The notes beneath the pieces were generated by a model. The model was given only the letters and a program-made list of their open reading frames with translations, did not search any database and was not told the origin of the DNA. From contig JAIXYN010000066.1 in the NCBI GenBank assembly GCA_027490195.1, positions 1 to 64,000 of the forward strand: a stretch of DNA of 64,000 bases, written 5' to 3'. The position numbers were made by a program, and so were the translations under genes. This DNA comes from Verrucomicrobiaceae bacterium. GTDB lineage: Bacteria > Verrucomicrobiota > Verrucomicrobiia > Verrucomicrobiales > Verrucomicrobiaceae. Below, piece by piece: positions 1 through 64,000 of the stretch (its first letter is position 1; every line of letters starts with the position of its first letter).

Positions 1-63
1 AAAGTGCCTCGCGGCCTTCAACCGGCGCACTTCCATTTCCTGGTGATCTCTTGCTTTGCTCAT
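1..63 (-). CDS. IS630-like transposase / HTH protein, N-terminus only
   Basis: Reading leftwards from an ATG at 63, 21 codons run off the window edge without a stop. The visible peptide carries the charged E-x-R-R-L-K-A-A-R segment that commonly precedes the winged helix-turn-helix of IS630-family transposases and related DNA-binding proteins. That would place a mobile-element gene just outside the window, consistent with the repeat-rich, broken-gene character of the next 3 kb. Only 21 residues are visible, so the family is an inference; another HTH regulator is possible. Confidence 0.4.
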   Translation of the reverse strand, partial: MSKARDHQEMEVRRLKAARHF

Positions 64-181
64 CCAAGCACCTTACAACAGGTTTCAACATATGTCAGGC
101 TATTATGCAAGTCTCAATAGGTTATTCAATGCAACGCCGTGGGAGAATTAAAGTGAACGATGAATGGTTCCAACTTTTTGA

Positions 182-595
182 ATGGATAAAAAAATGAGCA
201 CCAGCGATTTTAACAATGTTAATGATTTGTGGGATTGGTTGAAAGATCGCGTGGTTAAGGAATTTGAATTCCTGACTACTAATTTCGGATATCGCGTGGC
301 TAAGATAGAAGTGGTGCCGTCCCAATGCACGATTGAGTATATCAAGGCAGGTGGCGAGGTAGGTTTGTGGTGCAGCTATGGAACGCGTCCAGAGATTTTT
401 GTTAAACATGGAACGAAACGAATCTTTACCGATCAGTTGAAGAGCCTTGTGTCTTTCGGACAATTACCTGTAAAGGCTGATGTCTTTGGTGAAAGGACGA
501 AAAAGAAAGACTTTGAAAGGCTGCTCAAAGCCTACGCCGAGATCATCGAAAAAAATGAACGTACGTTCCAACACATAGCGGGCACCATATCCTGA
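182..595 (+). CDS. Hypothetical protein, 137 aa
   Basis: Open frame of 137 codons starting at ATG 182, with a second ATG in frame at 194. The protein is soluble-looking, has no signal peptide or membrane segment, and mixes charged and aromatic residues like a globular protein (W-D-W-L-K-D near residue 19, Y-G-T-R-P-E-I-F in the middle, a lysine/glutamate-rich helix at the end). I do not recognise the family. It sits alone on the plus strand between an outward-facing transposase start and a repeat element, and has lower GC than the core genes downstream. This fits an accessory or acquired gene. Confidence 0.55.
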   Translation: MDKKMSTSDFNNVNDLWDWLKDRVVKEFEFLTTNFGYRVAKIEVVPSQCTIEYIKAGGEVGLWCSYGTRPEIFVKHGTKRIFTDQLKSLVSFGQLPVKADVFGERTKKKDFERLLKAYAEIIEKNERTFQHIAGTIS

Positions 596-635
596 CCGGA
601 AAATGAACCCACGCGCCAACTTGTTGAGAAAAAAG

Positions 636-935
636 ATGCCAGGCATGAATGGCACTTAAATAAGAGGCAGTTTCGTATCTTTGCGCCGCCCTTCTCGATA
701 TTCTTGAGCCCTGTAAGGGCGGCATAACGTAGCCCAGGGCAAGCGAGCCTAAGCGAGCGCCGCCCTGGGTTTCCGCCAGCAATGCCGGGAAGCAAATCCC
801 GCGCACTCATGACACACCAAGCCCACCAGCAGCGCCTGCATGGAACTCCGCCGCGTACCCGCTGCCCCCAGAAGTCCACCAGCCCTCGAAATCCACGAAC
901 CATGTGCTTAATCAAGTGCCATTCATGCCAGGCAT
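636..935. repeat. 300-bp element with 22-bp terminal inverted repeats
   Basis: The left end (636-657) and right end (914-935) are inverted copies of one another, differing at one of 22 positions. Each arm ends outward in the 11-base palindrome ATGCC(A/T)GGCAT. No target duplication or transposase gene is visible. The layout resembles a non-autonomous mobile element (MITE) or a pair of dispersed repeat units. Related copies lie at 1226-1244 and 48212-48235. Confidence 0.5.
733..769. repeat. REP-like palindrome
   Basis: CCCAGGGC at 733-740 pairs perfectly with GCCCTGGG at 762-769. The loop holds two direct copies of AAGCGAGC (741-748 and 751-758). Such GC-rich hairpins are typical of repetitive extragenic palindromes. 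There is no U-run, so it is unlikely to be an intrinsic terminator. Confidence 0.5.
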
Positions 936-1185
936 TTAGTAGAATGGGGATGCTTCTGCGTATTGATTCACAATGCGTCTGATGGATCTTGGCACCTCAG
1001 CCACTGGCGCGCGCAGATGGCGGCAGTGGTGGCCGGTGTTCATGCGTAGCCGTCTCATCATCTTCGTTCACTTCAATCCGTCAGCCTTTCAACGGCAGCC
1101 CTAAAGCTCTCATCAGCTCCCTCAACCAGCTTGCCCCACCTCTCAAATCCTGCGCCTCGATCATCCAAGGCAACGGTGAGTCATA

Positions 1186-1461
1186 ATGTTGAAAATGAGA
1201 TATTTGTGCAACATGACTCTACAAAATGCCTGGCATCTTTTTTCTACTAAGCATACTTGGGGTAAAGGCAGGAGTCCCGCAGGAACAGTGACTGGGGATC
1301 TTATGGCTGCTATTAAAGGCAAGATAGCCCCCGGTGATCACTATAAGGTGGCTTTGGCGATGAAAACTGTGTATAAAAAACATGGATTGGATGATCTTTG
1401 GGCTGTTGCTCGGCAGACCTTAATTTCCAAGGGGGTCACCAATTTACCGCCTCTATTATGA
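1186..1461 (+). CDS. Putative orphan toxin C-terminal domain, 91 aa
   Basis: A 91-residue frame starting at ATG 1186, with no signal peptide. It has a W-H-L-F-S-T-K-H-T-W core at residues 16-25, then a basic helical segment ending near the next gene. The H...K-H-x-W arrangement in a short C-terminal-like domain is what one expects of a nuclease-type polymorphic-toxin tip. The stop codon overlaps the next gene's start (ATGA, 1458-1461), the usual arrangement of a toxin tip and its immunity gene. No delivery or repeat domain precedes it, so if correct it is a displaced orphan cassette. The first 20 codons overlap a dispersed DNA repeat (1226-1244), so the native start may be further in. Family unassigned; function inferred. 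Confidence 0.4.
   Translation: MLKMRYLCNMTLQNAWHLFSTKHTWGKGRSPAGTVTGDLMAAIKGKIAPGDHYKVALAMKTVYKKHGLDDLWAVARQTLISKGVTNLPPLL
1226..1244 (-). repeat. Partial copy of the ATGCC(A/T)GGCAT repeat
   Basis: The 19 bases match, in inverse orientation, bases 628-646 just at and outside the left arm of the 636-935 element, including the poly-T stretch. It lies inside the reading frame of the 91-residue toxin-like protein. Confidence 0.45.
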
Positions 1462-2378
1462 AATATCGAATTAGTATCGCTGTCAGTTTAGGAGCAAATC
1501 CAACTGCTACAGATGAAGTGGTTTTATCAGATAAGAAATTATTTACACAACTTCGCAGCCGTTATCCAAATAATTCTATTAATCCGAATTGGTTTGTGCT
1601 TCAAACTGACTTTCAAGATGCTTTATCAACTGGAATTTTTGATGTTTTTAAGCGAGAAGTTAAAAAGTCACCTTCAACGGATCATCATTTAACCTTAAAG
1701 CATCTAGATAGGTATTATAGTGTTCAAGTTGAGCGCATTCCTGAGGTTCAGGATTTAGATGACTCTCCATGGCTTTATTTGACAGCACCGAAGCTATCCA
1801 TGGCAAAGTTCAAGGCGGTTGAGCCTGATGACAGCTATGTGATTAAAAAAGTGACGAGCAAAAAAAAAATCGCCTTCGGCTGCACTGACTATGTGGGATG
1901 GATGATGCTTTTTTCAGAAGAGTTGAAAAATAAGTTTCTTTGCAGCGAACTTCGTGGCATCGGCTTCAAAGAGGTGAAACTTGAAAATAGCGAGGCATCT
2001 GGATTGTGGCAGATCACCAGCCGAGTGCGTATGCCGCCGCTGGCCATGAAGCTGACAGATGGCCAAGGCGGGCTATTCATTGGAGATGAAACCAAGGCTT
2101 GTGTTGTCGATGAGGGTTCTTATGTTCCTATGGTTCTGAAATATCTTCAAAAAGGTATGACTGAACTGCCGGATGTGGATGTCATCATGTCGGCAGAGCG
2201 TATCGGCTTTGGGCATAACGCGCATCGCATGCACATCGTCTCCCAGCGTTTTCGCCAAGTGGCGGACAAACTTGCACCCGGCCAGTTTAGCTATGGCCTC
2301 GTGGCGGTGGGTGAAGGTGAAGAATTGCAGACGCGCTATACGATTCCCGAGCTGGCACCGCCTCGGGATGCTTTGTAA
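1458..2378 (+). CDS. Putative immunity-type partner protein, 306 aa
   Basis: ATG at 1458 overlaps the preceding stop by four bases, implying translational coupling; the open frame extends upstream to 1398 but that part overlaps the previous gene. The protein is soluble, with no signal or membrane segment. Its first 200 residues are lysine- and aromatic-rich; the last 100 include V-D-V-I-M-S-A-E-R-I-G-F-G-H-N-A-H-R-M-H. The 5' half has markedly lower GC than the 3' half. I do not recognise a family. Its position behind a toxin-like tip and its size fit the larger immunity proteins of polymorphic toxin systems, but this is an inference from context only. Confidence 0.55.
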   Translation: MKYRISIAVSLGANPTATDEVVLSDKKLFTQLRSRYPNNSINPNWFVLQTDFQDALSTGIFDVFKREVKKSPSTDHHLTLKHLDRYYSVQVERIPEVQDLDDSPWLYLTAPKLSMAKFKAVEPDDSYVIKKVTSKKKIAFGCTDYVGWMMLFSEELKNKFLCSELRGIGFKEVKLENSEASGLWQITSRVRMPPLAMKLTDGQGGLFIGDETKACVVDEGSYVPMVLKYLQKGMTELPDVDVIMSAERIGFGHNAHRMHIVSQRFRQVADKLAPGQFSYGLVAVGEGEELQTRYTIPELAPPRDAL

Positions 2379-2481
2379 TATGAGCTAAGGACATCCTCAT
2401 TAAGCTTGTACGGGTTTAGGGTGCAAATAATTGAGGGAAGAGTGACGGGCTTTAAAGAGGCAGATGGATGTAGCCCTGTAT

Positions 2482-2640
2482 GTGGGGGGCGCGGAAGTAC
2501 CAGACGAAGTCGGGGCTTTCGATCTGCGAGGTGAACCAGACTTTGTTGGAGGCGAGGTCTTATTTGCCGCCGTAGCAGGAGATGAAGAGGCGCTGGACGA
2601 GGTTTTTGTCTGCGATGGTTTTCATGGGGGTGGCGACTCG
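2482..2640 (-). pseudogene. Broken copy of a repeated gene (copy 1)
   Basis: Read on the minus strand, a segment beginning M-K-T-I-A-D-K-N-L-V and ending near I-E-S-P-D-F-V-W-Y-F-R matches the C-terminal half of the frame at 9916-10389. Here the glycine-glycine-lysine triplet is followed directly by TAA, where the other copy continues with tyrosine. Surrounding bases on the plus strand stay open over 2464-2985 by composition only. The stretch 2379-2758 holds no intact gene. Confidence 0.5.
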
Positions 2641-2758
2641 TGGTGCGGTACTCCGTGCGGTGCAGCCGACTGGTGGGCCTCAGTGGCAGGGGCTGGTATG
2701 TCGAGGAAGGCCGCATCGACCCCATCGAGCTGTGCAGTGACGTGGCGATTTTTGCTTA

Positions 2759-3307
2759 TCACAAGCCTCCTGGAAGCGGATAGCTGTTTAGTGGGCGTTT
2801 ACGAACTGCGGAGCTTGGTGTGTCGTTGGACATTGTGCCTGGGTTTTGCGATGGCTGGCGTTTGTAATGTGCCGGCGGAGCGGCGGGAACACTCGTGGGG
2901 GCACTCAAGATTGCGAGGCTGCCAGACGTGTTCAGTTGAGACGGAGCTGCAAAGGTCAGCCAGTGCTCGGCTCCTTGTTGCCTGATCAGTACTTTCCAAC
3001 CAGCCACCAGACCTTGGTCCTGCACCTTGAGCAGTTCGATTCCGTTCGTGGCCGGCATGCCAGTCACCAGCTCGATTGACTGTGCAGTCACCGGATCTGA
3101 AAGGTACACAAACTTCTGTTCGCCAATCGCAGCGATGCCCGTCAGCAGCAATGAAGGGGGTTCCGATTGAGGGACCACAAGGGTGGCCATGACTTCACTG
3201 GAAACTTTGCCGTCGGCAGCTTGTGCAAACGCTTTGCCTGTAAATAAAAAAACTGCTGATATTAAAAGAATATTAATGTAAGGCGTTTGTGCGGGTTTCA
3301 TTCTCAT
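2759..3307 (-). CDS. Secreted protein, paralogue of the GspC/PilP-like T2SS protein
   Basis: 182 residues from ATG 3307 (a second ATG at 3301 is equally good). Residues 10-30 form a signal peptide ending in A-Q-A. A central segment with G-M-P-A-T-N-G-I-E-L-L-K-V-Q matches, in order and spacing, G-Q-P-A-A-N-G-M-K-L-S-S-V-K of the protein at 59669-60430, which lies in the type II secretion cluster. The tail is proline- and serine-rich and ends in basic residues. It probably faces the periplasm and may work with a secretin or pilus machine. It is transcribed away from the redox operon, with a shared AT-rich divergent promoter region at 3308-3391. Confidence 0.6.
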   Translation of the reverse strand: MRMKPAQTPYINILLISAVFLFTGKAFAQAADGKVSSEVMATLVVPQSEPPSLLLTGIAAIGEQKFVYLSDPVTAQSIELVTGMPATNGIELLKVQDQGLVAGWKVLIRQQGAEHWLTFAAPSQLNTSGSLAILSAPTSVPAAPPAHYKRQPSQNPGTMSNDTPSSAVRKRPLNSYPLPGGL

Positions 3308-3391
3308 TCTGAGTCTAAAACATGTGAATGATAAAATAAATAAGAATTATTGTTGAAATTATAAGGTTCTAGTCGTTATAATTTCCATCTC

Positions 3392-5377
3392 ATGGGACTC
3401 ATATTTACAAATAGAATCATTTCTGCGATTTTGGCGATTCGCTTAGAACCGGTCAAAAAAGTAGCCGTTTTTGTTGGCATCAGCCTGTGTGGCTCGGTGT
3501 TCGGGCAAGATGTCTTAGTCATACCAGAACCAGCCCCTACTCCTGAATCGCTGAGTGGACGGCCTGTTCCAACACCTTCCAATCTCTCCGAGTTCGTCAA
3601 GAACAGGGCTGCGGCCATCGCGCTGGGCAAAGCGCTGTTCTGGGACATGCAGCTAGGCAGTGATGGCATCACCTCCTGCGCCTCTTGCCATTTTCACGCT
3701 GGAGCTGACAACCGCTCAAAAAACCAGGTCAGCCCCGGCCTGCTGAGATTGACTGAAGCTCTCAACGCCGCCGACCCTGACGTCACATTTCAGACCAAGC
3801 GGCCCAACGGACAGCTCACCGCGTCGAATTTTCCGCTCCGCAAGCTGGCGGATATAAATGACCGCAATTCGAACGTGCTCTCAGACTCGAACGACAGGAT
3901 CAGTTCCCAAGGAGTTTTCAAGGAGCTTTTCAAAAGCATCGTTCCCTGTTCCGCACAGGATAGTCGCACCGTGGTGCCAGATGCTATTTTCAATGTGAAC
4001 GGCATCAACACACGCCGTGTGGAACCGCGCAACACCCCAAGCACGATCAACGCGGTCTTCAACCTGCGTAATTTTTGGGACGGACGTGCCCAGGACATCT
4101 TTAACGGGGTGAATCCGTGGGGGCGGCGCGATGCGAACGCACGAGTCATTGTGGCTGATTCTCCAACCAGCCTACGAGCGGTCGCAGTGGCCATCAACAA
4201 CGCCAGCCTCGCTTCACAGGCTGTAGGACCACCCCTCAGTCCTTTTGAGATGTCGGCGGATGGTCGCACCTTCTCGCAGCTCGGAAGAAAGATGCTCCAG
4301 TTGCGCCCGCTGGCTAAGCAGCTCGTCCACTCGGAAGACAGTGTGCTTGGCACGCTAAGAAACGGCAGATTGCCCGGCCTCTCCAAGGCAAACTATGCCC
4401 AGATGATTACAGAAGCCTTCCAACCCAAGTGGTGGAACGGCGCCCCCCTCGTAGAGACAAATCCAGACGGCAGCTTCAGTCGGATCGTGCCAGCCACACT
4501 CACACCGGCAGCGAATCAATTCCCGCAGATGGCTTATAACTTCAGTCTGTTCTTCGGTCTCGCGGTTCAGCTTTATGAATCCACGCTCGTTTCCGACCAA
4601 TCTCCCTTTGATAAGCACGTGCAGGGCGACAAAAAGGCGCTCACCGCACAGCAGAAACTAGGGCTGGGTCTGTTCTTCGGCAAAGCCAAATGCGCCAACT
4701 GCCACGGTTCCGGCGAATTCACCAAAGCCACGGTTCATCATGCGAAAAATGAGCGCATTGAGGCCATGATCATGGGAGACAAAGGAGTCGCCACCTATGA
4801 CAACGGCTTCTACAACATCGGCGTGCGTCCCACGCGCGAAGACATCGGTGTTGGTGGCACAGACCCCTTTGGCAATCCGCTCTCCGAGTCCCGGTTAGCT
4901 CAAAACGGCAGCTTTGAGAGCATCGTCGGCCATGCCCCGAATGAAAGCGTCTCCCCCGGCGCACGCACCGCTGCCAATGGTGCCTTTAAAACTCCCGGCC
5001 TGCGCAACATTGAACTGACTGCACCTTATTTCCACAACGGTGGCCATGCGACCCTGCGCCAAGTCGTCGATTTCTACAATCGCGGCGGCGACTTCCACGA
5101 CCAAAACATCAACGATCTCGATCCTGATGTGGAAACGCTCGGCCTCAGTGACGCGGAAAAGGATGCCCTCGTGGCTTTCATGAGATCTCTTACCGATGAA
5201 CGCGTGCGCAAGGATGCGGCTCCCTTTGACCACCCGCAGCTCTTCATTCCGAACGGCCACCTTGGCAATGAGAACAGCGTGACTAACGACGGCCAAGGCC
5301 GCGCAAAAGAAACGCTCATCGAGGTGCCTGCCACAGGGCGCACCGGCGGCACGATCCGCCGGAATTTCCTCCAGTAA
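3392..5377 (+). CDS. Di-haem cytochrome c peroxidase / MauG family protein
   Basis: 661 residues from ATG 3392, with a hydrophobic export signal around residues 22-40. Two c-type haem motifs are visible: C-A-S-C-H at residues 96-100 and C-A-N-C-H at 434-438, the spacing of the two-domain di-haem peroxidase/MauG superfamily. The second domain ends with the family's T-P-G-L-R-N-(I)-x-x-T-A-P-Y-F-H-N-G segment near residue 540. It is about twice the length of a classical CcpA (~330 aa), with a long insert between domains. Role: periplasmic peroxide reduction or MauG-like oxidation; the substrate is not evident. First gene of a five-gene operon with a multicopper oxidase and a copper chaperone. 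Confidence 0.85.
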   Translation: MGLIFTNRIISAILAIRLEPVKKVAVFVGISLCGSVFGQDVLVIPEPAPTPESLSGRPVPTPSNLSEFVKNRAAAIALGKALFWDMQLGSDGITSCASCHFHAGADNRSKNQVSPGLLRLTEALNAADPDVTFQTKRPNGQLTASNFPLRKLADINDRNSNVLSDSNDRISSQGVFKELFKSIVPCSAQDSRTVVPDAIFNVNGINTRRVEPRNTPSTINAVFNLRNFWDGRAQDIFNGVNPWGRRDANARVIVADSPTSLRAVAVAINNASLASQAVGPPLSPFEMSADGRTFSQLGRKMLQLRPLAKQLVHSEDSVLGTLRNGRLPGLSKANYAQMITEAFQPKWWNGAPLVETNPDGSFSRIVPATLTPAANQFPQMAYNFSLFFGLAVQLYESTLVSDQSPFDKHVQGDKKALTAQQKLGLGLFFGKAKCANCHGSGEFTKATVHHAKNERIEAMIMGDKGVATYDNGFYNIGVRPTREDIGVGGTDPFGNPLSESRLAQNGSFESIVGHAPNESVSPGARTAANGAFKTPGLRNIELTAPYFHNGGHATLRQVVDFYNRGGDFHDQNINDLDPDVETLGLSDAEKDALVAFMRSLTDERVRKDAAPFDHPQLFIPNGHLGNENSVTNDGQGRAKETLIEVPATGRTGGTIRRNFLQ

Positions 5378-5419
5378 AAAACCGCATTTAAAAAAGCATC
5401 ATCTGCCTCTATCGCATCA

Positions 5420-7279
5420 ATGAACCAACAAAATAATACCACCCGCCGCAAAGTCATCCAAGGGGCCGTCTCTACGGCCGCCGCAGCCTTCACGACCCAT
5501 ATCATCGCCGCCAAAGGTACTGGGGCCGGAGGCAGCACAGGGGGAGGTGCAATCACGGGGGACAACCCGATGAACGTCAGTGCTCCCAACTGTCCGAACG
5601 CGATTCAGGGGCAGTCCGTGCCGCGCTGGGTCGATCCACTGCCTCTGCCCAGCTATCTTCCGCCTATGAGCACAGGAGCCCTGCCTTCGCAATACACCTC
5701 CCCGGTGGGCAATGTGCTGCACGGTGTGGCCCCCGAATGGGCGAATCATCCCGCCGACTGGGATGGCAAGCCCACCCAGTATTACCAGATGAATATGCGC
5801 CCCGGCCGCCAGCAGTTCCTTCCCAGCAGCATGGGCTTGTGGACGGACTTCTGGGGCTACGCCGGTCGTAATGCCGACGGCACTTTCCGCCCAGCCTCAA
5901 CTCCAGGGCCCATGTTCCGTTTCCGCGTTGGCCAGCCATCCGTGGTTCGCGTTGCCAACGACCTGCCCGAGGAAATGTCCGTCCACATGCACGGCGGCCA
6001 TTGGCCGGCACACAGCGACGGTCACCCGAACTTCCTCGTGCTACCACAGGCTGCCCGTGACTACTACTACCCCAACGTGCTTCCGCGTGTGAACGGCGGA
6101 AACACGGGGGCCTTCGATGTTTCCGAGTCCACCAGCACGATGTGGTATCATGACCACGCGATCCACCTCACCGCACAGCATGTGGCCCGTGGACTCAGCG
6201 GCATCGCCCCGTGTTTTGATGACCTTGAGCTTGGCCTCATCACCAGTGGCGTGCTTCCGGGTATCCGGGGCGTTTCGGATGTTGGACCGGAGTATCGCAA
6301 TCCCTACGACATCCCGCTTGTCTTTCAGGACCGCCTCTTCGACCCGAACGGAAATGTCTGCTACGACGGCAACGATCACAACGGCTACCTCGGTAATATC
6401 GCTCTCGTCAACGCGAAGGCTTACCCACATCTCAAAGTCGAGCGCCGCAAGTACCGCTTCCGCTGTCTCGTTGGCAGCAATTCCCGCATCTGGCGCTTCC
6501 GCTTGAGCGACAACTCGTCCTTCCTCCGCATCGCCAAGGACACCTGGCTCTTCCCGAAACCCCAGCAGACCCAGTGCTGGCTCGCCGGTCCAGCCACCCG
6601 TGCTGACATCGTTATTGATTTCGCCAAGTATCCCGTTGGCACGGAACTCTACCTCGAAAACATTCTTGACCAGCCGGATCCTCGTGGACCCGGCAGCAAG
6701 CTCGAGGACGAAAACGGTACCACCGTCAGCGGCACTCCCGCTTTCCGTCATCGTTTGATCAAATTCATCGTCGGTGCACGCGATGCCCGCTACCCGGACG
6801 CCACCATCACCACGAACTCCACGCTGCGCCCGCATGTGCCGATCCGCGACAACGAGATCGTCGCCCGCCGTCACTTCAAATTCGAGCGCAAAAACGGCCA
6901 GTGGGCCATCAACGGCCTATTCTATGACGAGGCGCTCGCCAACGTCACTCCCACGCTCAACACGGCGGAGGAATGGACCCTCGAAAACGGCAGTGGCGGC
7001 TGGTGGCATCCCATCCACATCCACCTCGAGTCCCACCAGCAGGTCGCCGATCTGCGCACCGGCAGGCCCATCCCGTATCATGACAGATTCAAGTCGGATA
7101 CTACGATGCTCGGCCCGAACTCGCAGATCAAGATCCGCATGAAGTTCCGCACCTTCAAAGGGCCATTCGTCTTCCACTGCCACAACGTGGAGCACGAGGA
7201 CTTGGACATGATGTTCCAGTTCGACCCGCGTGTGACGCCCACGCCATCACCGCAGCCCGTTCAGCAGTTCTTCCCATGA
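5420..7279 (+). CDS. Tat-exported multicopper oxidase
   Basis: 619 residues. The N-terminus has a twin-arginine signal (T-R-R-K-V-I-Q-G, then an alanine-rich stretch). All four copper-ligand blocks are present: H-M-H-G from residue 189, H-D-H at 244-246, H-P-I-H-I-H at 530-535, and H-C-H-N-V-E-H ending at 592 followed by E-D-x-x-M-M. The last block supplies the type 1 copper Cys587 with an axial Met. The first block is H-x-H-G with Met where laccases have Trp, as in bilirubin-oxidase/phenoxazinone-synthase-like enzymes. It should oxidise a small organic or metal substrate and reduce oxygen to water in the periplasm. It lies 42 bases after the di-haem gene and is followed by a copper-delivery protein. 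Confidence 0.88.
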   Translation: MNQQNNTTRRKVIQGAVSTAAAAFTTHIIAAKGTGAGGSTGGGAITGDNPMNVSAPNCPNAIQGQSVPRWVDPLPLPSYLPPMSTGALPSQYTSPVGNVLHGVAPEWANHPADWDGKPTQYYQMNMRPGRQQFLPSSMGLWTDFWGYAGRNADGTFRPASTPGPMFRFRVGQPSVVRVANDLPEEMSVHMHGGHWPAHSDGHPNFLVLPQAARDYYYPNVLPRVNGGNTGAFDVSESTSTMWYHDHAIHLTAQHVARGLSGIAPCFDDLELGLITSGVLPGIRGVSDVGPEYRNPYDIPLVFQDRLFDPNGNVCYDGNDHNGYLGNIALVNAKAYPHLKVERRKYRFRCLVGSNSRIWRFRLSDNSSFLRIAKDTWLFPKPQQTQCWLAGPATRADIVIDFAKYPVGTELYLENILDQPDPRGPGSKLEDENGTTVSGTPAFRHRLIKFIVGARDARYPDATITTNSTLRPHVPIRDNEIVARRHFKFERKNGQWAINGLFYDEALANVTPTLNTAEEWTLENGSGGWWHPIHIHLESHQQVADLRTGRPIPYHDRFKSDTTMLGPNSQIKIRMKFRTFKGPFVFHCHNVEHEDLDMMFQFDPRVTPTPSPQPVQQFFP

Positions 7280-7365
7280 GGAGGATCTGACCACCCCGTC
7301 CCGGCGTGCGCATTCACACGCCGGGACGGTTCCATCCGGCTTCACTTCGTTCCACTTCCACGACT

Positions 7366-8127
7366 ATGACCCTTTTGACGCGCCTTCTGCGCTCCACCGC
7401 CGCGCTGCTGCTCATCACTCCAGCACTCCACTCAGCCGAGCCGACCCCGGCGGAAATTCCCGCTGAGACAGAGCAGGCCGAACAGGCCGCGCTGCTCATG
7501 CGCAAACACTTTGCCGACAAGCTGCCCGACACGCCCCTCGTCAACGATCACGGCAAGCCCGTCCGCTTTCTCACCGACCTCGTGAAGGATCATGCCGTCG
7601 TCATCAGCTTCTTCTACACGAACTGCCGTGGCACCTGCCCAGGCACCAATGCCCTCCTCGCTGAGATGCGTGAGCAGCTTGCCAAGGACTTCGGGAAATC
7701 GGTGCGAATCATCTCCATCAGCGTCGAGCCTGAGCTCGATAACGTGCCCGCCATCCATGAGTATGCCAGCTTCTTCCGCAAGCCCTCCACTCATCCCGAT
7801 ATGCCTGAGTGGCACTTCCTCACCGGCAAACCTGAGGACATCAAAGACCTGCGTCGCAAGCTCGGTTACTACGAGGTCGATCCCAAGATCGACGCCGACC
7901 CCACCCAGCACGCCGCCATGCTCATCCTCGGCAACCAGGCCACCGGGCGCTGGGGCATGATGCCCATCGGCATCGGAGCTCCGCGCATGGCGGGCAAAGT
8001 GCGCCTCATCGCCGGCTGGACCCACACTCAGCGCTACGCGGATGTTTATGCCGCCTTGGAAAAGAACCGGAAAGACGCCGCCTCGGCCGCGAAACCGCAA
8101 ACCACCGCCTCAGCCAGCCAGCCATGA
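7366..8127 (+). CDS. SCO1/SenC family copper chaperone
   Basis: The frame is open from 7306, but ATG 7366 gives a clean signal peptide (hydrophobic core at residues 8-20), so I choose that start. The mature protein is a thioredoxin fold of SCO type: C-R-G-T-C at residues 87-91 and a histidine at 182 are the three copper ligands of the family. The last 25 residues are alanine/threonine-rich. Role: inserts copper into, or maintains thiols of, a copper enzyme. Here the likely client is the multicopper oxidase encoded just upstream, since no cytochrome oxidase gene is present. The stop overlaps the next gene (ATGA at 8124). Confidence 0.85.
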   Translation: MTLLTRLLRSTAALLLITPALHSAEPTPAEIPAETEQAEQAALLMRKHFADKLPDTPLVNDHGKPVRFLTDLVKDHAVVISFFYTNCRGTCPGTNALLAEMREQLAKDFGKSVRIISISVEPELDNVPAIHEYASFFRKPSTHPDMPEWHFLTGKPEDIKDLRRKLGYYEVDPKIDADPTQHAAMLILGNQATGRWGMMPIGIGAPRMAGKVRLIAGWTHTQRYADVYAALEKNRKDAASAAKPQTTASASQP

Positions 8128-8603
8128 GCCTCTCCCGCCTTCTCACAGGTCTGGCGTGCCTCACTCTCATCAGCCACGCGGACGAAGCTGCACCTCTGCA
8201 ACTCGTTGGCACCACGCAGATCGACCGTAGCTTCACAGCCTACCTGAAAGAAGACGGCGGCGAGCATGTCTTCACCCTCAGCGAAGGCGAGACGGCCAAT
8301 GGCTGGTGCATCAGCCAGATGAAACGGGACGCAAGCGGCCAAGTCGTCCGCATCCACCTCCAGCGTGGCAGCACCGCCTTGTGGCTCGGCGTTTCAGGTG
8401 CCGCCACCACGGCCGAGCCAGTGGTTGCTGATAAGTCGGATTCAAAACCACTCATCGATGTTCCCGCCAGCCAGCGAGGCCCCTTGCATGAGCAGGTACT
8501 TCACCGCTCACGCCTCAAACACAAACCAGAAGCTCATAAGGCCCGCCGCGAAGTCAGCGACCTCGACCCCTTTCCCACCAAACTCGCACACTCCCCCCGC
8601 TAA
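8124..8603 (+). CDS. Small secreted hypothetical protein
   Basis: 159 residues starting within the stop of the SCO gene (ATGA overlap), so translation is coupled. The N-terminus is a signal peptide (hydrophobic residues 5-17). The first 90 residues alternate polar and hydrophobic residues in a beta-rich pattern; the tail is basic and histidine-rich, a possible metal-binding feature. No family recognised. Position implies a periplasmic part of the same redox system. Confidence 0.65.
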   Translation: MSLSRLLTGLACLTLISHADEAAPLQLVGTTQIDRSFTAYLKEDGGEHVFTLSEGETANGWCISQMKRDASGQVVRIHLQRGSTALWLGVSGAATTAEPVVADKSDSKPLIDVPASQRGPLHEQVLHRSRLKHKPEAHKARREVSDLDPFPTKLAHSPR

Positions 8604-8639
8604 TCACCCCAAACACCCAACACAACTCACCCAACGCGC

Positions 8640-9581
8640 ATGAAACACACCACCCTGATCAAATCCACCCTCGCCGCCGCAGCCCTGTTGCTCAGCGGAA
8701 TCAACGCCACCGCCCAGACTATTCCCGCCTCCATTGAAGGAAGCATTTCCGCCGTCTCCTCCAATGTGGACGGCTCCGTCAGCATGACCGTCATGGGCAT
8801 GAATGTGACCGTCCCCGTGGGCACCGTGGTGACCACTCCAAGCGCCACGCTTACCTTCGCTCAGTTGTTGGACGTGGCACCTCTGCCAAACCGTACCCAG
8901 GCAGGATTCATCGGCGGCACAGCCATCATCAGCGGCAATGTGGCCGCGAATGGCATCATCACCGCCACCGACGTTTTTGTGGAGCCCTCTGAAAACGTCG
9001 TTCTCGGCATTGTCACCGCCAACACCAATGGTGCCCTTTTTATCAACAACGTGCGCATCGTGCTTCTTAACGACGCACGCATCCCCGCCAATCCGGTGCA
9101 GGATGTGAATGGCATTGCCATCATTCCTGCCTCGATTCCTGTCGGAACCGGTGCTTCCGCTGAAGGCTACTTTGCCAACGGAGTCTTCAATGCGTTCCTT
9201 GTCGAAGCCGAACAAGGCACCCCCGTCAATGCGGCACCCCAGGTCACCATCACCCGTGCCCTGGGCCGCGAGCGCACCCCCAACAATCGTCGTGGCGACG
9301 AAATCGAAATCCGCGGCTCCTGCACCACTCTGCACGCTCCTACTGCGACGACTCAGTCAATCACTGTTTACCGCATAGATGGCACCGTCCAGACCCTGCT
9401 CGGCACCGGCACCGCCATTGTCGATCCCCTGATCCCCGGCGTGGCCACCTTCACCTTCCGCACCACCACCGCCCCTACCAATAACGCAATTCTGGGCGTC
9501 TGCCCATCGACCGTCAAAGTCGTAAACACCAGCGCCGGAGCTAACAACGCCTCCACCACCTCGCCTGTCGAAGTGCGCTGA
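8640..9581 (+). CDS. Secreted beta-rich protein, last gene of the redox operon
   Basis: 313 residues with a clear signal peptide (K-S-T-L-A-A-A-A-L-L-L-S-G, cleavage after A-T-A-Q). The mature part is rich in Val, Thr, Ala and Asn and predicted all-beta, with several short V/I-x-G-x-V segments, and only two cysteines, both in the C-terminal third. The early block resembles DUF5666-type repeats (G-x-I-x-A-V-x-x-x-V-D-G-S), but I cannot assign it firmly. It starts 36 bases after the previous gene and is followed by a strong terminator, so it closes the operon. Confidence 0.65.
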   Translation: MKHTTLIKSTLAAAALLLSGINATAQTIPASIEGSISAVSSNVDGSVSMTVMGMNVTVPVGTVVTTPSATLTFAQLLDVAPLPNRTQAGFIGGTAIISGNVAANGIITATDVFVEPSENVVLGIVTANTNGALFINNVRIVLLNDARIPANPVQDVNGIAIIPASIPVGTGASAEGYFANGVFNAFLVEAEQGTPVNAAPQVTITRALGRERTPNNRRGDEIEIRGSCTTLHAPTATTQSITVYRIDGTVQTLLGTGTAIVDPLIPGVATFTFRTTTAPTNNAILGVCPSTVKVVNTSAGANNASTTSPVEVR

Positions 9582-9598
9582 AACCGCGCGCCCTCTCA

Positions 9599-9636
9599 CG
9601 CCCCCGCCGTGGCTCTTCATGGCGGGGGCGTTTTTG
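9599..9636 (+). terminator. Rho-independent terminator of the redox operon
   Basis: Perfect 10-bp stem CGCCCCCGCC / GGCGGGGGCG (9599-9608 and 9621-9630), 12-base loop, then five Ts. It lies 17 bases after the last operon gene. Confidence 0.85.
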
Positions 9637-9638
9637 TT

Positions 9639-9925
9639 TCACTCCTGAAACTCCTCAGGGCTAGGAATGCGTTCGAAGGCGATTGTCGTATACGAAAACG
9701 TGCGCGCCGTGTCGGTCGCGAGGCCAATCACTGTCGAATTGCGGCCAAGCTTTTGATTGATCCTGGCTAGCCGCGGCTGAGGTGCTCACGTGGAGCGGTG
9801 CGTGCCACTTCCTATGCTGCCCAGCAGATTGAAGTCAGCGCGGTTAACGACCAGAGGCTCGTTTTTTAGACTTTCCTGGTCGTTGCTGACGGTCCCACGA
9901 ACGATGAGTGTCTGGCTAAGCAGGA
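9639..9925 (-). pseudogene. Decayed minus-strand gene fragment
   Basis: About 95 codons read openly on the minus strand with one internal TGA (9785-9787). The reading has normal amino-acid composition, with segments such as E-P-L-V-V-N-R-A-D-F-N-L-L-G before and G-L-A-T-D-T-A-R-T-F-S-Y after the stop, and ends E-E-F-Q-E at TGA 9639. There is no start codon. I do not recognise the family. Its 5' end runs into the repeated gene at 9916-10389. Confidence 0.4.
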
Positions 9926-10389
9926 AGAAGGTGGTAGCCGCGGAAGTGCCACACGAAGTCGGGGCTTTCGATCAGCCAGGTGTCCCTGACTTTGTCCGTG
10001 CCAAAGTCGTATTTGCCGCCGTAGCAGGGGATGAAGAGGCGCGGGACGAGGTTTTTGTGTTCGATGGTTTTCATGGGGACGGCGACGTCTTCGGGGCGAA
10101 AGCAGACGTGCATGCAGCACATGGTTTCAGCGGGATTTGCCTGATGGTATTTGCGTAGATCGGCAACGCTGGGTAGGGGAGGGCGGTCTTGCGTTTTCTG
10201 ATGACTTTGGCGTGGCTTTCTGCCGACGAATCTCTTCATTTCTGGCAACATTTTGGCAACTTTATTATGTAAGTGCACAAAACATATCCAAATAAATCGT
10301 TGCCAGTGCTTAACCAGACTGCTAAAAATAGAACATCTTAGTGAATACAAATTTATTATTCCTAAGCATAAAGAATAAACAGCAAACAC
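9916..10389 (-). CDS. Hypothetical repeated gene (copy 2), possibly decayed
   Basis: 157 codons open on the minus strand. The likely protein starts near M-K-R-F-V-G-R-K-P-R (about residue 51), giving a basic, cysteine-containing 107-residue polypeptide with C-C-M-H-V-C-F-R and C-Y-G-G-K segments. The C-terminal half is duplicated in broken form at 2482-2640, so this is a dispersed gene family. The early part of the frame is AT-rich and unlike a protein. Function unknown; it could be a relic of a mobile element. The upstream gap to 10408 shows no other gene. Confidence 0.4.
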   Translation of the reverse strand: MFAVYSLCLGIINLYSLRCSIFSSLVKHWQRFIWICFVHLHNKVAKMLPEMKRFVGRKPRQSHQKTQDRPPLPSVADLRKYHQANPAETMCCMHVCFRPEDVAVPMKTIEHKNLVPRLFIPCYGGKYDFGTDKVRDTWLIESPDFVWHFRGYHLLPA

Positions 10390-10408
10390 TCAACGCACTA
10401 AATAACAT

Positions 10409-10969
10409 ATGGATCCCTATATTGGACAAATCTTTCTCGTTGGATTTAACTTTGCACCCCCAGGCTTTGTGATGTGCGATGGAAGTCTTCTTCCGATCCA
10501 GCAATACGCCCCGCTGTTTTCGTTGCTGGGCACCGCCTATGGCGGAAATGGCACCACCAACTTTGCTGTGCCAGATCTGCGCAGCCGTGCCGCTGTCGGC
10601 TTTAGTACTGGAGCTGTCCCGGGGTTGACCCCGTTCACTCTGGGTACCAAAGCGGGATCAGAATCCGTGACCCTTAGCGTGAACCAATTGCCGGCACATA
10701 ACCACAATACCGTGGTCACGCTCCCTGCGACAGCAAACGCTGGCACCAGCCAGTCTCCTGCAAACCTCGTTCCGGCGGTGACCTCTGAGTCAACATTGGG
10801 TGCCTCCGTTAATGCCTATGGCGCTTCCGATAACGTGACTAAAATGGCTCCCTCCAGTCCATTCCCCTCAACTCCAGCAGGTGGTAGCCAACCGGTCGGC
10901 ATTCGCAATCCCTTCCTGGCCATGAATTATATCATCGCTACGCAAGGCATTTTCCCTTCGCGTCAATGA
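10409..10969 (+). CDS. Phage tail-collar / microcystin-dependent-type protein
   Basis: 186 residues from ATG 10409. The N-terminus has the classic tail-collar pattern: G-x-I-x-x-x-x-x-x-F-A-P-x-G-(F/W)-x-x-C-D-G, then L-F-S-L-L-G-T-x-Y-G-G-N-G and F-x-x-P-D-L-R-(S)-R (residues 40-70). The C-terminus has the matching P-F-L-A-M-N-Y-I-I-A-x-Q-G-I-(F)-P-S. In phages this is a fibre or collar domain. Stand-alone bacterial versions of this length (170-200 aa) are common and their role is unclear. No signal peptide and no other phage genes are nearby. A terminator follows at 11004. Confidence 0.85.
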   Translation: MDPYIGQIFLVGFNFAPPGFVMCDGSLLPIQQYAPLFSLLGTAYGGNGTTNFAVPDLRSRAAVGFSTGAVPGLTPFTLGTKAGSESVTLSVNQLPAHNHNTVVTLPATANAGTSQSPANLVPAVTSESTLGASVNAYGASDNVTKMAPSSPFPSTPAGGSQPVGIRNPFLAMNYIIATQGIFPSRQ

Positions 10970-11003
10970 TCTAAGGCTTGCCTCTTGTAGCCGTGTTGTT
11001 GTC

Positions 11004-11035
11004 GGTGGCCTGGCTTGTCCAGGCCACCTTTTTTT
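11004..11035 (+). terminator. Rho-independent terminator after the tail-collar gene
   Basis: Perfect 10-bp stem GGTGGCCTGG / CCAGGCCACC with a 5-base loop, followed by seven Ts. Confidence 0.88.
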
Positions 11036-11425
11036 ATAAGGGGGTGCTCAACAATTTGAGCGAGCAAGGATGCGTCTCTCTCAGGGCATACGCATCAAAA
11101 TGCGGATAATGGATTGTATAACTGCGGTCCTAAAGTCGGGTTCGAGGCAACCGCGTTTGTAGATCAGGCGGATCATCAAGTCATCTAACCTGTCAAGACG
11201 GACATGGATGTGGACGGTTGGAGAATTTGCATGCGTTTTCTGGTATGCTTTCGCTCAAGCCTCAAACTTGTCGGGCGATCCGGTGGCGATTCATCCAATT
11301 TGGCACAGGAAAGGTGAGGTGAACGATTAGCAGGTCGGGGATTGTGAAAGTGCTGAGTGGTTTGGTTGCATCATTTAAATTCGTTCACCGCAAGTCGTAC
11401 GGCGGAGCGAGATGACTCGCGGGAA
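11036..11425. other. Gene-free stretch
   Basis: No coding or RNA feature recognised. It presumably holds the promoter for the DUF1549/DUF1553 gene. Confidence 0.4.
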
Positions 11426-13588
11426 ATGACGGCGCTTCTTTTTTCACCGGCTGGTTCAAGAATAAGGCTGGGAGAGCGTATTCGGAGGGTGATCGCGCGC
11501 TTCACAGCTTTGCTATGCCTGCCGGTTTTTGCCTTGGCAGGTGGTCCGCCTGTGGCGGAGGGGCTGTGGTCGCTGAAAGCGTTTGATGTGCAGCGGGTGC
11601 CGGCGGTGAAGGGGACGGAGTGGCCGCGCTCGCGGGTGGATCAGTTTGTTTTGGCGCGGTTGGAGAAGGAGGGTCTGGTGCCGAATGAGGAGGCGGAGCC
11701 GCTGACGCTGCTGCGGCGGGTGTACTTTGATTTGATCGGGCTGCCGCCGCCGCTGGAGGTGGTGGAGGGATTTCATATTTCGAAGCTGCCTGCGGTGGTG
11801 GACGGGCTGCTGGCCTCGCCGGAGTTTGGGGTGCGGTGGGGACGACACTGGCTGGATGTGGCGCGCTATGCGGAGACGAGTGGCAACACGCGGAACATGG
11901 CGTATGTGCTGGCGTGGCGTTACCGGAACTATGTGGTGAGGTCCTTGAACCGGGACACGCCGTTTGATGAATTTATCCGCGAGCAACTGGCGGGAGATTT
12001 GCTGCCGCCTGCGGGTGATGCGATGCGGCATGATGACCAACTGCTGGCGACGGGTTTTCTGAATGTGGGGGTGAAGTCGCTGGGGGAGTCTGACTTGATG
12101 CTGTATGACATGAACGTGGCGGATGATCAGATCGACGCGACGTGCCATGCGTTTCTGGCGCTGAGTGCGAACTGCGCGCGCTGCCATGACCACAAGTTTG
12201 ACCCCATCCCCACGGCGGACTACCACGCGCTGGCAGGCATTTTCCGCAGCACTCAAAATCTATCCGGGGTGGAGACGAACAACGTGAAGAAGGAGGCGGA
12301 AGCGATGCCGCTGGGGCCTGATGGGGTGCAGCGGATGCTGGCGGTGAAGCAGCATGAGAAGGTCATTGCCGACCTGCAGAAGGACTACGCGGAAGTGGCA
12401 AAGAAGCGCAACACGATGCGTGAAGAACTGGTGAAGGCGGGAATAGATCCGGCGAAAAAACCGGCGGTGATGCCGAAGGAGATGGTGGAGAAGATGAACA
12501 CGCTGACGGTGCTGGATAAGGATTTGGGCGAATGGCAGAAGAGGCTGGCGGAAAAGCAAAAGAGCATGCCGACTGCGCCGCCGGTGGGGATGTCTGTGCG
12601 TGATGTGGAGACGCCGCTGGACTGCCCGGTGTTTGACAAGGGGGAGGTGAAGAAGCCGCTGGCGGCGGTGAAGCGCGGTGCACTGTCGGCTATTTCGGTG
12701 AAGCTGGGGGTGATCGGCCCGAAGGAGAGCGGGCGGAGGCAACTGGCGGACTGGATTGCGAGTGCGGAGAATCCGCTGACGGCGCGAGTCATTGTGAATC
12801 GCGTGTGGCTGCATTTGTTTGGGCGTGGGCTGGTGGGGACGCCGGATGATTTTGGGCGGATGGGAATGCAGCCGACGCACCCGGAGCTGTTGGATGATCT
12901 GGCGGCGCGGTTTGTGAGGGATGGCTGGTCGGTGAAGATGCTGATCCGTGAACTGGTTTTGACGCGAACGTATCAGATGAGCTCCAGCACGCGCTCGGAG
13001 GTGGCGCTGGCTCAGGACCCGGCGAACTTGCTGCTGTGGCGTGCGAACCGGAAGCGACTGGAAGCCGAGCCGCTGCGAGATGCAGTGCTGGCTCTGGGCG
13101 GCACGCTGGATCTGACGCCGCGTGAGGGATCGCCGGTGGCGGACAAGGCGCAGGCGATCACGCCGCAAGGGCGTGAGGTGGGGCGGAAACATTTTCTCAA
13201 TGATCTGCAGGACGATACGACGCACCGCAGCATTTATCTGCCGATCGTGCGTGGTGCGCAGATGCCGATGATGCAGTGCTTCAATGCGGCGGACCCGGGT
13301 CTGGTGGTGGGAGGTCGATCCGCAAGCATCACGCCGGTGCAGTCGTTGCTGCTGATGAACAGCGAGCAGGTGATGCGGCAGGCGGAAAAGCTGGCGCAGC
13401 GGCTTGGCGGGAAGAGCACTGAGGAGAAGATCTTGAATGCGTGGAAGATGGTCTGCTGCCGTGTGCCGACGGTGGAAGAGCGGGGGATGATGCAGGAGTT
13501 TTTGAGCAGCGCTGGGGATACGCCTAGCGGGTGGGCGCAGTTGTGCCATGCGCTGATGCAGAGCGGAGAGTTTCAGGTGGTTTATTGA
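11426..13588 (+). CDS. DUF1549/DUF1553 (PSCyt2-PSD1) secreted protein
   Basis: The frame is open from a GTG at 11357, but ATG 11426 places a signal peptide at the start (hydrophobic segment ending in A-L-A-G-G), giving 720 residues. The N-terminal DUF1549 half has W-P-R-S-R-V-D-Q-F-V-L-A-R-L-E, W-G-R-H-W-L-D-V-A-R-Y-A-E-(T/S), and C-A-R-C-H-D-H-K-F-D-P at residues 250-260, the family's cytochrome-like C-x-x-C-H. A lysine-rich coiled linker separates it from the DUF1553 half (residues ~440 on), with N-P-L-T-A-R-V-I-V-N-R-V-W and the R-E-L-V-L-T-R-T-Y-Q segment. These proteins are abundant in Planctomycetes and Verrucomicrobia and usually sit before a DUF1501 gene; none follows here. Biochemical role unknown. 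Confidence 0.88.
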   Translation: MTALLFSPAGSRIRLGERIRRVIARFTALLCLPVFALAGGPPVAEGLWSLKAFDVQRVPAVKGTEWPRSRVDQFVLARLEKEGLVPNEEAEPLTLLRRVYFDLIGLPPPLEVVEGFHISKLPAVVDGLLASPEFGVRWGRHWLDVARYAETSGNTRNMAYVLAWRYRNYVVRSLNRDTPFDEFIREQLAGDLLPPAGDAMRHDDQLLATGFLNVGVKSLGESDLMLYDMNVADDQIDATCHAFLALSANCARCHDHKFDPIPTADYHALAGIFRSTQNLSGVETNNVKKEAEAMPLGPDGVQRMLAVKQHEKVIADLQKDYAEVAKKRNTMREELVKAGIDPAKKPAVMPKEMVEKMNTLTVLDKDLGEWQKRLAEKQKSMPTAPPVGMSVRDVETPLDCPVFDKGEVKKPLAAVKRGALSAISVKLGVIGPKESGRRQLADWIASAENPLTARVIVNRVWLHLFGRGLVGTPDDFGRMGMQPTHPELLDDLAARFVRDGWSVKMLIRELVLTRTYQMSSSTRSEVALAQDPANLLLWRANRKRLEAEPLRDAVLALGGTLDLTPREGSPVADKAQAITPQGREVGRKHFLNDLQDDTTHRSIYLPIVRGAQMPMMQCFNAADPGLVVGGRSASITPVQSLLLMNSEQVMRQAEKLAQRLGGKSTEEKILNAWKMVCCRVPTVEERGMMQEFLSSAGDTPSGWAQLCHALMQSGEFQVVY

Positions 13589-13993
13589 GGGGCTGGGGTT
13601 TTCGCGCGCTCAGCGCGTGGCAGTTCGACCGCTTGGTTTCCTGGATGCCAAATTTTGGAGTGGTGAAGTGAAGCTATGCCTCACTCTTGTTTTTCGTGGC
13701 AGCCGTGCACGCATCAATGGAAGATTGAGGCGGGTATGCGGTGCTCTCGCGCATTCGAACCTCTTTAAAGCAAGGGGCTGATTCACCCCGCGAATGGAAC
13801 GCGATCACTATCCTTCAGTGACACCCTGAAAAACTTGGCGAACGGCCCCAGCACCCGGCTCGTCTCGCAGCCCTCCGGCCCATTTGCCATTCTCAGTTAC
13901 GTCATCGCTTGGTTGCCACCAAACTCACCCTTGCGCCAACCCGACCTGTCGCGAATCTTAGGCGCACTGCGTAACTCCGCCCACTCCGCGACT
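13589..13993. other. Gene-free stretch
   Basis: 405 bases without a convincing gene. A short GC hairpin (GCGCGCT-ca-GCGCGT) follows the DUF1553 stop but lacks a T-run. The open frame upstream of 13994 starts at TTG and reads as non-protein. Confidence 0.4.
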
Positions 13994-14815
13994 ATGTTGA
14001 CCGACACCCAACACGCCCTCGCCCGCCGCGTCGCGCCCCGGCTTCAGTTCCTCTTTGCGCTGCTCGTGCTCACCTTGGGCCTGGCTCTTCACGCCGCGCC
14101 GCTCACCTTTCCCACCCTCACCACCCGCAAAGGCGTCACCTACACCGAAGTCAAAGTCTCCCGGTTTGACGCTCATGAAGTCCGCTTCAGCCACGCCAAC
14201 GGCATCTCCAGCGTCCCCCTTGCTGATCTCTCCCCAGAGCTCCAGACACTCTTTAACTACGACCCCAAAAACGAGATCAGCGTCCTCCGCGAAAAGCAGA
14301 GCCAGCGCCAAAAAGCCATCATCACCGAGGCTGACCAAAAAGCCCAAGTCGCCGCCGTGCGCGAGCAGGAAGAAGCTGACGCCACTGAGCTCCAGCGGAT
14401 CCGCAGCAGGCCCTACCGCTGCTACATCAGCCGAGTCAAGCACACCGAAGACGCCCTCCTCCTCGACGTTCTCGCCACCGAACGGCTCCCCCTCAAAATT
14501 CCCTCTAAGAGCGGCAAGACCGAGCGCGTCAAGCGCACCCCTCAGGGCAAGCCCGAACTCGTCGAACAGGCCGTGACCAATGTCCCCTTCGTCCTCGGCC
14601 CCACCCTCCGCATCCTGCCCTCCACCGTCCCCCTCAGCGCCGGAAAATTCATCGACGTCTTCGTCATCACCACCGAGGTCGGCCCCGAAGCTATCTGCGC
14701 TCCCAGTCCCGAAGCCGCCCTCGAATACCGCAAAAAACTCGCCGCCTACAAAGCCTCTGGGAATACGCCACCGCCTAGGACGGGGGCACCGCCCGCCGCG
14801 CCCGGCCATCCTTGA
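13994..14815 (+). CDS. Secreted protein with charged coiled segment
   Basis: ATG 13994 gives 273 residues with a signal peptide (L-Q-F-L-F-A-L-L-V-L-T-L-G-L-A-L-H-A). The first mature block, G-V-T-Y-T-E-V-K-V-S-R-F-D-A-H-E-V-R-F-S, is typical of verrucomicrobial secreted proteins in which a short SH3/beta unit precedes a helix. Residues ~95-140 form a Gln/Glu/Lys/Arg-rich coiled coil; a beta-rich region follows, and the end is Pro/Gly/Ala-rich. No catalytic motif seen. Single gene, with no partner on its strand nearby. Confidence 0.6.
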   Translation: MLTDTQHALARRVAPRLQFLFALLVLTLGLALHAAPLTFPTLTTRKGVTYTEVKVSRFDAHEVRFSHANGISSVPLADLSPELQTLFNYDPKNEISVLREKQSQRQKAIITEADQKAQVAAVREQEEADATELQRIRSRPYRCYISRVKHTEDALLLDVLATERLPLKIPSKSGKTERVKRTPQGKPELVEQAVTNVPFVLGPTLRILPSTVPLSAGKFIDVFVITTEVGPEAICAPSPEAALEYRKKLAAYKASGNTPPPRTGAPPAAPGHP

Positions 14816-14924
14816 GCGGTCGCTCCGGCAATTAGCCCCGTTGTGCCGTAGCAGTGAGCGGCAAAGCCAGGGGTGGTGCCAGTGACATTGAGGACGCCCC
14901 ATTCGTAGATGAAGAGCGCAGGTA

Positions 14925-15245
14925 ACCGACTGACATTCAATCGCATGCACCTCCGCGTGACCCCACTGCTAGGGTGACTTTCACCTGCTGTGTCACACCG
15001 TTGTCGCTGATGATAATGGGCGCGCTGACGCCGCTGGTGCTCCAGTCGTTGAGCATGGTGTCGCTCCATTCGACGGAGTGGTGAGGGCAGTGGAGGATTT
15101 GTTTTTCGGGTAGATGAAGTCGAGGCCTGGGCCAGGTACGGCGGCGGACTGCCGGACGGCATCGTTCAATGCGGGAAGATGTCCTGAGGCGTATTCGAGC
15201 AAGGTGGTGGCACCATCGAGATCGGGTTCGGCGTCGTCTGCGTTA
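14925..15245 (-). pseudogene. Frameshifted C-terminal module of a large secreted protein
   Basis: Minus-strand reading in order: D-A-E-P-D-L-D-G-A-T-T-L-L-E-Y-A (a D-x-D-x-D-G-like calcium loop), then a P-G-L-D-F-I-Y-P-K-N-K segment. After a frame change comes V-E-W-S-D-T-M-L-N-D-W-S-T-S-G-V-S, then D-N-G-V-T-Q-Q-V-K-V-T-L, and after another frame change R-C-M-R-L-N-V-S-R. This order is the standard tail of the region's secreted proteins (intact at 34323-35087, 43521-47411 and 63714-64000). At least two frameshifts and no upstream body make it a relic. Confidence 0.6.
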
Positions 15246-15689
15246 TGGGCGGTACTGGCTGCATCTGCCCAGTGCGCAGAGCTTCGGGGACTTCAACCGC
15301 TGGCTGCACGAGATTCGCGGTTCCTGAGTTTATCTTTGGTGTGGGTGGGTTGGAATTCGGGTTAACTGAATGTTACGGCTTTTTCTCTTGCTCATAGGGA
15401 GTTGCATGGTTAGGGAAATGATGGCTTGGCTTGCCAGTTCGCTAAAGGATTCTGCAAGTCTCGATAAGCGCAGTGCCCTGTCGGCCTTTCACCTATGATC
15501 TTGAAATTTCCGAAAGCCTCAATCTGTTCGCGGTCCAAGCGGCAGATTCACTTTCGTGGGAAAATTTCGCGGTATTCGACTGTTTTTGAGGTATTTGGCA
15601 CCTCTAATGCGCCAATTATAAGTAAGCGGTGTCTTTTTCTACAGGCGAAACCTTCGTCTTATCTCCCAAGTAGGTAGTCGCAACAATTT
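15246..15689. other. Gene-free stretch before the giant gene
   Basis: No intact gene. Bases 15240-15330 on the plus strand read R-Y-W-L-H-L-P-S-A-Q-S-F-G-D-F-N-R-W-L-H-E-I, ending in TGA, which looks like the tail of a decayed gene, possibly a transposase. The last 200 bases are AT-richer and probably carry the giant gene's promoter. Confidence 0.35.
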
Positions 15690-18600
15690 ATGGTTCTCCG
15701 TTTTCTTGATAATAATTCTAAATCATTATTTAGCAGTCTGGGTCGCCTTAGGGGCGCTTTGCCAGCCTTGGGTAGGCGTGTTTTCGCCTCTCGTTTTTCT
15801 TCGTCTCCAGCCTTCCTTGCCATGAAAACGCCTTTGTCTTCTGACCCGCAGTCACGCCCTCGTTTTGAGCGCGGTGCTTTTCAGTTCTTGGTCGGCCCCA
15901 TTGACCAGCTCTTGTCGCTCTTCACCGCTATGACAACCGTTCTCATGCCCACCGTGAAGCGTCTCTCTACCGCCCACACACTTCTGGGCGTTGTCCTACT
16001 GGCTCTGACGGGCGTGGCACAGGCGGGCACCTGGTCCCACACAGCGTGGACTGGCGACTCCACCAGCAATATTTCCTCGGCGCGCACGGCCTGGGCTCAG
16101 CACTACGGCTCCACTTCCGCTGCCACGGTCAATGGCGTCACCGTCACGGGCGTTTCCGGACCCACCATCTCGACTTCACAGGTGGATGTGACGGGGCCTA
16201 ACAATTTCTTCACTGGCGACACCAACAGTCTCACTTCCCTCGGTGGCACGGGCAGTGGATTGATCGGGGCCACCTTCCTTTACAGCGTTCCCCCTGTGAC
16301 CCATAACGTCACGCTCAAGAGTCTGACTTCAGGCCACCGCTACACCGTGTCATTCCTCAGCGTGGGTTTCGATGCGCCTGGTGCGCGTACCGTAGCCTTT
16401 ACTGCCGGCAGTGATACTCTGAACGTGGATCAGGGCTTTTACGGCAACAATAATGGCATCCGCGTGGACTACACCTTCACCGCCAGCGGCACCACCCAGG
16501 CCATTTCGATCGCACCCACAGGGATCGGTAGCTTCCACATCTACGGCATCGCCTTGAATGCCAGCGATAGATTGATCGCCTCTGATACCTTGGGTGCCTC
16601 GTTTGCCGCTGCTGGCAACTGGAACACCGCCGCTGCCCCGGCCTCCGGCAACAACTACGTGACAGGAGCCTTCACTTTGAAGACGGCGACGGGCTCGGGT
16701 AACCAGACTTTCGCTGGGGACTCGCTCACCATTGATAGTGGTGGCAGTTTATCGATCCAAGGTTCGGGGACCATCACGGCTAATAACCTGAGTCTGAATG
16801 GCGGCAGCATCACCAACGGCCTAGGTAGTGGCGTTGCCACGCTCCAGGGAACAGGCATGACGGTGGCCGCTAACTCCACGCTTGATGGAGGCGGATCTGG
16901 CAAGACACTGCTTATTCAGTCCGCCATGGGTGGGTCGGCTGGTCTGACCATTCAGAGTTCCGGCAGCACCGGAGGCGTGGTGCAGTTCACAGCCGCCAAC
17001 ACATACACCGGTGCGACGGCCATTAGCACCGGAGCCACCCTCAATCTCTCCGGCGCTGGCAATGCTAACAACAGCGACATCACCCTCGCGGGCACCGGCA
17101 ATCTCACTTTCACCGCCACTGATGGCCGCAGCTTTACCAAAGCCATCACGGGCAGTGGCGGCAACGTCAGCTTCAATGTGGCAGGTAACACCTCCGACAG
17201 TGGTGGCGGCGATGCCACGAGCTTCGGCATGAGCAATACCGGTGCTTTCACCGGCACGGTGGTGGTCAATACGGGTCTGGTCAGTGCCAGCAGCAACGCC
17301 GCCTTTGGCAATACGGCCAATGTGATCCAGCTCAATGCGGCCAGCGGCCAGAGTGCCGGCCTCATGGGCAATGGCCTCACGCTGGCCAGCACGCGCGCCA
17401 TTCAGCTCACCCAGGCCGGGGGCAACAGCGTGTTCCGGGCTTTCGGCGGTAGCAACTTTCAGATCGACGGGCAGATCAGCGGCGCGGGCAACCTCGTGAA
17501 GACGGACGGCGGCACGCTCATTCTGACCAGTGCTAACACCTACACGGGTACGACCCGCGTGGGTGGGGGCGTCTTGCAAATCAACAACGCCCTGGCCCTC
17601 CAGAACAGCACCTTGAACACATCAGGATCAGGTGTCGTCACCTTGTCATCGGTCACCACCCCGACCCTCGGCGGGCTCAGCGGCAGCACCAATCTGGCTT
17701 CGGCCATCACCACAGGCTACAGCGGTGTGACCTCCCTGACGCTCAATCCAGGGACCGGCGTCTCCAACACCTACTCTGGCGTGGTGGCCAATGGTGCGGC
17801 TGGCATGTCTTTGGTGAAGACCGGTGCTGGAACGCAGGTTCTCACGGGTGCAAACACTTTCACCGGCAACGTGACCGTCTCCGCCGGAACCCTGGAAATC
17901 GGTGGCACTGGCTCCATCCTTCAGTCCAGCAATGCCTCGACGGTGAGCGTCGCGTCTGGCGCGACAGTTTTGTTGAGTGGCTCTGCTGACAACGTGCTGG
18001 GCTGGGGTGGTAGTGGAGTTACGGGAGCCTACGAACAATGGGTGGTGGCAGGGACGATCAACTCCACCGGTGGGCGGGCACAGACACTTCCCTTCGGTGG
18101 TGTCACCCTCAACGGTGGCACTCTGAACAGCACCACTGACAATGCTACCTACGGAGTGTTTTATGCGAATGACTCTGGGCTTGTCACGGCGAACGGCACT
18201 GGCAATACGATCAGCGGAGCCTCGGTGGGGATCAATGGCACGAGTGTCACGAAGACCTTCGCAGTCTCGACGCCCCTGGCTGGCGATGCTTTGACTATCT
18301 CGGCGGTCGTCAAGGATGTAGCTGCCGCTGGGTCCTTTTCAAAGGCCGGAGCAGGCACGGTGACGATGACCGGCGCGAACACCTTTACGGGCGCGACAAC
18401 CATCAGCGCGGGCACCCTGCAAATCGGCAACGGTAGCACCACGGGCTCGCTTTCCACCAGCAGTGCCATCACCAACAACGGCACGCTTTCCTTCAATCGC
18501 AGTAACACGATCACCCAGGGCACGAACTTCAACAGTGTTATTAGTGGCAGTGGCGCGGTAACACAGGCTGGCAGCGGCACGCTGGTGCTTACCGGCACGA

Positions 18601-21600
18601 ACACCTACACCGGAGCCACCACGATCAACAGCGGGGGGACACTGCAAATCGGTGCAGGCAGTACGACTGGGGCGCTCTCCACCAGCAGCGCGATCACCAA
18701 TAACGGCACGCTTTCCTTCAATCGCAGTAACACGATCACCCAGGGCACGAACTTCGCCAATGTGATCAGTGGCAGTGGCGCAGTCACGCAGGCAGGCAGC
18801 GGCACGCTGGTGCTGAATGGTACGAACACCTACACCGGCACGACGACGGTGAGTTCCGGCGTACTGAACATTCAAAATGCCAGTGCTCTCGGCACGACGG
18901 CCGCCGGGACGAGCGTCACCTCGGGCGCGGCATTGGAAATTGGGAACGGCATCACGACCGCCGCCGAGGCGCTAACCTTGAACGGCACGGGCATCAGCAG
19001 CGGCGGTGCCTTGCGCAGCGTTGGCGGTCACAATACCTATGCGGGTCTGGTGACGCTCGGCAGTGCCGCGCGAATCAACACGGACGTCCACTCGCTGACA
19101 CTGAGCCACACCGGCACGATCACCGGCTCCGGGTTCGGCTTGACGGTCGGCGGTGCCAGCAGCACGACAATCGCCAGCATCATCGGCACCGGCACTGGCA
19201 CGCTGACCAAGGACGGGGTGGGAACGCTGACGCTCTCGGGAGCCAGCACTTTCTCCGGCGGTACCACCATCAGTGCGGGCACCATCGCCCTCGGGGCTGA
19301 CTCCACGCCCACGAGCGGCACCGTCACCAGCGGGCCACTGGGCACAGGAGCGCTGACCCTGAGCGGGGGCACGCTCTCCAATGGCGGATCCACTCGCACC
19401 CTTGCCAATGCCATTGTCGCCACCGCTGCGACGACCTCGAGCTTGAGAGCAAACTCGGGTGGCAACCTCAAGCTCACCGGCAACATCACCGGTTCGGGGA
19501 CCTTGTGGGGCTACGGCACCAGTAGCAGCGCCGCCATGGAACTGAGCGGCGACAACAGTGGCTTTACTGGCACCTACATCAACAATTCGACAGGTCCGAC
19601 CTTCTTCACCTCGCCTTCCGCTGCCAGTGCCAGCGCCTCATGGGATGCGTTCACCGGGACCGGCTTCCAGGTGCTCAGCTCCGGCACCTATAACTTTGGC
19701 TCACTGTCCACGAGCGGTGGTGGCTCAGGTATCGTCCTCGGCGCGGCAACTGGGGTGACCGCCACCTATTCGGTGGGGGCAAGAAATTCCAATGACGGCT
19801 TTGGCGGTGTCATTGCTGACAACTTTACCGGTGTCACGGGTGCGGGTTCTGGCTCCTTCGTCAAAGTCGGCAGTGGCTTCTACACCCTCTACGGTGCCAA
19901 CACCTACACCGGCACGACGACTGTCAGTGCCGGCACCTTGACCATCGGCGATGGCGGCACCAATGGCTCCTTGTCCTCTAGCAGCGGGATCATTACCAAC
20001 GCAGCGCTGGTCTTCGACCGCAGCAACACCATTACTCAGGGCACGGACTTCGGCACTTCCATCAGCGGCACTGGCACACTGACGAAGCAGGGGGCTGGCA
20101 CCCTAGTCCTCAATGGCGACAACAGCTATGCGGGCCTGACCACGGTGGGCACGGGCGCTCTGAACATTCAGCACGCGAATGCGCTGGGCACGACGGCTGG
20201 CGCAACGAGCATTACCTCCGGCGCGGCGCTGCAAATTCAGGGGGGGATCACGACCGCAGCGGAGGCACTGACCTTGAGGGGCACGGGTATTAGCACGACC
20301 GGAGCCCTGCGCAACATCAGCGGCAACAACAACTACGCAGGTCTCGTGACGCTGGCCAGCGCCTCGCGGATCAACTCCGACTCTGGAACGCTCACGCTGA
20401 GCCACACCGGCACCATCACTGGCTTCGGGATTGGGTTGACGGTGGGCGGGGCGGGAGACACCACGATTGCCAGCATTATCGGCACCGACAGCGGCACGCT
20501 GACCAAAGACGGCGCAGGCACGCTGACCTTGAGCGGGGCCAGCACCTACACGGGTGCGACGACGGTGAGTGCGGGCGTGGTTAATATCCAGAACGCCAGC
20601 GCACTAGGTACGAACGCAGCGGGGACGAGTGTGGCATCGGGTGCCGCATTGCAAATCCAGGGCAGCATCACGACTGCGGCTGAAGATTTGACCTTGAATG
20701 GCACGGGCGTGAGCAGCGACGGCGCGCTGCGCAACATCAGCGGCACGAACACCTACGCGGGTCTAGTCACGCTGGGCAGTGCGTCGCGGATCAACTCGGA
20801 CTCCGGCACGCTGACTCTGAGCAATAGTGGCACGATCACCGGTTCTGGCCTTGGCTTGACCGTGGGTGGCGCTGGCAACACCACGATCAACAGCATCATC
20901 GGCACGGGCAGCGGCACGCTGACCAAGGACGGCGCAGGCACGCTGACTTTGGCTGGTGCGAACACCTACACGGGCACAACGACTATCAGCGCAGGAACTG
21001 TGGCGCTGAGCGGCGGCGGCAGGCTTGCGGACACCACGGCGGTGAATCTGTCGGGAGCGACGGGGACCCTCGACATCTCGGCGATCAATACGACGGTCGA
21101 AGCCATCGGCTCCCTGGCCGGGGTGGCCAGTTCGAGTGTTGTTCTCGGGACAAAAAACTTCCAGGTGGGTAATGCCAACGATACGTCCTTCGCCGGGGCG
21201 ATCAGTGGCACCGGTGGCCTAATCAAGGTTGGGGCTGGGAAACTTACCCTTAGCGGCGCGAATACCTACAATGGCTCGCAGGCTACCCAGGTCCGTGTCG
21301 GTACGTTGGAGGTGGCCACGGGTGGCTCCATCAGCCACTCATCCAGCAGTTTACTCGTTGGTTTCAGTGGGAACAGCGGCACACTCAACATCTCTGGAGG
21401 CAGCGTCAGCAATGGTAGTGGAACCCTTGGCGGCGACACTAATAGCACCGGCACGGCCAACGTGAGTGCTGGGACTTGGACTAATAGCGGCAATCTCTCG
21501 GTTGGCGTCAACGGCACCGGGGTGGTCAACCTCACGGGTGGAACTGTCCATGTCGGCGTCGTGGCAGGCACCGGCACGGTGACGCTGGGCAGCAGCGGCA

Positions 21601-24600
21601 CGCTCAATCTCGGCACCGGCGGCACGGTGGGTACGCTCAACGCCGCCACAGTGACCAGCAGCAGTGGCACGGCGGTGGTGAACTTCAACCACACCGGCAG
21701 CTTGACCTTTGCCCCGAGCCTCACGGGCAGTCTCGTCATGAACAAGCTCGGTACGGGAACCACCATTCTCACCGGCACAAACACCTACACGGGCGCGACG
21801 ACGGTGAGCGCTGGTATCCTCAATCTTCAGAACGCCACGGGCCTTGGCACCACGGCGGGGAGCACCTCCGTCAGCAATGGAGCTACCTTGCAGTTGCAGG
21901 GTGGCATCACGGTGGGAGCGGAGGCGCTTTCGCTCAATGGTGGTTCGGCCAGCGGACAAACCGGGGCCTTGGTCAACGTCAGTGGCACCAACACCTACGG
22001 CGGTGCTGTCACGGTGGCAGCCAGCAGTTCAATTTCGGCAGCCAGCGGCTCCGTGCTCAACCTCACCGGTGGTGTGGTCAAGGACGGCACCGTGGCGACC
22101 TTCAACGGTGGTGGCACGATCAACGTCAACACCGTGGCCATCAGCGGATCTTCGGCCAACTCCGACCTCGTCATTGACGGCACCACGGTAAACCTGGGTG
22201 TGGCCAACACCTACAACGGCCCGACCTTCATTCGCAACACAGGCACGCTCAATGCCAACGTGGCGGGCGCTTTGCCAACAGCCACGCGCACGGCAGTGAC
22301 CTTTGACGGCACCGGCACCTCCGTGCTGAGCCTGGGGGCGGCGCAGTCCGTGGCCTCCTTGACCGCTGCTAGCGCAGCGACTGTGACGCTTGGCGCGAAC
22401 ACCCTGACCGTGGGCACTAGCACCGGCAGCACCACTTTCGCAGGCATCATCGGTGGCACCGGTGGCCTGACCAAGGACGGGGCGAGCACGCAGGTCCTCA
22501 CCGGCACGAACACCTTCACTGGTAACGTCACCGTCTCAGCAGGAACCTTGGAAATCGGGGGCACGGGTTCCATCCTCAATTCGGCCAATGCCTCGACCGT
22601 CACAATCGCCTCCGGCGCGACAGCGTTGTTGAGCAGCACTGTCAGTAATGCGCTGGGCTATGGCCATGGCTCTGCGGAACAATGGGTCGTGGCAGGCACC
22701 GTCAACTCCACCGGTGGGGCGGCGCAGGCGCTTCCTTATGGGGGGGTCACTCTCAATGGCGGCACGCTCACGGGCGTTGCCGGCGCGGGCGGCCAAGCAC
22801 CCTATGGCACTTTTTATGCCAACGGGCTTCAAGGAGCCATTACAGCCAATGGCACGGGCAATACCATCAGCGCGGCGAATGTGGGGATTCAGAGCGGCGG
22901 CACCTTGACGCTATCGACACCTCAGAGCGCGGACACGCTGACCGCCTCGGCGGTCTTTATGGATGCTTTCGGGGCCGGGGCACTCACCAAAACCGGCGCA
23001 GGCACGCTGACCTTGAGCGGGGCCAGCACCTACACGGGCGCGACGACGCTCAGCGCGGGCACCTTGTCGGTCACTGGCAGCATCGCCAGCAGCAGCTTGA
23101 CCACGATCAACGGCGGCACCTTGATGGGCACCGGCACCGTGGGCGCGATCCAGCTCAACAGCGCGGGAGCAGTCAATCTCGGGACAGGGACTTTGAGCAC
23201 CGGGAACATCGCCATCACGGATGGGCAGTTGGTGTTCAACGTCGGTAGCACGAGCAGTTACGGCAGTCTCAGCACCACCGGCGCGGTCAACCTGACCAAT
23301 GGCGGTTCTGGCGCGCAGTTGGTCCTCAATGCCATCAACGGCTACACCGCCCAAGTGGGGGACACTTTCACCCTCATCACCAATGACCTCACCGAAGCGA
23401 TCAGCGGCAACTTTGCCGGCCTGACCGAGGGCCAGCGGATCTCGAATGTTCTCGGCTCCAGCTTGTCTGGCCAGATCACCTATGTGGGCGGCACGGGGAA
23501 TGATGTCGTCTTGATGGTTGTCTCGCCCCCACCCACCGTGACCAGTGTCACCCCAAGCAGCGGCAGCACCGCAGGCGGCACGAGCGTGACGATCACCGGT
23601 ACCAACCTCACCGGAGCCACGGGCGTCACTATCGGAGGCGCGGCGGCCACAAGTGTCGTGGTCACCAATGCCACCACGATCACCTGCACCACCCCAGCGG
23701 GCAGTGCAGGTACGGGTAGTGTGGTCGTGACCACGGCGGGCGGCAGTAATGCGGCGAACACGCTTTACACTTATATTCTACCTTCGCTGGTGAGTTGGTA
23801 TCGGGCTGAGGGTACTCCAACGGATGCATTGGGGGCTAACCCAGGCACGGCTCAAGGCGGCGTGACCTATGCGGCTGGCAAGGTCGGCCAGGCTTTCAAT
23901 TTCGATGGTGGTAACTCCACGGCGGTCATCTGCGGAAACAACCCCAGCCTTCAGCTTTCCAATGGCACTATCTCGGCCTGGATCAAAACCAGCAACGCTG
24001 GTAGCAGCTATCGGGGGATCGTGGTCAAGCAATTGGCTTATGGCCTGTTCATGTTGGACAACGTTCTCATGGTTTATGACTGGGCCGGCGGTGGCAACCG
24101 AAGCACGGGCGTCTCGCTCAATGACAATCAGTGGCACCATGTGGCATTCACTTTCCAATCCGGAGTAAGCAACGGCTCGAAGATCTACATCGATGGTGCC
24201 CTCTCTACCGCCTTTACATGGAACGTCAGTGGGCAGGGGTCCGCCTTGGCTGTCGGTTCGGGGTTCGGAACTGGCTTAAGCCAGAATTTCACAGGTTTGG
24301 TCGATGAGGCGAGGGTCTATTCCAGTGCGCTGTCTGCTACGGATATCCAAAATAGCTTCATTTCGGATGGCGGCACTCTCTCAGCACCCACCGTGACCGC
24401 CATCTCCCCTACCAGCGGTAGCACGGCGGGCGGTACGAGCGTGACACTCACCGGCACGAACTTCACCGGAGCAACCGGCGTGACCATCGGCGGAGCTGCG
24501 GCGACTGGTGTTAGCGTGGTTAGTGCGTCTTCCATTACCTGCACCACCCCGGCGGGCACAGCGGGCACGGCCAGCGTGGTGGTGACCACGGCGGGAGGCA

Positions 24601-27600
24601 GCAATGCGGCGAATACGCTGTTTACCTACAACTCGGCTCCCACCGACATCGCCCTTTCTTCTTCGAGCATCGCCGAGAACAACGCGGCCAATGCCACGGT
24701 GGGCACGCTGAGCACGACCGACGCGGATGTGAGCGACACCTTCACCTACACGCTGGTCAGCGGCACGGGCAGCACGGACAACGCCAGCTTCACCATCGCG
24801 GGCTCTTCGCTCAGACTCACCCCGAGCGCGAATTTTGAAGTGAAGAACAGCTACGCATTGCGGGTGCGCAGCACGGATGCGGGTGGGGCATTCTTTGAAA
24901 AAGAGTTTACGGTCACGGTTACCAACGTGATCGAAGCACCGGTGATCGCCTCGGCCACCACCGCTAACCTGGCACCCACGACGGCCACCCTCGGCGGCAA
25001 TGTGACTAGCGATGGCGGCTTGGCGGTGACGGAGCGCGGAGTGGTGTATGCGCTGACGGCTACCAACAGCAACCCACAGATTGGCGGCACGGGGGTGACG
25101 AAAGTCGCGGGCACCGGCACCACGGGTGTCTTTACCTTCGATGTGAGCGGTCTGAGCGCCAGCACGGCTTACTCCTACGCTGCTTACGTTACAAATGCGG
25201 ATGCGACGAGTTACACAAGCGCGGGCACCTTCACCACGACGGCAACTTTTGTGCCGGGGACGGGGGTCACGGTCACCTACAGCGCTGTCATCGGCGGCAC
25301 GACGCCCGTGGCCATCACCGGCGGTGGCACGCTCGCGCTCACCGCTCCGAACACCTATACCGCGCCGACGAATGTGCAGGCTGGTACGGTTTCCATCAAC
25401 ACCGTGGGCACTGGCTCCAACGCGCAGTCCCTTGGTGCAGGCAATGTGGTGAACCTGGGCGTGGCGAGCACCTCATCCGGAAGACTCGTTTACACCGGCG
25501 GCGCAGGCACGCTGGACAAGACCATCAATGCCTTGGGCAATGGCGGCGACACGATTCAGAACAGCGGCACCGGTTTGCTCACCCTTTCCGGCACGATCAA
25601 TAAAACTGGTACCACGCTCACCCTTCAGGGCGGGGCCAATCCCATCACGGTCTCGGGAACGATCACAGGCAACACTGGCTCGCCGAACTCCGACCTGATC
25701 GTGGACGGTGGCCTTGTGACGCTGGCCAGCGCGAACACCTACAACGGCCCGACCTACATCATCAACGGCGCCACGCTCTCTGTTAATGTGGTGGACGCCC
25801 TGCCGACGAACCCAGCGCGCTCGGCCATCCTCATGGATCAGAGCGGCTCTGGCGATTCCATCCTGAACCTCGGAGCCAGCCAGGCGGTGCTGTCCCTGAC
25901 CGGGGCCGACACCTCGGGCATCGCCCTCAATGAGCACACGTTGACCATTGGCACCACCTCTGGCAGCACCACCTTTACGGGTGGTATCATTGGCTCTGGC
26001 GGTTTGACCAAGGACGGGGCGAGCACGCAGATCCTCTCGCTCAAGGGTCTGAACAACTACACGGGCGCGACGACCGTCAGTGCGGGCACCTTGACCCTGG
26101 ACAACGTGGCAGGCTACAAGACGACCGCCTTGTCTGCTGCTTCCGGGGCCACCCTTTCCATTCTCATGCCGGGCAATGCCACTTCCTCATGGGCGGCAGT
26201 CTTCGACCCGTCCGCCAATGCCTTCAATTCGGTGAATGCCGCGATTACAGGGGCCGGGCTGGTCACCCTAGGCACCACCGGTGGCCCCCATGTGGTGGCG
26301 GGAGGCGGTAGTGGAACCATGACCACCAACATGTCCGCTGGCGGCATGTTGGACGTCCAATCAGGCGAATGGGCTTGGGGTTGGGCTCGCGGCAGTGCCG
26401 CCACCAACAACGGCTCTCTCAACGTGGCCTCAGGGGCGGCGTATCGTAGCAGCGATGTGGCGTTTCAGTTCGATTCCCTCACCGGGTCAGGCACCATCGG
26501 CAATGCTTTCAATGCGAGTGCCGTCACCCTCACCTTGGGCGTGCAGGGCACCACGAACAATGCCACCTATGGCGTGAGCAGCAACACCGCCACCTTCAGC
26601 GGTGTCATCGCCAGTGGTGAGCTCTACAACAACGTGACCACCAGTGCCTTAAACTTGGTCAAGACCGGCAGCGGTACGCAGATCCTCAGTGGTGCGAACA
26701 CCTACACCGGAACGACGACGATCAGTGGCGGCACCTTGCAAATCGGTGCAGGCAGCACCACGGGCTCGCTCTCCACCAGCAGCTCCATCACCAACAACGC
26801 CACCCTGGCCTTCAATCGCAGCAATACGATCACGCAGGGCACGGACTTCGCCAGTCTGATCAGCGGCAGTGGCGCAGTCACGCAGGCAGGCACAGGCACG
26901 CTGGTTCTTTCCGGCACCAACACCTACACCGGAGCCACCACGATCAATAGCGGCGGCACACTGCAAATCGGCGCAGGCGGCACGACGGGCGCACTCTCCA
27001 CCAGCAGTGCGATCACCAACAACGGCACGCTGGCCTTCAATCGCAGCAACACCCTCACGCAGGGCACGGACTTCGCCAGCGTCATTAGCGGCAGCGGCGC
27101 AGTCACGTATGCAGGCAGCGGGACTCTGGTGCTCAATGGAGCCAACACTTATTCCGGGACAACGACAGTCAGTGGCGGAACGCTCAATCTCTCCGGGGCA
27201 GGCAACAGCAATAACAGCGACATCGTGATGTCCGGTGGCTCGAACCTGGTGTTCACTGCCACTGACAGCCGAGACTTTTCCAAGGCCATTACCGGCACCG
27301 CTGGGACCCTCACCTTCAACGTGGCCGGCAACACCTCAGATTCAGGAGCTTCGAACGGGACGAATTTTGCCTTGGGCAACACCGGCAGTTTCACCGGCAC
27401 CATAGTGGTGAACACCGGGCTTGTGAGCTTCGGCTCAAACACGGCGTTTGGAAATACGGCCAACGTGATCCAGCTCAATGCGGCCAGCGGACAAAGTGCC
27501 GGCCTCTTGGTGGGTGGCAATGCAATTCTTCCCAGCACCCGCGCCATCCAATTGACCACGGCGGGCGGAAACAGCATTTTCCGGGCCTTCCTTGGTGCCA

Positions 27601-30600
27601 CTCTCCAGATTGACGGGGTCATCAGCGGCGCAGGCAACCTCGTGAAGACCGACGGCGGAAACGTCCTTCTGACCGGCGTAAACACCTTCACGGGCTCTAC
27701 CCGTGTGGGTGGGGGCGAGTTGCAAATCAACAACGCCCTGGCCCTGCAAAACAGCACCTTTGATACCACGGGGTCCTCTCTCCTCAGATTGACTGGCGTC
27801 ACCACGCCCACCTTCGGCGGCCTCTCGGGCAGCACCAATCTCGCTTCTAAAATCGCCGGCTACACCTTGGGAGTCACCTCCCTCACGATCAATCCTGGTA
27901 CGGGGGTCTCCAACACCTACTCCGGCGTGGTCGCCAATGGTGCGGCTGGCATGTCGCTGGTGAAGACCGGCGCGGGAACCCAGATCTTCTCAGGTGCCAA
28001 CACCTACACCGGGACGACGACGGTGAGCGAAGGCACGCTTTCCATCACCGGAAGCATCAACTCCTCCGCCGCGATCGCGGTCAACGCCGGCCTGCTCTCC
28101 ACGAGCGGAGCGGACAAGCTGGCCAATACAGCGGCTGTGACGGTAGCGGGCGGCACACTCACAGTCGGTGGAGCAGATACAGTGGACACACTGACGATGA
28201 GCAGTGGCACCATCGGTGGTTCATCCACCCTGACAGCGACGACTTACGGCCTGAGCGGCGGCACGGTGAACGGCAATCTGGGCACGGGAACGATCAACAG
28301 CTCCGGCACGGTGGCGCTCAACGGCACGGCAGCAGCGACGGCGGTGAACGTGACAGCAGGCACGCTGACTCTGGGAGCCAGCAGTGCGCTCAACAGCGCG
28401 ACGACCTTGGGCATCAGTGGGGGCAGCTTGGTGCTGGGAAATTCTAACCAGATCGGCAACGCGACAGTGACGGTGTCCGGCGGCACCTTGGCGATGGGTG
28501 GCAACAGCGACTCGGTGAACATCTTTAACCTGAGCAGCGGGTCCATCACCGGCAGCGGAACCCTCACAGCAACGACCTACGGCCTGAGCGGCGGCACGGT
28601 GAACAGCAATCTGGGCACGGGAACGATCAACAGCTCCGGCACGGTGGCTCTTAATGGTACGGCAGGGGCGACGGCGGTGAACGTGACGGCGGGGACGATG
28701 ACCCTCGGGGCCAGTGCATCCCTAAATAGCGCTGCAACTTTGATCATGAGTGGGGGCGGGCTGACTTTGGGGGCCAGCAATCAAATCAGCGACAGCACAG
28801 CGGTGGGAATCTCCAATTTTGCCTCCGTCTTGAGCCTTGGCGCTTTCAGCGAAACGGTGGGCTCTATTACCCTGAGCGCCGCTAATGCAACTAACCTCGT
28901 CACTGGCACTGGCACCTTGACGGCGACAACCTACCACATTACTGGCTCTTCTTCGAGTAGTGGGCAAGATCCTCTGTTTGCATCAACGCTCAGTCTAGGG
29001 ACTGGCACATTGAATAGTTCGGGTACTTGGTCTTTGCTTAGTACGTCAGCTGCATCGGCGGTGAACGTCAGCTCAGGCTTCATGAGGCTGGGTGGGAGCA
29101 ACCTTCTCTCGGATAGTGCTACGGTCACGGTGACTGCTGGCGTTATTTCTTTGGGAAGCCAAACTGACACTGTGGGCACCTTCAACATGAGCGGAGGATT
29201 CTTCGGGAGTGGAAGTGGAAAACTGACTGCGGCGACTTACAACCTGACTGGCGGTACCTTGGCTGGCAATTTGGGTGCTGGCAGTGCCACTGTCAGCACT
29301 GGCACGGTTACCTACTCCAGCGGCGGCTCTCTAGACGATACTTCGACCCTGACGGTCTCCAGCGGGACCTTGGCCTTGACAACCTTTAGCGACACGGTTG
29401 CTGCGGTCACCCTCACGGGGGGCAACATCACCTCGACGACAGGGGTGCTCACCAGCTCCAGCGCCTATGACATGCAGGCTGGCAGCGTGAGTGCGATTCT
29501 GGGTGGCACCGTGGGCCTGACCAAGACGACTGCGGGTACAGTGACCCTCACAGGCGTGAACACTTTCAGCGGTAAAACGGTGGTAGGGGCGGGCACGGTT
29601 TCGATCAGCTCGATCAGTGCCACGGCCGGTGCCAACCAGTCACTGGGCACGAATGTGGCAGTGGATCTTGGGGTGGCGGCAACATCGTCCGGAACGCTGG
29701 TTTACACCGGTGCGGCCGGGACGCTGGCCAAGAACATCAATGCGGTGGGCAATGGCAGCGACACGGTGCAGAACAGCGGCAGTGGCTTGCTCACCCTTTC
29801 GGGTACGCTGACCAAGTCCGGCACCGTGCTCACCCTCAAAGGCGGCAGCAATGGCATCACCGTCTCTGGGGTGATCGCTGGCAACACCGGCTCTCCGAAC
29901 TCCGATCTGGTCATTGATGGTGGTACGGTCACCCTGACCAATGCGAACACCTACAACGGCCCGACCTTCATCCGCAACAGCGGCACGCTCAATGCGAACG
30001 TGACCAACGCCCTGCCGACGGCCAACGGTCGCACGGCAGTGACCTTTGACGGCACCGGCACCTCGGTGCTCACTCTTGGAGCAGATCAGTCCGTGGCCTC
30101 CCTGACTGCGGCAGGCGCAGCCACGGTGACGCTCAATGCGAATACCCTGACGGTGGGAACCTCCAGCGGCAGCACCACCTTTGCAGGTGGCATCGGTGGC
30201 ACGGGCGGTTTGATCAAAGACGGCGCTAGCACGCTGATTCTCAGCGGCACTAATGGTTACACCGGCGCAACCACCTTGAGTGCCGGTAACCTCATCATCA
30301 GCGGCAGCATTGGCAGCAGCACTTTGACGACGATTAATGGCGGCACCTTGCTGGGCACCGGCACAGTGGGGGCGATCCAGCTCAACAGCGGCGGGGTGCT
30401 CACTCCTGGCGGTGCCTCCACAGCCGGGACGCTTAGCACAGGGAACCTGGCCATTGTGGACGGGCAACTGGTGTTCAACCTCGGGGGCACAAGCAGCCAC
30501 AGCCAACTCAACACGACTGGCTCGATCAACCTCACCGCTGGCGGCTCGGGTGCAAAACTGGTGCTCAATGCGATCAGCGGCTATGCGGCGACACTCGGTG

Positions 30601-33600
30601 ACAGCTTCACGCTGGTGTCCAACAATTTGACCAACACCATCAGCGGAGCCTTTGCCAAGGGCACCTTTGGTGGGACGAAGGTGGTCACGCTCACGGGAGT
30701 GGACTATGTGGAGGGCTTGCTCGGGTCGGGCTACTACGGGCGCATCGCCTACAACAGCGGTGCCGGCAAGGACTTGGTGCTCAAAGTGGTGACGCCAGTG
30801 ATGACCGTCACGCAATCTGGCACAGGCGTGACTGCGGGTGGCACGTATAGTTTTGGCAGTGTGGACAAACTGGTGCCAGCCGTGCCGCTGACGAAGACAT
30901 TCACCATCCAGAACACCGGTGAAGTGGATCTCATGGGCATCGTGGTGAATGCTCCCACCGGAGCAGCGGCCTCGGACTACTCGATCGATTTGACGGGCAC
31001 CGCTTCGACGTTGCCCCCTGGCTCAAGCACGACTTTCACCGTCACCTTCAACCCAAGCCGGGTAGGCACGCGGGCAGCGGCCATTGCGATTGATAGCAAC
31101 GCCCTGACCAACAACCCCTTCAACATCATCCTGACGGGTGTGGGTTCCATTGCACGTGATGTGACGGATGGCTGGACCGTCGCTTATGCCGGTCCAGACG
31201 CGCCAGGAACCCTGCGCAACGGGATGACTAAGGCGGTGGCCGTGCAGAAGAGCACGACCAGCGATACCGCAGTGGCGGTGTTTGCCACGGGTTACACCAG
31301 CAGTGCTAGCGGTGGCCAGGATATTTACACGGCCAAGTATCATCCGGTGACCGGAGCGCTGCTGTGGGCCAAGACCTTCAACGGTGCCGCCAATCTCAAT
31401 GATCAAGGGGCCGCCATCGCGGTGGACAGCAGTGGCAATGTGGTGATCACCGGCTACACCACCAAAACCGCCACAGATGCCGATGTGTATGTGGCCAAAT
31501 ACGCCAGTGCAGACGGTACGCTGCTCTGGCAGAAAACCTACGCCGGTGCTGGCAATGGTTTGGACGCCGGTGTCAGCGTGGCGGTGGATGCCTCGGACAA
31601 TGTGGCGGTGGCTGGCTATGGTTTCGGCGCGACGGGAGGGATGGACTTCTTTGCAGCGCGCTACTCTTCCGATGGTTCCACAACGTATTTTGAAAGACTC
31701 ATTGATGGCGGCAGCAATCGCACGGATTCGGCCAGCTCAGTGGCGGTTAATTCGGCGGGGGATCTCGCCGTGGCGGGGTATATTAGAAATGCCGCCAACA
31801 ACATGGACTTCAAGGTGATGAAGCTGGATGCGACGGCGGGAACGACGCTCTGGCAATACACGTTCAACGGCAGCAGCAATACGGATGACGGAGCTTATGC
31901 AGTGGCGTTCAACGCAGCCGACGAGGTGATTGCCACGGGCTATGCGCGCGCCTTCAATTACGACCTTTACACCGTCAAGCTCAGCGGCAGTGGCGTCCTG
32001 GTCTGGCAGAGGCAGTGGAACGGGCCGTTTGACTCGTCTGATACCGCCTACCAACTGGCGATCGACAGCAACAGCGACGTGATCGTGGGTGGCACCAGTT
32101 ACCGTGCAGCGAGCGTGCAGGACGGGTATGTGGTCAAGTACAGCGGTGTGGACGGCTCCATTGTGTGGGATCGTCGGTTCAACGGCCCGGCGGGTCTGCA
32201 GGACCTCATCACCTCGGTGGCAATTGACAAGCTCAACAACGTGGTCGCCACGGGCTACTCGCAAAATGCGGCGGGCAATTACGACGTTCTGACGGCGAAA
32301 ATGCTTGCTGATGACGGCGGTCTGATGTGGGAGCAGCGGTATGACGGTATTGCCGGTAGGGACGATAGTGGAACGTCTGTGGCCATTTCCCCTGACGGCA
32401 ATGTGTTCGTCGCCGGTTACGCGACTCAGGCAGCCGGCACTACGGACTTCCTGGTGAAGAACTACCAGTCGAACACGGCGACGGTTCAAGCGGCGCAGAC
32501 GATCACCTTTGCCAATCCAGGAGCGCAGAACGCGAATGTGCCGCTCACTCTGGTAGCCAGTGCAGACAGCGGGCTGACCGTTCGTTTTACCGTGGTCAGC
32601 GGATCGGCGACGTTCGACAGCAGTGGCAACACGTTGCTCAACTTTACCGGCAGCGGCAGTGTCACCGTGCGTGCTACGCAGAGCGGCAGCGCCGTGTATG
32701 CAGCCGCTACGCCGGTGGAACAGACCTTCACGGTCGGCAAAGTTGCGCAGACCATCAGCTTCGTGCTGCCCGCCACCCTGAACTCCTCGGCGCAGTGGCC
32801 GCTGACGGGAGTTGCCAGCAGCGGCCTTGCGGTCACCTACAACGTGCAGAGCGGTCCCGGCAGCATCACCGATGGTGTGCTGAGTTTCAGCGGCGCGGGT
32901 GATGTCACCGTGCGTGCCAGCCAGGCGGGCGACGGGCGCTTCAATGCCGCCTCGAATGTGGATGCCGTAGTCACCTCGCAAAATCGCACCCCGGTGGTCA
33001 TCTTTGACAACATTGCGGAAAACTGGCGCGACACGTATGCCGGCAGCGGTGCCGGTGTGGGCAACGACATCGCCCTGCAGCTCAGCGGCAATAACGCCGT
33101 GGCGGGCTTCGTTGCTGGCTACACCACCACCAGCAGCACTGGTAAAGACCTCTATTTGGTCAAATACCTCGCTGATGGCACCCTCGTCTGGTCCGTTGCC
33201 AGCGGCACCTCTGGCGATGATGAAGCCATGAGCGTGGTCGTTGACGGCAATGGCGACGTGGTCGTCGCCGGTTATGTCACCGGCACCGGTCGTGACCTCT
33301 ACGTGGCCAAATACAACGGCACCACCGGCAGCAAGATATGGGACTACACCTACAGCGGCACTGGCAGTGGCAACGACGTCGGCGTCTCTCTGGCACTTGA
33401 TGGCACCACCAACGTGGTCGTGGGCGGATACGCTGTGGGCTCCGGCACCAGCAATGACTTCTTCGCCGCTAAACTCAATCTCACCACCGGAGCCCTCGTC
33501 TGGGCCAGCGTGAGGAACCGCACCGGTGCCACCTCCGACGTCCCGGCCAAAGTTGCCGTCGGCACGGATGGCAGCGTGGCGCTTGCCGGTGCTACCAACA

Positions 33601-34277
33601 GCGACGCTTGGACAATCAAACTCGCGGCCGCAGACGGCACACTCGTCTGGCAGGTCGTTTATAATTTCCTCAACAGACCCGATGCCGTGCGCGGCCTCGG
33701 GCTCGACGCCGCCAACAACGTCATCATCGCCGCCTTCTCCCAGGGCTCCAACTACGACATCTACACAGCCAAGTATTCCTCGCTGAACGGCACTCTGATC
33801 TGGGGCAAGCGCTACAACAGCAGCTTCAATTCCTCCGATCACCCCTGGGATCTCGCCGTCGATGAAGATAGCAACGTGTATGTCACCGGTGCCTCCTTCC
33901 GCGCCGCCAGTGTTCGTGATGGCATGACCTTGAAATACGCCGGCCTCGACGGCACTCTGCTGTGGGAAGGGCGCTACAATGGCACCAGCAGTGCCAATGA
34001 CGAAAACTTCACTATCTCGCTCGATGGCATCGGCAACCCCGTCATCAGCGGCTACACCACCAACTCCGATGGTACCACCGACGTCTATCTCGCCAAGCAT
34101 AACAAAGTCCCCGGCACCATCCGCTGGCAGAGAACTTTTGACGGTGCCAACAACAAGAATGACAGCATCCAGAAAGTCAAAGTGGACCCCAACGGCAATG
34201 TCTGGATGGCAGGCTCTGCCACCGGCACCGATGGTAAATCGGTCATCCTCGTGCTGCGCAACATGCCCACCCCGTAA
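15690..34277 (+). CDS. Giant secreted PATR (autotransporter-associated beta-strand repeat) protein, 6,195 aa
   Basis: Uninterrupted 18.6-kb frame. The N-terminus has in-frame ATGs at 15690, 15822, 15930 and 15945; all precede a signal peptide ending in G-V-A-Q-A, so the true start is uncertain. Residues ~320-2600 and ~3200-5000 are Gly/Thr/Ser/Asn-rich PATR beta-helix repeats with about 27 N-T-(Y/F)-(T/S/N)-G cores. Between them lie two IPT/TIG domains (~23527-23775, ~24391-24630), a LamG-like lectin fold (~23776-24370), a cadherin-like domain and an Fn3-like domain (to ~25240). After the second PATR block come a choice-of-anchor/ASPM-SPD-2-Hydin domain (~30790-31150), two SBBP beta-propellers (~31170-32470, ~33010-34270) and an intervening Ig-like pair. 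There is no autotransporter barrel, LPXTG or PEP-CTERM tail, so the export route beyond Sec is unknown. Likely a fibrous adhesin or surface layer; function inferred. Confidence 0.9.
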   Translation: MVLRFLDNNSKSLFSSLGRLRGALPALGRRVFASRFSSSPAFLAMKTPLSSDPQSRPRFERGAFQFLVGPIDQLLSLFTAMTTVLMPTVKRLSTAHTLLGVVLLALTGVAQAGTWSHTAWTGDSTSNISSARTAWAQHYGSTSAATVNGVTVTGVSGPTISTSQVDVTGPNNFFTGDTNSLTSLGGTGSGLIGATFLYSVPPVTHNVTLKSLTSGHRYTVSFLSVGFDAPGARTVAFTAGSDTLNVDQGFYGNNNGIRVDYTFTASGTTQAISIAPTGIGSFHIYGIALNASDRLIASDTLGASFAAAGNWNTAAAPASGNNYVTGAFTLKTATGSGNQTFAGDSLTIDSGGSLSIQGSGTITANNLSLNGGSITNGLGSGVATLQGTGMTVAANSTLDGGGSGKTLLIQSAMGGSAGLTIQSSGSTGGVVQFTAANTYTGATAISTGATLNLSGAGNANNSDITLAGTGNLTFTATDGRSFTKAITGSGGNVSFNVAGNTSDSGGGDATSFGMSNTGAFTGTVVVNTGLVSASSNAAFGNTANVIQLNAASGQSAGLMGNGLTLASTRAIQLTQAGGNSVFRAFGGSNFQIDGQISGAGNLVKTDGGTLILTSANTYTGTTRVGGGVLQINNALALQNSTLNTSGSGVVTLSSVTTPTLGGLSGSTNLASAITTGYSGVTSLTLNPGTGVSNTYSGVVANGAAGMSLVKTGAGTQVLTGANTFTGNVTVSAGTLEIGGTGSILQSSNASTVSVASGATVLLSGSADNVLGWGGSGVTGAYEQWVVAGTINSTGGRAQTLPFGGVTLNGGTLNSTTDNATYGVFYANDSGLVTANGTGNTISGASVGINGTSVTKTFAVSTPLAGDALTISAVVKDVAAAGSFSKAGAGTVTMTGANTFTGATTISAGTLQIGNGSTTGSLSTSSAITNNGTLSFNRSNTITQGTNFNSVISGSGAVTQAGSGTLVLTGTNTYTGATTINSGGTLQIGAGSTTGALSTSSAITNNGTLSFNRSNTITQGTNFANVISGSGAVTQAGSGTLVLNGTNTYTGTTTVSSGVLNIQNASALGTTAAGTSVTSGAALEIGNGITTAAEALTLNGTGISSGGALRSVGGHNTYAGLVTLGSAARINTDVHSLTLSHTGTITGSGFGLTVGGASSTTIASIIGTGTGTLTKDGVGTLTLSGASTFSGGTTISAGTIALGADSTPTSGTVTSGPLGTGALTLSGGTLSNGGSTRTLANAIVATAATTSSLRANSGGNLKLTGNITGSGTLWGYGTSSSAAMELSGDNSGFTGTYINNSTGPTFFTSPSAASASASWDAFTGTGFQVLSSGTYNFGSLSTSGGGSGIVLGAATGVTATYSVGARNSNDGFGGVIADNFTGVTGAGSGSFVKVGSGFYTLYGANTYTGTTTVSAGTLTIGDGGTNGSLSSSSGIITNAALVFDRSNTITQGTDFGTSISGTGTLTKQGAGTLVLNGDNSYAGLTTVGTGALNIQHANALGTTAGATSITSGAALQIQGGITTAAEALTLRGTGISTTGALRNISGNNNYAGLVTLASASRINSDSGTLTLSHTGTITGFGIGLTVGGAGDTTIASIIGTDSGTLTKDGAGTLTLSGASTYTGATTVSAGVVNIQNASALGTNAAGTSVASGAALQIQGSITTAAEDLTLNGTGVSSDGALRNISGTNTYAGLVTLGSASRINSDSGTLTLSNSGTITGSGLGLTVGGAGNTTINSIIGTGSGTLTKDGAGTLTLAGANTYTGTTTISAGTVALSGGGRLADTTAVNLSGATGTLDISAINTTVEAIGSLAGVASSSVVLGTKNFQVGNANDTSFAGAISGTGGLIKVGAGKLTLSGANTYNGSQATQVRVGTLEVATGGSISHSSSSLLVGFSGNSGTLNISGGSVSNGSGTLGGDTNSTGTANVSAGTWTNSGNLSVGVNGTGVVNLTGGTVHVGVVAGTGTVTLGSSGTLNLGTGGTVGTLNAATVTSSSGTAVVNFNHTGSLTFAPSLTGSLVMNKLGTGTTILTGTNTYTGATTVSAGILNLQNATGLGTTAGSTSVSNGATLQLQGGITVGAEALSLNGGSASGQTGALVNVSGTNTYGGAVTVAASSSISAASGSVLNLTGGVVKDGTVATFNGGGTINVNTVAISGSSANSDLVIDGTTVNLGVANTYNGPTFIRNTGTLNANVAGALPTATRTAVTFDGTGTSVLSLGAAQSVASLTAASAATVTLGANTLTVGTSTGSTTFAGIIGGTGGLTKDGASTQVLTGTNTFTGNVTVSAGTLEIGGTGSILNSANASTVTIASGATALLSSTVSNALGYGHGSAEQWVVAGTVNSTGGAAQALPYGGVTLNGGTLTGVAGAGGQAPYGTFYANGLQGAITANGTGNTISAANVGIQSGGTLTLSTPQSADTLTASAVFMDAFGAGALTKTGAGTLTLSGASTYTGATTLSAGTLSVTGSIASSSLTTINGGTLMGTGTVGAIQLNSAGAVNLGTGTLSTGNIAITDGQLVFNVGSTSSYGSLSTTGAVNLTNGGSGAQLVLNAINGYTAQVGDTFTLITNDLTEAISGNFAGLTEGQRISNVLGSSLSGQITYVGGTGNDVVLMVVSPPPTVTSVTPSSGSTAGGTSVTITGTNLTGATGVTIGGAAATSVVVTNATTITCTTPAGSAGTGSVVVTTAGGSNAANTLYTYILPSLVSWYRAEGTPTDALGANPGTAQGGVTYAAGKVGQAFNFDGGNSTAVICGNNPSLQLSNGTISAWIKTSNAGSSYRGIVVKQLAYGLFMLDNVLMVYDWAGGGNRSTGVSLNDNQWHHVAFTFQSGVSNGSKIYIDGALSTAFTWNVSGQGSALAVGSGFGTGLSQNFTGLVDEARVYSSALSATDIQNSFISDGGTLSAPTVTAISPTSGSTAGGTSVTLTGTNFTGATGVTIGGAAATGVSVVSASSITCTTPAGTAGTASVVVTTAGGSNAANTLFTYNSAPTDIALSSSSIAENNAANATVGTLSTTDADVSDTFTYTLVSGTGSTDNASFTIAGSSLRLTPSANFEVKNSYALRVRSTDAGGAFFEKEFTVTVTNVIEAPVIASATTANLAPTTATLGGNVTSDGGLAVTERGVVYALTATNSNPQIGGTGVTKVAGTGTTGVFTFDVSGLSASTAYSYAAYVTNADATSYTSAGTFTTTATFVPGTGVTVTYSAVIGGTTPVAITGGGTLALTAPNTYTAPTNVQAGTVSINTVGTGSNAQSLGAGNVVNLGVASTSSGRLVYTGGAGTLDKTINALGNGGDTIQNSGTGLLTLSGTINKTGTTLTLQGGANPITVSGTITGNTGSPNSDLIVDGGLVTLASANTYNGPTYIINGATLSVNVVDALPTNPARSAILMDQSGSGDSILNLGASQAVLSLTGADTSGIALNEHTLTIGTTSGSTTFTGGIIGSGGLTKDGASTQILSLKGLNNYTGATTVSAGTLTLDNVAGYKTTALSAASGATLSILMPGNATSSWAAVFDPSANAFNSVNAAITGAGLVTLGTTGGPHVVAGGGSGTMTTNMSAGGMLDVQSGEWAWGWARGSAATNNGSLNVASGAAYRSSDVAFQFDSLTGSGTIGNAFNASAVTLTLGVQGTTNNATYGVSSNTATFSGVIASGELYNNVTTSALNLVKTGSGTQILSGANTYTGTTTISGGTLQIGAGSTTGSLSTSSSITNNATLAFNRSNTITQGTDFASLISGSGAVTQAGTGTLVLSGTNTYTGATTINSGGTLQIGAGGTTGALSTSSAITNNGTLAFNRSNTLTQGTDFASVISGSGAVTYAGSGTLVLNGANTYSGTTTVSGGTLNLSGAGNSNNSDIVMSGGSNLVFTATDSRDFSKAITGTAGTLTFNVAGNTSDSGASNGTNFALGNTGSFTGTIVVNTGLVSFGSNTAFGNTANVIQLNAASGQSAGLLVGGNAILPSTRAIQLTTAGGNSIFRAFLGATLQIDGVISGAGNLVKTDGGNVLLTGVNTFTGSTRVGGGELQINNALALQNSTFDTTGSSLLRLTGVTTPTFGGLSGSTNLASKIAGYTLGVTSLTINPGTGVSNTYSGVVANGAAGMSLVKTGAGTQIFSGANTYTGTTTVSEGTLSITGSINSSAAIAVNAGLLSTSGADKLANTAAVTVAGGTLTVGGADTVDTLTMSSGTIGGSSTLTATTYGLSGGTVNGNLGTGTINSSGTVALNGTAAATAVNVTAGTLTLGASSALNSATTLGISGGSLVLGNSNQIGNATVTVSGGTLAMGGNSDSVNIFNLSSGSITGSGTLTATTYGLSGGTVNSNLGTGTINSSGTVALNGTAGATAVNVTAGTMTLGASASLNSAATLIMSGGGLTLGASNQISDSTAVGISNFASVLSLGAFSETVGSITLSAANATNLVTGTGTLTATTYHITGSSSSSGQDPLFASTLSLGTGTLNSSGTWSLLSTSAASAVNVSSGFMRLGGSNLLSDSATVTVTAGVISLGSQTDTVGTFNMSGGFFGSGSGKLTAATYNLTGGTLAGNLGAGSATVSTGTVTYSSGGSLDDTSTLTVSSGTLALTTFSDTVAAVTLTGGNITSTTGVLTSSSAYDMQAGSVSAILGGTVGLTKTTAGTVTLTGVNTFSGKTVVGAGTVSISSISATAGANQSLGTNVAVDLGVAATSSGTLVYTGAAGTLAKNINAVGNGSDTVQNSGSGLLTLSGTLTKSGTVLTLKGGSNGITVSGVIAGNTGSPNSDLVIDGGTVTLTNANTYNGPTFIRNSGTLNANVTNALPTANGRTAVTFDGTGTSVLTLGADQSVASLTAAGAATVTLNANTLTVGTSSGSTTFAGGIGGTGGLIKDGASTLILSGTNGYTGATTLSAGNLIISGSIGSSTLTTINGGTLLGTGTVGAIQLNSGGVLTPGGASTAGTLSTGNLAIVDGQLVFNLGGTSSHSQLNTTGSINLTAGGSGAKLVLNAISGYAATLGDSFTLVSNNLTNTISGAFAKGTFGGTKVVTLTGVDYVEGLLGSGYYGRIAYNSGAGKDLVLKVVTPVMTVTQSGTGVTAGGTYSFGSVDKLVPAVPLTKTFTIQNTGEVDLMGIVVNAPTGAAASDYSIDLTGTASTLPPGSSTTFTVTFNPSRVGTRAAAIAIDSNALTNNPFNIILTGVGSIARDVTDGWTVAYAGPDAPGTLRNGMTKAVAVQKSTTSDTAVAVFATGYTSSASGGQDIYTAKYHPVTGALLWAKTFNGAANLNDQGAAIAVDSSGNVVITGYTTKTATDADVYVAKYASADGTLLWQKTYAGAGNGLDAGVSVAVDASDNVAVAGYGFGATGGMDFFAARYSSDGSTTYFERLIDGGSNRTDSASSVAVNSAGDLAVAGYIRNAANNMDFKVMKLDATAGTTLWQYTFNGSSNTDDGAYAVAFNAADEVIATGYARAFNYDLYTVKLSGSGVLVWQRQWNGPFDSSDTAYQLAIDSNSDVIVGGTSYRAASVQDGYVVKYSGVDGSIVWDRRFNGPAGLQDLITSVAIDKLNNVVATGYSQNAAGNYDVLTAKMLADDGGLMWEQRYDGIAGRDDSGTSVAISPDGNVFVAGYATQAAGTTDFLVKNYQSNTATVQAAQTITFANPGAQNANVPLTLVASADSGLTVRFTVVSGSATFDSSGNTLLNFTGSGSVTVRATQSGSAVYAAATPVEQTFTVGKVAQTISFVLPATLNSSAQWPLTGVASSGLAVTYNVQSGPGSITDGVLSFSGAGDVTVRASQAGDGRFNAASNVDAVVTSQNRTPVVIFDNIAENWRDTYAGSGAGVGNDIALQLSGNNAVAGFVAGYTTTSSTGKDLYLVKYLADGTLVWSVASGTSGDDEAMSVVVDGNGDVVVAGYVTGTGRDLYVAKYNGTTGSKIWDYTYSGTGSGNDVGVSLALDGTTNVVVGGYAVGSGTSNDFFAAKLNLTTGALVWASVRNRTGATSDVPAKVAVGTDGSVALAGATNSDAWTIKLAAADGTLVWQVVYNFLNRPDAVRGLGLDAANNVIIAAFSQGSNYDIYTAKYSSLNGTLIWGKRYNSSFNSSDHPWDLAVDEDSNVYVTGASFRAASVRDGMTLKYAGLDGTLLWEGRYNGTSSANDENFTISLDGIGNPVISGYTTNSDGTTDVYLAKHNKVPGTIRWQRTFDGANNKNDSIQKVKVDPNGNVWMAGSATGTDGKSVILVLRNMPTP
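17035..17870 (+). repeat. PATR module A, copy 1
   Basis: About 280 codons (from L-N-L-S-G-A-G-N to G-A-G-T-Q-V-L) recur with high identity at 27177-28012, 10.1 kb downstream, including the identical runs A-N-V-I-Q-L-N-A-A-S-G-Q-S-A-G-L and G-V-S-N-T-Y-S-G-V-V-A-N-G-A-A-G. Module-scale intragenic duplication. Confidence 0.8.
17850..18415 (+). repeat. PATR module B, copy 1
   Basis: A second long module starting T-L-E-I-G-G-T-G-S-I-L and containing Q-W-V-V-A-G-T-(I/V)-N-S-T-G-G recurs at about 22500-23060 with several short gaps. Confidence 0.7.
18421..18870 (+). repeat. Tandem 225-bp PATR units (first pair)
   Basis: The unit coding for Q-I-G-x-G-S-T-T-G-x-L-S-T-S-S-x-I-T-N-N begins at 18421 and again at 18646, exactly 225 bases (75 codons) apart, with long identical DNA stretches. 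A second tandem pair of the same unit is at 26740. Confidence 0.8.
20147..20986 (+). repeat. Tandem 420-bp PATR units
   Basis: Two adjacent 140-codon units (A-L-N-I-Q-H-A-N-A-L-G-T-T onward, then V-N-I-Q-N-A-S-A-L-G-T-N onward) repeat at a 420-base period. A more diverged third copy lies at about 18850-19260. Confidence 0.75.
22500..23060 (+). repeat. PATR module B, copy 2
   Basis: Second copy of the module at 17850-18415. It keeps the Q-W-V-V-A-G-T-V-N-S-T-G-G-A-A-Q core but differs in its middle loop. Confidence 0.7.
25450..26090 (+). repeat. PATR module C, copy 1
   Basis: The segment with (L/I)-x-x-(L/V)-G-N-G-(G/S)-D-T-(I/V)-Q-N-S-G, then S-P-N-S-D-L and N-T-Y-N-G-P-T-(F/Y)-I recurs at 29655-30300. 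The second half recurs a third time at about 22130-22520. Confidence 0.7.
26740..27189 (+). repeat. Tandem 225-bp PATR units (second pair)
   Basis: The 225-bp unit begins at 26740 and again at 26965. It is the same unit as at 18421/18646, 8.3 kb upstream, and again exactly two copies. Confidence 0.8.
27177..28012 (+). repeat. PATR module A, copy 2
   Basis: Second copy of the module at 17035-17870. In both places it is separated by little or nothing from a 225-bp unit pair, though the order of the two blocks is swapped. Confidence 0.8.
28235..28692 (+). repeat. Near-identical short duplication
   Basis: About 135 bases coding for T-T-Y-G-L-S-G-G-T-V-N-x-N-L-G-T-G-T at 28235-28370 reappear at 28557-28692 with very few changes. 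This is a recent intragenic duplication or gene-conversion tract. Confidence 0.75.
29655..30300 (+). repeat. PATR module C, copy 2
   Basis: Second full copy of the module at 25450-26090, closer in sequence to the partial copy at 22130-22520 over its last 130 codons. Confidence 0.7.
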
Positions 34278-34322
34278 AATTCTGGTTACTTTTAAGTTCT
34301 CCGCTTTATCCTGATCTACGCC

Positions 34323-35087
34323 ATGAAACTTCAGCACCTCAAGGCCCTCCTGGTCCTGCTTTTCCTCAGCCCCTGTCTCACTGCTACGGTGCGCGCCACG
34401 CAGATCATCAACGCTGGGCCGCGCCTCAATGTGGTGCAGGGGGATACAGCCTCCTTTAATGCCCAGTTCTTCGATGCCGATGGTAATGCCGGTGTGACCC
34501 TGAGCGCTTTGAATGTGACCAGTGGTCAGCCGATTGGCCAGTTCGTCCGCAACAACACCACCGGCGACCTGCAATGGACCTGCGCCACCGGCAGCCTTCC
34601 CGCCGGTGCCAATACTGTGCAGCTCATTGCCTCAGACTCGGCCGGAGCTCATGCGTTGGTTTCCTTCTCGCTGCAAATCTCCCCGGCTTCGTCCGTGCAG
34701 CAGTGGCGCCAGACCTACTTCGGCAGCAGCCAGGCCAGCGGAGCTGCGTTGGACAGCGCCGATCCCGACGGCGACGGCCTCAACAACTACGCTGAATTTG
34801 CCTTCGGCCTCAATCCCAATGTCAGTTCCAGAGACGTCGGCAACCGGGTGGTGGCCGATCCTGATATTGCGGGCAAAATGCGCGCCATTTTCCGGCGGCG
34901 GAAAGACTACCTCGCCGCAGGCATCAACTACTTCTATGAGTTCAGCAACGATCTGGTGACGTGGGAAACGGGCACCGTGACACCGCAGATTCTGGGAGAC
35001 GATGGAACGATGCAAAGCCTCACACTGGATTTTCCGGTGATGAGCTCAGGCCAACCAAGCAGGTTTTTCCGCGCCCGCCTCCCGTAG
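34323..35087 (+). CDS. Secreted companion protein with D-x-D-x-D-G tail module
   Basis: 254 residues from ATG 34323, 45 bases after the giant gene and presumably in its transcript. The signal peptide covers residues 1-26. Residues ~30-115 form a cadherin/Ig-like domain (Q-I-I-N-A-G-P-R-L-N-V-V-Q-G-D-T). Then comes a linker with W-R-Q-T-Y-F-G, D-P-D-G-D-G-L-N-N-Y-A-E-F-A-F-G at about residue 143 (a calcium-binding thrombospondin-3-like loop), and a C-terminal beta domain ending S-R-F-F-R-A-R-L-P. The giant protein lacks this tail module, so this protein may supply the anchoring or sorting signal in trans; that is an inference. Confidence 0.7.
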   Translation: MKLQHLKALLVLLFLSPCLTATVRATQIINAGPRLNVVQGDTASFNAQFFDADGNAGVTLSALNVTSGQPIGQFVRNNTTGDLQWTCATGSLPAGANTVQLIASDSAGAHALVSFSLQISPASSVQQWRQTYFGSSQASGAALDSADPDGDGLNNYAEFAFGLNPNVSSRDVGNRVVADPDIAGKMRAIFRRRKDYLAAGINYFYEFSNDLVTWETGTVTPQILGDDGTMQSLTLDFPVMSSGQPSRFFRARLP

Positions 35088-35203
35088 TTCCTCAGTGTCA
35101 GGTCACGCTGATCCACAAGTAGCTGCCGCTTCATGGGGTTGGGGGTGAGATGATTTCATCTTACGCTTTCGCTTGGAATCATCCGGTAGAATAGTGGCTG
35201 CCA

Positions 35204-36124
35204 ATGTCACTCGGAAGCCCATGTCACATTCCCGTGCTTTTTTTGATCCATCGTCGTCTCGGGTCTGCCACCCGGGTTATGGAGGCATTGAAACTGGCGC
35301 AGCCTGAAGTGCTGCTGATCGCCGCAGACGGGCCAAGTGGTGATGAAAAGTGCGAGCAGGTGAGGGAACGAGTGGTCAACAGCATTGACTGGCCATGTCG
35401 GGTGGAAACGCGATTTCTGGATGACCAACAAGGCTGTCGCAGAGCCGTCTCCTCCGCTTTGGACTGGGCCTTTGGTTTGCATGAACAGCTGATCATTCTG
35501 GAGGACGACTGTGTGCCTCATCCGAGTTTCTTTGCGTTTTGTGCGGCCATGCTGGATCGGTTCAAAGATCAGCCCGAAGTGATGCAGATCTGTGGCTGTA
35601 ATTTGACCGGCATGCGGCCTGAGCAGGAGAGTTATTTTTTCTCGCGGTTTGGTCCCATCTGGGGCTGGGCCTCCTGGCGCCGCGCTTGGCAGGAATATGA
35701 TGTCGAAATGAAAGCCTGGAGCGTGCTGAGAAATTCCGCGCAGCTGGGCCACCTCTGTCCCGAGCCCTTTGAAGCTGGCTGGCGTCGTGAGGTGCTGGAC
35801 GCGGTGTATCGTGGAGAAGTGGACACCTGGGACTACCAGTGGGCCTTTGCCAAACTGCGCTGCGGAGGCCTGAACATCGTGCCTGCGGTCAATCTGGTGT
35901 CCAACATCGGCTTTGGACCGGATGCCACCCACACCAGAAACTCCGCTGACCCACGGGCCGACATGGCAACGCAGGAACTTTCTGCGCCCTGGCACCATGC
36001 AGACAGGATCATGGCATGGCAGTCGGCAGACCGTGATTATTTAACCCAGACCGTGGGGCTGCCCGACAGGGTCTGGTCGCTCAAAGGAATGCGTCGCTGC
36101 CTGCGCACACTTTTTCAACGATGA
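35204..36124 (+). CDS. GT-A-fold glycosyltransferase (HlpA-like nucleotide-diphospho-sugar transferase)
   Basis: 306 residues from ATG 35204. The first half is a Rossmann-like GT-A fold: P-V-L-F-L-I-H-R-R, then L-I-A-A-D-G-P-S-G, then L-I-I-L-E-D-D-C-V-P-H-P-S-F-F near residue 100, the acidic E-D-D metal/nucleotide-sugar site of this family. The second half has W-G-W-A-S-W-R-R-A-W and a W-D-Y-Q-W segment, shared with HlpA-like proteins of capsule and O-antigen loci. Cytoplasmic or membrane-peripheral, no transmembrane segment. The stop overlaps the next start (ATGA, 36121-36124). Donor and acceptor unknown. Confidence 0.75.
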   Translation: MSLGSPCHIPVLFLIHRRLGSATRVMEALKLAQPEVLLIAADGPSGDEKCEQVRERVVNSIDWPCRVETRFLDDQQGCRRAVSSALDWAFGLHEQLIILEDDCVPHPSFFAFCAAMLDRFKDQPEVMQICGCNLTGMRPEQESYFFSRFGPIWGWASWRRAWQEYDVEMKAWSVLRNSAQLGHLCPEPFEAGWRREVLDAVYRGEVDTWDYQWAFAKLRCGGLNIVPAVNLVSNIGFGPDATHTRNSADPRADMATQELSAPWHHADRIMAWQSADRDYLTQTVGLPDRVWSLKGMRRCLRTLFQR

Positions 36125-37263
36125 AACGCGTTTGTCTCATTTCGACAGTGAATCACAACGTCGGCGACGACTTTGTGCGTGAAGGCATCTTGTGCCTGCT
36201 GCGTTCGGTGCTCGGCCCGGTCCATGCCAGTGTCATTCACAAGCATTTCCCGCTCACGGCACGTGGTAAGCCGTGGTCGCAGGTGGATCAACTGACACGG
36301 GGGGTGCCGAATTGGTTGTCCTGGCGCAGTCATTTTTCACGTGCGGCGGATGTTTTGCCCATGAATCCTGCGGCGGACCTGGTGCTGAGCAGTGACTTGG
36401 TTGTGCAGTGTGGTGCTCCTGTGTATTGGAAAAATGTCTGGTCCACATGCGCGCAGACGGAGTGGTTCGGGCCCCTCATTGAACAGCGGTGGAGGAAGAC
36501 CGAACGAAGAGTGCCGCTGCTGAACCTGGGGGCGGGTTCCTGCCAGGCTTGGGGCAGTGATGGCGCGGAAATCGTCGAGGACGCGGAGTGCCGCTCCTTC
36601 ATTGACCGCTTTACCCGTTGGAGCGCCCTGACCACGGTGCGTGATTCTTTGGCACAGCGTCTTGTGAGCCAATGCGGCCATCAGGTGCCGCTGCTGCCTT
36701 GCCCGTCCATCTTTACGCCTGGAGCGCTGCACCTTCAGCCCGGGCCGGGCGAATACATAGCCCTCAATTACATGCCCCAGGGGGGGCACTACGATCTCGC
36801 AGGAGACGGAGCACAGGCCCGGCAGCGCTGGGAGGACGCCTTCTGCAAGGCGGCGCGTGAGCTGGCACGGCACCATGCCTGTTTGCTGATCTGTCATGAC
36901 AGGCAGGAGCAGGCGGAAGCGGAGCGCTTGCTGCCTGAGATACCGCGCTTTCACAGCCTGGACTGGCGGGAGTATTTGGAGGCTTATTCGCGTTGTCGCA
37001 TCGCGGTGGTCAATCGCGTTCATGGGGCCGTGGTCGCGGCGGCGATGGGCCGGCAGGTGCTGCTGACCGGCAATGATACTCGTCTGCTCGCGGCGGCTGA
37101 AGTCCCGGGGCTCATCGTCCTGCCACTGTCTGAGGTGCTTGACTCATTCTCAGAGCGGGTGGCAGAACTGCTGCTCTTACCCGCTGCGGCACCACCCGTG
37201 GAATGGATCGAAACCATCAGATCGCACTATTTGGAACTGCTGCGATCCACCTTGCTGGCATGA
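36121..37263 (+). CDS. Polysaccharide pyruvyl transferase family protein
   Basis: 380 residues, starting in the stop of the glycosyltransferase. Family features: N-V-G-D-D near the N-terminus (residues 13-17, the usual N-x-G-D), an L-N-L-G-A-G-S segment at about residue 136, and the C-terminal N-R-V-H-G-A-V-V-A-A-A-M-G block near residue 298 with the conserved R-x-H-G. Such enzymes add pyruvate ketals to surface polysaccharide sugars, changing their charge. The ATGA overlaps on both sides make this a translationally coupled three-gene set. Confidence 0.8.
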   Translation: MKRVCLISTVNHNVGDDFVREGILCLLRSVLGPVHASVIHKHFPLTARGKPWSQVDQLTRGVPNWLSWRSHFSRAADVLPMNPAADLVLSSDLVVQCGAPVYWKNVWSTCAQTEWFGPLIEQRWRKTERRVPLLNLGAGSCQAWGSDGAEIVEDAECRSFIDRFTRWSALTTVRDSLAQRLVSQCGHQVPLLPCPSIFTPGALHLQPGPGEYIALNYMPQGGHYDLAGDGAQARQRWEDAFCKAARELARHHACLLICHDRQEQAEAERLLPEIPRFHSLDWREYLEAYSRCRIAVVNRVHGAVVAAAMGRQVLLTGNDTRLLAAAEVPGLIVLPLSEVLDSFSERVAELLLLPAAAPPVEWIETIRSHYLELLRSTLLA

Positions 37264-38384
37264 TCAACTGGCTTCGACTCCTGGTCTATCGACTGACGCT
37301 GGCGGTGCTGCGGCTCCTGCCGCAGGGCAGGGGGCGTCGTTATCGGCTGGCCATTCTGAAGCTCGACCGGCTGGGTGATGCCGTGCTTGCGCTAGGGGCG
37401 GTGCGTCTCCTGGTCAGGGAGTTCGGGGCCTCGGAGACTTTGCTCATTGTCTCCACGGTGGCCGAGCCTTTGTTTCGACGCGAATTTCCAGAGGTCAAAC
37501 TCTTGGTGATGCCGCCTTTTTGCGAACGATTCTGGCCTGATTTCGTGAGGACCATGGCTCGGCATGCGCCGGAATTACGCACGATCAAGGCAGATCATCT
37601 GGTCTGTTTGCGTCATCAGGCATCCGATTATCTGCATGCCATTGCAGCGTTGGTGCAGGCGCGGCAGGTGCATGCCACCCACTGGACCAAATCCTGGGAA
37701 CGAGTTTGCCTGAGCTATCCCCAAGGCCGCAGGTTGCCCTACCCGGAGCAGACGGCGGAGGGGTGTCTGGAACTGGAGGCGCACCGCAGGGTGGTGGAGA
37801 GCGTACTTGGACATCCCGTGGCGGTTCATGACATTCTGCCAGTTCTGAAGGCCAGCAAATTTGAAGCCAGCACAACGTTGCTGGTATGTCCGATGACTGG
37901 CAGCGCTATCCGGCAGTATCCGCCCGTGAGCCTGGTCAACGCAGTTGCATTGTTTTTGTCAACCGCACCCGGCATGCGCGTGACTTTTTGCATCCCTCCG
38001 GGAATGGATCGAGCGCCTTGGAAAGATGCAGTCAAAGAAGCTGGCATCACACCGCAGGCAGCCTGGGTGCAGCCGGAGAATCTGGAAGAACTGCTGCAGG
38101 TCATCAGCGCCGCGCGGCTGGTGCTGGCACCCGATTCAGCGCCTGCCCATCTGGCTTCTGCCATGAATAAGCCTGGCGTGTTTTTGCTCGGGGGCGGGCA
38201 TTACGGTATGTTTGCCCCCTGGCGGCGCAGTTCACTGCAGGTCTGGCTGAATCACCCGATGAACTGCTATCAATGCCAGTGGAACTGCATGCATCCTGAG
38301 CCCTATTGCATGACCCTCATTTCACCGGCGGCTGTTGCTGAGGCGTTGCGGTCCGCTTATGCCGCAGGAGAGGAAGCTGTCTGA
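37260..38384 (+). CDS. Glycosyltransferase family 9 (heptosyltransferase-like)
   Basis: 374 residues from the ATG overlapping the previous stop (37260). The N-terminus has a hydrophobic/basic segment followed by I-L-K-L-D-R-L-G-D-A-V-L-A-L-G-A-V-R, the hallmark of GT9. The second domain has A-P-D-S-A-P-A-H-L-A-S-A near residue 294 (the family's D-S-x-x-x-H-x-A) and a Cys-rich C-terminus (C-Y-Q-C-Q-W-N-C). GT9 enzymes transfer heptose or related sugars onto lipid A-core or glycans. The 3' end overlaps the convergent FkbM gene by 28 bases. Confidence 0.85.
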   Translation: MINWLRLLVYRLTLAVLRLLPQGRGRRYRLAILKLDRLGDAVLALGAVRLLVREFGASETLLIVSTVAEPLFRREFPEVKLLVMPPFCERFWPDFVRTMARHAPELRTIKADHLVCLRHQASDYLHAIAALVQARQVHATHWTKSWERVCLSYPQGRRLPYPEQTAEGCLELEAHRRVVESVLGHPVAVHDILPVLKASKFEASTTLLVCPMTGSAIRQYPPVSLVNAVALFLSTAPGMRVTFCIPPGMDRAPWKDAVKEAGITPQAAWVQPENLEELLQVISAARLVLAPDSAPAHLASAMNKPGVFLLGGGHYGMFAPWRRSSLQVWLNHPMNCYQCQWNCMHPEPYCMTLISPAAVAEALRSAYAAGEEAV

Positions 38385-39130
38385 TTTTTCAGCGCAAAAA
38401 AGCAGTCTGCATAACTCGCATTCGTGGTCAGCGTCACAGGCTCTTCATAGTGGTCAGCGAGCAGGCTCTGGACTGCCGCGAGATTTTCGTGTCGGACTTC
38501 GACGCAGATGGCGCGCGGCAGAAAGCGGTGCAAATCCAGCCCGCGCAGAGCCGCGACCTCGGCACCTTCCACATCCAGACTCAGTAGGTCGAAAACTGGC
38601 GGAGTACCACTTTCCGCCAGCACATCGGTTAAAGTGCGCACGGGTGATTCAACAAATTGCTCCAACGGCGGCAGGCCCTGTCCTTTGAGCCCAGCATCAG
38701 CACGTGCCTGTTCTGTGGCTTCATCTGCCAGGGCACCGCAGACCATGGTCATGAGTCCGGCATGGCGCAGGCGGACTGTGCGGCCGGAATCTTCGGGAGC
38801 GCCGAGAACACAAGAGATCACCCTCGATTCTTTGCGGCGCTGCCGGCAGCGCTTGGCAAGCTGCGGCAGGGGCTCAATCAACACGCCGCGCCAGCCCTTT
38901 ATCTTCGCAAAATAGTAGGTGTTGCTCTGCTGGAATCCATCATAGGCACCGGCTTCGACAAACCATCCGCCATGGCGTGGCAGCAGACGTTCGAGTTTTT
39001 CATCCAACTGGTGCAGGGCTGGGCGTGACAGCCACCCGATGCGAAAAAACTCCAGCACTGGTCTGACCAGATTGATGAGCCGGTCGCGCCGCGTGAAGAT
39101 GGAACGGTAAGGTAGCTGCTCTGAGTTCAC
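38357..39130 (-). CDS. FkbM family methyltransferase
   Basis: The frame is open to a TTG at 39223, but residues before the GTG at 39130 do not look like protein, so I choose 39130 (258 aa). No ATG is available. Key features: G-G-W-F-V-E-A-G-A-Y-D-G (the SAM-binding loop, about residue 55), a central region with R-T-L-T-D-V-L, D-L-L-S-L-D-V-E-G-A-E near residue 188, and I-C-V-E-V. These are the FkbM motifs for O-methylation of sugars and related substrates. It converges on the GT9 gene, overlapping its last 28 bases, and plausibly modifies the same surface glycan. Confidence 0.8.
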   Translation of the reverse strand: MNSEQLPYRSIFTRRDRLINLVRPVLEFFRIGWLSRPALHQLDEKLERLLPRHGGWFVEAGAYDGFQQSNTYYFAKIKGWRGVLIEPLPQLAKRCRQRRKESRVISCVLGAPEDSGRTVRLRHAGLMTMVCGALADEATEQARADAGLKGQGLPPLEQFVESPVRTLTDVLAESGTPPVFDLLSLDVEGAEVAALRGLDLHRFLPRAICVEVRHENLAAVQSLLADHYEEPVTLTTNASYADCFFALKNQTASSPAA

Positions 39131-39523
39131 GCCGTTTGTATCAAGTTGCCATACACCAAGGGCGCCAAGGCACCACCCCAATGAGGCACCACACACTGCT
39201 GGCGGGTGAAAAGGGAGGGGCAAGAGGTGTCGCTTATGACATGGCTAAAACCAGGGGAATCAATCACGTTCATCCCATAGGATACGCCGGGAAGTTCGGC
39301 CAGCAAATGATCGCAAAAGGTGGGAAAGGGCTGTGTCTGTGGAGCGCGGCGTCCAGATGAATAAAATTAAGCGCATTTCCTATTTTTTGGGGTGGTGTTG
39401 CGATGGCCCGTCACTGCAAGGCGGCGGGAGGTATGGGATGAAGCTAAAAAAAATGCTCGCGCTCAATTCCGTAACTGGACAAATCGAATGATGTCTCCTA
39501 TAAATGAAAAAAATATCCTAAAC
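39131..39523. other. Intergenic stretch, possible small minus-strand ORF
   Basis: On the minus strand, about 65 codons read openly from a TAA near 39370 to a TGA that shares GTGA with the FkbM start (39130). The peptide (C-D-H-L-L-A-E-L-P-G-V-S-Y-G-M-N) has plausible composition but no recognised family and could be the remnant of an upstream coupled gene. The plus-strand bases after 39360 are AT-rich and probably hold the promoter of the next gene. Confidence 0.3.
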
Positions 39524-40726
39524 ATGAATAAGCTCTGCGTGACCATAACCGCCCTGTTTGCTTGCATTCTCACCATGCAGGCTGTGGAAATCGATCCGCT
39601 TGGGTACGTGACCGTGAACTTGGCTGGCAACTCGGACTCTTATGTGTACATCCCCTTCAAGCGTGCACCTGAGTTTGTCGGGGTGGCTTCAACTCTTTCG
39701 GCCAACGGCACCTACGACTCCGGTGAGCCTTTCACAGACGGCAACAACAGTGGTTCGTGGGATAATGGAGAAGCCTTCACGGACACCAACAACGTCATTG
39801 CCCTCGGCGGAACGCCTGGCCTGACCGTCAATCAATTCGTGTACGTTGCGGTCACGCAGCCCAAACGCTATTACGTGTTTTTGAAATCCGGCACACGGGC
39901 AGGCATGTATTACACGGTCGTTTCCAATGCAGCCGCTTCGCTGACCGTGGACACCGCAGGTGACGATTTAAGCACCGCGATCAATTCAACCACGACTCTG
40001 GAAGTCATCCCATATGATACTTTGGGGTCAATTTTTCCGGGGGGAGTGGGGGTTCATTCTAGTGCTACCCATTCGGCTTCCTCTAACGTGCGTTTGTCTT
40101 CGGTGTTAATACCGGATCACGTAACGGCAGGTAAGAATTTGGCCTTCCCTATCTCATATTACTATTACTCAGGAACTGCTGCCCCTGGGGCAGGATGGAG
40201 GCGCGCTGGGTTCTCGGGGACGATTGCCAACGACGATATTCTTCTTCCAGATACTTTTTTCGCGGTTAGACATAATATTGCAACAGCAACTACAGTCACC
40301 TTTTCTGGCACAGTCCAGATGGCACAACTGACCACACCGATAGGAACAATTGCTGCATCGACAGACCAGGACAACGCGGTAGCGTTGCCTTTTGCCACCG
40401 AAATGACTCTCGCCCAACTTAAACTGTATGAATCGGGTGCATTTGTTGGCAGCGCAACTCACTCAACAGCCGCACGTCAGGATGTAGTTTTGGTTTGGGA
40501 CAACGGAGTCCCTGGGAAAAACAAAGCGGCAGACGCAACTTATTATTACTATACTGGTACTAATCCGCCAGGCCAGGGGTGGCGAAAATCTGGAGATTCT
40601 GGTACCCTTGTTGATAACACCATTGTCGTTGGTCCGAATAAAGCAATTGCCATTCGTAAAAAGGCTACGGCCCAAGCTGGTTCAGTGCTCTGGACTGTTC
40701 GGCCCCCCTATGTTCCTGCCAATTGA
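39524..40726 (+). CDS. TIGR02597-like secreted protein
   Basis: ATG 39524 gives 400 residues with a short signal peptide (I-T-A-L-F-A-C-I-L-T-M-Q-A). It begins E-I-D-P-L-G-Y-V-T-V-N-L-A-G-N, the start typical of the TIGR02597 proteins of Verrucomicrobia. It contains their paired Y-Y-Y-Y-(S/T)-G-T-x-x-P-G-x-G-W-R units (residues ~220 and ~345) and L-P-D-T-F-F-A-V-R. An insert of D-S-G-E-P-F-T-D-G-N-N-S-G-S-W-D-N-G-E resembles EF-hand-like or calcium-loop repeats. GC is lower than in neighbours after residue 170. Function unknown. The next gene is 40 bases downstream and probably co-transcribed. Confidence 0.7.
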   Translation: MNKLCVTITALFACILTMQAVEIDPLGYVTVNLAGNSDSYVYIPFKRAPEFVGVASTLSANGTYDSGEPFTDGNNSGSWDNGEAFTDTNNVIALGGTPGLTVNQFVYVAVTQPKRYYVFLKSGTRAGMYYTVVSNAAASLTVDTAGDDLSTAINSTTTLEVIPYDTLGSIFPGGVGVHSSATHSASSNVRLSSVLIPDHVTAGKNLAFPISYYYYSGTAAPGAGWRRAGFSGTIANDDILLPDTFFAVRHNIATATTVTFSGTVQMAQLTTPIGTIAASTDQDNAVALPFATEMTLAQLKLYESGAFVGSATHSTAARQDVVLVWDNGVPGKNKAADATYYYYTGTNPPGQGWRKSGDSGTLVDNTIVVGPNKAIAIRKKATAQAGSVLWTVRPPYVPAN

Positions 40727-40765
40727 TATTGTTCCCTTCTGACTATAAACCTTGCAAACAACGAT

Positions 40766-41419
40766 ATGACTCGACGAATCCTTTTGTGCGCCGCCTTACT
40801 GTTTCTCGTAATATCCCCCGCGAGTGCAACCATTGCTTTTTTGATCGATGGTGATACATTAAAGGATTCTACTGGTGGCGCACTCGGTCAATCGAGTTTG
40901 TTTATGCTCGTTTCGAGTACCACTAACGGCACATTTGATGCCATCACCGAAGGTTCTTTCACTGCGGTTGGCAGCCTCCTCAATGCGGATGATAGAATCC
41001 TATTCAGAGGTGATTTGCTTGGGAGTCCTAACGTTAATGGAGTGCTTCAAGTCGGAACGGGCGCTCTCACTCTCAATACCGGCCTCCTTACCAACTGGAC
41101 CGTCGGAGATCCACTTGCTCTCCTTTGGTTTCCTACCCTTACAGCTGGCTCAAACACGATTCCAGCAGGAACAAAATATGGCTTGTATACCAACGCAAGC
41201 GCAGTCGATGGTTCAGATCCTTGGATTACTCCAGCTGATGGCACCACCGATCACAGTCTTCTATTTTACACAACCGACGGTCTTAATCTTGGACCCGGCA
41301 GCAATCCTGCTTCTGCCGGCAATGCCTCCCTTACCGTGGCTGCAGTCCCAGAACCCAGCCGTTCGATGCTGGGCCTGATCGGTTTTGGTATGCTGGCTCT
41401 CCGCCGCCGCCGTCGCTGA
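40766..41419 (+). CDS. PEP-CTERM sorted protein
   Basis: 217 residues with a signal peptide at residues 1-21 and a C-terminal sorting tail: V-P-E-P-S-R, then a hydrophobic helix (L-G-L-I-G-F-G-M-L-A-L), then R-R-R-R-R. In exosortase-carrying bacteria this tail is cut and the protein is delivered to the envelope or matrix. The middle is a beta-rich Gly/Thr/Asn domain of unknown fold. It follows the TIGR02597-like gene by 40 bases; TIGR02597 and PEP-CTERM genes are often neighbours in this phylum. A terminator follows. No exosortase gene is in the window. Confidence 0.88.
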   Translation: MTRRILLCAALLFLVISPASATIAFLIDGDTLKDSTGGALGQSSLFMLVSSTTNGTFDAITEGSFTAVGSLLNADDRILFRGDLLGSPNVNGVLQVGTGALTLNTGLLTNWTVGDPLALLWFPTLTAGSNTIPAGTKYGLYTNASAVDGSDPWITPADGTTDHSLLFYTTDGLNLGPGSNPASAGNASLTVAAVPEPSRSMLGLIGFGMLALRRRRR

Positions 41420-41446
41420 TTCCGCCTTACAATTTGATTTCCCATG

Positions 41447-41480
41447 AGCCTGCTCGGATTCGTTCGAGCAGGCTTTTTCT
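41447..41480 (+). terminator. Rho-independent terminator
   Basis: 10-bp stem AGCCTGCTCG / CGAGCAGGCT (41447-41456, 41465-41474), 8-base loop, T-run. It closes the TIGR02597/PEP-CTERM pair and lies between convergent genes, so it may serve both strands. Confidence 0.85.
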
Positions 41481-41526
41481 TTCACAGGTTCTGAGACCAA
41501 CCTTGGGAAGGGTAGGGGGCCAAGGC

Positions 41527-43281
41527 TCACTGGGCCAATTGCAAAAACACCCGTTCTTCGGGCAGGAGCCCTTCGGAGTGGATTTTTTCGGCGATTTGGT
41601 AGGCTTGGGAAACTTCACCGCCTGCGGAGGTTAGCAGGCCGGCATAAACGGCTTTTTCACCCATGGAAAAGTCACTTGTATCCACCACCTTTTGAAGGAC
41701 AACGGAAGCGTGTGCCAAGTCATGCAGCCGGTAGGCTTTGAGTGCTTCCAGCAAAAGGTCGGAAGCGCTTCTGGTGGCGGTTGCGCTATCCGACAAGGTG
41801 GTCTCGAGTTCCACACCACGGAGGAGGCACAGGTAGTCGTGCCTTCTGATAAATTGAAGATCGCCCGGCTTTATCTTGAGGAGTCTGGCGGCGAGGGAGG
41901 CCAGCAACGCGGAGTCGTTCTGAATGGAGGCCATTTTCCAGCACTTCTCCAGCATCTGCACCTCATCTGCTGAGCCAGGCTGAGCCAGCGCTAGGTAGGC
42001 CTGAAGCGCCAACGCCGGCATATGCCACGATTCGGCGAGAGTGGCGGCGCCCATCAGAGCCAAGGCGTCTTTTTCCGAAACACCCTGCTGGATGGCTTCT
42101 TCGAGATGCGCACGGGCAGCTTTGATGTCCGAAGGATTCAGATTTCGTGCCGCCAGTGCCCGCCAGCCGGCGGCACGTGAATTCGAGACAGGAAGTCTTT
42201 TTCCTTTTTTCAGCAGATCCATCAATTCCTGCCACCTCTGTTGCTCCTTCAGCCCTTGGGCAACCATAGGAAACAGGGCAGGTGATTCGAGCAGTACACT
42301 CGCCGGAGCAAGTTCGCAAATTTTGGCGTATTCCTTCTCCCTGGCCAGCCAAGCGGCGACCTGTGCCAGGATGACGGGCCCGCCCGTTCTACAGCGGTCG
42401 ATTTCTGCCTGGATCGTTTTTTCACGCCGCGCTGGGTGCAGGCGAATGAGGGCGGAAATGATCACGAGCCGGTCATCCAGCGTGATGTCGGGATGCGCTT
42501 CTGCCAGTTTCAGCAACTGTTCCGCCTCGGCCAAAGTCAGTTCGCTTCGTCGGCTCAGAGCCCTGACGGCATCGAGTCCACTCCGGCCTTTATTTACGGC
42601 CATTTTAAAGAGAACCTTCCATGCCGCATCCTGGATCTCAGGGAAGGGGCCATCCAGGTCTTTGACTGCCTTGCGGAACGCCACCTCCGGCTCGTCCGGA
42701 AAAAGCTGGAAGAGTTGAAGCTCGAGCTCTGCTGCTTCTTGAAGGTTGCCTTCGTTTCGGAGAAGATCGATGTTGAGTTTCATCGCCATCAAGCCGGAAC
42801 GCTGGGAGGACGAGAGACGGTCCCAAGCGGCTCTCGCCCGCCGAATATCTCCGGTGCGAAAACGTGCTTGGCTAAGCCACAATACGTCGTCTGGCTGTTC
42901 ATTTCCTGCCAGTGCCAGCTTTTCAAGGGTATCCGCCAACAGCGCTGGCTCAACGGAAGCTTTTTGCAGGTATTGGGCAAGCAGCCGGAGGAAGTCTGGT
43001 GTTTCGCGGGTGGGGCCCTGCACTTGCCTAATCGCACTCAGTGCTTCTGGCAGATTACCAGCGATCAAGGCCTCTCTTGCCTTGGCTACGAACTGGCTGG
43101 ATTGGAACTTCCTGACGACGTCGAACTTTTTCAAGACCACGACGGTGATTCCCAGCAAAACCAAGCCGATCATCACCCATCCCAGTATGGCAAACAAAGA
43201 GAGACTGCCGCCTTTTTGGGGAATCAAGGATTCGGCGTTGGTATCCGGGATCTCGGGTTTCGGCGGGGGGAGGGATTCCAT
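41527..43281 (-). CDS. Membrane-anchored TPR-like alpha-solenoid protein
   Basis: ATG 43281 gives 584 residues; the upstream open frame to 43362 is not protein-like. A proline-rich cytoplasmic start is followed by one transmembrane helix (residues ~25-46, G-W-V-M-I-G-L-V-L-L-G-I-T-V-V-V-L), then ~530 residues of alternating helices with TPR-type spacing (A-L-x-A-G-N-x-x-E-A-L; A-R-A-A-W-D-R-L). No enzyme motif. Such proteins usually scaffold envelope or secretion complexes on the outer face of the inner membrane. Monocistronic, divergent from the following repeat protein. Confidence 0.7.
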   Translation of the reverse strand: MESLPPPKPEIPDTNAESLIPQKGGSLSLFAILGWVMIGLVLLGITVVVLKKFDVVRKFQSSQFVAKAREALIAGNLPEALSAIRQVQGPTRETPDFLRLLAQYLQKASVEPALLADTLEKLALAGNEQPDDVLWLSQARFRTGDIRRARAAWDRLSSSQRSGLMAMKLNIDLLRNEGNLQEAAELELQLFQLFPDEPEVAFRKAVKDLDGPFPEIQDAAWKVLFKMAVNKGRSGLDAVRALSRRSELTLAEAEQLLKLAEAHPDITLDDRLVIISALIRLHPARREKTIQAEIDRCRTGGPVILAQVAAWLAREKEYAKICELAPASVLLESPALFPMVAQGLKEQQRWQELMDLLKKGKRLPVSNSRAAGWRALAARNLNPSDIKAARAHLEEAIQQGVSEKDALALMGAATLAESWHMPALALQAYLALAQPGSADEVQMLEKCWKMASIQNDSALLASLAARLLKIKPGDLQFIRRHDYLCLLRGVELETTLSDSATATRSASDLLLEALKAYRLHDLAHASVVLQKVVDTSDFSMGEKAVYAGLLTSAGGEVSQAYQIAEKIHSEGLLPEERVFLQLAQ

Positions 43282-43520
43282 GACAAGACGTGAGATTATC
43301 TGCCTGATAAGGCAACGGGACAAGCACCTCCGCAACAACATCATGGATTGGCAGAGCGGCAAGCTGCAGGGGATAATCGCGTGAGGCAGATCGCCCGTTC
43401 TCTGAACAAAATCGGGTTCAGGGTGTCTTTAGAGGGCCGCCATGCTCGCTTTCTCTTCAAGGATTGACGCCAGCAGGCCGCTTCGCTAGCATCACTGTTT
43501 TTCTCTTCTCTGATCGTCCA

Positions 43521-46500
43521 ATGCCAATGGCTTCTTGCTCCTTCTCGCACCAGGCTGTCCGCCTTTTTATCTTCAGCTTCCTCGCTCTGGCATTCACCAG
43601 TGCTGCGGTGGCGGCTCCGAATGCACCGACCAATCTTAGATGCGCAGTCACTGGCTCAAATGCCTTTGCGCTGATCTGGGATGATAATTCGACGGATGAA
43701 ACCAACTTTGAGTTGGTGATCAATTCCGCTAGCACTTTCGCATTAGGCGCCAGTCCTGGTACAGGCACCATAAGCACGAATCTTTCAGGCCTCACAGGCA
43801 CTGTGACGTTCCAAATCCGCGCCACCAATGGTTCGGGTTCGTCAGTGTCGAACATCGTGAATGTGACTTTTGCCACGTTTGGTACCCCTAGCAATCTTCT
43901 CTCCAAGATTCAAGCGGATGGAAGCGTGATCTTGATGTGGACGGACAACGCCTTTTCGGAGGCGGGCTATTTTGTGGAAATCGCCACCGCTGCCGGCGGG
44001 CCCTTTACGGTGTTGGGCAGCCCAGGTGCGAACTTCACGGGACTCATCAGTGCGCTTGCTCCTTCCACGACTTACTTTTTTCGTGTGAGGGGCTTTCAGG
44101 GTACGTCGGCGAGTCCCACAGCGACTACGGCTTATTCATCCGTTGCCTCCTTCACGACGCCGGTGCTCACGCCGCCAACGAGTCTCACGGCCACATCTGC
44201 TTCGGAAGGCACGGTGAATCTGAGCTGGGCGGACAACTCGGCCGTCGAGGGCGGGTATGGGGTGTATTCCCGGCTGAGCGGCAGCGGCAGCTACACGCTG
44301 CTCGCTTACGCCGCCCCGAATGCCACGACCTACCCGGTGACGGGGCTGACCGCTGGCACTGCGTATGATTTTCGGGTGACCGCCGCTTTCCAATCCGCCA
44401 CCATCATCGAATCGGCACCAAGCAACACGGCCAGCGCGACGACGAAGGACGGCTTCACCAGTGGCACAGCGCCGCCCATCTTTTTCAATCAGGCGTTTTC
44501 ATATCAGGCGGTGGTTACCACCGGATCCGCCCGGACTTCATGGAGCATCACGGGTTTGCCAACTGGCCTTAACTTTAACAACTCCACGGGAGCAATCACC
44601 GGTACGCCCACGGTCACGGGGGCATTCAACTGTCCCATGTCCGCCACTTTCGCGAACGGTTGGACGGCCACCAACACGCTGCAACTGCGTGTGATACGAG
44701 CGCCCGGAGCGCCGGTGCCCGCGACGACGATCACTACGCAGACCCTCGCTGTGGGCGGGAACACTTCCGTGGCGCTTGGGGACAAATTTTCTGACCCGGA
44801 CTCCGAATCCGCCGTGCGCATCGTCACCAACATCGGGACGATGGACTTCATCCTTTTCAACTCCGCCACTCCGCTGGCCGTGGCGAACTTCCTGAGCTAT
44901 GTGAATGCAGCGGTGAACAACTACAATGGCGCGGTCTTCCATCGCGCGATCTCCGGCTTTGTTGCGCAGGCCGGCGCTTTCAAAGTGCAGTCCGCACCGA
45001 ACAATTTTAGCGTGACGCCGACAAGCGCCTCTCCGACCAACGAGCCTGGCATCTCGAATCTACGCGGGACCGTGGCGATGGCGAAGATTGGCGGCAATCC
45101 GAACAGCGCCACGAATCAGTTTTTCGTGAATCTGGGTAACAACAGCAGCAATCTGGACCGCGACAGCGGCAGCCCAAATGCAAACGGAGGGTTCACCGCG
45201 TTCGCACGCGTGGCTGGGAACGGCATGACGGTGGCCGACGCCATCGGCGGCCTTCCAAACGCAACCTACAGCGTGAATCTTGGCGGAACCTCCACGAGCA
45301 TGGACAACTGGCCGCTTACCTCCTCAAGCGCTGCCATGGACACGACCAAAGTGGTTTCGATCACCTCGGCAGCGCCGGTGGCGGTCTTGAGTTACGCGGT
45401 GACGGGAAACACCAGCCCCGCCGTGGCCAGTGCCACGATCAGCGGCACGAACGTGCAAATCAATGCACTCGCCGGTGGTCAGACCAACGTGACGGTGACT
45501 GCGACGGATCTGGATGGCAGCACGGTGTCGCAAACCTTCAACGTCACGGTCAATCAAGCCCCAACCATCACGAGTTCCCCGCCGCCAGCCGCCATCGTGA
45601 ATGGGGCGTACAGCGTCAGCTACACCACGACGGGATTTCCAGCACCCACCTTCAGTGTGACCTCGGGAGCGTTGCCGACCGGCTTGAGCCTGAGCACAGG
45701 AGGAGTGATCTCGGGGACACCCACGGCAGCCGGTACGTTCACGGGGACGGTGACCGCCAGCAATGGCATTGGCACGGCAGCCACGCAGAACTTTAGCATT
45801 ACGGTGAATCAGGCACCTGCCTTCACCAATGGGCCGCCGTCTGGTGCTGGCGTGTTAGGCACGGCCTACACCTCCTTTACCTACACGTTCACCGGCGCAC
45901 CTGCGCCGACCTTCACGGTGACCTCGGGAGCCTTGCCCACGGGTTTGAGCCTGAGCACAGGTGGGGTAATCTCAGGGACACCCACGGCAGCCGGCACCTT
46001 CACAGGCACGGTGACCGCGAGCAATGGCATTGGCACGGCAGCCACACAGAATTTCAGCATCACGGTCAATCAGGCACCTGCATTCACCAATGCGCCGCCG
46101 TCTAGCGCAGGCGTGTTAGGCGCGGCCTACACCTCCTTTTCTTACACGGCCACCGGCTCACCGGCACCCACCTTCGCGGTAACCTCGGGAGCTTTGCCCA
46201 CGGGTTTGAGTTTGAGCACTGGCGGAGTGATCACGGGTACGCCGACTGTGGTGGGAACCTTCACAGGCACGGTGACCGCGAGCAATGGCATTGGCACGGC
46301 AGCCACACAGAATTTCAGCATCACAGTCAATCAGGCACCTGCATTCACCAATGCGCCGCCGTCTGGCAGCGGCGTGTTCGGCACGGCCTACACCTCCTTT
46401 ACTTACTCTGCCACCGGTTCACCGGCACCCACCTTTACGGTGACCTCGGGAGCTTTGCCCACGGGTTTGAGCCTGAGCACGGGCGGAGTGATCTCAGGGA

Positions 46501-47411
46501 CACCCACGGCAGCCGGCACCTTCGCAGGAACGGTGACCGCCAGCAATGGCATTGGCACTGCAGCCACGCAGAATTTCAGCATCGTTATTGCCAAAGCCGC
46601 CGCCATGGTCTCGCTGGGCGGTCTGACGCAGACATTCAACAACACGCCACGTTTCGCCACGGCTACGACCACTCCATCCGGCCTCACGGTCGACTACCTG
46701 TATGACAGCTCCAGCACTGCGCCGACGAACGCGGGCAGTTACGCGGTGGTGGCCACTATCAACGACAGCAACTACAGCGGAACTGCCTCGGGTACGCTGG
46801 CCATCAACAAAGCGACAGCCGGACTTGTTTTGAACGGGCTATTGCAAACCTACGACGGCAGTCCGAAGCCCGTTTCGGCCACCACCACGCCGTCCGGACT
46901 CACGGTGAGCATCACCTATGACGGGTCCGCAAGCGCGCCCACCAATCATGGCAGCTATGTCATTGCCGCCAGTATCAACGACGCAAACTACAGCGGCGCG
47001 GGTAGCGGCACGCTGACCATCAGGGGCCAGTCTGCCGCAAGCTGGCGCACGCAGCGCTTCTCCTCCCCAGAGATCACAGCAGGCTTGGCCGCCGATGATG
47101 CCGATGCCGATGGCGATGGCTTGAAGAATCTGGTCGAGTACGCGCTAGGGACCGATCCGCGGGTACGCAATGCCTCGCCCGCTCCCATCTTGGACGCCAA
47201 TGGTCTGACTTTGTCCTTCACACGCCCCAAAGATTTGCCCAATGTCAGCTACTCCGCCGAATCTACCGACAGTTTTGGCACCTGGACTCCCATCACTCTG
47301 GAACTTGTGAACGATGGTCCGGTGCAAACCTGGCGCGCGCGGGATACGCTTGCGACTGGCAATCCTAACCGGCGCTTCATCCGGCTGGTGTTTACGGCTG
47401 TCGCAAATTAG
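43521..47411 (+). CDS. Secreted Fn3/Ig repeat protein with embedded cyclophilin domain
   Basis: ATG 43521 (or 43527) gives 1,297 residues with a signal peptide ending A-V-A-A-P. Order: Fn3 domains (~35-300), an He_PIG Ig-like domain (~320-400), a cyclophilin-type peptidyl-prolyl isomerase (~415-610), one cadherin-like segment, four He_PIG repeats (S-G-A-L-P-T-G-L-S-L-S-T-G-G-V-I-(S/T)-G-T-P), two MBG repeats (~1030-1170), then D-A-D-G-D-G-L-K-N-L-V-E-Y-A-L-G and the tail module ending F-I-R-L-V-F. In the isomerase, F-H-R, G-F-x-x-Q and Q-F-F-V keep the equivalents of CypA Arg55, Phe60, Gln63 and Phe113; Met61 is Val and the Trp121/His126 positions are replaced. Probably extracellular or outer-surface. 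An SDR gene follows after 22 bases. Confidence 0.88.
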   Translation: MPMASCSFSHQAVRLFIFSFLALAFTSAAVAAPNAPTNLRCAVTGSNAFALIWDDNSTDETNFELVINSASTFALGASPGTGTISTNLSGLTGTVTFQIRATNGSGSSVSNIVNVTFATFGTPSNLLSKIQADGSVILMWTDNAFSEAGYFVEIATAAGGPFTVLGSPGANFTGLISALAPSTTYFFRVRGFQGTSASPTATTAYSSVASFTTPVLTPPTSLTATSASEGTVNLSWADNSAVEGGYGVYSRLSGSGSYTLLAYAAPNATTYPVTGLTAGTAYDFRVTAAFQSATIIESAPSNTASATTKDGFTSGTAPPIFFNQAFSYQAVVTTGSARTSWSITGLPTGLNFNNSTGAITGTPTVTGAFNCPMSATFANGWTATNTLQLRVIRAPGAPVPATTITTQTLAVGGNTSVALGDKFSDPDSESAVRIVTNIGTMDFILFNSATPLAVANFLSYVNAAVNNYNGAVFHRAISGFVAQAGAFKVQSAPNNFSVTPTSASPTNEPGISNLRGTVAMAKIGGNPNSATNQFFVNLGNNSSNLDRDSGSPNANGGFTAFARVAGNGMTVADAIGGLPNATYSVNLGGTSTSMDNWPLTSSSAAMDTTKVVSITSAAPVAVLSYAVTGNTSPAVASATISGTNVQINALAGGQTNVTVTATDLDGSTVSQTFNVTVNQAPTITSSPPPAAIVNGAYSVSYTTTGFPAPTFSVTSGALPTGLSLSTGGVISGTPTAAGTFTGTVTASNGIGTAATQNFSITVNQAPAFTNGPPSGAGVLGTAYTSFTYTFTGAPAPTFTVTSGALPTGLSLSTGGVISGTPTAAGTFTGTVTASNGIGTAATQNFSITVNQAPAFTNAPPSSAGVLGAAYTSFSYTATGSPAPTFAVTSGALPTGLSLSTGGVITGTPTVVGTFTGTVTASNGIGTAATQNFSITVNQAPAFTNAPPSGSGVFGTAYTSFTYSATGSPAPTFTVTSGALPTGLSLSTGGVISGTPTAAGTFAGTVTASNGIGTAATQNFSIVIAKAAAMVSLGGLTQTFNNTPRFATATTTPSGLTVDYLYDSSSTAPTNAGSYAVVATINDSNYSGTASGTLAINKATAGLVLNGLLQTYDGSPKPVSATTTPSGLTVSITYDGSASAPTNHGSYVIAASINDANYSGAGSGTLTIRGQSAASWRTQRFSSPEITAGLAADDADADGDGLKNLVEYALGTDPRVRNASPAPILDANGLTLSFTRPKDLPNVSYSAESTDSFGTWTPITLELVNDGPVQTWRARDTLATGNPNRRFIRLVFTAVAN
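45549..46585 (+). repeat. Four tandem He_PIG repeats, 261-bp period
   Basis: Units start at 45549, 45804, 46065 and 46326: the first spacing is 255 bases and the next two exactly 261 (87 codons). Long DNA tracts are identical between copies, indicating recent tandem duplication or conversion. Confidence 0.85.
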
Positions 47412-47433
47412 AGTGATATAAATAAGGCCTCTC

Positions 47434-48207
47434 ATGCCCGCCCAATACGCCCGTTATCCCTCGCTTGTTGATCGCACCGTTTTCATCACCGGCGGTGCCG
47501 ATGGTATCGGCAGTGCCCTCGTCGAGCAGTTTGCCCTCCAGGGCAGTCGCGTCGCATTCGTGGACAAAAACGTGCCCTATGCAAAGGCCACCATCCAGCG
47601 CTGCATCGACGCCGGCGCAGCGCACACGCCCTTGTTCTATGAGGTCGATCTCCTCGACATCGATGCGCTGAAAGCTGCCTGCGCCGCCGCCGTTCGCGAT
47701 CTCGGCAGCATCACCGTCCTCGTCAACAACGCAGCCAACGACGACCGCCATGAATGGCAGGACGTGACCCCTGAGTACTTTGACAACCGCATCAACACCA
47801 ACCTCCGTCATTACTTCTTCGCCATTCAGGCCCTCGCTCCGCAGATGATCGCCGCTGCGCAGGGCTCCGTGATCAACATCGGCTCCAGCAGCTACATGAT
47901 GCAGGAAGACTTCTTCCCGGGCTACGCCATCGCCAAGTCTGCCGTGGAAGGCATCACCCGCACCATGGCCCGCACCTTCGGCCCCCATGGCGTGCGCGTT
48001 AATACAGTCCTCCCCGGCTGGGTGCCGACCGAGCGCCAGCTCACCAAGTGGTGGTCCCCGGAAGGCGAAGCCGGCACCCTGCGAGATCAAGCCATCAAGC
48101 GCCGCATCACCCCCGAAGAATTTTCCCAGATGGTCCTCTTCCTCGCCGCCGACGATGGTGCCGCCTGCACCGCCCAGCAGTTCATGGTTGATGGTGGTAG
48201 GTTCTAA
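47434..48207 (+). CDS. SDR family oxidoreductase
   Basis: 257 residues, classical short-chain dehydrogenase length. T-G-G-A-D-G-I-G (residues 20-27) binds the NAD(P) dinucleotide, N-N-A-A follows near residue 91, the catalytic Ser lies in I-G-S-S-S and the catalytic Y-A-I-A-K lies near residue 165; the C-terminus ends V-D-G-G. An acidic D after beta-2 (F-V-D-K) suggests NAD preference. The W-x-P-T-E-R-Q segment resembles sugar/aldose dehydrogenase-type SDRs; the substrate is not fixed by sequence. It starts 22 bases after the repeat-protein stop, but the two functions have no obvious link. Confidence 0.85.
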   Translation: MPAQYARYPSLVDRTVFITGGADGIGSALVEQFALQGSRVAFVDKNVPYAKATIQRCIDAGAAHTPLFYEVDLLDIDALKAACAAAVRDLGSITVLVNNAANDDRHEWQDVTPEYFDNRINTNLRHYFFAIQALAPQMIAAAQGSVINIGSSSYMMQEDFFPGYAIAKSAVEGITRTMARTFGPHGVRVNTVLPGWVPTERQLTKWWSPEGEAGTLRDQAIKRRITPEEFSQMVLFLAADDGAACTAQQFMVDGGRF

Positions 48208-48211
48208 AATG

Positions 48212-48235
48212 ATGCCAGGCATGACTGGTACTTAT
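48212..48235 (-). repeat. Copy of the ATGCC(A/T)GGCAT dispersed repeat
   Basis: Begins 4 bases after the SDR stop: the palindrome ATGCCAGGCAT (48212-48222) followed by a diverged GA-TGG-ACTTA arm, as at 636-658. Fourth member of the family in the window. Confidence 0.5.
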
Positions 48236-48318
48236 CACCCCCGGCAGCCTTATTCGAATGAGGCTCCATCCACCTAAAAACCTCTTGAAAAACTCGGCTG
48301 AGAGGATTTGAGAGCGCG

Positions 48319-48400
48319 GGAGCATGGATGGCAAGGCGAGTGGCTCAGCCGCTATCGAAGGAGATAACAGCAAGCTACTCAGCACAGCCAGTCATGCTCC
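48319..48400. repeat. Long imperfect hairpin between convergent genes
   Basis: Arms at 48319-48332 and 48387-48400 match at 12 of 14 positions around a 54-base loop. An outer short stem (CCTCT/AGAGG) lies at 48285-48304. Either a folded transcript end or a small non-autonomous element spanning about 48275-48440. Confidence 0.4.
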
Positions 48401-48451
48401 GCCGCCTCAATGACTTCAGATGGATTTTTTCAACAGGCGGCCAAGCCAGTC

Positions 48452-48745
48452 TCACTTTTTCTCGATAAACACAAACCCGCTCAGCGGACGGGAACAGTCC
48501 GGCCAATCTTCCACCTCAAGGCACTCATCGATCAAAAGCACCGGCGCGTTTTCAGGCGCATTCCTCACCATCTTTCTCGCTTTCATCAGCTCTCTAACCA
48601 ACTCCAGCGCCAGGCTCCCAGCCACCTCCGCAGATTCAGCCTCTGGATACGCATGAATGTAAAATTCCCTCAGCCCCGGAAATTTGTCCTCTTTGTCCTG
48701 AATAAGGAAGTTTTGACCATGAACGATGACAGCAAATTTTTTCAT
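48452..48745 (-). CDS. Small hypothetical protein, 97 aa
   Basis: ATG 48745 (open frame to 48877) starts M-K-K-F-A-V-I-V-H-G-Q-N-F-L-I-Q; the protein is compact, with alternating beta (F-A-V-I-V-H-G) and helix (S-L-A-L-E-L-V-R-E-L-M-K-A-R). It has no signal peptide. No family recognised; composition and length look like a real small soluble protein. It converges on the SDR gene across the repeat-bearing spacer. Confidence 0.5.
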   Translation of the reverse strand: MKKFAVIVHGQNFLIQDKEDKFPGLREFYIHAYPEAESAEVAGSLALELVRELMKARKMVRNAPENAPVLLIDECLEVEDWPDCSRPLSGFVFIEKK

Positions 48746-48950
48746 GAAGAGATCAGACGTAGATAATACGTGAAAGGTAGGGTGGCGCATGGCCACACCT
48801 TCTTCAAGGCAACTTGCAGGCTCCAGTGACAAAGTGCTCTCGAGCTTGAGTTCGTTCTGGAAACACATGCAGCGCACCCAGCACGAACTAATCCACTCTA
48901 GGCAGAAAGACTGCGAGTGAGCAAGGCCCCCGTCCTTACTTCAGCCACAC

Positions 48951-50234
48951 TCAGTGCGCATGCCCGTGCCCGTATACCAGCCCATGCCATCCCGCCCAGG
49001 CCATGTAGCCCGCCAGCAACGTCAGCAGTACGCATGACACATACGGTGCCTTGCGCATCCACTCGCCAAAGCCGCTGAAGCGTTTCTGCGCACGCTGCAC
49101 ACTCCATGCCGCCGCAGCGCCCACTGTCACCATCGTCAGCGCCAGGCCAAAGCTGAACGCCCCCACAATTGCAAAGCCCAGCGCCACCTTTTTCAACTGT
49201 AGGCACACCAGTAAAATCGTAAACGCCGCAGGGCAGGGCATCAGCCCGCCCGTGATCCCAAACATCACAATTTGCGGTGTCGTCACGTTCTTGTTGCCGA
49301 AGCGTTTCGCGATGTCCTCCGCATGCGCACGCTCATGCGCATCCTGGTACACGTCTCCCTCCGGCTGCACCTCCTCCGCTATCACCGGCGCGTGGCTGTG
49401 CCCAAGCTCATGCCCATGCGCCGCCTCCGCAAACTTCAGCCGGTACGTGTGCGCATGGTCCGCATGCCCCAGCGTCAGCGTCGCCATAAACTCATGCGGC
49501 TCAGGTAGCATCGCCGTCGCCTCCCAGAAGCCCGCCCCCGGCTCAAACTGAAACACCTGCGTGCTCCCATCCAGCCGAGCCGTTTCCAGTTTCAAGGAAT
49601 TGCCCTTGGGCAGCGGCACCGCAGCACCGCTCGCTGTGCAGGGGTAAATCCGAAAGCGCGGCGGCACCCCGTCTTCATGCACCGCGATCTCCAGCCACCC
49701 GTGCCCGGTGTCAAGCAGCATCCCCCCATGGGCACCATGCGTGCGCTTGCCCGCTACTCGCAGGCTCGGCACCTTAAATCCGGCCGGCATCGTCACCTCA
49801 TGCTCAAACGCATGTGCATCAGCATGCTTATGTCCATGCAGTCCATCCTGCCCGTGCTCATGCGTGTGGCCGTGTCCATGTTCCTTAGCCTCCGCCACCT
49901 CACGGCGCGTCCTGATAAACATCCACACCGCCAGAGCCAAAATCAGCAGCGCAGAGCCCAGCTGGAGGTACGGCTCCACCGTCTCCGCATTCCACTCCCC
50001 ACCGTAGTGCAGTGCCACCGCCGCCAGCACCCAGATCAGCAGCGAGTGCGATATCGCCGCTGAGAGCCCCAGCAGCACCGCCTGCCACACCGTCCCCCGG
50101 ATCGCGATGATAAACGCCGCCATCATCGTCTTCGAGTGCCCCGGCTCTAGTCCATGCAGGGCCCCCAGCAAAATCGCCACAGGCACATACAGCCACGCAT
50201 GGCCGCTGCTCAGGTAGTCAGAGAAAGAATTCAT
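48951..50234 (-). CDS. RcnA-like nickel/cobalt exporter with large His-rich insert
   Basis: ATG 50234 gives 427 residues; the upstream frame to 50351 is not protein-like. Helix 1 carries H-G-L-E-P-G-H-S-K-T, the RcnA/NiCoT signature near residue 30. Two more helices follow, then a His-rich loop (H-G-H-G-H-T-H-E-H-G, residues ~118-150). Unlike RcnA (~270-290 aa), an extra ~130-residue beta-rich domain follows (G-A-H-G-G-M-L-L-D-T-G-H-G-W-L-E-I-A-V-H-E-D-G), then a second His cluster and three further helices including G-L-M-P-C-P-A-A-F. The tail ends G-H-G-H-A-H. Role: inner-membrane efflux of Ni/Co or a related metal. No RcnR repressor gene is adjacent. Confidence 0.85.
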   Translation of the reverse strand: MNSFSDYLSSGHAWLYVPVAILLGALHGLEPGHSKTMMAAFIIAIRGTVWQAVLLGLSAAISHSLLIWVLAAVALHYGGEWNAETVEPYLQLGSALLILALAVWMFIRTRREVAEAKEHGHGHTHEHGQDGLHGHKHADAHAFEHEVTMPAGFKVPSLRVAGKRTHGAHGGMLLDTGHGWLEIAVHEDGVPPRFRIYPCTASGAAVPLPKGNSLKLETARLDGSTQVFQFEPGAGFWEATAMLPEPHEFMATLTLGHADHAHTYRLKFAEAAHGHELGHSHAPVIAEEVQPEGDVYQDAHERAHAEDIAKRFGNKNVTTPQIVMFGITGGLMPCPAAFTILLVCLQLKKVALGFAIVGAFSFGLALTMVTVGAAAAWSVQRAQKRFSGFGEWMRKAPYVSCVLLTLLAGYMAWAGWHGLVYGHGHAH

Positions 50235-50647
50235 GGCGGTCAAATTAGTTGCGAGCTTCAGCGCGCTCTGGGGGAGGGTTAAGTACGTTGCAAGACGATC
50301 CAAAGCTATAAACAAACTTTGAGGCTCACAAAATACATCCGTTCCACCCACAGCTCACACTCTTCACCCACTACGCCAAACTGCAGGACACTTTCGCTTC
50401 AACTTTCATACCACATCATTTGTGTTGCATTTCGCCTGCCCATTTTCGCCCGCCCATCATTGCAGCCATCCCGCTTGCTTATCACCTCCACACCATGCCT
50501 TGTACGCGCAGGTGCACCCGCCTGCGCATGAAGAACCGCGCAGGCATCGCCGGAGATCATTCCGTCGCTCACACCACGAGCCCTCAGCCCACTCGTGTCC
50601 TGCTCATTGACAACCCCACCACCCCCAGACCGCACCCAGCCCCGCCC
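50235..50647. other. Divergent intergenic stretch
   Basis: 413 bases between the exporter and zinc-ribbon genes. Frames extending both genes into it look unlike protein. It probably holds both promoters; no operator recognised. Confidence 0.4.
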
Positions 50648-51259
50648 ATGACCCCCACCATCGCCACCGAAACGCTCCTCTCAGACCTCGCCCAGCTCAG
50701 CGACATCGACCTCGCCAAAAAACGCCTCGAGCCCAAGAGCGCCCGCTGTATTGAGCTCACCCAGGAGGCCAAAGGCCTGCGCACCCGCATCCCAGCCTCC
50801 GTCCTCCTTCACTACGACGCCCGCCTCTCCCGTGGCAAGCGCGGTGCCGCACGCATGCGCAACAACACCTGCGGCGGCTGCAATCTCGCCCTCCCCAGCG
50901 GCCAGCTTGCCGACATGCGCCATATAGACGCAGACCTCGTCCTCTGCTGCAACTGCAGCATCTACCTCCTCCCCTCCTTACCCGTCGAGGCAGACCCCGC
51001 TATCGAGACCGCCAAACCCGTCGTCGCCAAGAAAGTCGCCGTCAAAAAGCCCCGCAAGCCCAAAGTCGCCAAAGCCATCGACGCAGACGAGTCCGCCTCC
51101 TCCGAAGAGGAAGAACTCGAAGTCGAATCCGAAGTCGGCGCTCCGGAGGTATCTGAAGACACCGCCATCACCCCGGCAGAAATCGCCGCCGATCAGGCCC
51201 TCTCAGCCGAAGCGCAGGTCGAAGTCGAAGCAGAAGCCGAGATCGCCCTGCCTGCCTAA
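50648..51259 (+). CDS. C4-type zinc ribbon protein (zf-RING_7 type) with acidic tail
   Basis: ATG 50648 gives 203 residues. Residues ~1-50 are a short helical segment. Residues ~64-105 have C-G-G-C-x-L-A-L-P and a second pair C-C-N-C, the four-Cys ribbon seen in the Pfam family once annotated as possible nucleic-acid binding. Typical members have ~120 residues of coiled coil before the ribbon; here it is much shorter. The last 80 residues are Lys/Pro then Glu/Ala-rich low complexity, probably disordered. A terminator follows 33 bases after the stop. Confidence 0.75.
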   Translation: MTPTIATETLLSDLAQLSDIDLAKKRLEPKSARCIELTQEAKGLRTRIPASVLLHYDARLSRGKRGAARMRNNTCGGCNLALPSGQLADMRHIDADLVLCCNCSIYLLPSLPVEADPAIETAKPVVAKKVAVKKPRKPKVAKAIDADESASSEEEELEVESEVGAPEVSEDTAITPAEIAADQALSAEAQVEVEAEAEIALPA

Positions 51260-51292
51260 AGCATGGGCTCCAGGCCCGCCGAGATAGCATCA

Positions 51293-51332
51293 AATACCAG
51301 TCCATGGAATCTCCCATGGCTGGTATTTTTTT
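51293..51332 (+). terminator. Rho-independent terminator
   Basis: AATACCAG-T-CCATGG (51293-51307) pairs with CCATGG-CTGGTATT (51314-51327), one bulged base and a 6-base loop, followed by further Ts to 51332. It lies between the zinc-ribbon and cyclase genes. Confidence 0.85.
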
Positions 51333-51519
51333 GTGGTCAGGGCGCGCGCCCATAGAAGCTCCATTCAAAGCTCCTTCTGGAGCGCGCCACTCCAAGAAAA
51401 CCTTGGCATCCCCACCGGGAAAGCTAGCATCCACCCCTTTCGAAACCATCCATGCCCCGCATCATTCCTTCTCAGCCATCGCCTCGTCGGCCCCGCCCCC
51501 ATCTCTTCGCTTTTTGATC

Positions 51520-52167
51520 ATGGAACCTCTCATGTCCTCGCCCCACGAAGTCGGCATCCAGGCCTCGCAGGAGAGGCTGGAAAAGCTACTCGCAGAGCGC
51601 CTCACCCCCGGCGCAGACCGCGCTGCCGTGGACGCACGCATCTGGAATCTTTTTGGCGAAACCTGGGCCGTCATGTTCACCGATCTCTCCGGTTTCTCCC
51701 GTCACGTTGCCGAATTCGGCATCGTCCACTTTTTGCAGGTCATCTATGAGGCGCAACGCATCTTCACCCCCTGCGTGGACAGAAACGACGGCATCCGCTT
51801 GAAGGTCGAAGGCGACAGCATGCTCATCATCTTTCGCACCGTCGCCAGCGCCCTCCAATGCGCCATCGACATGCAGCGCACCGCCAAAGCCTACAACGCT
51901 GGCAAGCCCCAGGAAGAGCACATCCTGCAATGCATCGGCCTCGGCTACGGCCCCGTCCTCCGCATCGGCGACCACGATGTCTTTGGCCGCGAAGTCAACG
52001 CCGCCAGCAAGCTCGGCGAAGACACCGCCCAAGCCTGGGAAATCCTCGTTACCGATTCCGTCCAATCCGCCGCCGAAGCCGCCGAAATCCCAGGCCTCCA
52101 GTTCGAATCCATCCCAGACATTCCACCCGGTGCCAAGAGCGCCGCCCGGCTGCTCTACGAAATCTAA
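51520..52167 (+). CDS. Class III adenylate/guanylate cyclase-domain protein
   Basis: ATG 51520 (also 51532) gives 215 residues; the upstream frame overlaps the terminator. A short helical start precedes one cyclase domain: Asp55 in F-T-D-L-S-G-F (metal 1), Lys95 and Asp99 in L-K-V-E-G-D-S (base recognition, metal 2), Asp151 in D-H-D-V-F-G and Asn160 in V-N-A-A-S-K. The catalytic N-x-x-x-R arginine is Lys164, so activity may be reduced or changed. No membrane or sensor domain, so cytosolic. Lys/Asp at the base-recognition positions suggest ATP, giving cAMP; this is tentative. Confidence 0.82.
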   Translation: MEPLMSSPHEVGIQASQERLEKLLAERLTPGADRAAVDARIWNLFGETWAVMFTDLSGFSRHVAEFGIVHFLQVIYEAQRIFTPCVDRNDGIRLKVEGDSMLIIFRTVASALQCAIDMQRTAKAYNAGKPQEEHILQCIGLGYGPVLRIGDHDVFGREVNAASKLGEDTAQAWEILVTDSVQSAAEAAEIPGLQFESIPDIPPGAKSAARLLYEI

Positions 52168-52199
52168 AAGCACCCTCTGCTGCTCCACTCGCGGGCACC

Positions 52200-52520
52200 G
52201 CCATTTCCACCGCCATACTGCTTTCTACGTCCCAAAGCCCCTCCACACCCTCACCGCGCTCCTCCTCCTCATCTTCCTCAGCGCACTCCCTGCCACCGCC
52301 GCAGAGGCCACCTTCACATTCACCGTGCTCGAAATCCCTGACATCCAGCGCGGCGCGGGCCTCGCCATCGTTATGCGCACGCCCTCCGGCAAGACCTGGC
52401 TCTACGACACCAGCACCGCGCACGCTGAAAACTCTCCTCCGATGGCTGGTTCGCCAACTTCAATGCCGGGCGCGATCTCATCGCCCCACGGTGTCCAAAT
52501 CGGCCTTGCTCGTCGCCGCC
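52200..52520 (+). pseudogene. Truncated metallo-beta-lactamase-fold (ComEC C-terminal-like) gene
   Basis: One frame reads a signal-like L-T-A-L-L-L-L-I-F-L-S-A-L-P-A-T-A-A, then F-T-F-T-V-L-E-I-P-D-I-Q-R-G-A-G-L-A-I-V, then M-R-T-P-S-G-K-T-W-L-Y-D-T, matching the first strands of ComEC/MBL-type hydrolases. Near 52430 the frame shifts to D-G-W-F-A-N-F-N-A-G-R-D-L-I-A-P, and the H-x-H-x-D-H metal motif that should follow is absent. No start codon is present in frame. A broken gene with a large 3' deletion. Confidence 0.6.
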
Positions 52521-52660
52521 TTGTTAAACAGGCACACCCTCCAGCCCGCAAACAGGCCTCAATTCCTCCAGCAAAATTGAACTTCAGCCTCCCTCATCAC
52601 GTCCAATCTCGACTCAGAAACGATAGTCCTTAAGCAGGCCGCTTTTGTTGGCGGTCTGCC

Positions 52661-54691
52661 ATGGTTCGCGGTAGTCTCCTCTTCAATTTCCTGCCTGTGA
52701 TTTTCACCTCGCCGTCCGCCTACCCCGCAGCGCTCAGCCATGGCTCATGGCCTGCGTGCACTGTCACCATAAGACCCTTTGGCAGTTCCACCGGGCGGTT
52801 GCGGCTCCTCGCCCTCGCTGCCTGCACCCTGGCACTTGCAGTTGTTTCTTCACACAGCGCAGAGCCGCCCGCCTCCTTCGTCCCCGGCACCGGCTCCCGC
52901 TCGGACGTCAAGCCCTTCTACTTCGCCATCCCCGCGCCACGTGGTCAGATCCTCGACCGCAAAGGCCGACCCCTCGCACAAAACACCACCGTACGCCGTC
53001 TCCAGTTCACCGTCCCCGCAGACAAGCGCAGCACCCTGGAGACCTACACCGCCTGGCTTCAGCAGGAAATCGACGACACCAAGGCCGACCTCCCCGTCGC
53101 ACGTCTGCCCGATGTTGATACCCTCAAACGCCACTACGAATCCCGTCGCGAGCTCCCCATTTCCGTCAGCGATGCCTTCACCCGGGACATTGTCATCGAT
53201 CCCCACAAGCACCCCCACGCCAGCCTCCGCACCGAGTACATCCGCCACTACCCGCACGCCGGCATGGCCGCTCACATCCTCGGCTACATCGCCTCAGACG
53301 GCGCACCGCCCTCCGGTCCCATCCTCCGTAGCGAGCCCCTCTGGCAGCGCACCAAAGGCGCCACCGGCCTCGAAGCCGCCTACAACAAGCAGCTCACCGG
53401 CACGGATGGCACCCTCTGCCTCATGATGGCAGATGCTGGTAGCGTTGCCTATCAGCAGGTCTTCGCCCCGCCCGCCGCCGGGCGCGATGTCGTCACCACG
53501 CTCAATCTCGAAACCCAGCGCCTTGCCGAGACTGCCCTAGCGCATTCAAAGCGCCGCTGCGCCATGGTCATCGTCGATGCCTACACCGGAGACATTCGTG
53601 CCATGGCCAGCCTCCCGCACTATGATCCCAATGCCTTCGCCGGCGGAATCTCCTCCACCGATTTCACCACCCTCACGCAGGACATCGACGGCCCGCTCTT
53701 TGATCGCGCTCTCCTCGGTACCTACCCGCCCGGCTCCATCTTCAAGCCCATCGTCGTCCTCGCTGGACTCCGCGCCGGCACCGTCGCCGCTCAGCAGGAG
53801 TTCGATTGCGGCCCCTCCCTCATGATCGACGGCCGAGAATTCGACAACTGGTCCAAGGACGATCACGGCTTCTTCAACGCACGCGCCGCTCTCATCCGCT
53901 CCTGCAATACCTACTTCTACCAGTCCGCCATCATCACGCGGGACCGCCCCATCCTCTACATGGCACACGAGTTCGGCCTCGGTGTGGCCCCCGTCCTCCC
54001 GCTGAAAGCCGCCACCGGAAATCTCCCGCAAAGCGCCCCGTCCAATCACGACCTCGCCAATCTCTCCATCGGCCAGGGTGTCACCGAGACCTCCCCTTTG
54101 CAGATGGCCATGGTCATGGCCACCTTTGCCAATGGCTCCTGTCGTCCGCGCCCCCGCCTCGTCTCCCACACGCAGTCCCAGACCGGCCAGCTTGGGGACG
54201 TCGCCATCCCATGTCGTGAGGCCCTCATGCCAGTCAGCCAGATGGATCTCGAAACTGTGCGCAGCGGCATGTTTGGCGTCGTCAATCATGCCCGGGGCAC
54301 AGGCAAAGCCGCGCGACTCAAGAAAGTCGCCGTCTTCGGCAAGACCGGCACCGCCCAGTGGGTGCTGCGAGGTGCCAAAGCCAACGTCGTATGGTTCAGC
54401 GGATTTGTTGACACCAATCCGCCCCTCGCCTTCGCCGTCATGGTCGAAGGGAATGCAGGGCAGGGGGGGCTCTCGGGCGGCGGCACCGCAGCCCCCATCA
54501 TCGCCAAAGTCCTTCACGATATCGAAGACCGCCCAGCCGCCCACGACGTCAAATTTCAGCCCGACAACGTCCCCGAAGAAAACGACCCTCTAAACCCCGA
54601 CTACAATCAGCCCCCACCCGGCTACTACGGCGGCCCTCAATACAACGAGCCCCCCGGCATCGGTGGCTTTTTCCAGCGCATCTTCCGGTAA
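52661..54691 (+). CDS. Class B penicillin-binding protein (PBP2/MrdA-like transpeptidase)
   Basis: 676 residues from ATG 52661; the first ~35 are not clearly protein and a later non-ATG start is possible. A hydrophobic segment (L-R-L-L-A-L-A-A-C-T-L-A-L-A-V-V) anchors or exports it. R-G-Q-I-L-D-R-K-G-R-P-L-A begins the dimerisation domain, and G-x-x-G-L-E-x-x-Y-N-x-x-L-T-G the linker. The transpeptidase domain has S-I-F-K with Ser359 as nucleophile, S-C-N at 414-416 and K-T-G at 561-563, all intact. The C-terminus adds a Pro/Tyr/Gly-rich tail. Role: cross-links peptidoglycan during elongation. The next gene, 96 bases on, is a GT51 enzyme with a dead transpeptidase, so the pair may act together. 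Confidence 0.88.
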   Translation: MVRGSLLFNFLPVIFTSPSAYPAALSHGSWPACTVTIRPFGSSTGRLRLLALAACTLALAVVSSHSAEPPASFVPGTGSRSDVKPFYFAIPAPRGQILDRKGRPLAQNTTVRRLQFTVPADKRSTLETYTAWLQQEIDDTKADLPVARLPDVDTLKRHYESRRELPISVSDAFTRDIVIDPHKHPHASLRTEYIRHYPHAGMAAHILGYIASDGAPPSGPILRSEPLWQRTKGATGLEAAYNKQLTGTDGTLCLMMADAGSVAYQQVFAPPAAGRDVVTTLNLETQRLAETALAHSKRRCAMVIVDAYTGDIRAMASLPHYDPNAFAGGISSTDFTTLTQDIDGPLFDRALLGTYPPGSIFKPIVVLAGLRAGTVAAQQEFDCGPSLMIDGREFDNWSKDDHGFFNARAALIRSCNTYFYQSAIITRDRPILYMAHEFGLGVAPVLPLKAATGNLPQSAPSNHDLANLSIGQGVTETSPLQMAMVMATFANGSCRPRPRLVSHTQSQTGQLGDVAIPCREALMPVSQMDLETVRSGMFGVVNHARGTGKAARLKKVAVFGKTGTAQWVLRGAKANVVWFSGFVDTNPPLAFAVMVEGNAGQGGLSGGGTAAPIIAKVLHDIEDRPAAHDVKFQPDNVPEENDPLNPDYNQPPPGYYGGPQYNEPPGIGGFFQRIFR

Positions 54692-54695
54692 CCAA

Positions 54696-54775
54696 TCCTC
54701 CTCTTCCTCCTCCTCCTTTTTTCTCTGAATCCGAGAGTAAGAGGAAGAGTAGGAGGAAGAGGAAGATAAAAAAGC
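54696..54775. repeat. Polypyrimidine-polypurine hairpin between the PBP genes
   Basis: A CT-only arm (about 54697-54720) and a GA-only arm (54741-54765) can pair, with a CTCT/(G)AGAG inner stem around GAATCC. It may fold in the mRNA, attenuate the downstream gene, or form a triplex; no T-run at the right place for a plus-strand terminator. Confidence 0.55.
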
Positions 54776-54787
54776 TCCATTCGCCTC

Positions 54788-56851
54788 ATGCCCGCCCTCC
54801 GCGCCCTCCTCACCTCCCTCCGCGCACGCTACCTCCGCCTCCCGCGCTGGTTCCGTTTCATCGGCGTCACCTGCGCCGTGCTCGCGCTTATCGGCCTCAT
54901 CACCTTCGGCTTCATCTGGCACCACTACTCCACCCATGCCGCCACCTACGACATGGCATCCCTCACGCGCGGCCAGAATGAAACCCTCATCAAAGACGCC
55001 CAAGGCGCGCCCATCGGCAGTGCCAGCGAGATCGAGCGCGAGATCGTCACCCTCAATGACGTCCCCATCACTCTCGTCCAAGCCATCATCGCCACGGAGG
55101 ACGCCCGCTTCTTCTCCCACCCCGGCTACGACATCATCGGCCTCACCCGCGCCGCCGTGAAAAACTTCACCGCCAAAGGCATCCGTCAGGGCGGCAGCAC
55201 CATCACCCAGCAGCTCGCCCGCAATGCCTTTGGCCTCCAAGGCCGTAGCTACGAGCGCAAGATCACCGAGATATTCCTCGCCATGCGCATCGAGCGTGAA
55301 TACACCAAAGAGCAGATCCTCACCCATTACATCAATCGCATCTACCTCGGCACCGGCTGCAGCGGCGTTGGGGCTGCCGCCCGCACCTACTTCCGCAAAG
55401 ACGTCCACGACATCTCGCTCGTCGAATCCGCCACCTTGGCCGGCATCATCAAGGCCCCCGTCGCCTTCTCCCCCATCACCCAGCCCGCCCTCGCCAAACA
55501 AAAGCGCGATCTCACCCTCCAGCGCATGGCAGAGACCGGCAGCATCACCGAAGCCGAAGCCACCGCCGCACGCGCCCAGCCCGTCACCGTGAGCCATGAC
55601 AAAAGCCGCGTCCGCACCGGCTACATGCTCGCCGCCGCGCGCGCCGAATTCCAGCGCCTCGGCCTCAAGCCCGGCACACCTCCCGAGATGACCATGTCCC
55701 TCCGTCTCGACTGGCAGCACAAACTCGACACCCTAGTCCGCAAGCATCTCGACACCCTCGCTCCCAAAGATAAAGACCTCCAGGGTGCCGTCATCGTCCT
55801 GGACAACACCACTGGGGCCATCCTCGCCATGCAGGGTGGGCGTGACTTCACCACCAGCCCCTTCAATCGCGCCCTCGAAGGCATCCGCCCACCCGGCACC
55901 GCCTTTCTTCCCCTCGTTTACGCCGCTGCCCTCACCGCCCAGCCAGACATCACCGATGCCCCCCAGATCGACGGCCCCCTCGACAACAAGCAGGCCATGA
56001 TCGGCGGGCTCACCGGCACCCTTGGAGAATGGGGAGCCGAAGGCGAACCCGTGGCCTACACCGGCACCACCATCACGCCCAAGCAGTCCCTACTGGAAGG
56101 CCGCACCGCCGCCACCGTCCGCCTCGGTTATCAGGTCGGGCTGGAGCCCCTCCGATCCGCCATCACTCGCTGCGGCTTCACCAATCCCCTCCGCACCGAA
56201 GCCGCCTTCACCCTTGGCCAGAGCCCGCTTCGCCTCGTCGAGCTCGCTCGTGCCTTCACCGCCATCGCCAATGACGGTCGCCAGTGCGCCGCCCCGCATC
56301 TCCTCCTCACCCCCATCATCCGCAGCACCGAAGTCTTCACGCCCGCCGCCGTCTCCCATGTGCGCAATACCCTCATCACCGGCATGGAGCGCCCCGAATA
56401 CCGCAAGCCCCTCCTCGCCCACGGCCTCGCCAACAAAAGCATCGCTGGCTACGGCGGCATCACTTACGACCGCACCGACGCCTGGTTCATCGGCTCTGAT
56501 CGCGAGCGCACCTGCCTCGTCTGGATCGGGCATGACAAAGACATCCCCATCAGCGCCAACACTACCGCCTCCACCGCAGCGCTCCCACTATGGGCCGCCG
56601 TCTTCGCCATGGTCACCGAAGGCAAGACCAAAGGCTGGGAAGGCAAAGCACCCGCCTCACAGCTCCTCGCCACACCGCCCCGCGCTCTCTTCGTCGAAGG
56701 CGAAGCCCGCGTCATACCTGTGACGCCAGTGTCCAGCGTCGTCCTCGGCAAAGACCCCTACCAAAGCACCAGCGCCCCCGGTGGCGTACCCGCCGCAATC
56801 CCACTTCCTCAAGACGACTTTGTCCCCAAAGCCATCCCTGTGAAGCAGTAG
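54788..56851 (+). CDS. Class A-type PBP: GT51 glycosyltransferase with degenerate transpeptidase domain
   Basis: 687 residues. One transmembrane helix at ~25-45. The GT51 domain is intact: Glu104 in A-T-E-D-A-R-F-F-S-H-P-G, then Q-G-G-S-T-I-T-Q-Q-L-A-R-N (134-146) and the R-K-x-x-E region with an R-I-Y-L-G-T segment. The transpeptidase domain is recognisable from ~340 (R-P-P-G-T-A-F-L-P; L-V-E-L-A-R-A-F-T-A-I-A-N; D-A-W-F-I-G). All three motifs are lost: S-x-x-K is T-A-F-L (Thr371, Leu374), S-x-N is G-R-T (438-440), and K-T-G is K-S-I (550-552). It should polymerise glycan strands but not cross-link or bind penicillin covalently. The active class B PBP just upstream could supply cross-linking. 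Confidence 0.88.
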   Translation: MPALRALLTSLRARYLRLPRWFRFIGVTCAVLALIGLITFGFIWHHYSTHAATYDMASLTRGQNETLIKDAQGAPIGSASEIEREIVTLNDVPITLVQAIIATEDARFFSHPGYDIIGLTRAAVKNFTAKGIRQGGSTITQQLARNAFGLQGRSYERKITEIFLAMRIEREYTKEQILTHYINRIYLGTGCSGVGAAARTYFRKDVHDISLVESATLAGIIKAPVAFSPITQPALAKQKRDLTLQRMAETGSITEAEATAARAQPVTVSHDKSRVRTGYMLAAARAEFQRLGLKPGTPPEMTMSLRLDWQHKLDTLVRKHLDTLAPKDKDLQGAVIVLDNTTGAILAMQGGRDFTTSPFNRALEGIRPPGTAFLPLVYAAALTAQPDITDAPQIDGPLDNKQAMIGGLTGTLGEWGAEGEPVAYTGTTITPKQSLLEGRTAATVRLGYQVGLEPLRSAITRCGFTNPLRTEAAFTLGQSPLRLVELARAFTAIANDGRQCAAPHLLLTPIIRSTEVFTPAAVSHVRNTLITGMERPEYRKPLLAHGLANKSIAGYGGITYDRTDAWFIGSDRERTCLVWIGHDKDIPISANTTASTAALPLWAAVFAMVTEGKTKGWEGKAPASQLLATPPRALFVEGEARVIPVTPVSSVVLGKDPYQSTSAPGGVPAAIPLPQDDFVPKAIPVKQ

Positions 56852-57160
56852 CCACTCAACCCGAATTCTGAAGTTGGGCGGCATTTTTGAGGTCATTTTT
56901 ATGGGGAGGCGGGTGATCGAGAAGCGACTTCGGCGAGGTTCGTTTTCGCTAATTCAGCACCTTGTCCACCACAGGCTTGTGCTTGTTGGTGCCGCCCCAG
57001 CTTTGGGGGATTTAGAGCACTGGCTGGCATGCCCGTTTGCCCAGGATCGCTCCGCCAAGGAACCAAGCCTACAGTCTGGCCTTCTTAAAATCGCCGACAA
57101 AGACGAAGGATGGAGACCATGGATTGGTGAAGCAAGATCGTTGAAGGACGGCGCCGCGCT
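56852..57160. other. Gene-free stretch between convergent genes
   Basis: 309 bases, no supported gene. On the minus strand, W-G-G-T-N-K-H-K-P-V-V-D-K-V-L-N ending in TAG reads like a decayed protein tail, but it is too short to assign. Confidence 0.35.
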
Positions 57161-59647
57161 TCACTTTTTAGGCTTTTGAAACCAGCCCTTCATTTTACCG
57201 AAGAGACCCTGCTTGGGTTCTGCGGCGGCATTCGGCGGCGGGAGGAGATCGTTGGGTTTGTCTTTACGCTCTGGTAAGGCGCGAGGGACGATTTCTTCGG
57301 GCATGCTGGCGAACTGCTCAGTTTGCTCATAAGTGCTCATGTTGTCGCCAATTTTAGCCTGCTCCAGCATGTGGTCTGCCGAGTCGGAGAGAATACGAGG
57401 CTGCACAAAGATCATCATCTCACGGCGCTCTTTTTTGATGTTGGTGTTGCCAAAGAGGTGCTTGAGAACGGGGATGCGAACGAGAAACGGCAGCCCGCGT
57501 TTGTTGTTGGTGTCACGCTCGGTGATGAGGCCGCCGAGCATGGCGGTGGCTTGATCGGGGATGATCAAGCTGTTGTGCATGCCCTGTTCGGAAATATTGG
57601 GAACTTGGTTGCCGCTGATGGTGGTGAAGCCGGAGACATCATTGTTCTGCTGCTTGAATTCGAGCATGATTTCATTGTCGTTGAAGATGTGCGCCGTGAT
57701 GTCGAGTTGCAGACGCACGGGAATGTACTGGGTGGTGGAGGAGAACCCACCGCCAACCACACCGCTTGTAAAGCTCTGCCCGGCGATGGCAATCTGCTGG
57801 CCGATGTAGATGCTGGCGGGCTGGTGGTTCAGTGCGGTAATGGTCGGCTGCTGCAGGACATGGAAACGTTGCGTGCTTTCAAGCGTCTGGAGGAAGACGT
57901 TGAGGTTCTTGTTAATCTGGCCATAGGCGGTGAGACCACCCAGCGCGGCAGGGCCACCTGCACCGAGAAAGCCCGCGATGTCATTTAGATTGGCGGGATT
58001 GGCAAAGGCAGTGCCCTGAGTGTTGAGCACGCCGCCAACCAGGCCGTTGTCGCCGACTTTTTTGAGCGACTGAATCCAATCGAGACCGAAGTTGAAGTTA
58101 TCGCCGAGCGTGAACTCACCAATGATGGCAGAGAGCAAAATCTGACGCGGACGCACGTCCATTTCATCCGCGAGTTCTTGCAGTGCCTTGATTTGATCGG
58201 GCGGACCGGTGGCGATGAATTTGGAACTGGCGGAATCGGCGATGACGAAGGTGTTGCCGATCAATACACTGATGGGTTTTTTGGTGACTTCCAATGGCGT
58301 GATGCTGCCAGAGCCAAAGGAGTTGCTGGCAGATTGCCCGCCAATGCCCATCCCCGAACTGCCACCGAATCCAGAGCTGGACCCGGAACTGCTGCCGAAG
58401 GAGTTGTTGGTGGGCGAGGTTGGAGTGTTGGTTGTGTTCTGCTGGGGAAGGCCGCTTGCTGCGGTGTTTTGCGAAGTTCGCTGCAACGCCTTTTCGGCGA
58501 GGTTGAGAAAGACAGTGAGGTCGAGGTACTTGAGCCGGCGTGAATAGTAACGAGAGGAGGGAGATTCCGCATCCAGGTCAGTGATGAAGTTGTCGATGCG
58601 CCGCATGTCCACAGGGCGAGCGACGATGATGAGGCTGTTGGTTCGTTCGATGGCCTCGATGACTGGCTTGAAGGCCTCGGGGGTGGCCCCGGCTCCACTG
58701 CCCATGGTGACGGAGACTGGTGCGGCTGGAGCAGATCCTGGAGCGGTCGGTGGCCTGGCCGTGCCGCCGGTTTTTGGTGTGGCAGAACGATTGCTGGAAC
58801 CATCGCCAAGGCCGAGCAGGCTATTGAGCTGCTCCACCACTTTCGCAGCATCCGCACGCTCAAGCCGAACTGTTTTGTGGATGGTTTCCATGGGGGGGGA
58901 ATCCACCTGCTGGGCCAGCTCCAGGTAAGCGCGGATGGTCTGAGACGCCTCAGTGATGATCAATGACTGGCCGTTGGCCACGGCTAGGATTTTTCCATAC
59001 GCATGCAGGGGGATGAGCTGCTGAAAGGCGGTGGATGCCTCCTCCGCCTGGAGGTAGTTGAGTTGAATGACATGAGATACCACCTGATCGTTTGTCGGCA
59101 GATCTTCAGCTCGCAGGACGAGCGGCACGCCTTGGGTGGAAGGATTGGTGCCCTGTTCGGCAGCGATGAGTTTGAACAGATTTTCCCCGCTGGGCACCAG
59201 CACGAACCCGTGCATCAGCAGGCCTTTTTCGATGATGGTGCGGTATTCTTCGTCGCTGAACTCACCCGGGACTTCAATGGTGACAGTAGCGTTTTCCAGA
59301 CCACGATCTTTGAGAACGCGGCGTCCCGTCACTCGAAAATACTCTCCAATCACCTCTGAGAGCGGTGTGGCGGTGAAACCGATGATATTTTTGCCTGAGG
59401 AGGGTTGAGGCGCGGCAGTTGACGTAGGGGGGGGGCTGGCAGGTGGAGGCAGTGGCGCGGGAGCGGGAGCGCGTCCTGATGAAGGCACGTTGAACTGGGG
59501 GGGCGCTGGTAAGGAAGGATTTACTGGCGCAGTCAATTGAGGGCGGTTTCGGGGAGGTGGTACAGGGGCGATCTGCGCCGCCAGGAATTCCGGAATCAGG
59601 CAGAGTGAGGCAGAAAAAAGCAGAGCCAATTTGCAGAACAGGTTCAT
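57161..59647 (-). CDS. gspD: Type II secretion secretin (GspD-like)
   Basis: 828 residues from ATG 59647, with a signal peptide at 1-24. A Pro-rich linker (25-85) leads to N0/N1-type domains (I-I-G-F-T-A-T-P-L-S-E-V-I-G near 92), repeated N domains (V-I-Q-L-N-Y-L-Q-A-E-E-A; T-V-R-L-E-R-A-D-A-A-K-V-V), and a Ser/Gly-rich insert. The secretin barrel starts near 500 and contains V-L-Q-Q-P-T-I-T-A-L-N and the P-x-L-x-x-L-F-G-x-T segment near 740. It forms the outer-membrane pore for folded exoproteins. Last gene of the minus-strand gsp cluster; 21 bases separate it from the previous gene. The C-terminal tail is basic. Confidence 0.88.
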   Translation of the reverse strand: MNLFCKLALLFSASLCLIPEFLAAQIAPVPPPRNRPQLTAPVNPSLPAPPQFNVPSSGRAPAPAPLPPPASPPPTSTAAPQPSSGKNIIGFTATPLSEVIGEYFRVTGRRVLKDRGLENATVTIEVPGEFSDEEYRTIIEKGLLMHGFVLVPSGENLFKLIAAEQGTNPSTQGVPLVLRAEDLPTNDQVVSHVIQLNYLQAEEASTAFQQLIPLHAYGKILAVANGQSLIITEASQTIRAYLELAQQVDSPPMETIHKTVRLERADAAKVVEQLNSLLGLGDGSSNRSATPKTGGTARPPTAPGSAPAAPVSVTMGSGAGATPEAFKPVIEAIERTNSLIIVARPVDMRRIDNFITDLDAESPSSRYYSRRLKYLDLTVFLNLAEKALQRTSQNTAASGLPQQNTTNTPTSPTNNSFGSSSGSSSGFGGSSGMGIGGQSASNSFGSGSITPLEVTKKPISVLIGNTFVIADSASSKFIATGPPDQIKALQELADEMDVRPRQILLSAIIGEFTLGDNFNFGLDWIQSLKKVGDNGLVGGVLNTQGTAFANPANLNDIAGFLGAGGPAALGGLTAYGQINKNLNVFLQTLESTQRFHVLQQPTITALNHQPASIYIGQQIAIAGQSFTSGVVGGGFSSTTQYIPVRLQLDITAHIFNDNEIMLEFKQQNNDVSGFTTISGNQVPNISEQGMHNSLIIPDQATAMLGGLITERDTNNKRGLPFLVRIPVLKHLFGNTNIKKERREMMIFVQPRILSDSADHMLEQAKIGDNMSTYEQTEQFASMPEEIVPRALPERKDKPNDLLPPPNAAAEPKQGLFGKMKGWFQKPKK

Positions 59648-59668
59648 GGGGGAAGCGGGTGCAGAAGA

Positions 59669-60430
59669 TTACTGAGAAATGACTGGGGAGTTGAGAGACG
59701 GGCCAACCATTCTGCGGCGTACTGGCACTGGGGGAGCGCCTTGCTCATTAGCCAATGGCGACACAGGCGGTGAGGAGGGAGAAGGGTTTACCGAATTGAG
59801 TGTGCCTGAAGTAGGAACCAAGCTTGGCCTGCCTGGATTGTAAGGAGCAGCCTGTGAGTGGGGCTGTGAAGAACCATGCGCGGTGGCCGATACGGCGGTC
59901 GGTGCGGTGGCCTTGCCCGGCTGAGAGGGGTTTTGTGGCAAAGGAATTTGCAACGGTGCACCAAGCTGCTGGCGGGACTGCTGCATTTGAGGGGCCTTGG
60001 ACATTTCGGCTGCAGCCATTTGTTTGACGTAACTGTCGTTGTAGCGGATGGTGGCCGTCTCGGTGCCAAGGGTGACTTCGGCCACCACGTCCTTGCGACT
60101 GGAGCCCAATTTGACGCTGCTGAGTTTCATGCCATTGGCAGCGGGCTGTCCCTGTTTGAGGCTGATGCGTTCGTTGGTTTTCGTATTGACGATGATGATC
60201 GTGGGATCTTTGGAGTCGCCAAAGTAGGTGCCGATGGTGAGATCCAATGCGAAGGAGATTTGATCCACGACGGGAGCCACTGTTTTCAAGGTGAATGGAT
60301 TCTTGTTCCAGCCAGCCTCGTAGCGTTGCACGTCATGTGGGACGGGCGGCTGGAAGCTCATTGCTTCCTGCTGCGCGTATGCCAGTCCTGCCATCAGGAA
60401 CAGGAGGATTGGAAGGCCTCCATATTTCAT
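59669..60430 (-). CDS. Periplasmic GspC/PilP-like protein
   Basis: 253 residues with a signal peptide (I-L-L-F-L-M-A-G-L-A-Y-A). A homology-region-like domain spans ~40-130: W-N-K-N-P-F-T-L-K, then the Y-F-G-D-S-K-D-P-T-I-I-I-V-N-T-K-T segment and G-Q-P-A-A-N-G-M-K-L, as in GspC HR and PilP domains that bind the secretin N0 domain. The rest is Pro/Ser/Gln-rich and disordered. It sits between the GspM-like and GspD genes, with a 4-base ATGA overlap upstream. A diverged paralogue lies at 2759-3307. Symbol withheld because GspC normally has a transmembrane helix rather than a signal peptide. Confidence 0.65.
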   Translation of the reverse strand: MKYGGLPILLFLMAGLAYAQQEAMSFQPPVPHDVQRYEAGWNKNPFTLKTVAPVVDQISFALDLTIGTYFGDSKDPTIIIVNTKTNERISLKQGQPAANGMKLSSVKLGSSRKDVVAEVTLGTETATIRYNDSYVKQMAAAEMSKAPQMQQSRQQLGAPLQIPLPQNPSQPGKATAPTAVSATAHGSSQPHSQAAPYNPGRPSLVPTSGTLNSVNPSPSSPPVSPLANEQGAPPVPVRRRMVGPSLNSPVISQ

Positions 60431-60981
60431 GAGCCAGCAGCCTCCGGGGATGGCTCCTGCGCCACGGCGGGTGCATGAAGCTGGCTGATGTGGATCATGG
60501 TAACGACGTCTGCCGGATTGGCGGCATCAGGCGTCATTTTCAAATAGGAGACCACCCTGAAAGCTGCGGGAGCCAGCAGACCATGCATCCAGCGGAAGAC
60601 GGATGCCATTGGCCCTCGAACGGTCAGCGTCACTCCCACTTCGCGGTAATAGGCTGCGGTCACTGGCTCATGCAGTTGTTGCTTCTGAACCGTCAATCCC
60701 TGAGCGGTGGCAGATTTCAGCAGCATTTCCAGCAGTTCTTCACTGGCAAGGTTTTCGCTGGTCATTGCTGGCTGCGCAGATTGCAGCCAGTCGAGGCGCT
60801 GCTTCCACATTTCCGCCTCGGTCAACATCGCCCGCCCCTCCATCTGCTGCAGTTCGAGCGTTTGTTGACGCCGCTCAATCGCACGCTGCTGCCGCAACAG
60901 ATACTGCGAGAGGACCACACCCATGCACAGGGCAGTCAGAACGCCAAGAATCATGATCAGCCTGAGTTCACTGGCCTTCAT
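60427..60981 (-). CDS. GspM/PilO-like T2SS protein
   Basis: ATG 60981 gives 184 residues. One N-terminal transmembrane helix (L-I-M-I-L-G-V-L-T-A-L-C-M-G-V-V-L) is followed by a Gln/Arg/Glu-rich coiled coil (~28-70), then a ferredoxin-like fold ending I-S-Q-L-H-A-P-A-V, the plan of GspM/PilO. It should pair with the GspL-like protein in the inner-membrane platform. It overlaps the GspL-like gene by 14 bases and the following gene by 4. Confidence 0.75.
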   Translation of the reverse strand: MKASELRLIMILGVLTALCMGVVLSQYLLRQQRAIERRQQTLELQQMEGRAMLTEAEMWKQRLDWLQSAQPAMTSENLASEELLEMLLKSATAQGLTVQKQQLHEPVTAAYYREVGVTLTVRGPMASVFRWMHGLLAPAAFRVVSYLKMTPDAANPADVVTMIHISQLHAPAVAQEPSPEAAGS

Positions 60982-62179
60982 GCTCAAGCCCTCCAGTAAG
61001 TGTGCCTTGGGCACGGAATTCTGCGCGATTATCTTCGCGAATCGTGGGCACCGGGCACGTCCAGGAATAACGCTGAAGTGGTATGCACGCGGCCAGCTGA
61101 TCCTTGAAGGCGAGCGCCTGATTTACCGTCGCGGCTTCACCACTGACGATGAGCTTGCCGCCGTCGACTTGAAATTCCTTGAGGCGGATGCCTTCCTGAG
61201 GCAGCAGCGAGACGATCTGATGAAACAGCTCCACCGGATACAAATCAGGATTGATCGCCGCTTCCATTTCTTGCCAGCGGTTCTGTGCCTCGCGCACGAG
61301 ATCGATTTCCGGTTGCGCGTTGTTCATGACGACAGCCGCGTGATTCAACTGCGATGTGCGCCATTGCAACCGCAGCCACCAGGCACCGAAAAAGCAGAGG
61401 TAAACCAGCGCTGCTGCTGCAAGGATGAGCCACTGATTCTGGCGGTGTTTTTGCTGTTGCCGCCGCACGGCCACCTGCACTGGTAGCAGGCCGCTGGATT
61501 CTGCAGGAGGACGCGGGTCAGGACGTTTCTCCTTGATCACGGAGGCAGCTTCAAACAGGCAGGCGAGCTGCGGGGCGAAATCGGTTTCAACGTGCGTCCA
61601 CAGATGGATGGCGTCCACCTGGGCAAAGTTGATGAAGCCGTGTGTTTGCAACGTGGCGCACATGTCACGAAGTTCAAAGGCCGCGTCCACATCCAAACTG
61701 CGTGCTGTGAGTACTCCGAGATGCAGCAGTTTTGCTTCATGGGTGAATGCCACGACATGGCGCCCGAGCTCCTTCCACAGGGCAATGCCATTGTCAGGCA
61801 GGGGGAGCATGCGGGCGCTGGGCTCAAACTGACCATGAACGCACTGCTCCCAGCCAGAAAAGTCCTCAGCCAGCGCCAGAGTGCCCACCAGAGCCTGTCT
61901 GCCCTTGCGCAGCACCGGCCAGTTTAGCCAGAGACGCGAACCGCTTTCGTTTTTCATCCCCAGACCTTCCCAGCGAAGATCAACGGTTTCATTGAGTGCC
62001 TCCTGCGTGAGAGACCAGAAGGGTGCGCTGTCAAAGGCGAGTGCTTCGACCCCCATCAGACCATCGTGGACTGCATGCTCTGCAGGCATCCAAACACCAT
62101 CGGCTCCGCACTGCCAGGCTTCACGAGATTCCTCTCCCGGAAAGCTGAGCGCCTGCTGTGATGGACGTTGAAAAACCAT
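60968..62179 (-). CDS. GspL-like T2SS assembly protein
   Basis: ATG 62179 gives 403 residues (frame open to 62224). Residues 1-~225 form a cytoplasmic actin-like domain without clear ATP motifs. A Pro/Arg/Gln-rich linker leads to one transmembrane helix (~254-272, L-I-L-A-A-A-A-L-V-Y-L-C-F-F-G-A-W). A coiled coil follows (~280-310), then a periplasmic ferredoxin-like domain (V-D-G-G-K-L-I-V-S-G-E-A-A-T-V). This matches GspL, equivalent to a fused PilM-PilN, which links the secretion ATPase to the periplasmic apparatus. No ATPase gene is present in the window. Confidence 0.72.
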   Translation of the reverse strand: MVFQRPSQQALSFPGEESREAWQCGADGVWMPAEHAVHDGLMGVEALAFDSAPFWSLTQEALNETVDLRWEGLGMKNESGSRLWLNWPVLRKGRQALVGTLALAEDFSGWEQCVHGQFEPSARMLPLPDNGIALWKELGRHVVAFTHEAKLLHLGVLTARSLDVDAAFELRDMCATLQTHGFINFAQVDAIHLWTHVETDFAPQLACLFEAASVIKEKRPDPRPPAESSGLLPVQVAVRRQQQKHRQNQWLILAAAALVYLCFFGAWWLRLQWRTSQLNHAAVVMNNAQPEIDLVREAQNRWQEMEAAINPDLYPVELFHQIVSLLPQEGIRLKEFQVDGGKLIVSGEAATVNQALAFKDQLAACIPLQRYSWTCPVPTIREDNRAEFRAQGTLTGGLEHEGQ

Positions 62180-62184
62180 AAATC

Positions 62185-63144
62185 TCAAAGCCGTTGTGCT
62201 CCTTTCACAGGAAATTCGCGCCACTCGGTGATGTGAGGCGTGCCGCCATTCTTACTCATGATGACTGCGATGCCGCAGCGTGAATCTCCTGCGGTGCCGA
62301 TGCTCTCAATGCGCAGTGTCGCCCCCTGAAGCGTGAGCAAGGGGAGGATGTCTGCTCCCTGTTGGCCGGTGATGCCGAGCAGTGACAGTGCTTCATTCAG
62401 ACTTTTAAGCGGCTGGTCATCCTCGGTCTGCTGCAGACCATCCAGACCATTGCGCTGCTGCACAAGCAGATTGGCATTCGCCAGCGAAGCGCCTGTTGCC
62501 GCAGCCAGCACTTCGGCAGAGGCCATGTTCACATCCAACTGGCCGGTGCCCCGGAGAGTGAAAAACGAACGCCAGTCTGGTTTTACCGACTGGATTTCGT
62601 CTGCACGCGCCACCAGATCCACCTCATCGAAGCTGCTGAATTTCCGATTAAACGGCCGGTCTGAAAACCCCAGATGCTCGTAATCCAGCTTTTCCGCACT
62701 GTCAGGCCGACGCTTCAAGTCATCGGCGTCCGTCCAGTCCATCAATGTAGCCGTGATGCCCTGCGCATCTGCCGCCGATATGCCCCAAGACTGCAATAGC
62801 CGTTCCAGTACAGGTAGATGTTGCTCTGTAAGCAAAGCATTGAGATTCAACCGGCTCTCTTCGGTGCCAAGCACGACTTCAAAGCGCTCCACGCCGGAAA
62901 CACTTCGCCGCAGCAGTGGATCGCCTACCTTGATCACGGGATGCGCCGCCACGGCAATGCCCATTTCCGCAAGCTGGCGGGCGCGTATCATGCCATATCG
63001 TGCCTGCTGCATTTCGCCATGCTGGTGTGAAACGGACACTGTCAAGATGACCAAAAACGAGAGCATGGCCACAAAGCACAAAACAGCCAGCAAGACAGAT
63101 CCGGCATTTGTCGGTGTGGGGCGGTTTTGAAGAGGGTTTGTCAC
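62185..63144 (-). CDS. gspK: GspK-like minor pseudopilin/T2SS protein
   Basis: Starts at GTG 63144 (an adjacent TTG at 63147 is also possible); 320 residues. A short basic leader with T-N-A-G-S-V-L-L-A-V-L-C-F-V-A-M-L-S-F-L-V-I-L is a type IV prepilin-like signal with the hydrophobic helix. The body has L-N-L-N-A-L, then W-T-D-A-D-D (about residue 138) and F-x-x-x-D-E-V, followed by the V-N-(M)-A-S-A-E-V-L helix-hairpin region, matching GspK's three-domain minor pseudopilin. It lies 5 bases before the GspL-like gene and probably heads the transcript. Confidence 0.82.
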   Translation of the reverse strand: MTNPLQNRPTPTNAGSVLLAVLCFVAMLSFLVILTVSVSHQHGEMQQARYGMIRARQLAEMGIAVAAHPVIKVGDPLLRRSVSGVERFEVVLGTEESRLNLNALLTEQHLPVLERLLQSWGISAADAQGITATLMDWTDADDLKRRPDSAEKLDYEHLGFSDRPFNRKFSSFDEVDLVARADEIQSVKPDWRSFFTLRGTGQLDVNMASAEVLAAATGASLANANLLVQQRNGLDGLQQTEDDQPLKSLNEALSLLGITGQQGADILPLLTLQGATLRIESIGTAGDSRCGIAVIMSKNGGTPHITEWREFPVKGAQRL

Positions 63145-63147
63145 CAA

Positions 63148-63713
63148 TCGCGAAATGGGGTTTTGAGTTCTAATAATGCATGCGGAGGGGTGAATGATTC
63201 GCGCGGACGATTTTTGGGCAGAATGACCGTCTAGGGGGGCGTGAAGAGGGCATTATCACAAATGACTGACGCAGACCCTAGATGCTATCGGGACCTTGGA
63301 AAACTGCAATCATGAAATGAACCTACGAGCCAACCAATGGCGCGGAACGTACCGGCCTATTTGAAGCAACGAAATCGGGACGCGTTCTTCCTTCGTGGGG
63401 CTTCGCAGCTCGGTTATTGAACCCTCCTATTTTCGGGGGCAGTGCCATGAGTTCTTCGCAGTTGACGTTTTGAAACTTGCGGCTGAAAATCGTTCATGGC
63501 TCTAAATCCGCTTTTGGCATAGTACTGCAAAAAAAGCTTATTTAATAGCAAAAAAGCTAAATGTATTGACCCAAACTCTTCTTGGCGGTTGATTCGTCTG
63601 ATCTACGCAAACTCACCCATTAGGGTTAGTCCTTCGGACTGTCTCAAGTGCCTGCGTCCCTCGGCTTTTGGGTTCCTGATTAGAGGCATTCTGCGCCAAC
63701 TTCCCTCTCTGCA
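63148..63713. other. Gene-free stretch
   Basis: 566 bases. It contains AT-rich blocks near 63530-63570 and a small hairpin (AGTCC-TTC-GGACT) near 63631. No gene or promoter can be supported. The missing gspE/F/G genes are not here. Confidence 0.4.
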
Positions 63714-64000
63714 CTACTGGCGCACGACCTTCACGCGCATGAAGCGCGGGCCGCCGCTGCTCATGGGCTGGGAATCGCGTACGATGAGGCGGGTGCTGGT
63801 GTCCTGCTCGGTGACGAGTCCGGCGCTGCTCCAACTGGCGTCATTTTTAATGTCGCTGGTGGCTTCCACGGTGAAGGTCACGTCTGTGGCGGCGGCGTTT
63901 TTCGGCACACTGATGCGCAGGAATTTGTCGGTGCTGACGGTGGCGGTGTCAAAGATCAGCGGGGAGGCAGCGGCTGTCAGCGGGCCGGTGCCGAAGGCGT
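63714..64000 (-). CDS. C-terminal end of a secreted protein (partial)
   Basis: Open from the window edge to TAG 63714, 95 codons visible. It has A-F-G-T-G-P-L-T-A-A-A at the edge, then V-P-K-N-A-A-A-T-D-V-T-F-T-V-E-A-T-S, then W-S-S-A-G-L-V-T-E, and the terminal R-F-M-R-V-K-V-V-R-Q. This is the C-terminal module found in the intact secreted proteins of this region and, broken, at 14925-15245. The rest of the gene lies to the right. Confidence 0.75.
   Translation of the reverse strand, partial: AFGTGPLTAAASPLIFDTATVSTDKFLRISVPKNAAATDVTFTVEATSDIKNDASWSSAGLVTEQDTSTRLIVRDSQPMSSGGPRFMRVKVVRQ

Follow-up and report, generated by a model that had tools for sequence, protein, structure and literature searches.

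Introduction

Class B penicillin-binding proteins (PBPs) normally work with SEDS proteins. In Staphylococcus aureus under beta-lactam, the glycosyltransferase (GT) of the blocked class A enzyme PBP2 acts together with the transpeptidase (TP) of the class B enzyme PBP2a.

Pairs of class A and class B enzymes are described in passages of PMC4632607: E. coli PBP2 binds PBP1A and stimulates its GT activity, and pneumococcal PBP2b and PBP2x are active with the class A enzyme PBP2A carrying a mutationally inactivated TP. The same passages contain a counter-case, E. coli PBP2 being inactive together with a TPase-inactive PBP1A. The E. coli PBP1A-PBP2 and pneumococcal PBP2A-PBP2b/2x precedents make a mechanism plausible in which a class A protein docks a class B enzyme. 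Akkermansia has been classed as 'PG-classical' for retaining an aPBP, according to passages of PMC8406291 that do not mention lost motifs. The class A PBPs of V. spinosum are tabulated in PMC4803751, in passages that carry no remark on the active site, and excerpts of PMC5814848 discuss class A presence with no mention of lost motifs. Among the matches listed in a literature search, neither a natural class A PBP with a dead TP nor a three-module fusion was described.

Here we analyse a locus from a Verrucomicrobiaceae bacterium (GCA_027490195.1, contig JAIXYN010000066.1; the window is the whole stretch of 64,000 nucleotides analysed), in which a class A PBP that has lost all three TP motifs is encoded next to a class B PBP with intact motifs. 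With a probability of about 0.65, the two would form a two-part peptidoglycan synthase consisting of a GT51 class A protein and a class B transpeptidase docked by its dead TP domain; we infer the interaction and both activities from the genomic evidence given below.

Results

An intact GT51 domain is joined to a transpeptidase domain without its motifs

The class A gene and its parts are located in the window as follows.

54788..56851, + strand: class A PBP gene, 687 aa, ATG start; predicted membrane helix, GT51 domain with intact motifs and motif-less transpeptidase domain
54845..54943, + strand: N-terminal helix, residues 20-52, a helix in the AlphaFold model that is taken as the putative membrane anchor
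55007..55528, + strand: GT51 glycosyltransferase domain, residues 74-247, with E104 and GGST present
55778..56623, + strand: pseudo-transpeptidase domain, approximately residues 331-612 (Pfam, AlphaFold model and structure match; invariant Ser/Lys absent in 15 pair proteins)
55898..55909, + strand: SxxK position, T371-A-F-L374 (alignment)
56099..56107, + strand: SxN position, G438-R-T440 (alignment)
56450..56458, + strand: KTG position, Y555-G-G557 (phmmer and MAFFT alignment), with KSI 5 residues upstream

The GT51 domain (Transgly, PF00912) is matched with 202 bits at residues 74-247. Its residues E104, D105, G135, S137, T138 and Q142 are invariant across 50 aligned class A proteins, which bears out a preliminary description of this DNA that had reported the catalytic Glu104 and the Q-G-G-S-T motif to be intact. 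The Transpeptidase domain (PF00905) is matched weakly, with 30 bits at residues 333-532. The protein thus has two features of a bifunctional class A PBP, namely GT51 with catalytic Glu and GGST and the penicillin-binding TP fold, and it has TAFL, GRT and YGG instead of SxxK, SxN and KTG.

The loss of all three TP motifs next to an intact GT51 domain had already been noted, and both parts of that claim hold. Alignment confirmed that S-x-x-K is replaced by T371-A-F-L374 and S-x-N by G438-R-T440, and R-P-P-G (367-370) and D-A-W-F-I-G (564-569) are present as reported. The third motif had been placed in the wrong register, at K550-S-I552. AGKTGTTNDxxDAWF aligns with AGYGGITYDRTDAWF, both in phmmer comparisons with 4oon and 3udf and in a MAFFT alignment with an intact class A PBP of the same genome (L002), and therefore Y555-G-G557 is the KTG position; KTG is still lost. 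The alignment rejects KSI (550-552) as the KTG equivalent.

Comparison of homologues at the motif positions, which had been proposed as a check, showed that the losses are common to the 15 pair proteins aligned. All 15 have Leu at position 374 and Tyr, Phe or Trp at position 555; position 371 holds Thr in 14 and, in G011, Ile. A hidden Ser/Lys dyad, which would contradict the preliminary description, was sought in residues 331-612 of the same proteins and not a single Ser or Lys was found to be invariant there. S357 and S479 are conserved in 14 of 15, and K550, S551 and K584 in 13 of 15; K550 and S551 fall outside the KTG register. The class A motif alignment omitted rows that failed the GT51 pattern or gave no match; motifs of L168, L230, L233, L234 and L242 were read separately, and L180 lies outside the set read.

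Structure prediction, the other check proposed, yielded an AlphaFold model (mean pLDDT 84.9, pTM 0.72) in which the TP fold is retained and matches PBP1a and PBP1b structures. VIA-align superimposed 329 residues on PBP1a 4oon (Z 40.4, rmsd 2.3) and 469 residues on Acinetobacter baumannii PBP1a 3ue1 (Z 43.0, rmsd 9.2). PDB entry 7u4h is labelled Chlamydia trachomatis PBP1A; this organism label may be wrong and is in conflict with a passage of PMC8406291, according to which Chlamydia reportedly has no class A PBPs.

The dead domain is under purifying selection

The dN/dS values (NG86) of the window gene against four relatives are similar for the TP domain (0.07-0.16) and for GT51 (0.13-0.16), those of the TP domain being slightly higher in three of the four comparisons. 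The dead TP domain is under purifying selection. Amino-acid identity of the pair class A proteins is 70-94% within the genus and drops to 71% in G057, 44% in G059 and 35% in G131, and the motif losses are common to proteins down to this last one. The earlier suggestion that the dead domain has been retained as a fold by selection is thus supported by TP values close to those of GT51 and by relatives with the same loss.

The adjacent gene encodes a class B PBP and the pair is conserved

Partner binding had been suspected in the preliminary description. The gene directly upstream encodes the likely partner, a class B PBP that had been missed, and it would be this protein that the dead domain binds.

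52661..54691, + strand: partner class B PBP gene, PBP2/MrdA-like, 676 aa from the first start codon, with SIFK, SCN and KTG intact
52799..52861, + strand: signal-peptide-like segment of the class B PBP, residues 47-67 (ending in VVSSHSA, then E68; inspection of the N-terminus)
54692..54787, + strand: 96-bp intergenic spacer with a long hairpin and no T-run (folding)

The protein has the domains of a class B PBP (PF03717, PBP_dimer, 67.7 bits; PF00905, 177 bits), and SxxK, SxN and KTG are present in all 16 partner class B PBPs read (13 plus L179, L181 and L182). Its N-terminus has a short hydrophobic stretch with a small-x-small site behind it, and a W-R-I-Q-V-like juxtamembrane segment is absent. 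Ordinary class B PBPs of the phylum have an anchor followed by W-R-I-Q-V, whereas the N-termini of the pair class B proteins resemble signal peptides instead. Judged by these N-termini, the pair class B PBP seems to be exported without a membrane anchor of its own. A C-terminal end resembling G-F-F-x-R/K-L/I-F (window 54650-54691) occurs in several of 14 aligned class B proteins, including that of the window, L008 and L007, and an intact class A PBP of the same genome has a similar end.

Within the genus, both genes lie side by side on one contig in 14 of 48 genomes; in three others one gene is seen at a contig end, and 31 show neither, several of these assemblies being incomplete. Ten further genomes carry the adjacent pair (G057, G059, G131, G147, G114, G187, G069, G203, G183 and G175), which was thus seen in 24 genomes from three families (f1, f2 and f3). 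In G121 (L091) the class A gene is at a contig end and its neighbour lies beyond the assembly. Among the 14 genus pairs, the assemblies show two broken ones: the class A gene is frameshifted in G036, and in G043 the class B gene runs into a truncated class A gene. At the latter locus (C83:7805-9984, L029) the match to the class B protein ends at residue 413, approximately where that to the class A protein begins with residue 310; this junction is either a pair-joining deletion or a misassembly.

Spacing was determined for 15 loci (14 genes if L082 and L188 are the same): the genes overlap by 4 bp in two, are 6 bp apart in three and at most 204 bp apart, and two longer overlaps depend on start codon choice. 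The spacer hairpin in the window has a folding energy of -40.4 kcal/mol (z -3.8), and a T-run is absent downstream. A comparable, imperfect inverted repeat lies in the G030 (L082) spacer, and L187 has a stretch rich in CTCGTC.

No third conserved neighbour was found when five neighbour proteins of the window were compared with the ORFs of 18 related loci (7.5-15 kb); in the same search the class A gene was recovered in 18 of 18 loci and the class B gene in 17 of 18. Window 57161-62224 (- strand) adjoins the pair on the opposite strand and contains what we take to be a secretin-like gene and apparent pilus or secretion assembly genes; 57161-59647 and 59669-60430 are unmatched in the 18 related loci.

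The class A and class B trees have the same deep order within the pair clade. All trees are of the quick type with SH-aLRT support only. One class A tree omitted 19 near-duplicate loci and rows shorter than 500 aa, and its motif columns were masked; the class B tree omitted L138 and, through a motif filter, L145, L179 and L228.

A longer class A type lacks SxxK and co-occurs with a related class B type

When named genomes were scanned with the TP domain of the window protein, 13 loci were returned, 12 of them verrucomicrobial and one a weak Chloroflexi match at 25%; relatives of the window gene that bear a name come from Prosthecobacter and other verrucomicrobial MAGs. The class A proteins closest to that of the window are approximately 850 aa long. 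Intact SxxK was found in none of 81 genomes read (one protein each), and since these proteins were chosen as matches to the window TP domain, the count describes this type and not class A PBPs at large. The first position of the motif is Thr in 80 and Ser in one, the fourth is Lys in 11 and another residue in 70, and KTG or KSG is retained in most of the proteins read. Family f2, which comprises many small genomes and probably is Akkermansiaceae, carries the 850-aa type (with TAIL, TSIL, TALL or TAFL), and all six f2 genomes checked have, apart from it, another class A gene whose motifs are intact. In two trees the pair clade of the window is grouped with the f3 pair proteins, beside the 850-aa group (SH-aLRT 98 and 96). 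Five f3 proteins of this clade (G121, G114, G187, G069 and G203) have kept Ser, SxN and KSG and have lost Lys alone.

Outside the pair, the L008 type is the class B type nearest to the partner; 63 of the 189 genomes of the class have a protein of this type that scores at least 412 bits, and the next protein scores 357. All 63 genomes have a class A TP match, and 62 of them carry the 850-aa SxxK-less protein, in both cases among the matches listed; the latter figure rests on frame length and rank in the class search, with the motif itself read for 39 genomes. In the exception, G532, the L008 type, which is the putatively secreted one, is accompanied by an intact protein as the sole class A TP match. 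Both are absent, again among the matches listed, from 101 of the 189 genomes; these co-occurrence counts are uncorrected for ancestry. The search within the order considered the best 5 candidates per genome and that within the class the best 10.

The genome of the window encodes two class A PBPs without SxxK (that of the window and an 850-aa protein on contig C80) and three intact ones. Its class B PBPs comprise two of the anchor type (L006 and L007) and two of the signal-peptide type (L008 and that of the window). The two SEDS genes (PF01098) are located on contigs C41 and C33 and the pair on C13, so that the pair class B gene has no SEDS gene next to it. These numbers fit a one-to-one pairing of class A and class B proteins. 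The 850-aa protein and its presumed partner are encoded on different contigs, and their co-occurrence therefore may only reflect shared ancestry. A further protein of 1259 aa (L010, contig C74) has a PF00905 match to a PBP-like TP domain with the aligned motifs AAYT, SCN and RTG; we assume that it is perhaps an M56/BlaR1-like protein.

Both modules occur in single polypeptides

Altogether, 12 of the 189 class genomes have, among the matches listed, a single ORF of 1261-1426 aa that joins class A and class B modules, two of these ORFs ending at a contig end. A class A TP match without the L008 type occurs in 25 genomes, and these 12 are among them. All six fusions scanned with Pfam contain PF00912, PF03717 and PF00905 (224-241 bits), in the order GT51, PBP_dimer and strong TP. 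The inner TP, located between GT51 and PBP_dimer, is without SxxK in all 12 (e.g., ENGALLQP, GNK, MPGYSEG); three of them have Ser at the first position and lack the Lys. The terminal TP has kept SxxK and KTG or KSG in all 12 and matches the S-x-N-T pattern in nine, those of L170, L172 and L175 being unmatched. Among the matches listed for 288 genomes of the phylum (best 2 candidates per genome), a sample that left out the 12 fusion-bearing genomes, no full-length fusion match was found.

The class A parts of the fusions fall beside two intact class A proteins and not with the pair (SH-aLRT 94), and the motif loss in the fusions therefore looks independent; the 11 fused class B parts on the tree form a clade of their own. 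Judging from these sequences, the combination of a dead class A TP with a live class B TP seems to have two separate origins. We regard this recurrence as the strongest evidence that both modules work together.

Discussion

A separate crosslinking enzyme encoded next door and relatives in which both are fused suggest that crosslinking was handed to the partner. In the two-part synthase proposed here, the membrane-anchored class A GT51 would polymerise lipid II. The TP domain of this protein would no longer be reactive and would be kept as a folded docking module, which might hold the exported class B PBP beside the growing glycan strand. The class B PBP, seemingly anchorless, would then crosslink the nascent strand. 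In favour of this reading are the loss of all three motifs, the selection on the dead domain, the conserved adjacency, the intact motifs of the partner, the agreeing trees, the fusions and the co-occurrence of the 850-aa and L008 types. The 96-bp spacer with its strong hairpin speaks against this reading, as it might separate expression of the two genes. So do the E. coli counter-case, the unlinked genes of the 850-aa type and its presumed partner, the exception G532, the two broken genus pairs, the five f3 proteins that have lost Lys alone, the slightly higher TP values in three of four dN/dS comparisons and the unmatched S-x-N-T pattern of three fusions.

Could the class A gene simply be decaying? 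Its distribution is patchy, with at least one gene of the pair in 17 of 48 genus genomes, and the G036 and G043 copies are broken. The low TP-domain dN/dS and open frames with identical losses across genera and families make decay a negligible prospect; decay in one strain, with intact homologues in close relatives, does not apply and is rejected, as the relatives read, in the genus and beyond, also lack the motifs. Activity of the TP domain by other chemistry, for example with Thr371 as nucleophile, is very improbable. Of the 15 pair proteins 14 have Thr at this position, as do 80 of the 81 proteins of the 850-aa type, among which 11 retain the Lys and read TxxK, but Ile replaces Thr in G011 and Ala or Tyr stands there in nine of 12 fusions; moreover, the Lys is Leu in every pair protein, KTG is lost and the domain has no invariant Ser or Lys in these 15 proteins.

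A dead TP domain might also serve as a regulatory sensor, controlling GT51 allosterically on binding of stem peptides or of another regulator, with the class B PBP acting separately. Purifying selection on the domain, conserved stretches such as LDNxxAMxGGxxGxLGEWG and the KTG or KSG of most 850-aa relatives read, which could still bind ligands, agree with such a role. We consider it unlikely, since it leaves the conserved adjacency, the fusions and the matching trees unexplained and KTG is also gone in the window clade. The pair might likewise be only a unit of co-expression, in which the class B PBP partners RodA or FtsW and the class A protein is a plain GT. SEDS proteins are the usual partners of class B PBPs and this genome has two SEDS genes. 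These lie on other contigs than the pair, though, and the anchor-type L006 and L007 are enough for two SEDS proteins; the pair class B protein looks like one with a signal peptide and lacks the W-R-I-Q-V-like segment, and the fusions join a class B TP to GT51, all of which makes mere co-expression rather improbable.

If the pair works as we propose for the two-part synthase, polymerisation and crosslinking are naturally separated here and the coupling of polymerase and transpeptidase becomes directly testable; beta-lactams should then not target the GT-carrying protein. The presence of a class A PBP gene is usually taken to mean a bifunctional enzyme, and the verrucomicrobial type described here is SxxK-less in 81 of 81 proteins read. 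Tentatively, and at somewhat less than even odds, the arrangement might represent a third peptidoglycan synthase architecture besides bifunctional class A PBPs and SEDS-class B pairs, in which a GT51 protein would dock an anchorless exported class B PBP through its TP domain. It would have arisen at least twice in the phylum, as separate genes (the unlinked 850-aa and the adjacent-pair types) and as a three-module polypeptide.

Compared with the PBP1A family TIGR02074, the window protein has the same domain order, GT51 residues and TP fold; it differs in lacking the three TP motifs, in its score of 376 bits against a cut-off of 509 bits and in the adjoining class B gene. With SEDS-class B systems (RodA-PBP2, FtsW-FtsI) the proposed synthase would share a polymerase and a separate class B transpeptidase acting as a unit, although the polymerase here is a GT51 with a dead TP and the class B protein is without the usual anchor segment. 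GT51 is the sole likely activity of the window protein, as in the monofunctional enzymes MtgA and SgtB, which are defined by having no TP domain; here a full TP fold is kept under selection. In the S. aureus PBP2/PBP2a case the class A TP is blocked by a drug, whereas here it is blocked by evolution. In the E. coli PBP1A-PBP2 and pneumococcal PBP2A-PBP2b/2x pairs a class A GTase likewise contacts or feeds a class B TPase, but the class A TP of those pairs, as far as the passages of PMC4632607 describe it, is naturally active or was inactivated by engineered mutation.
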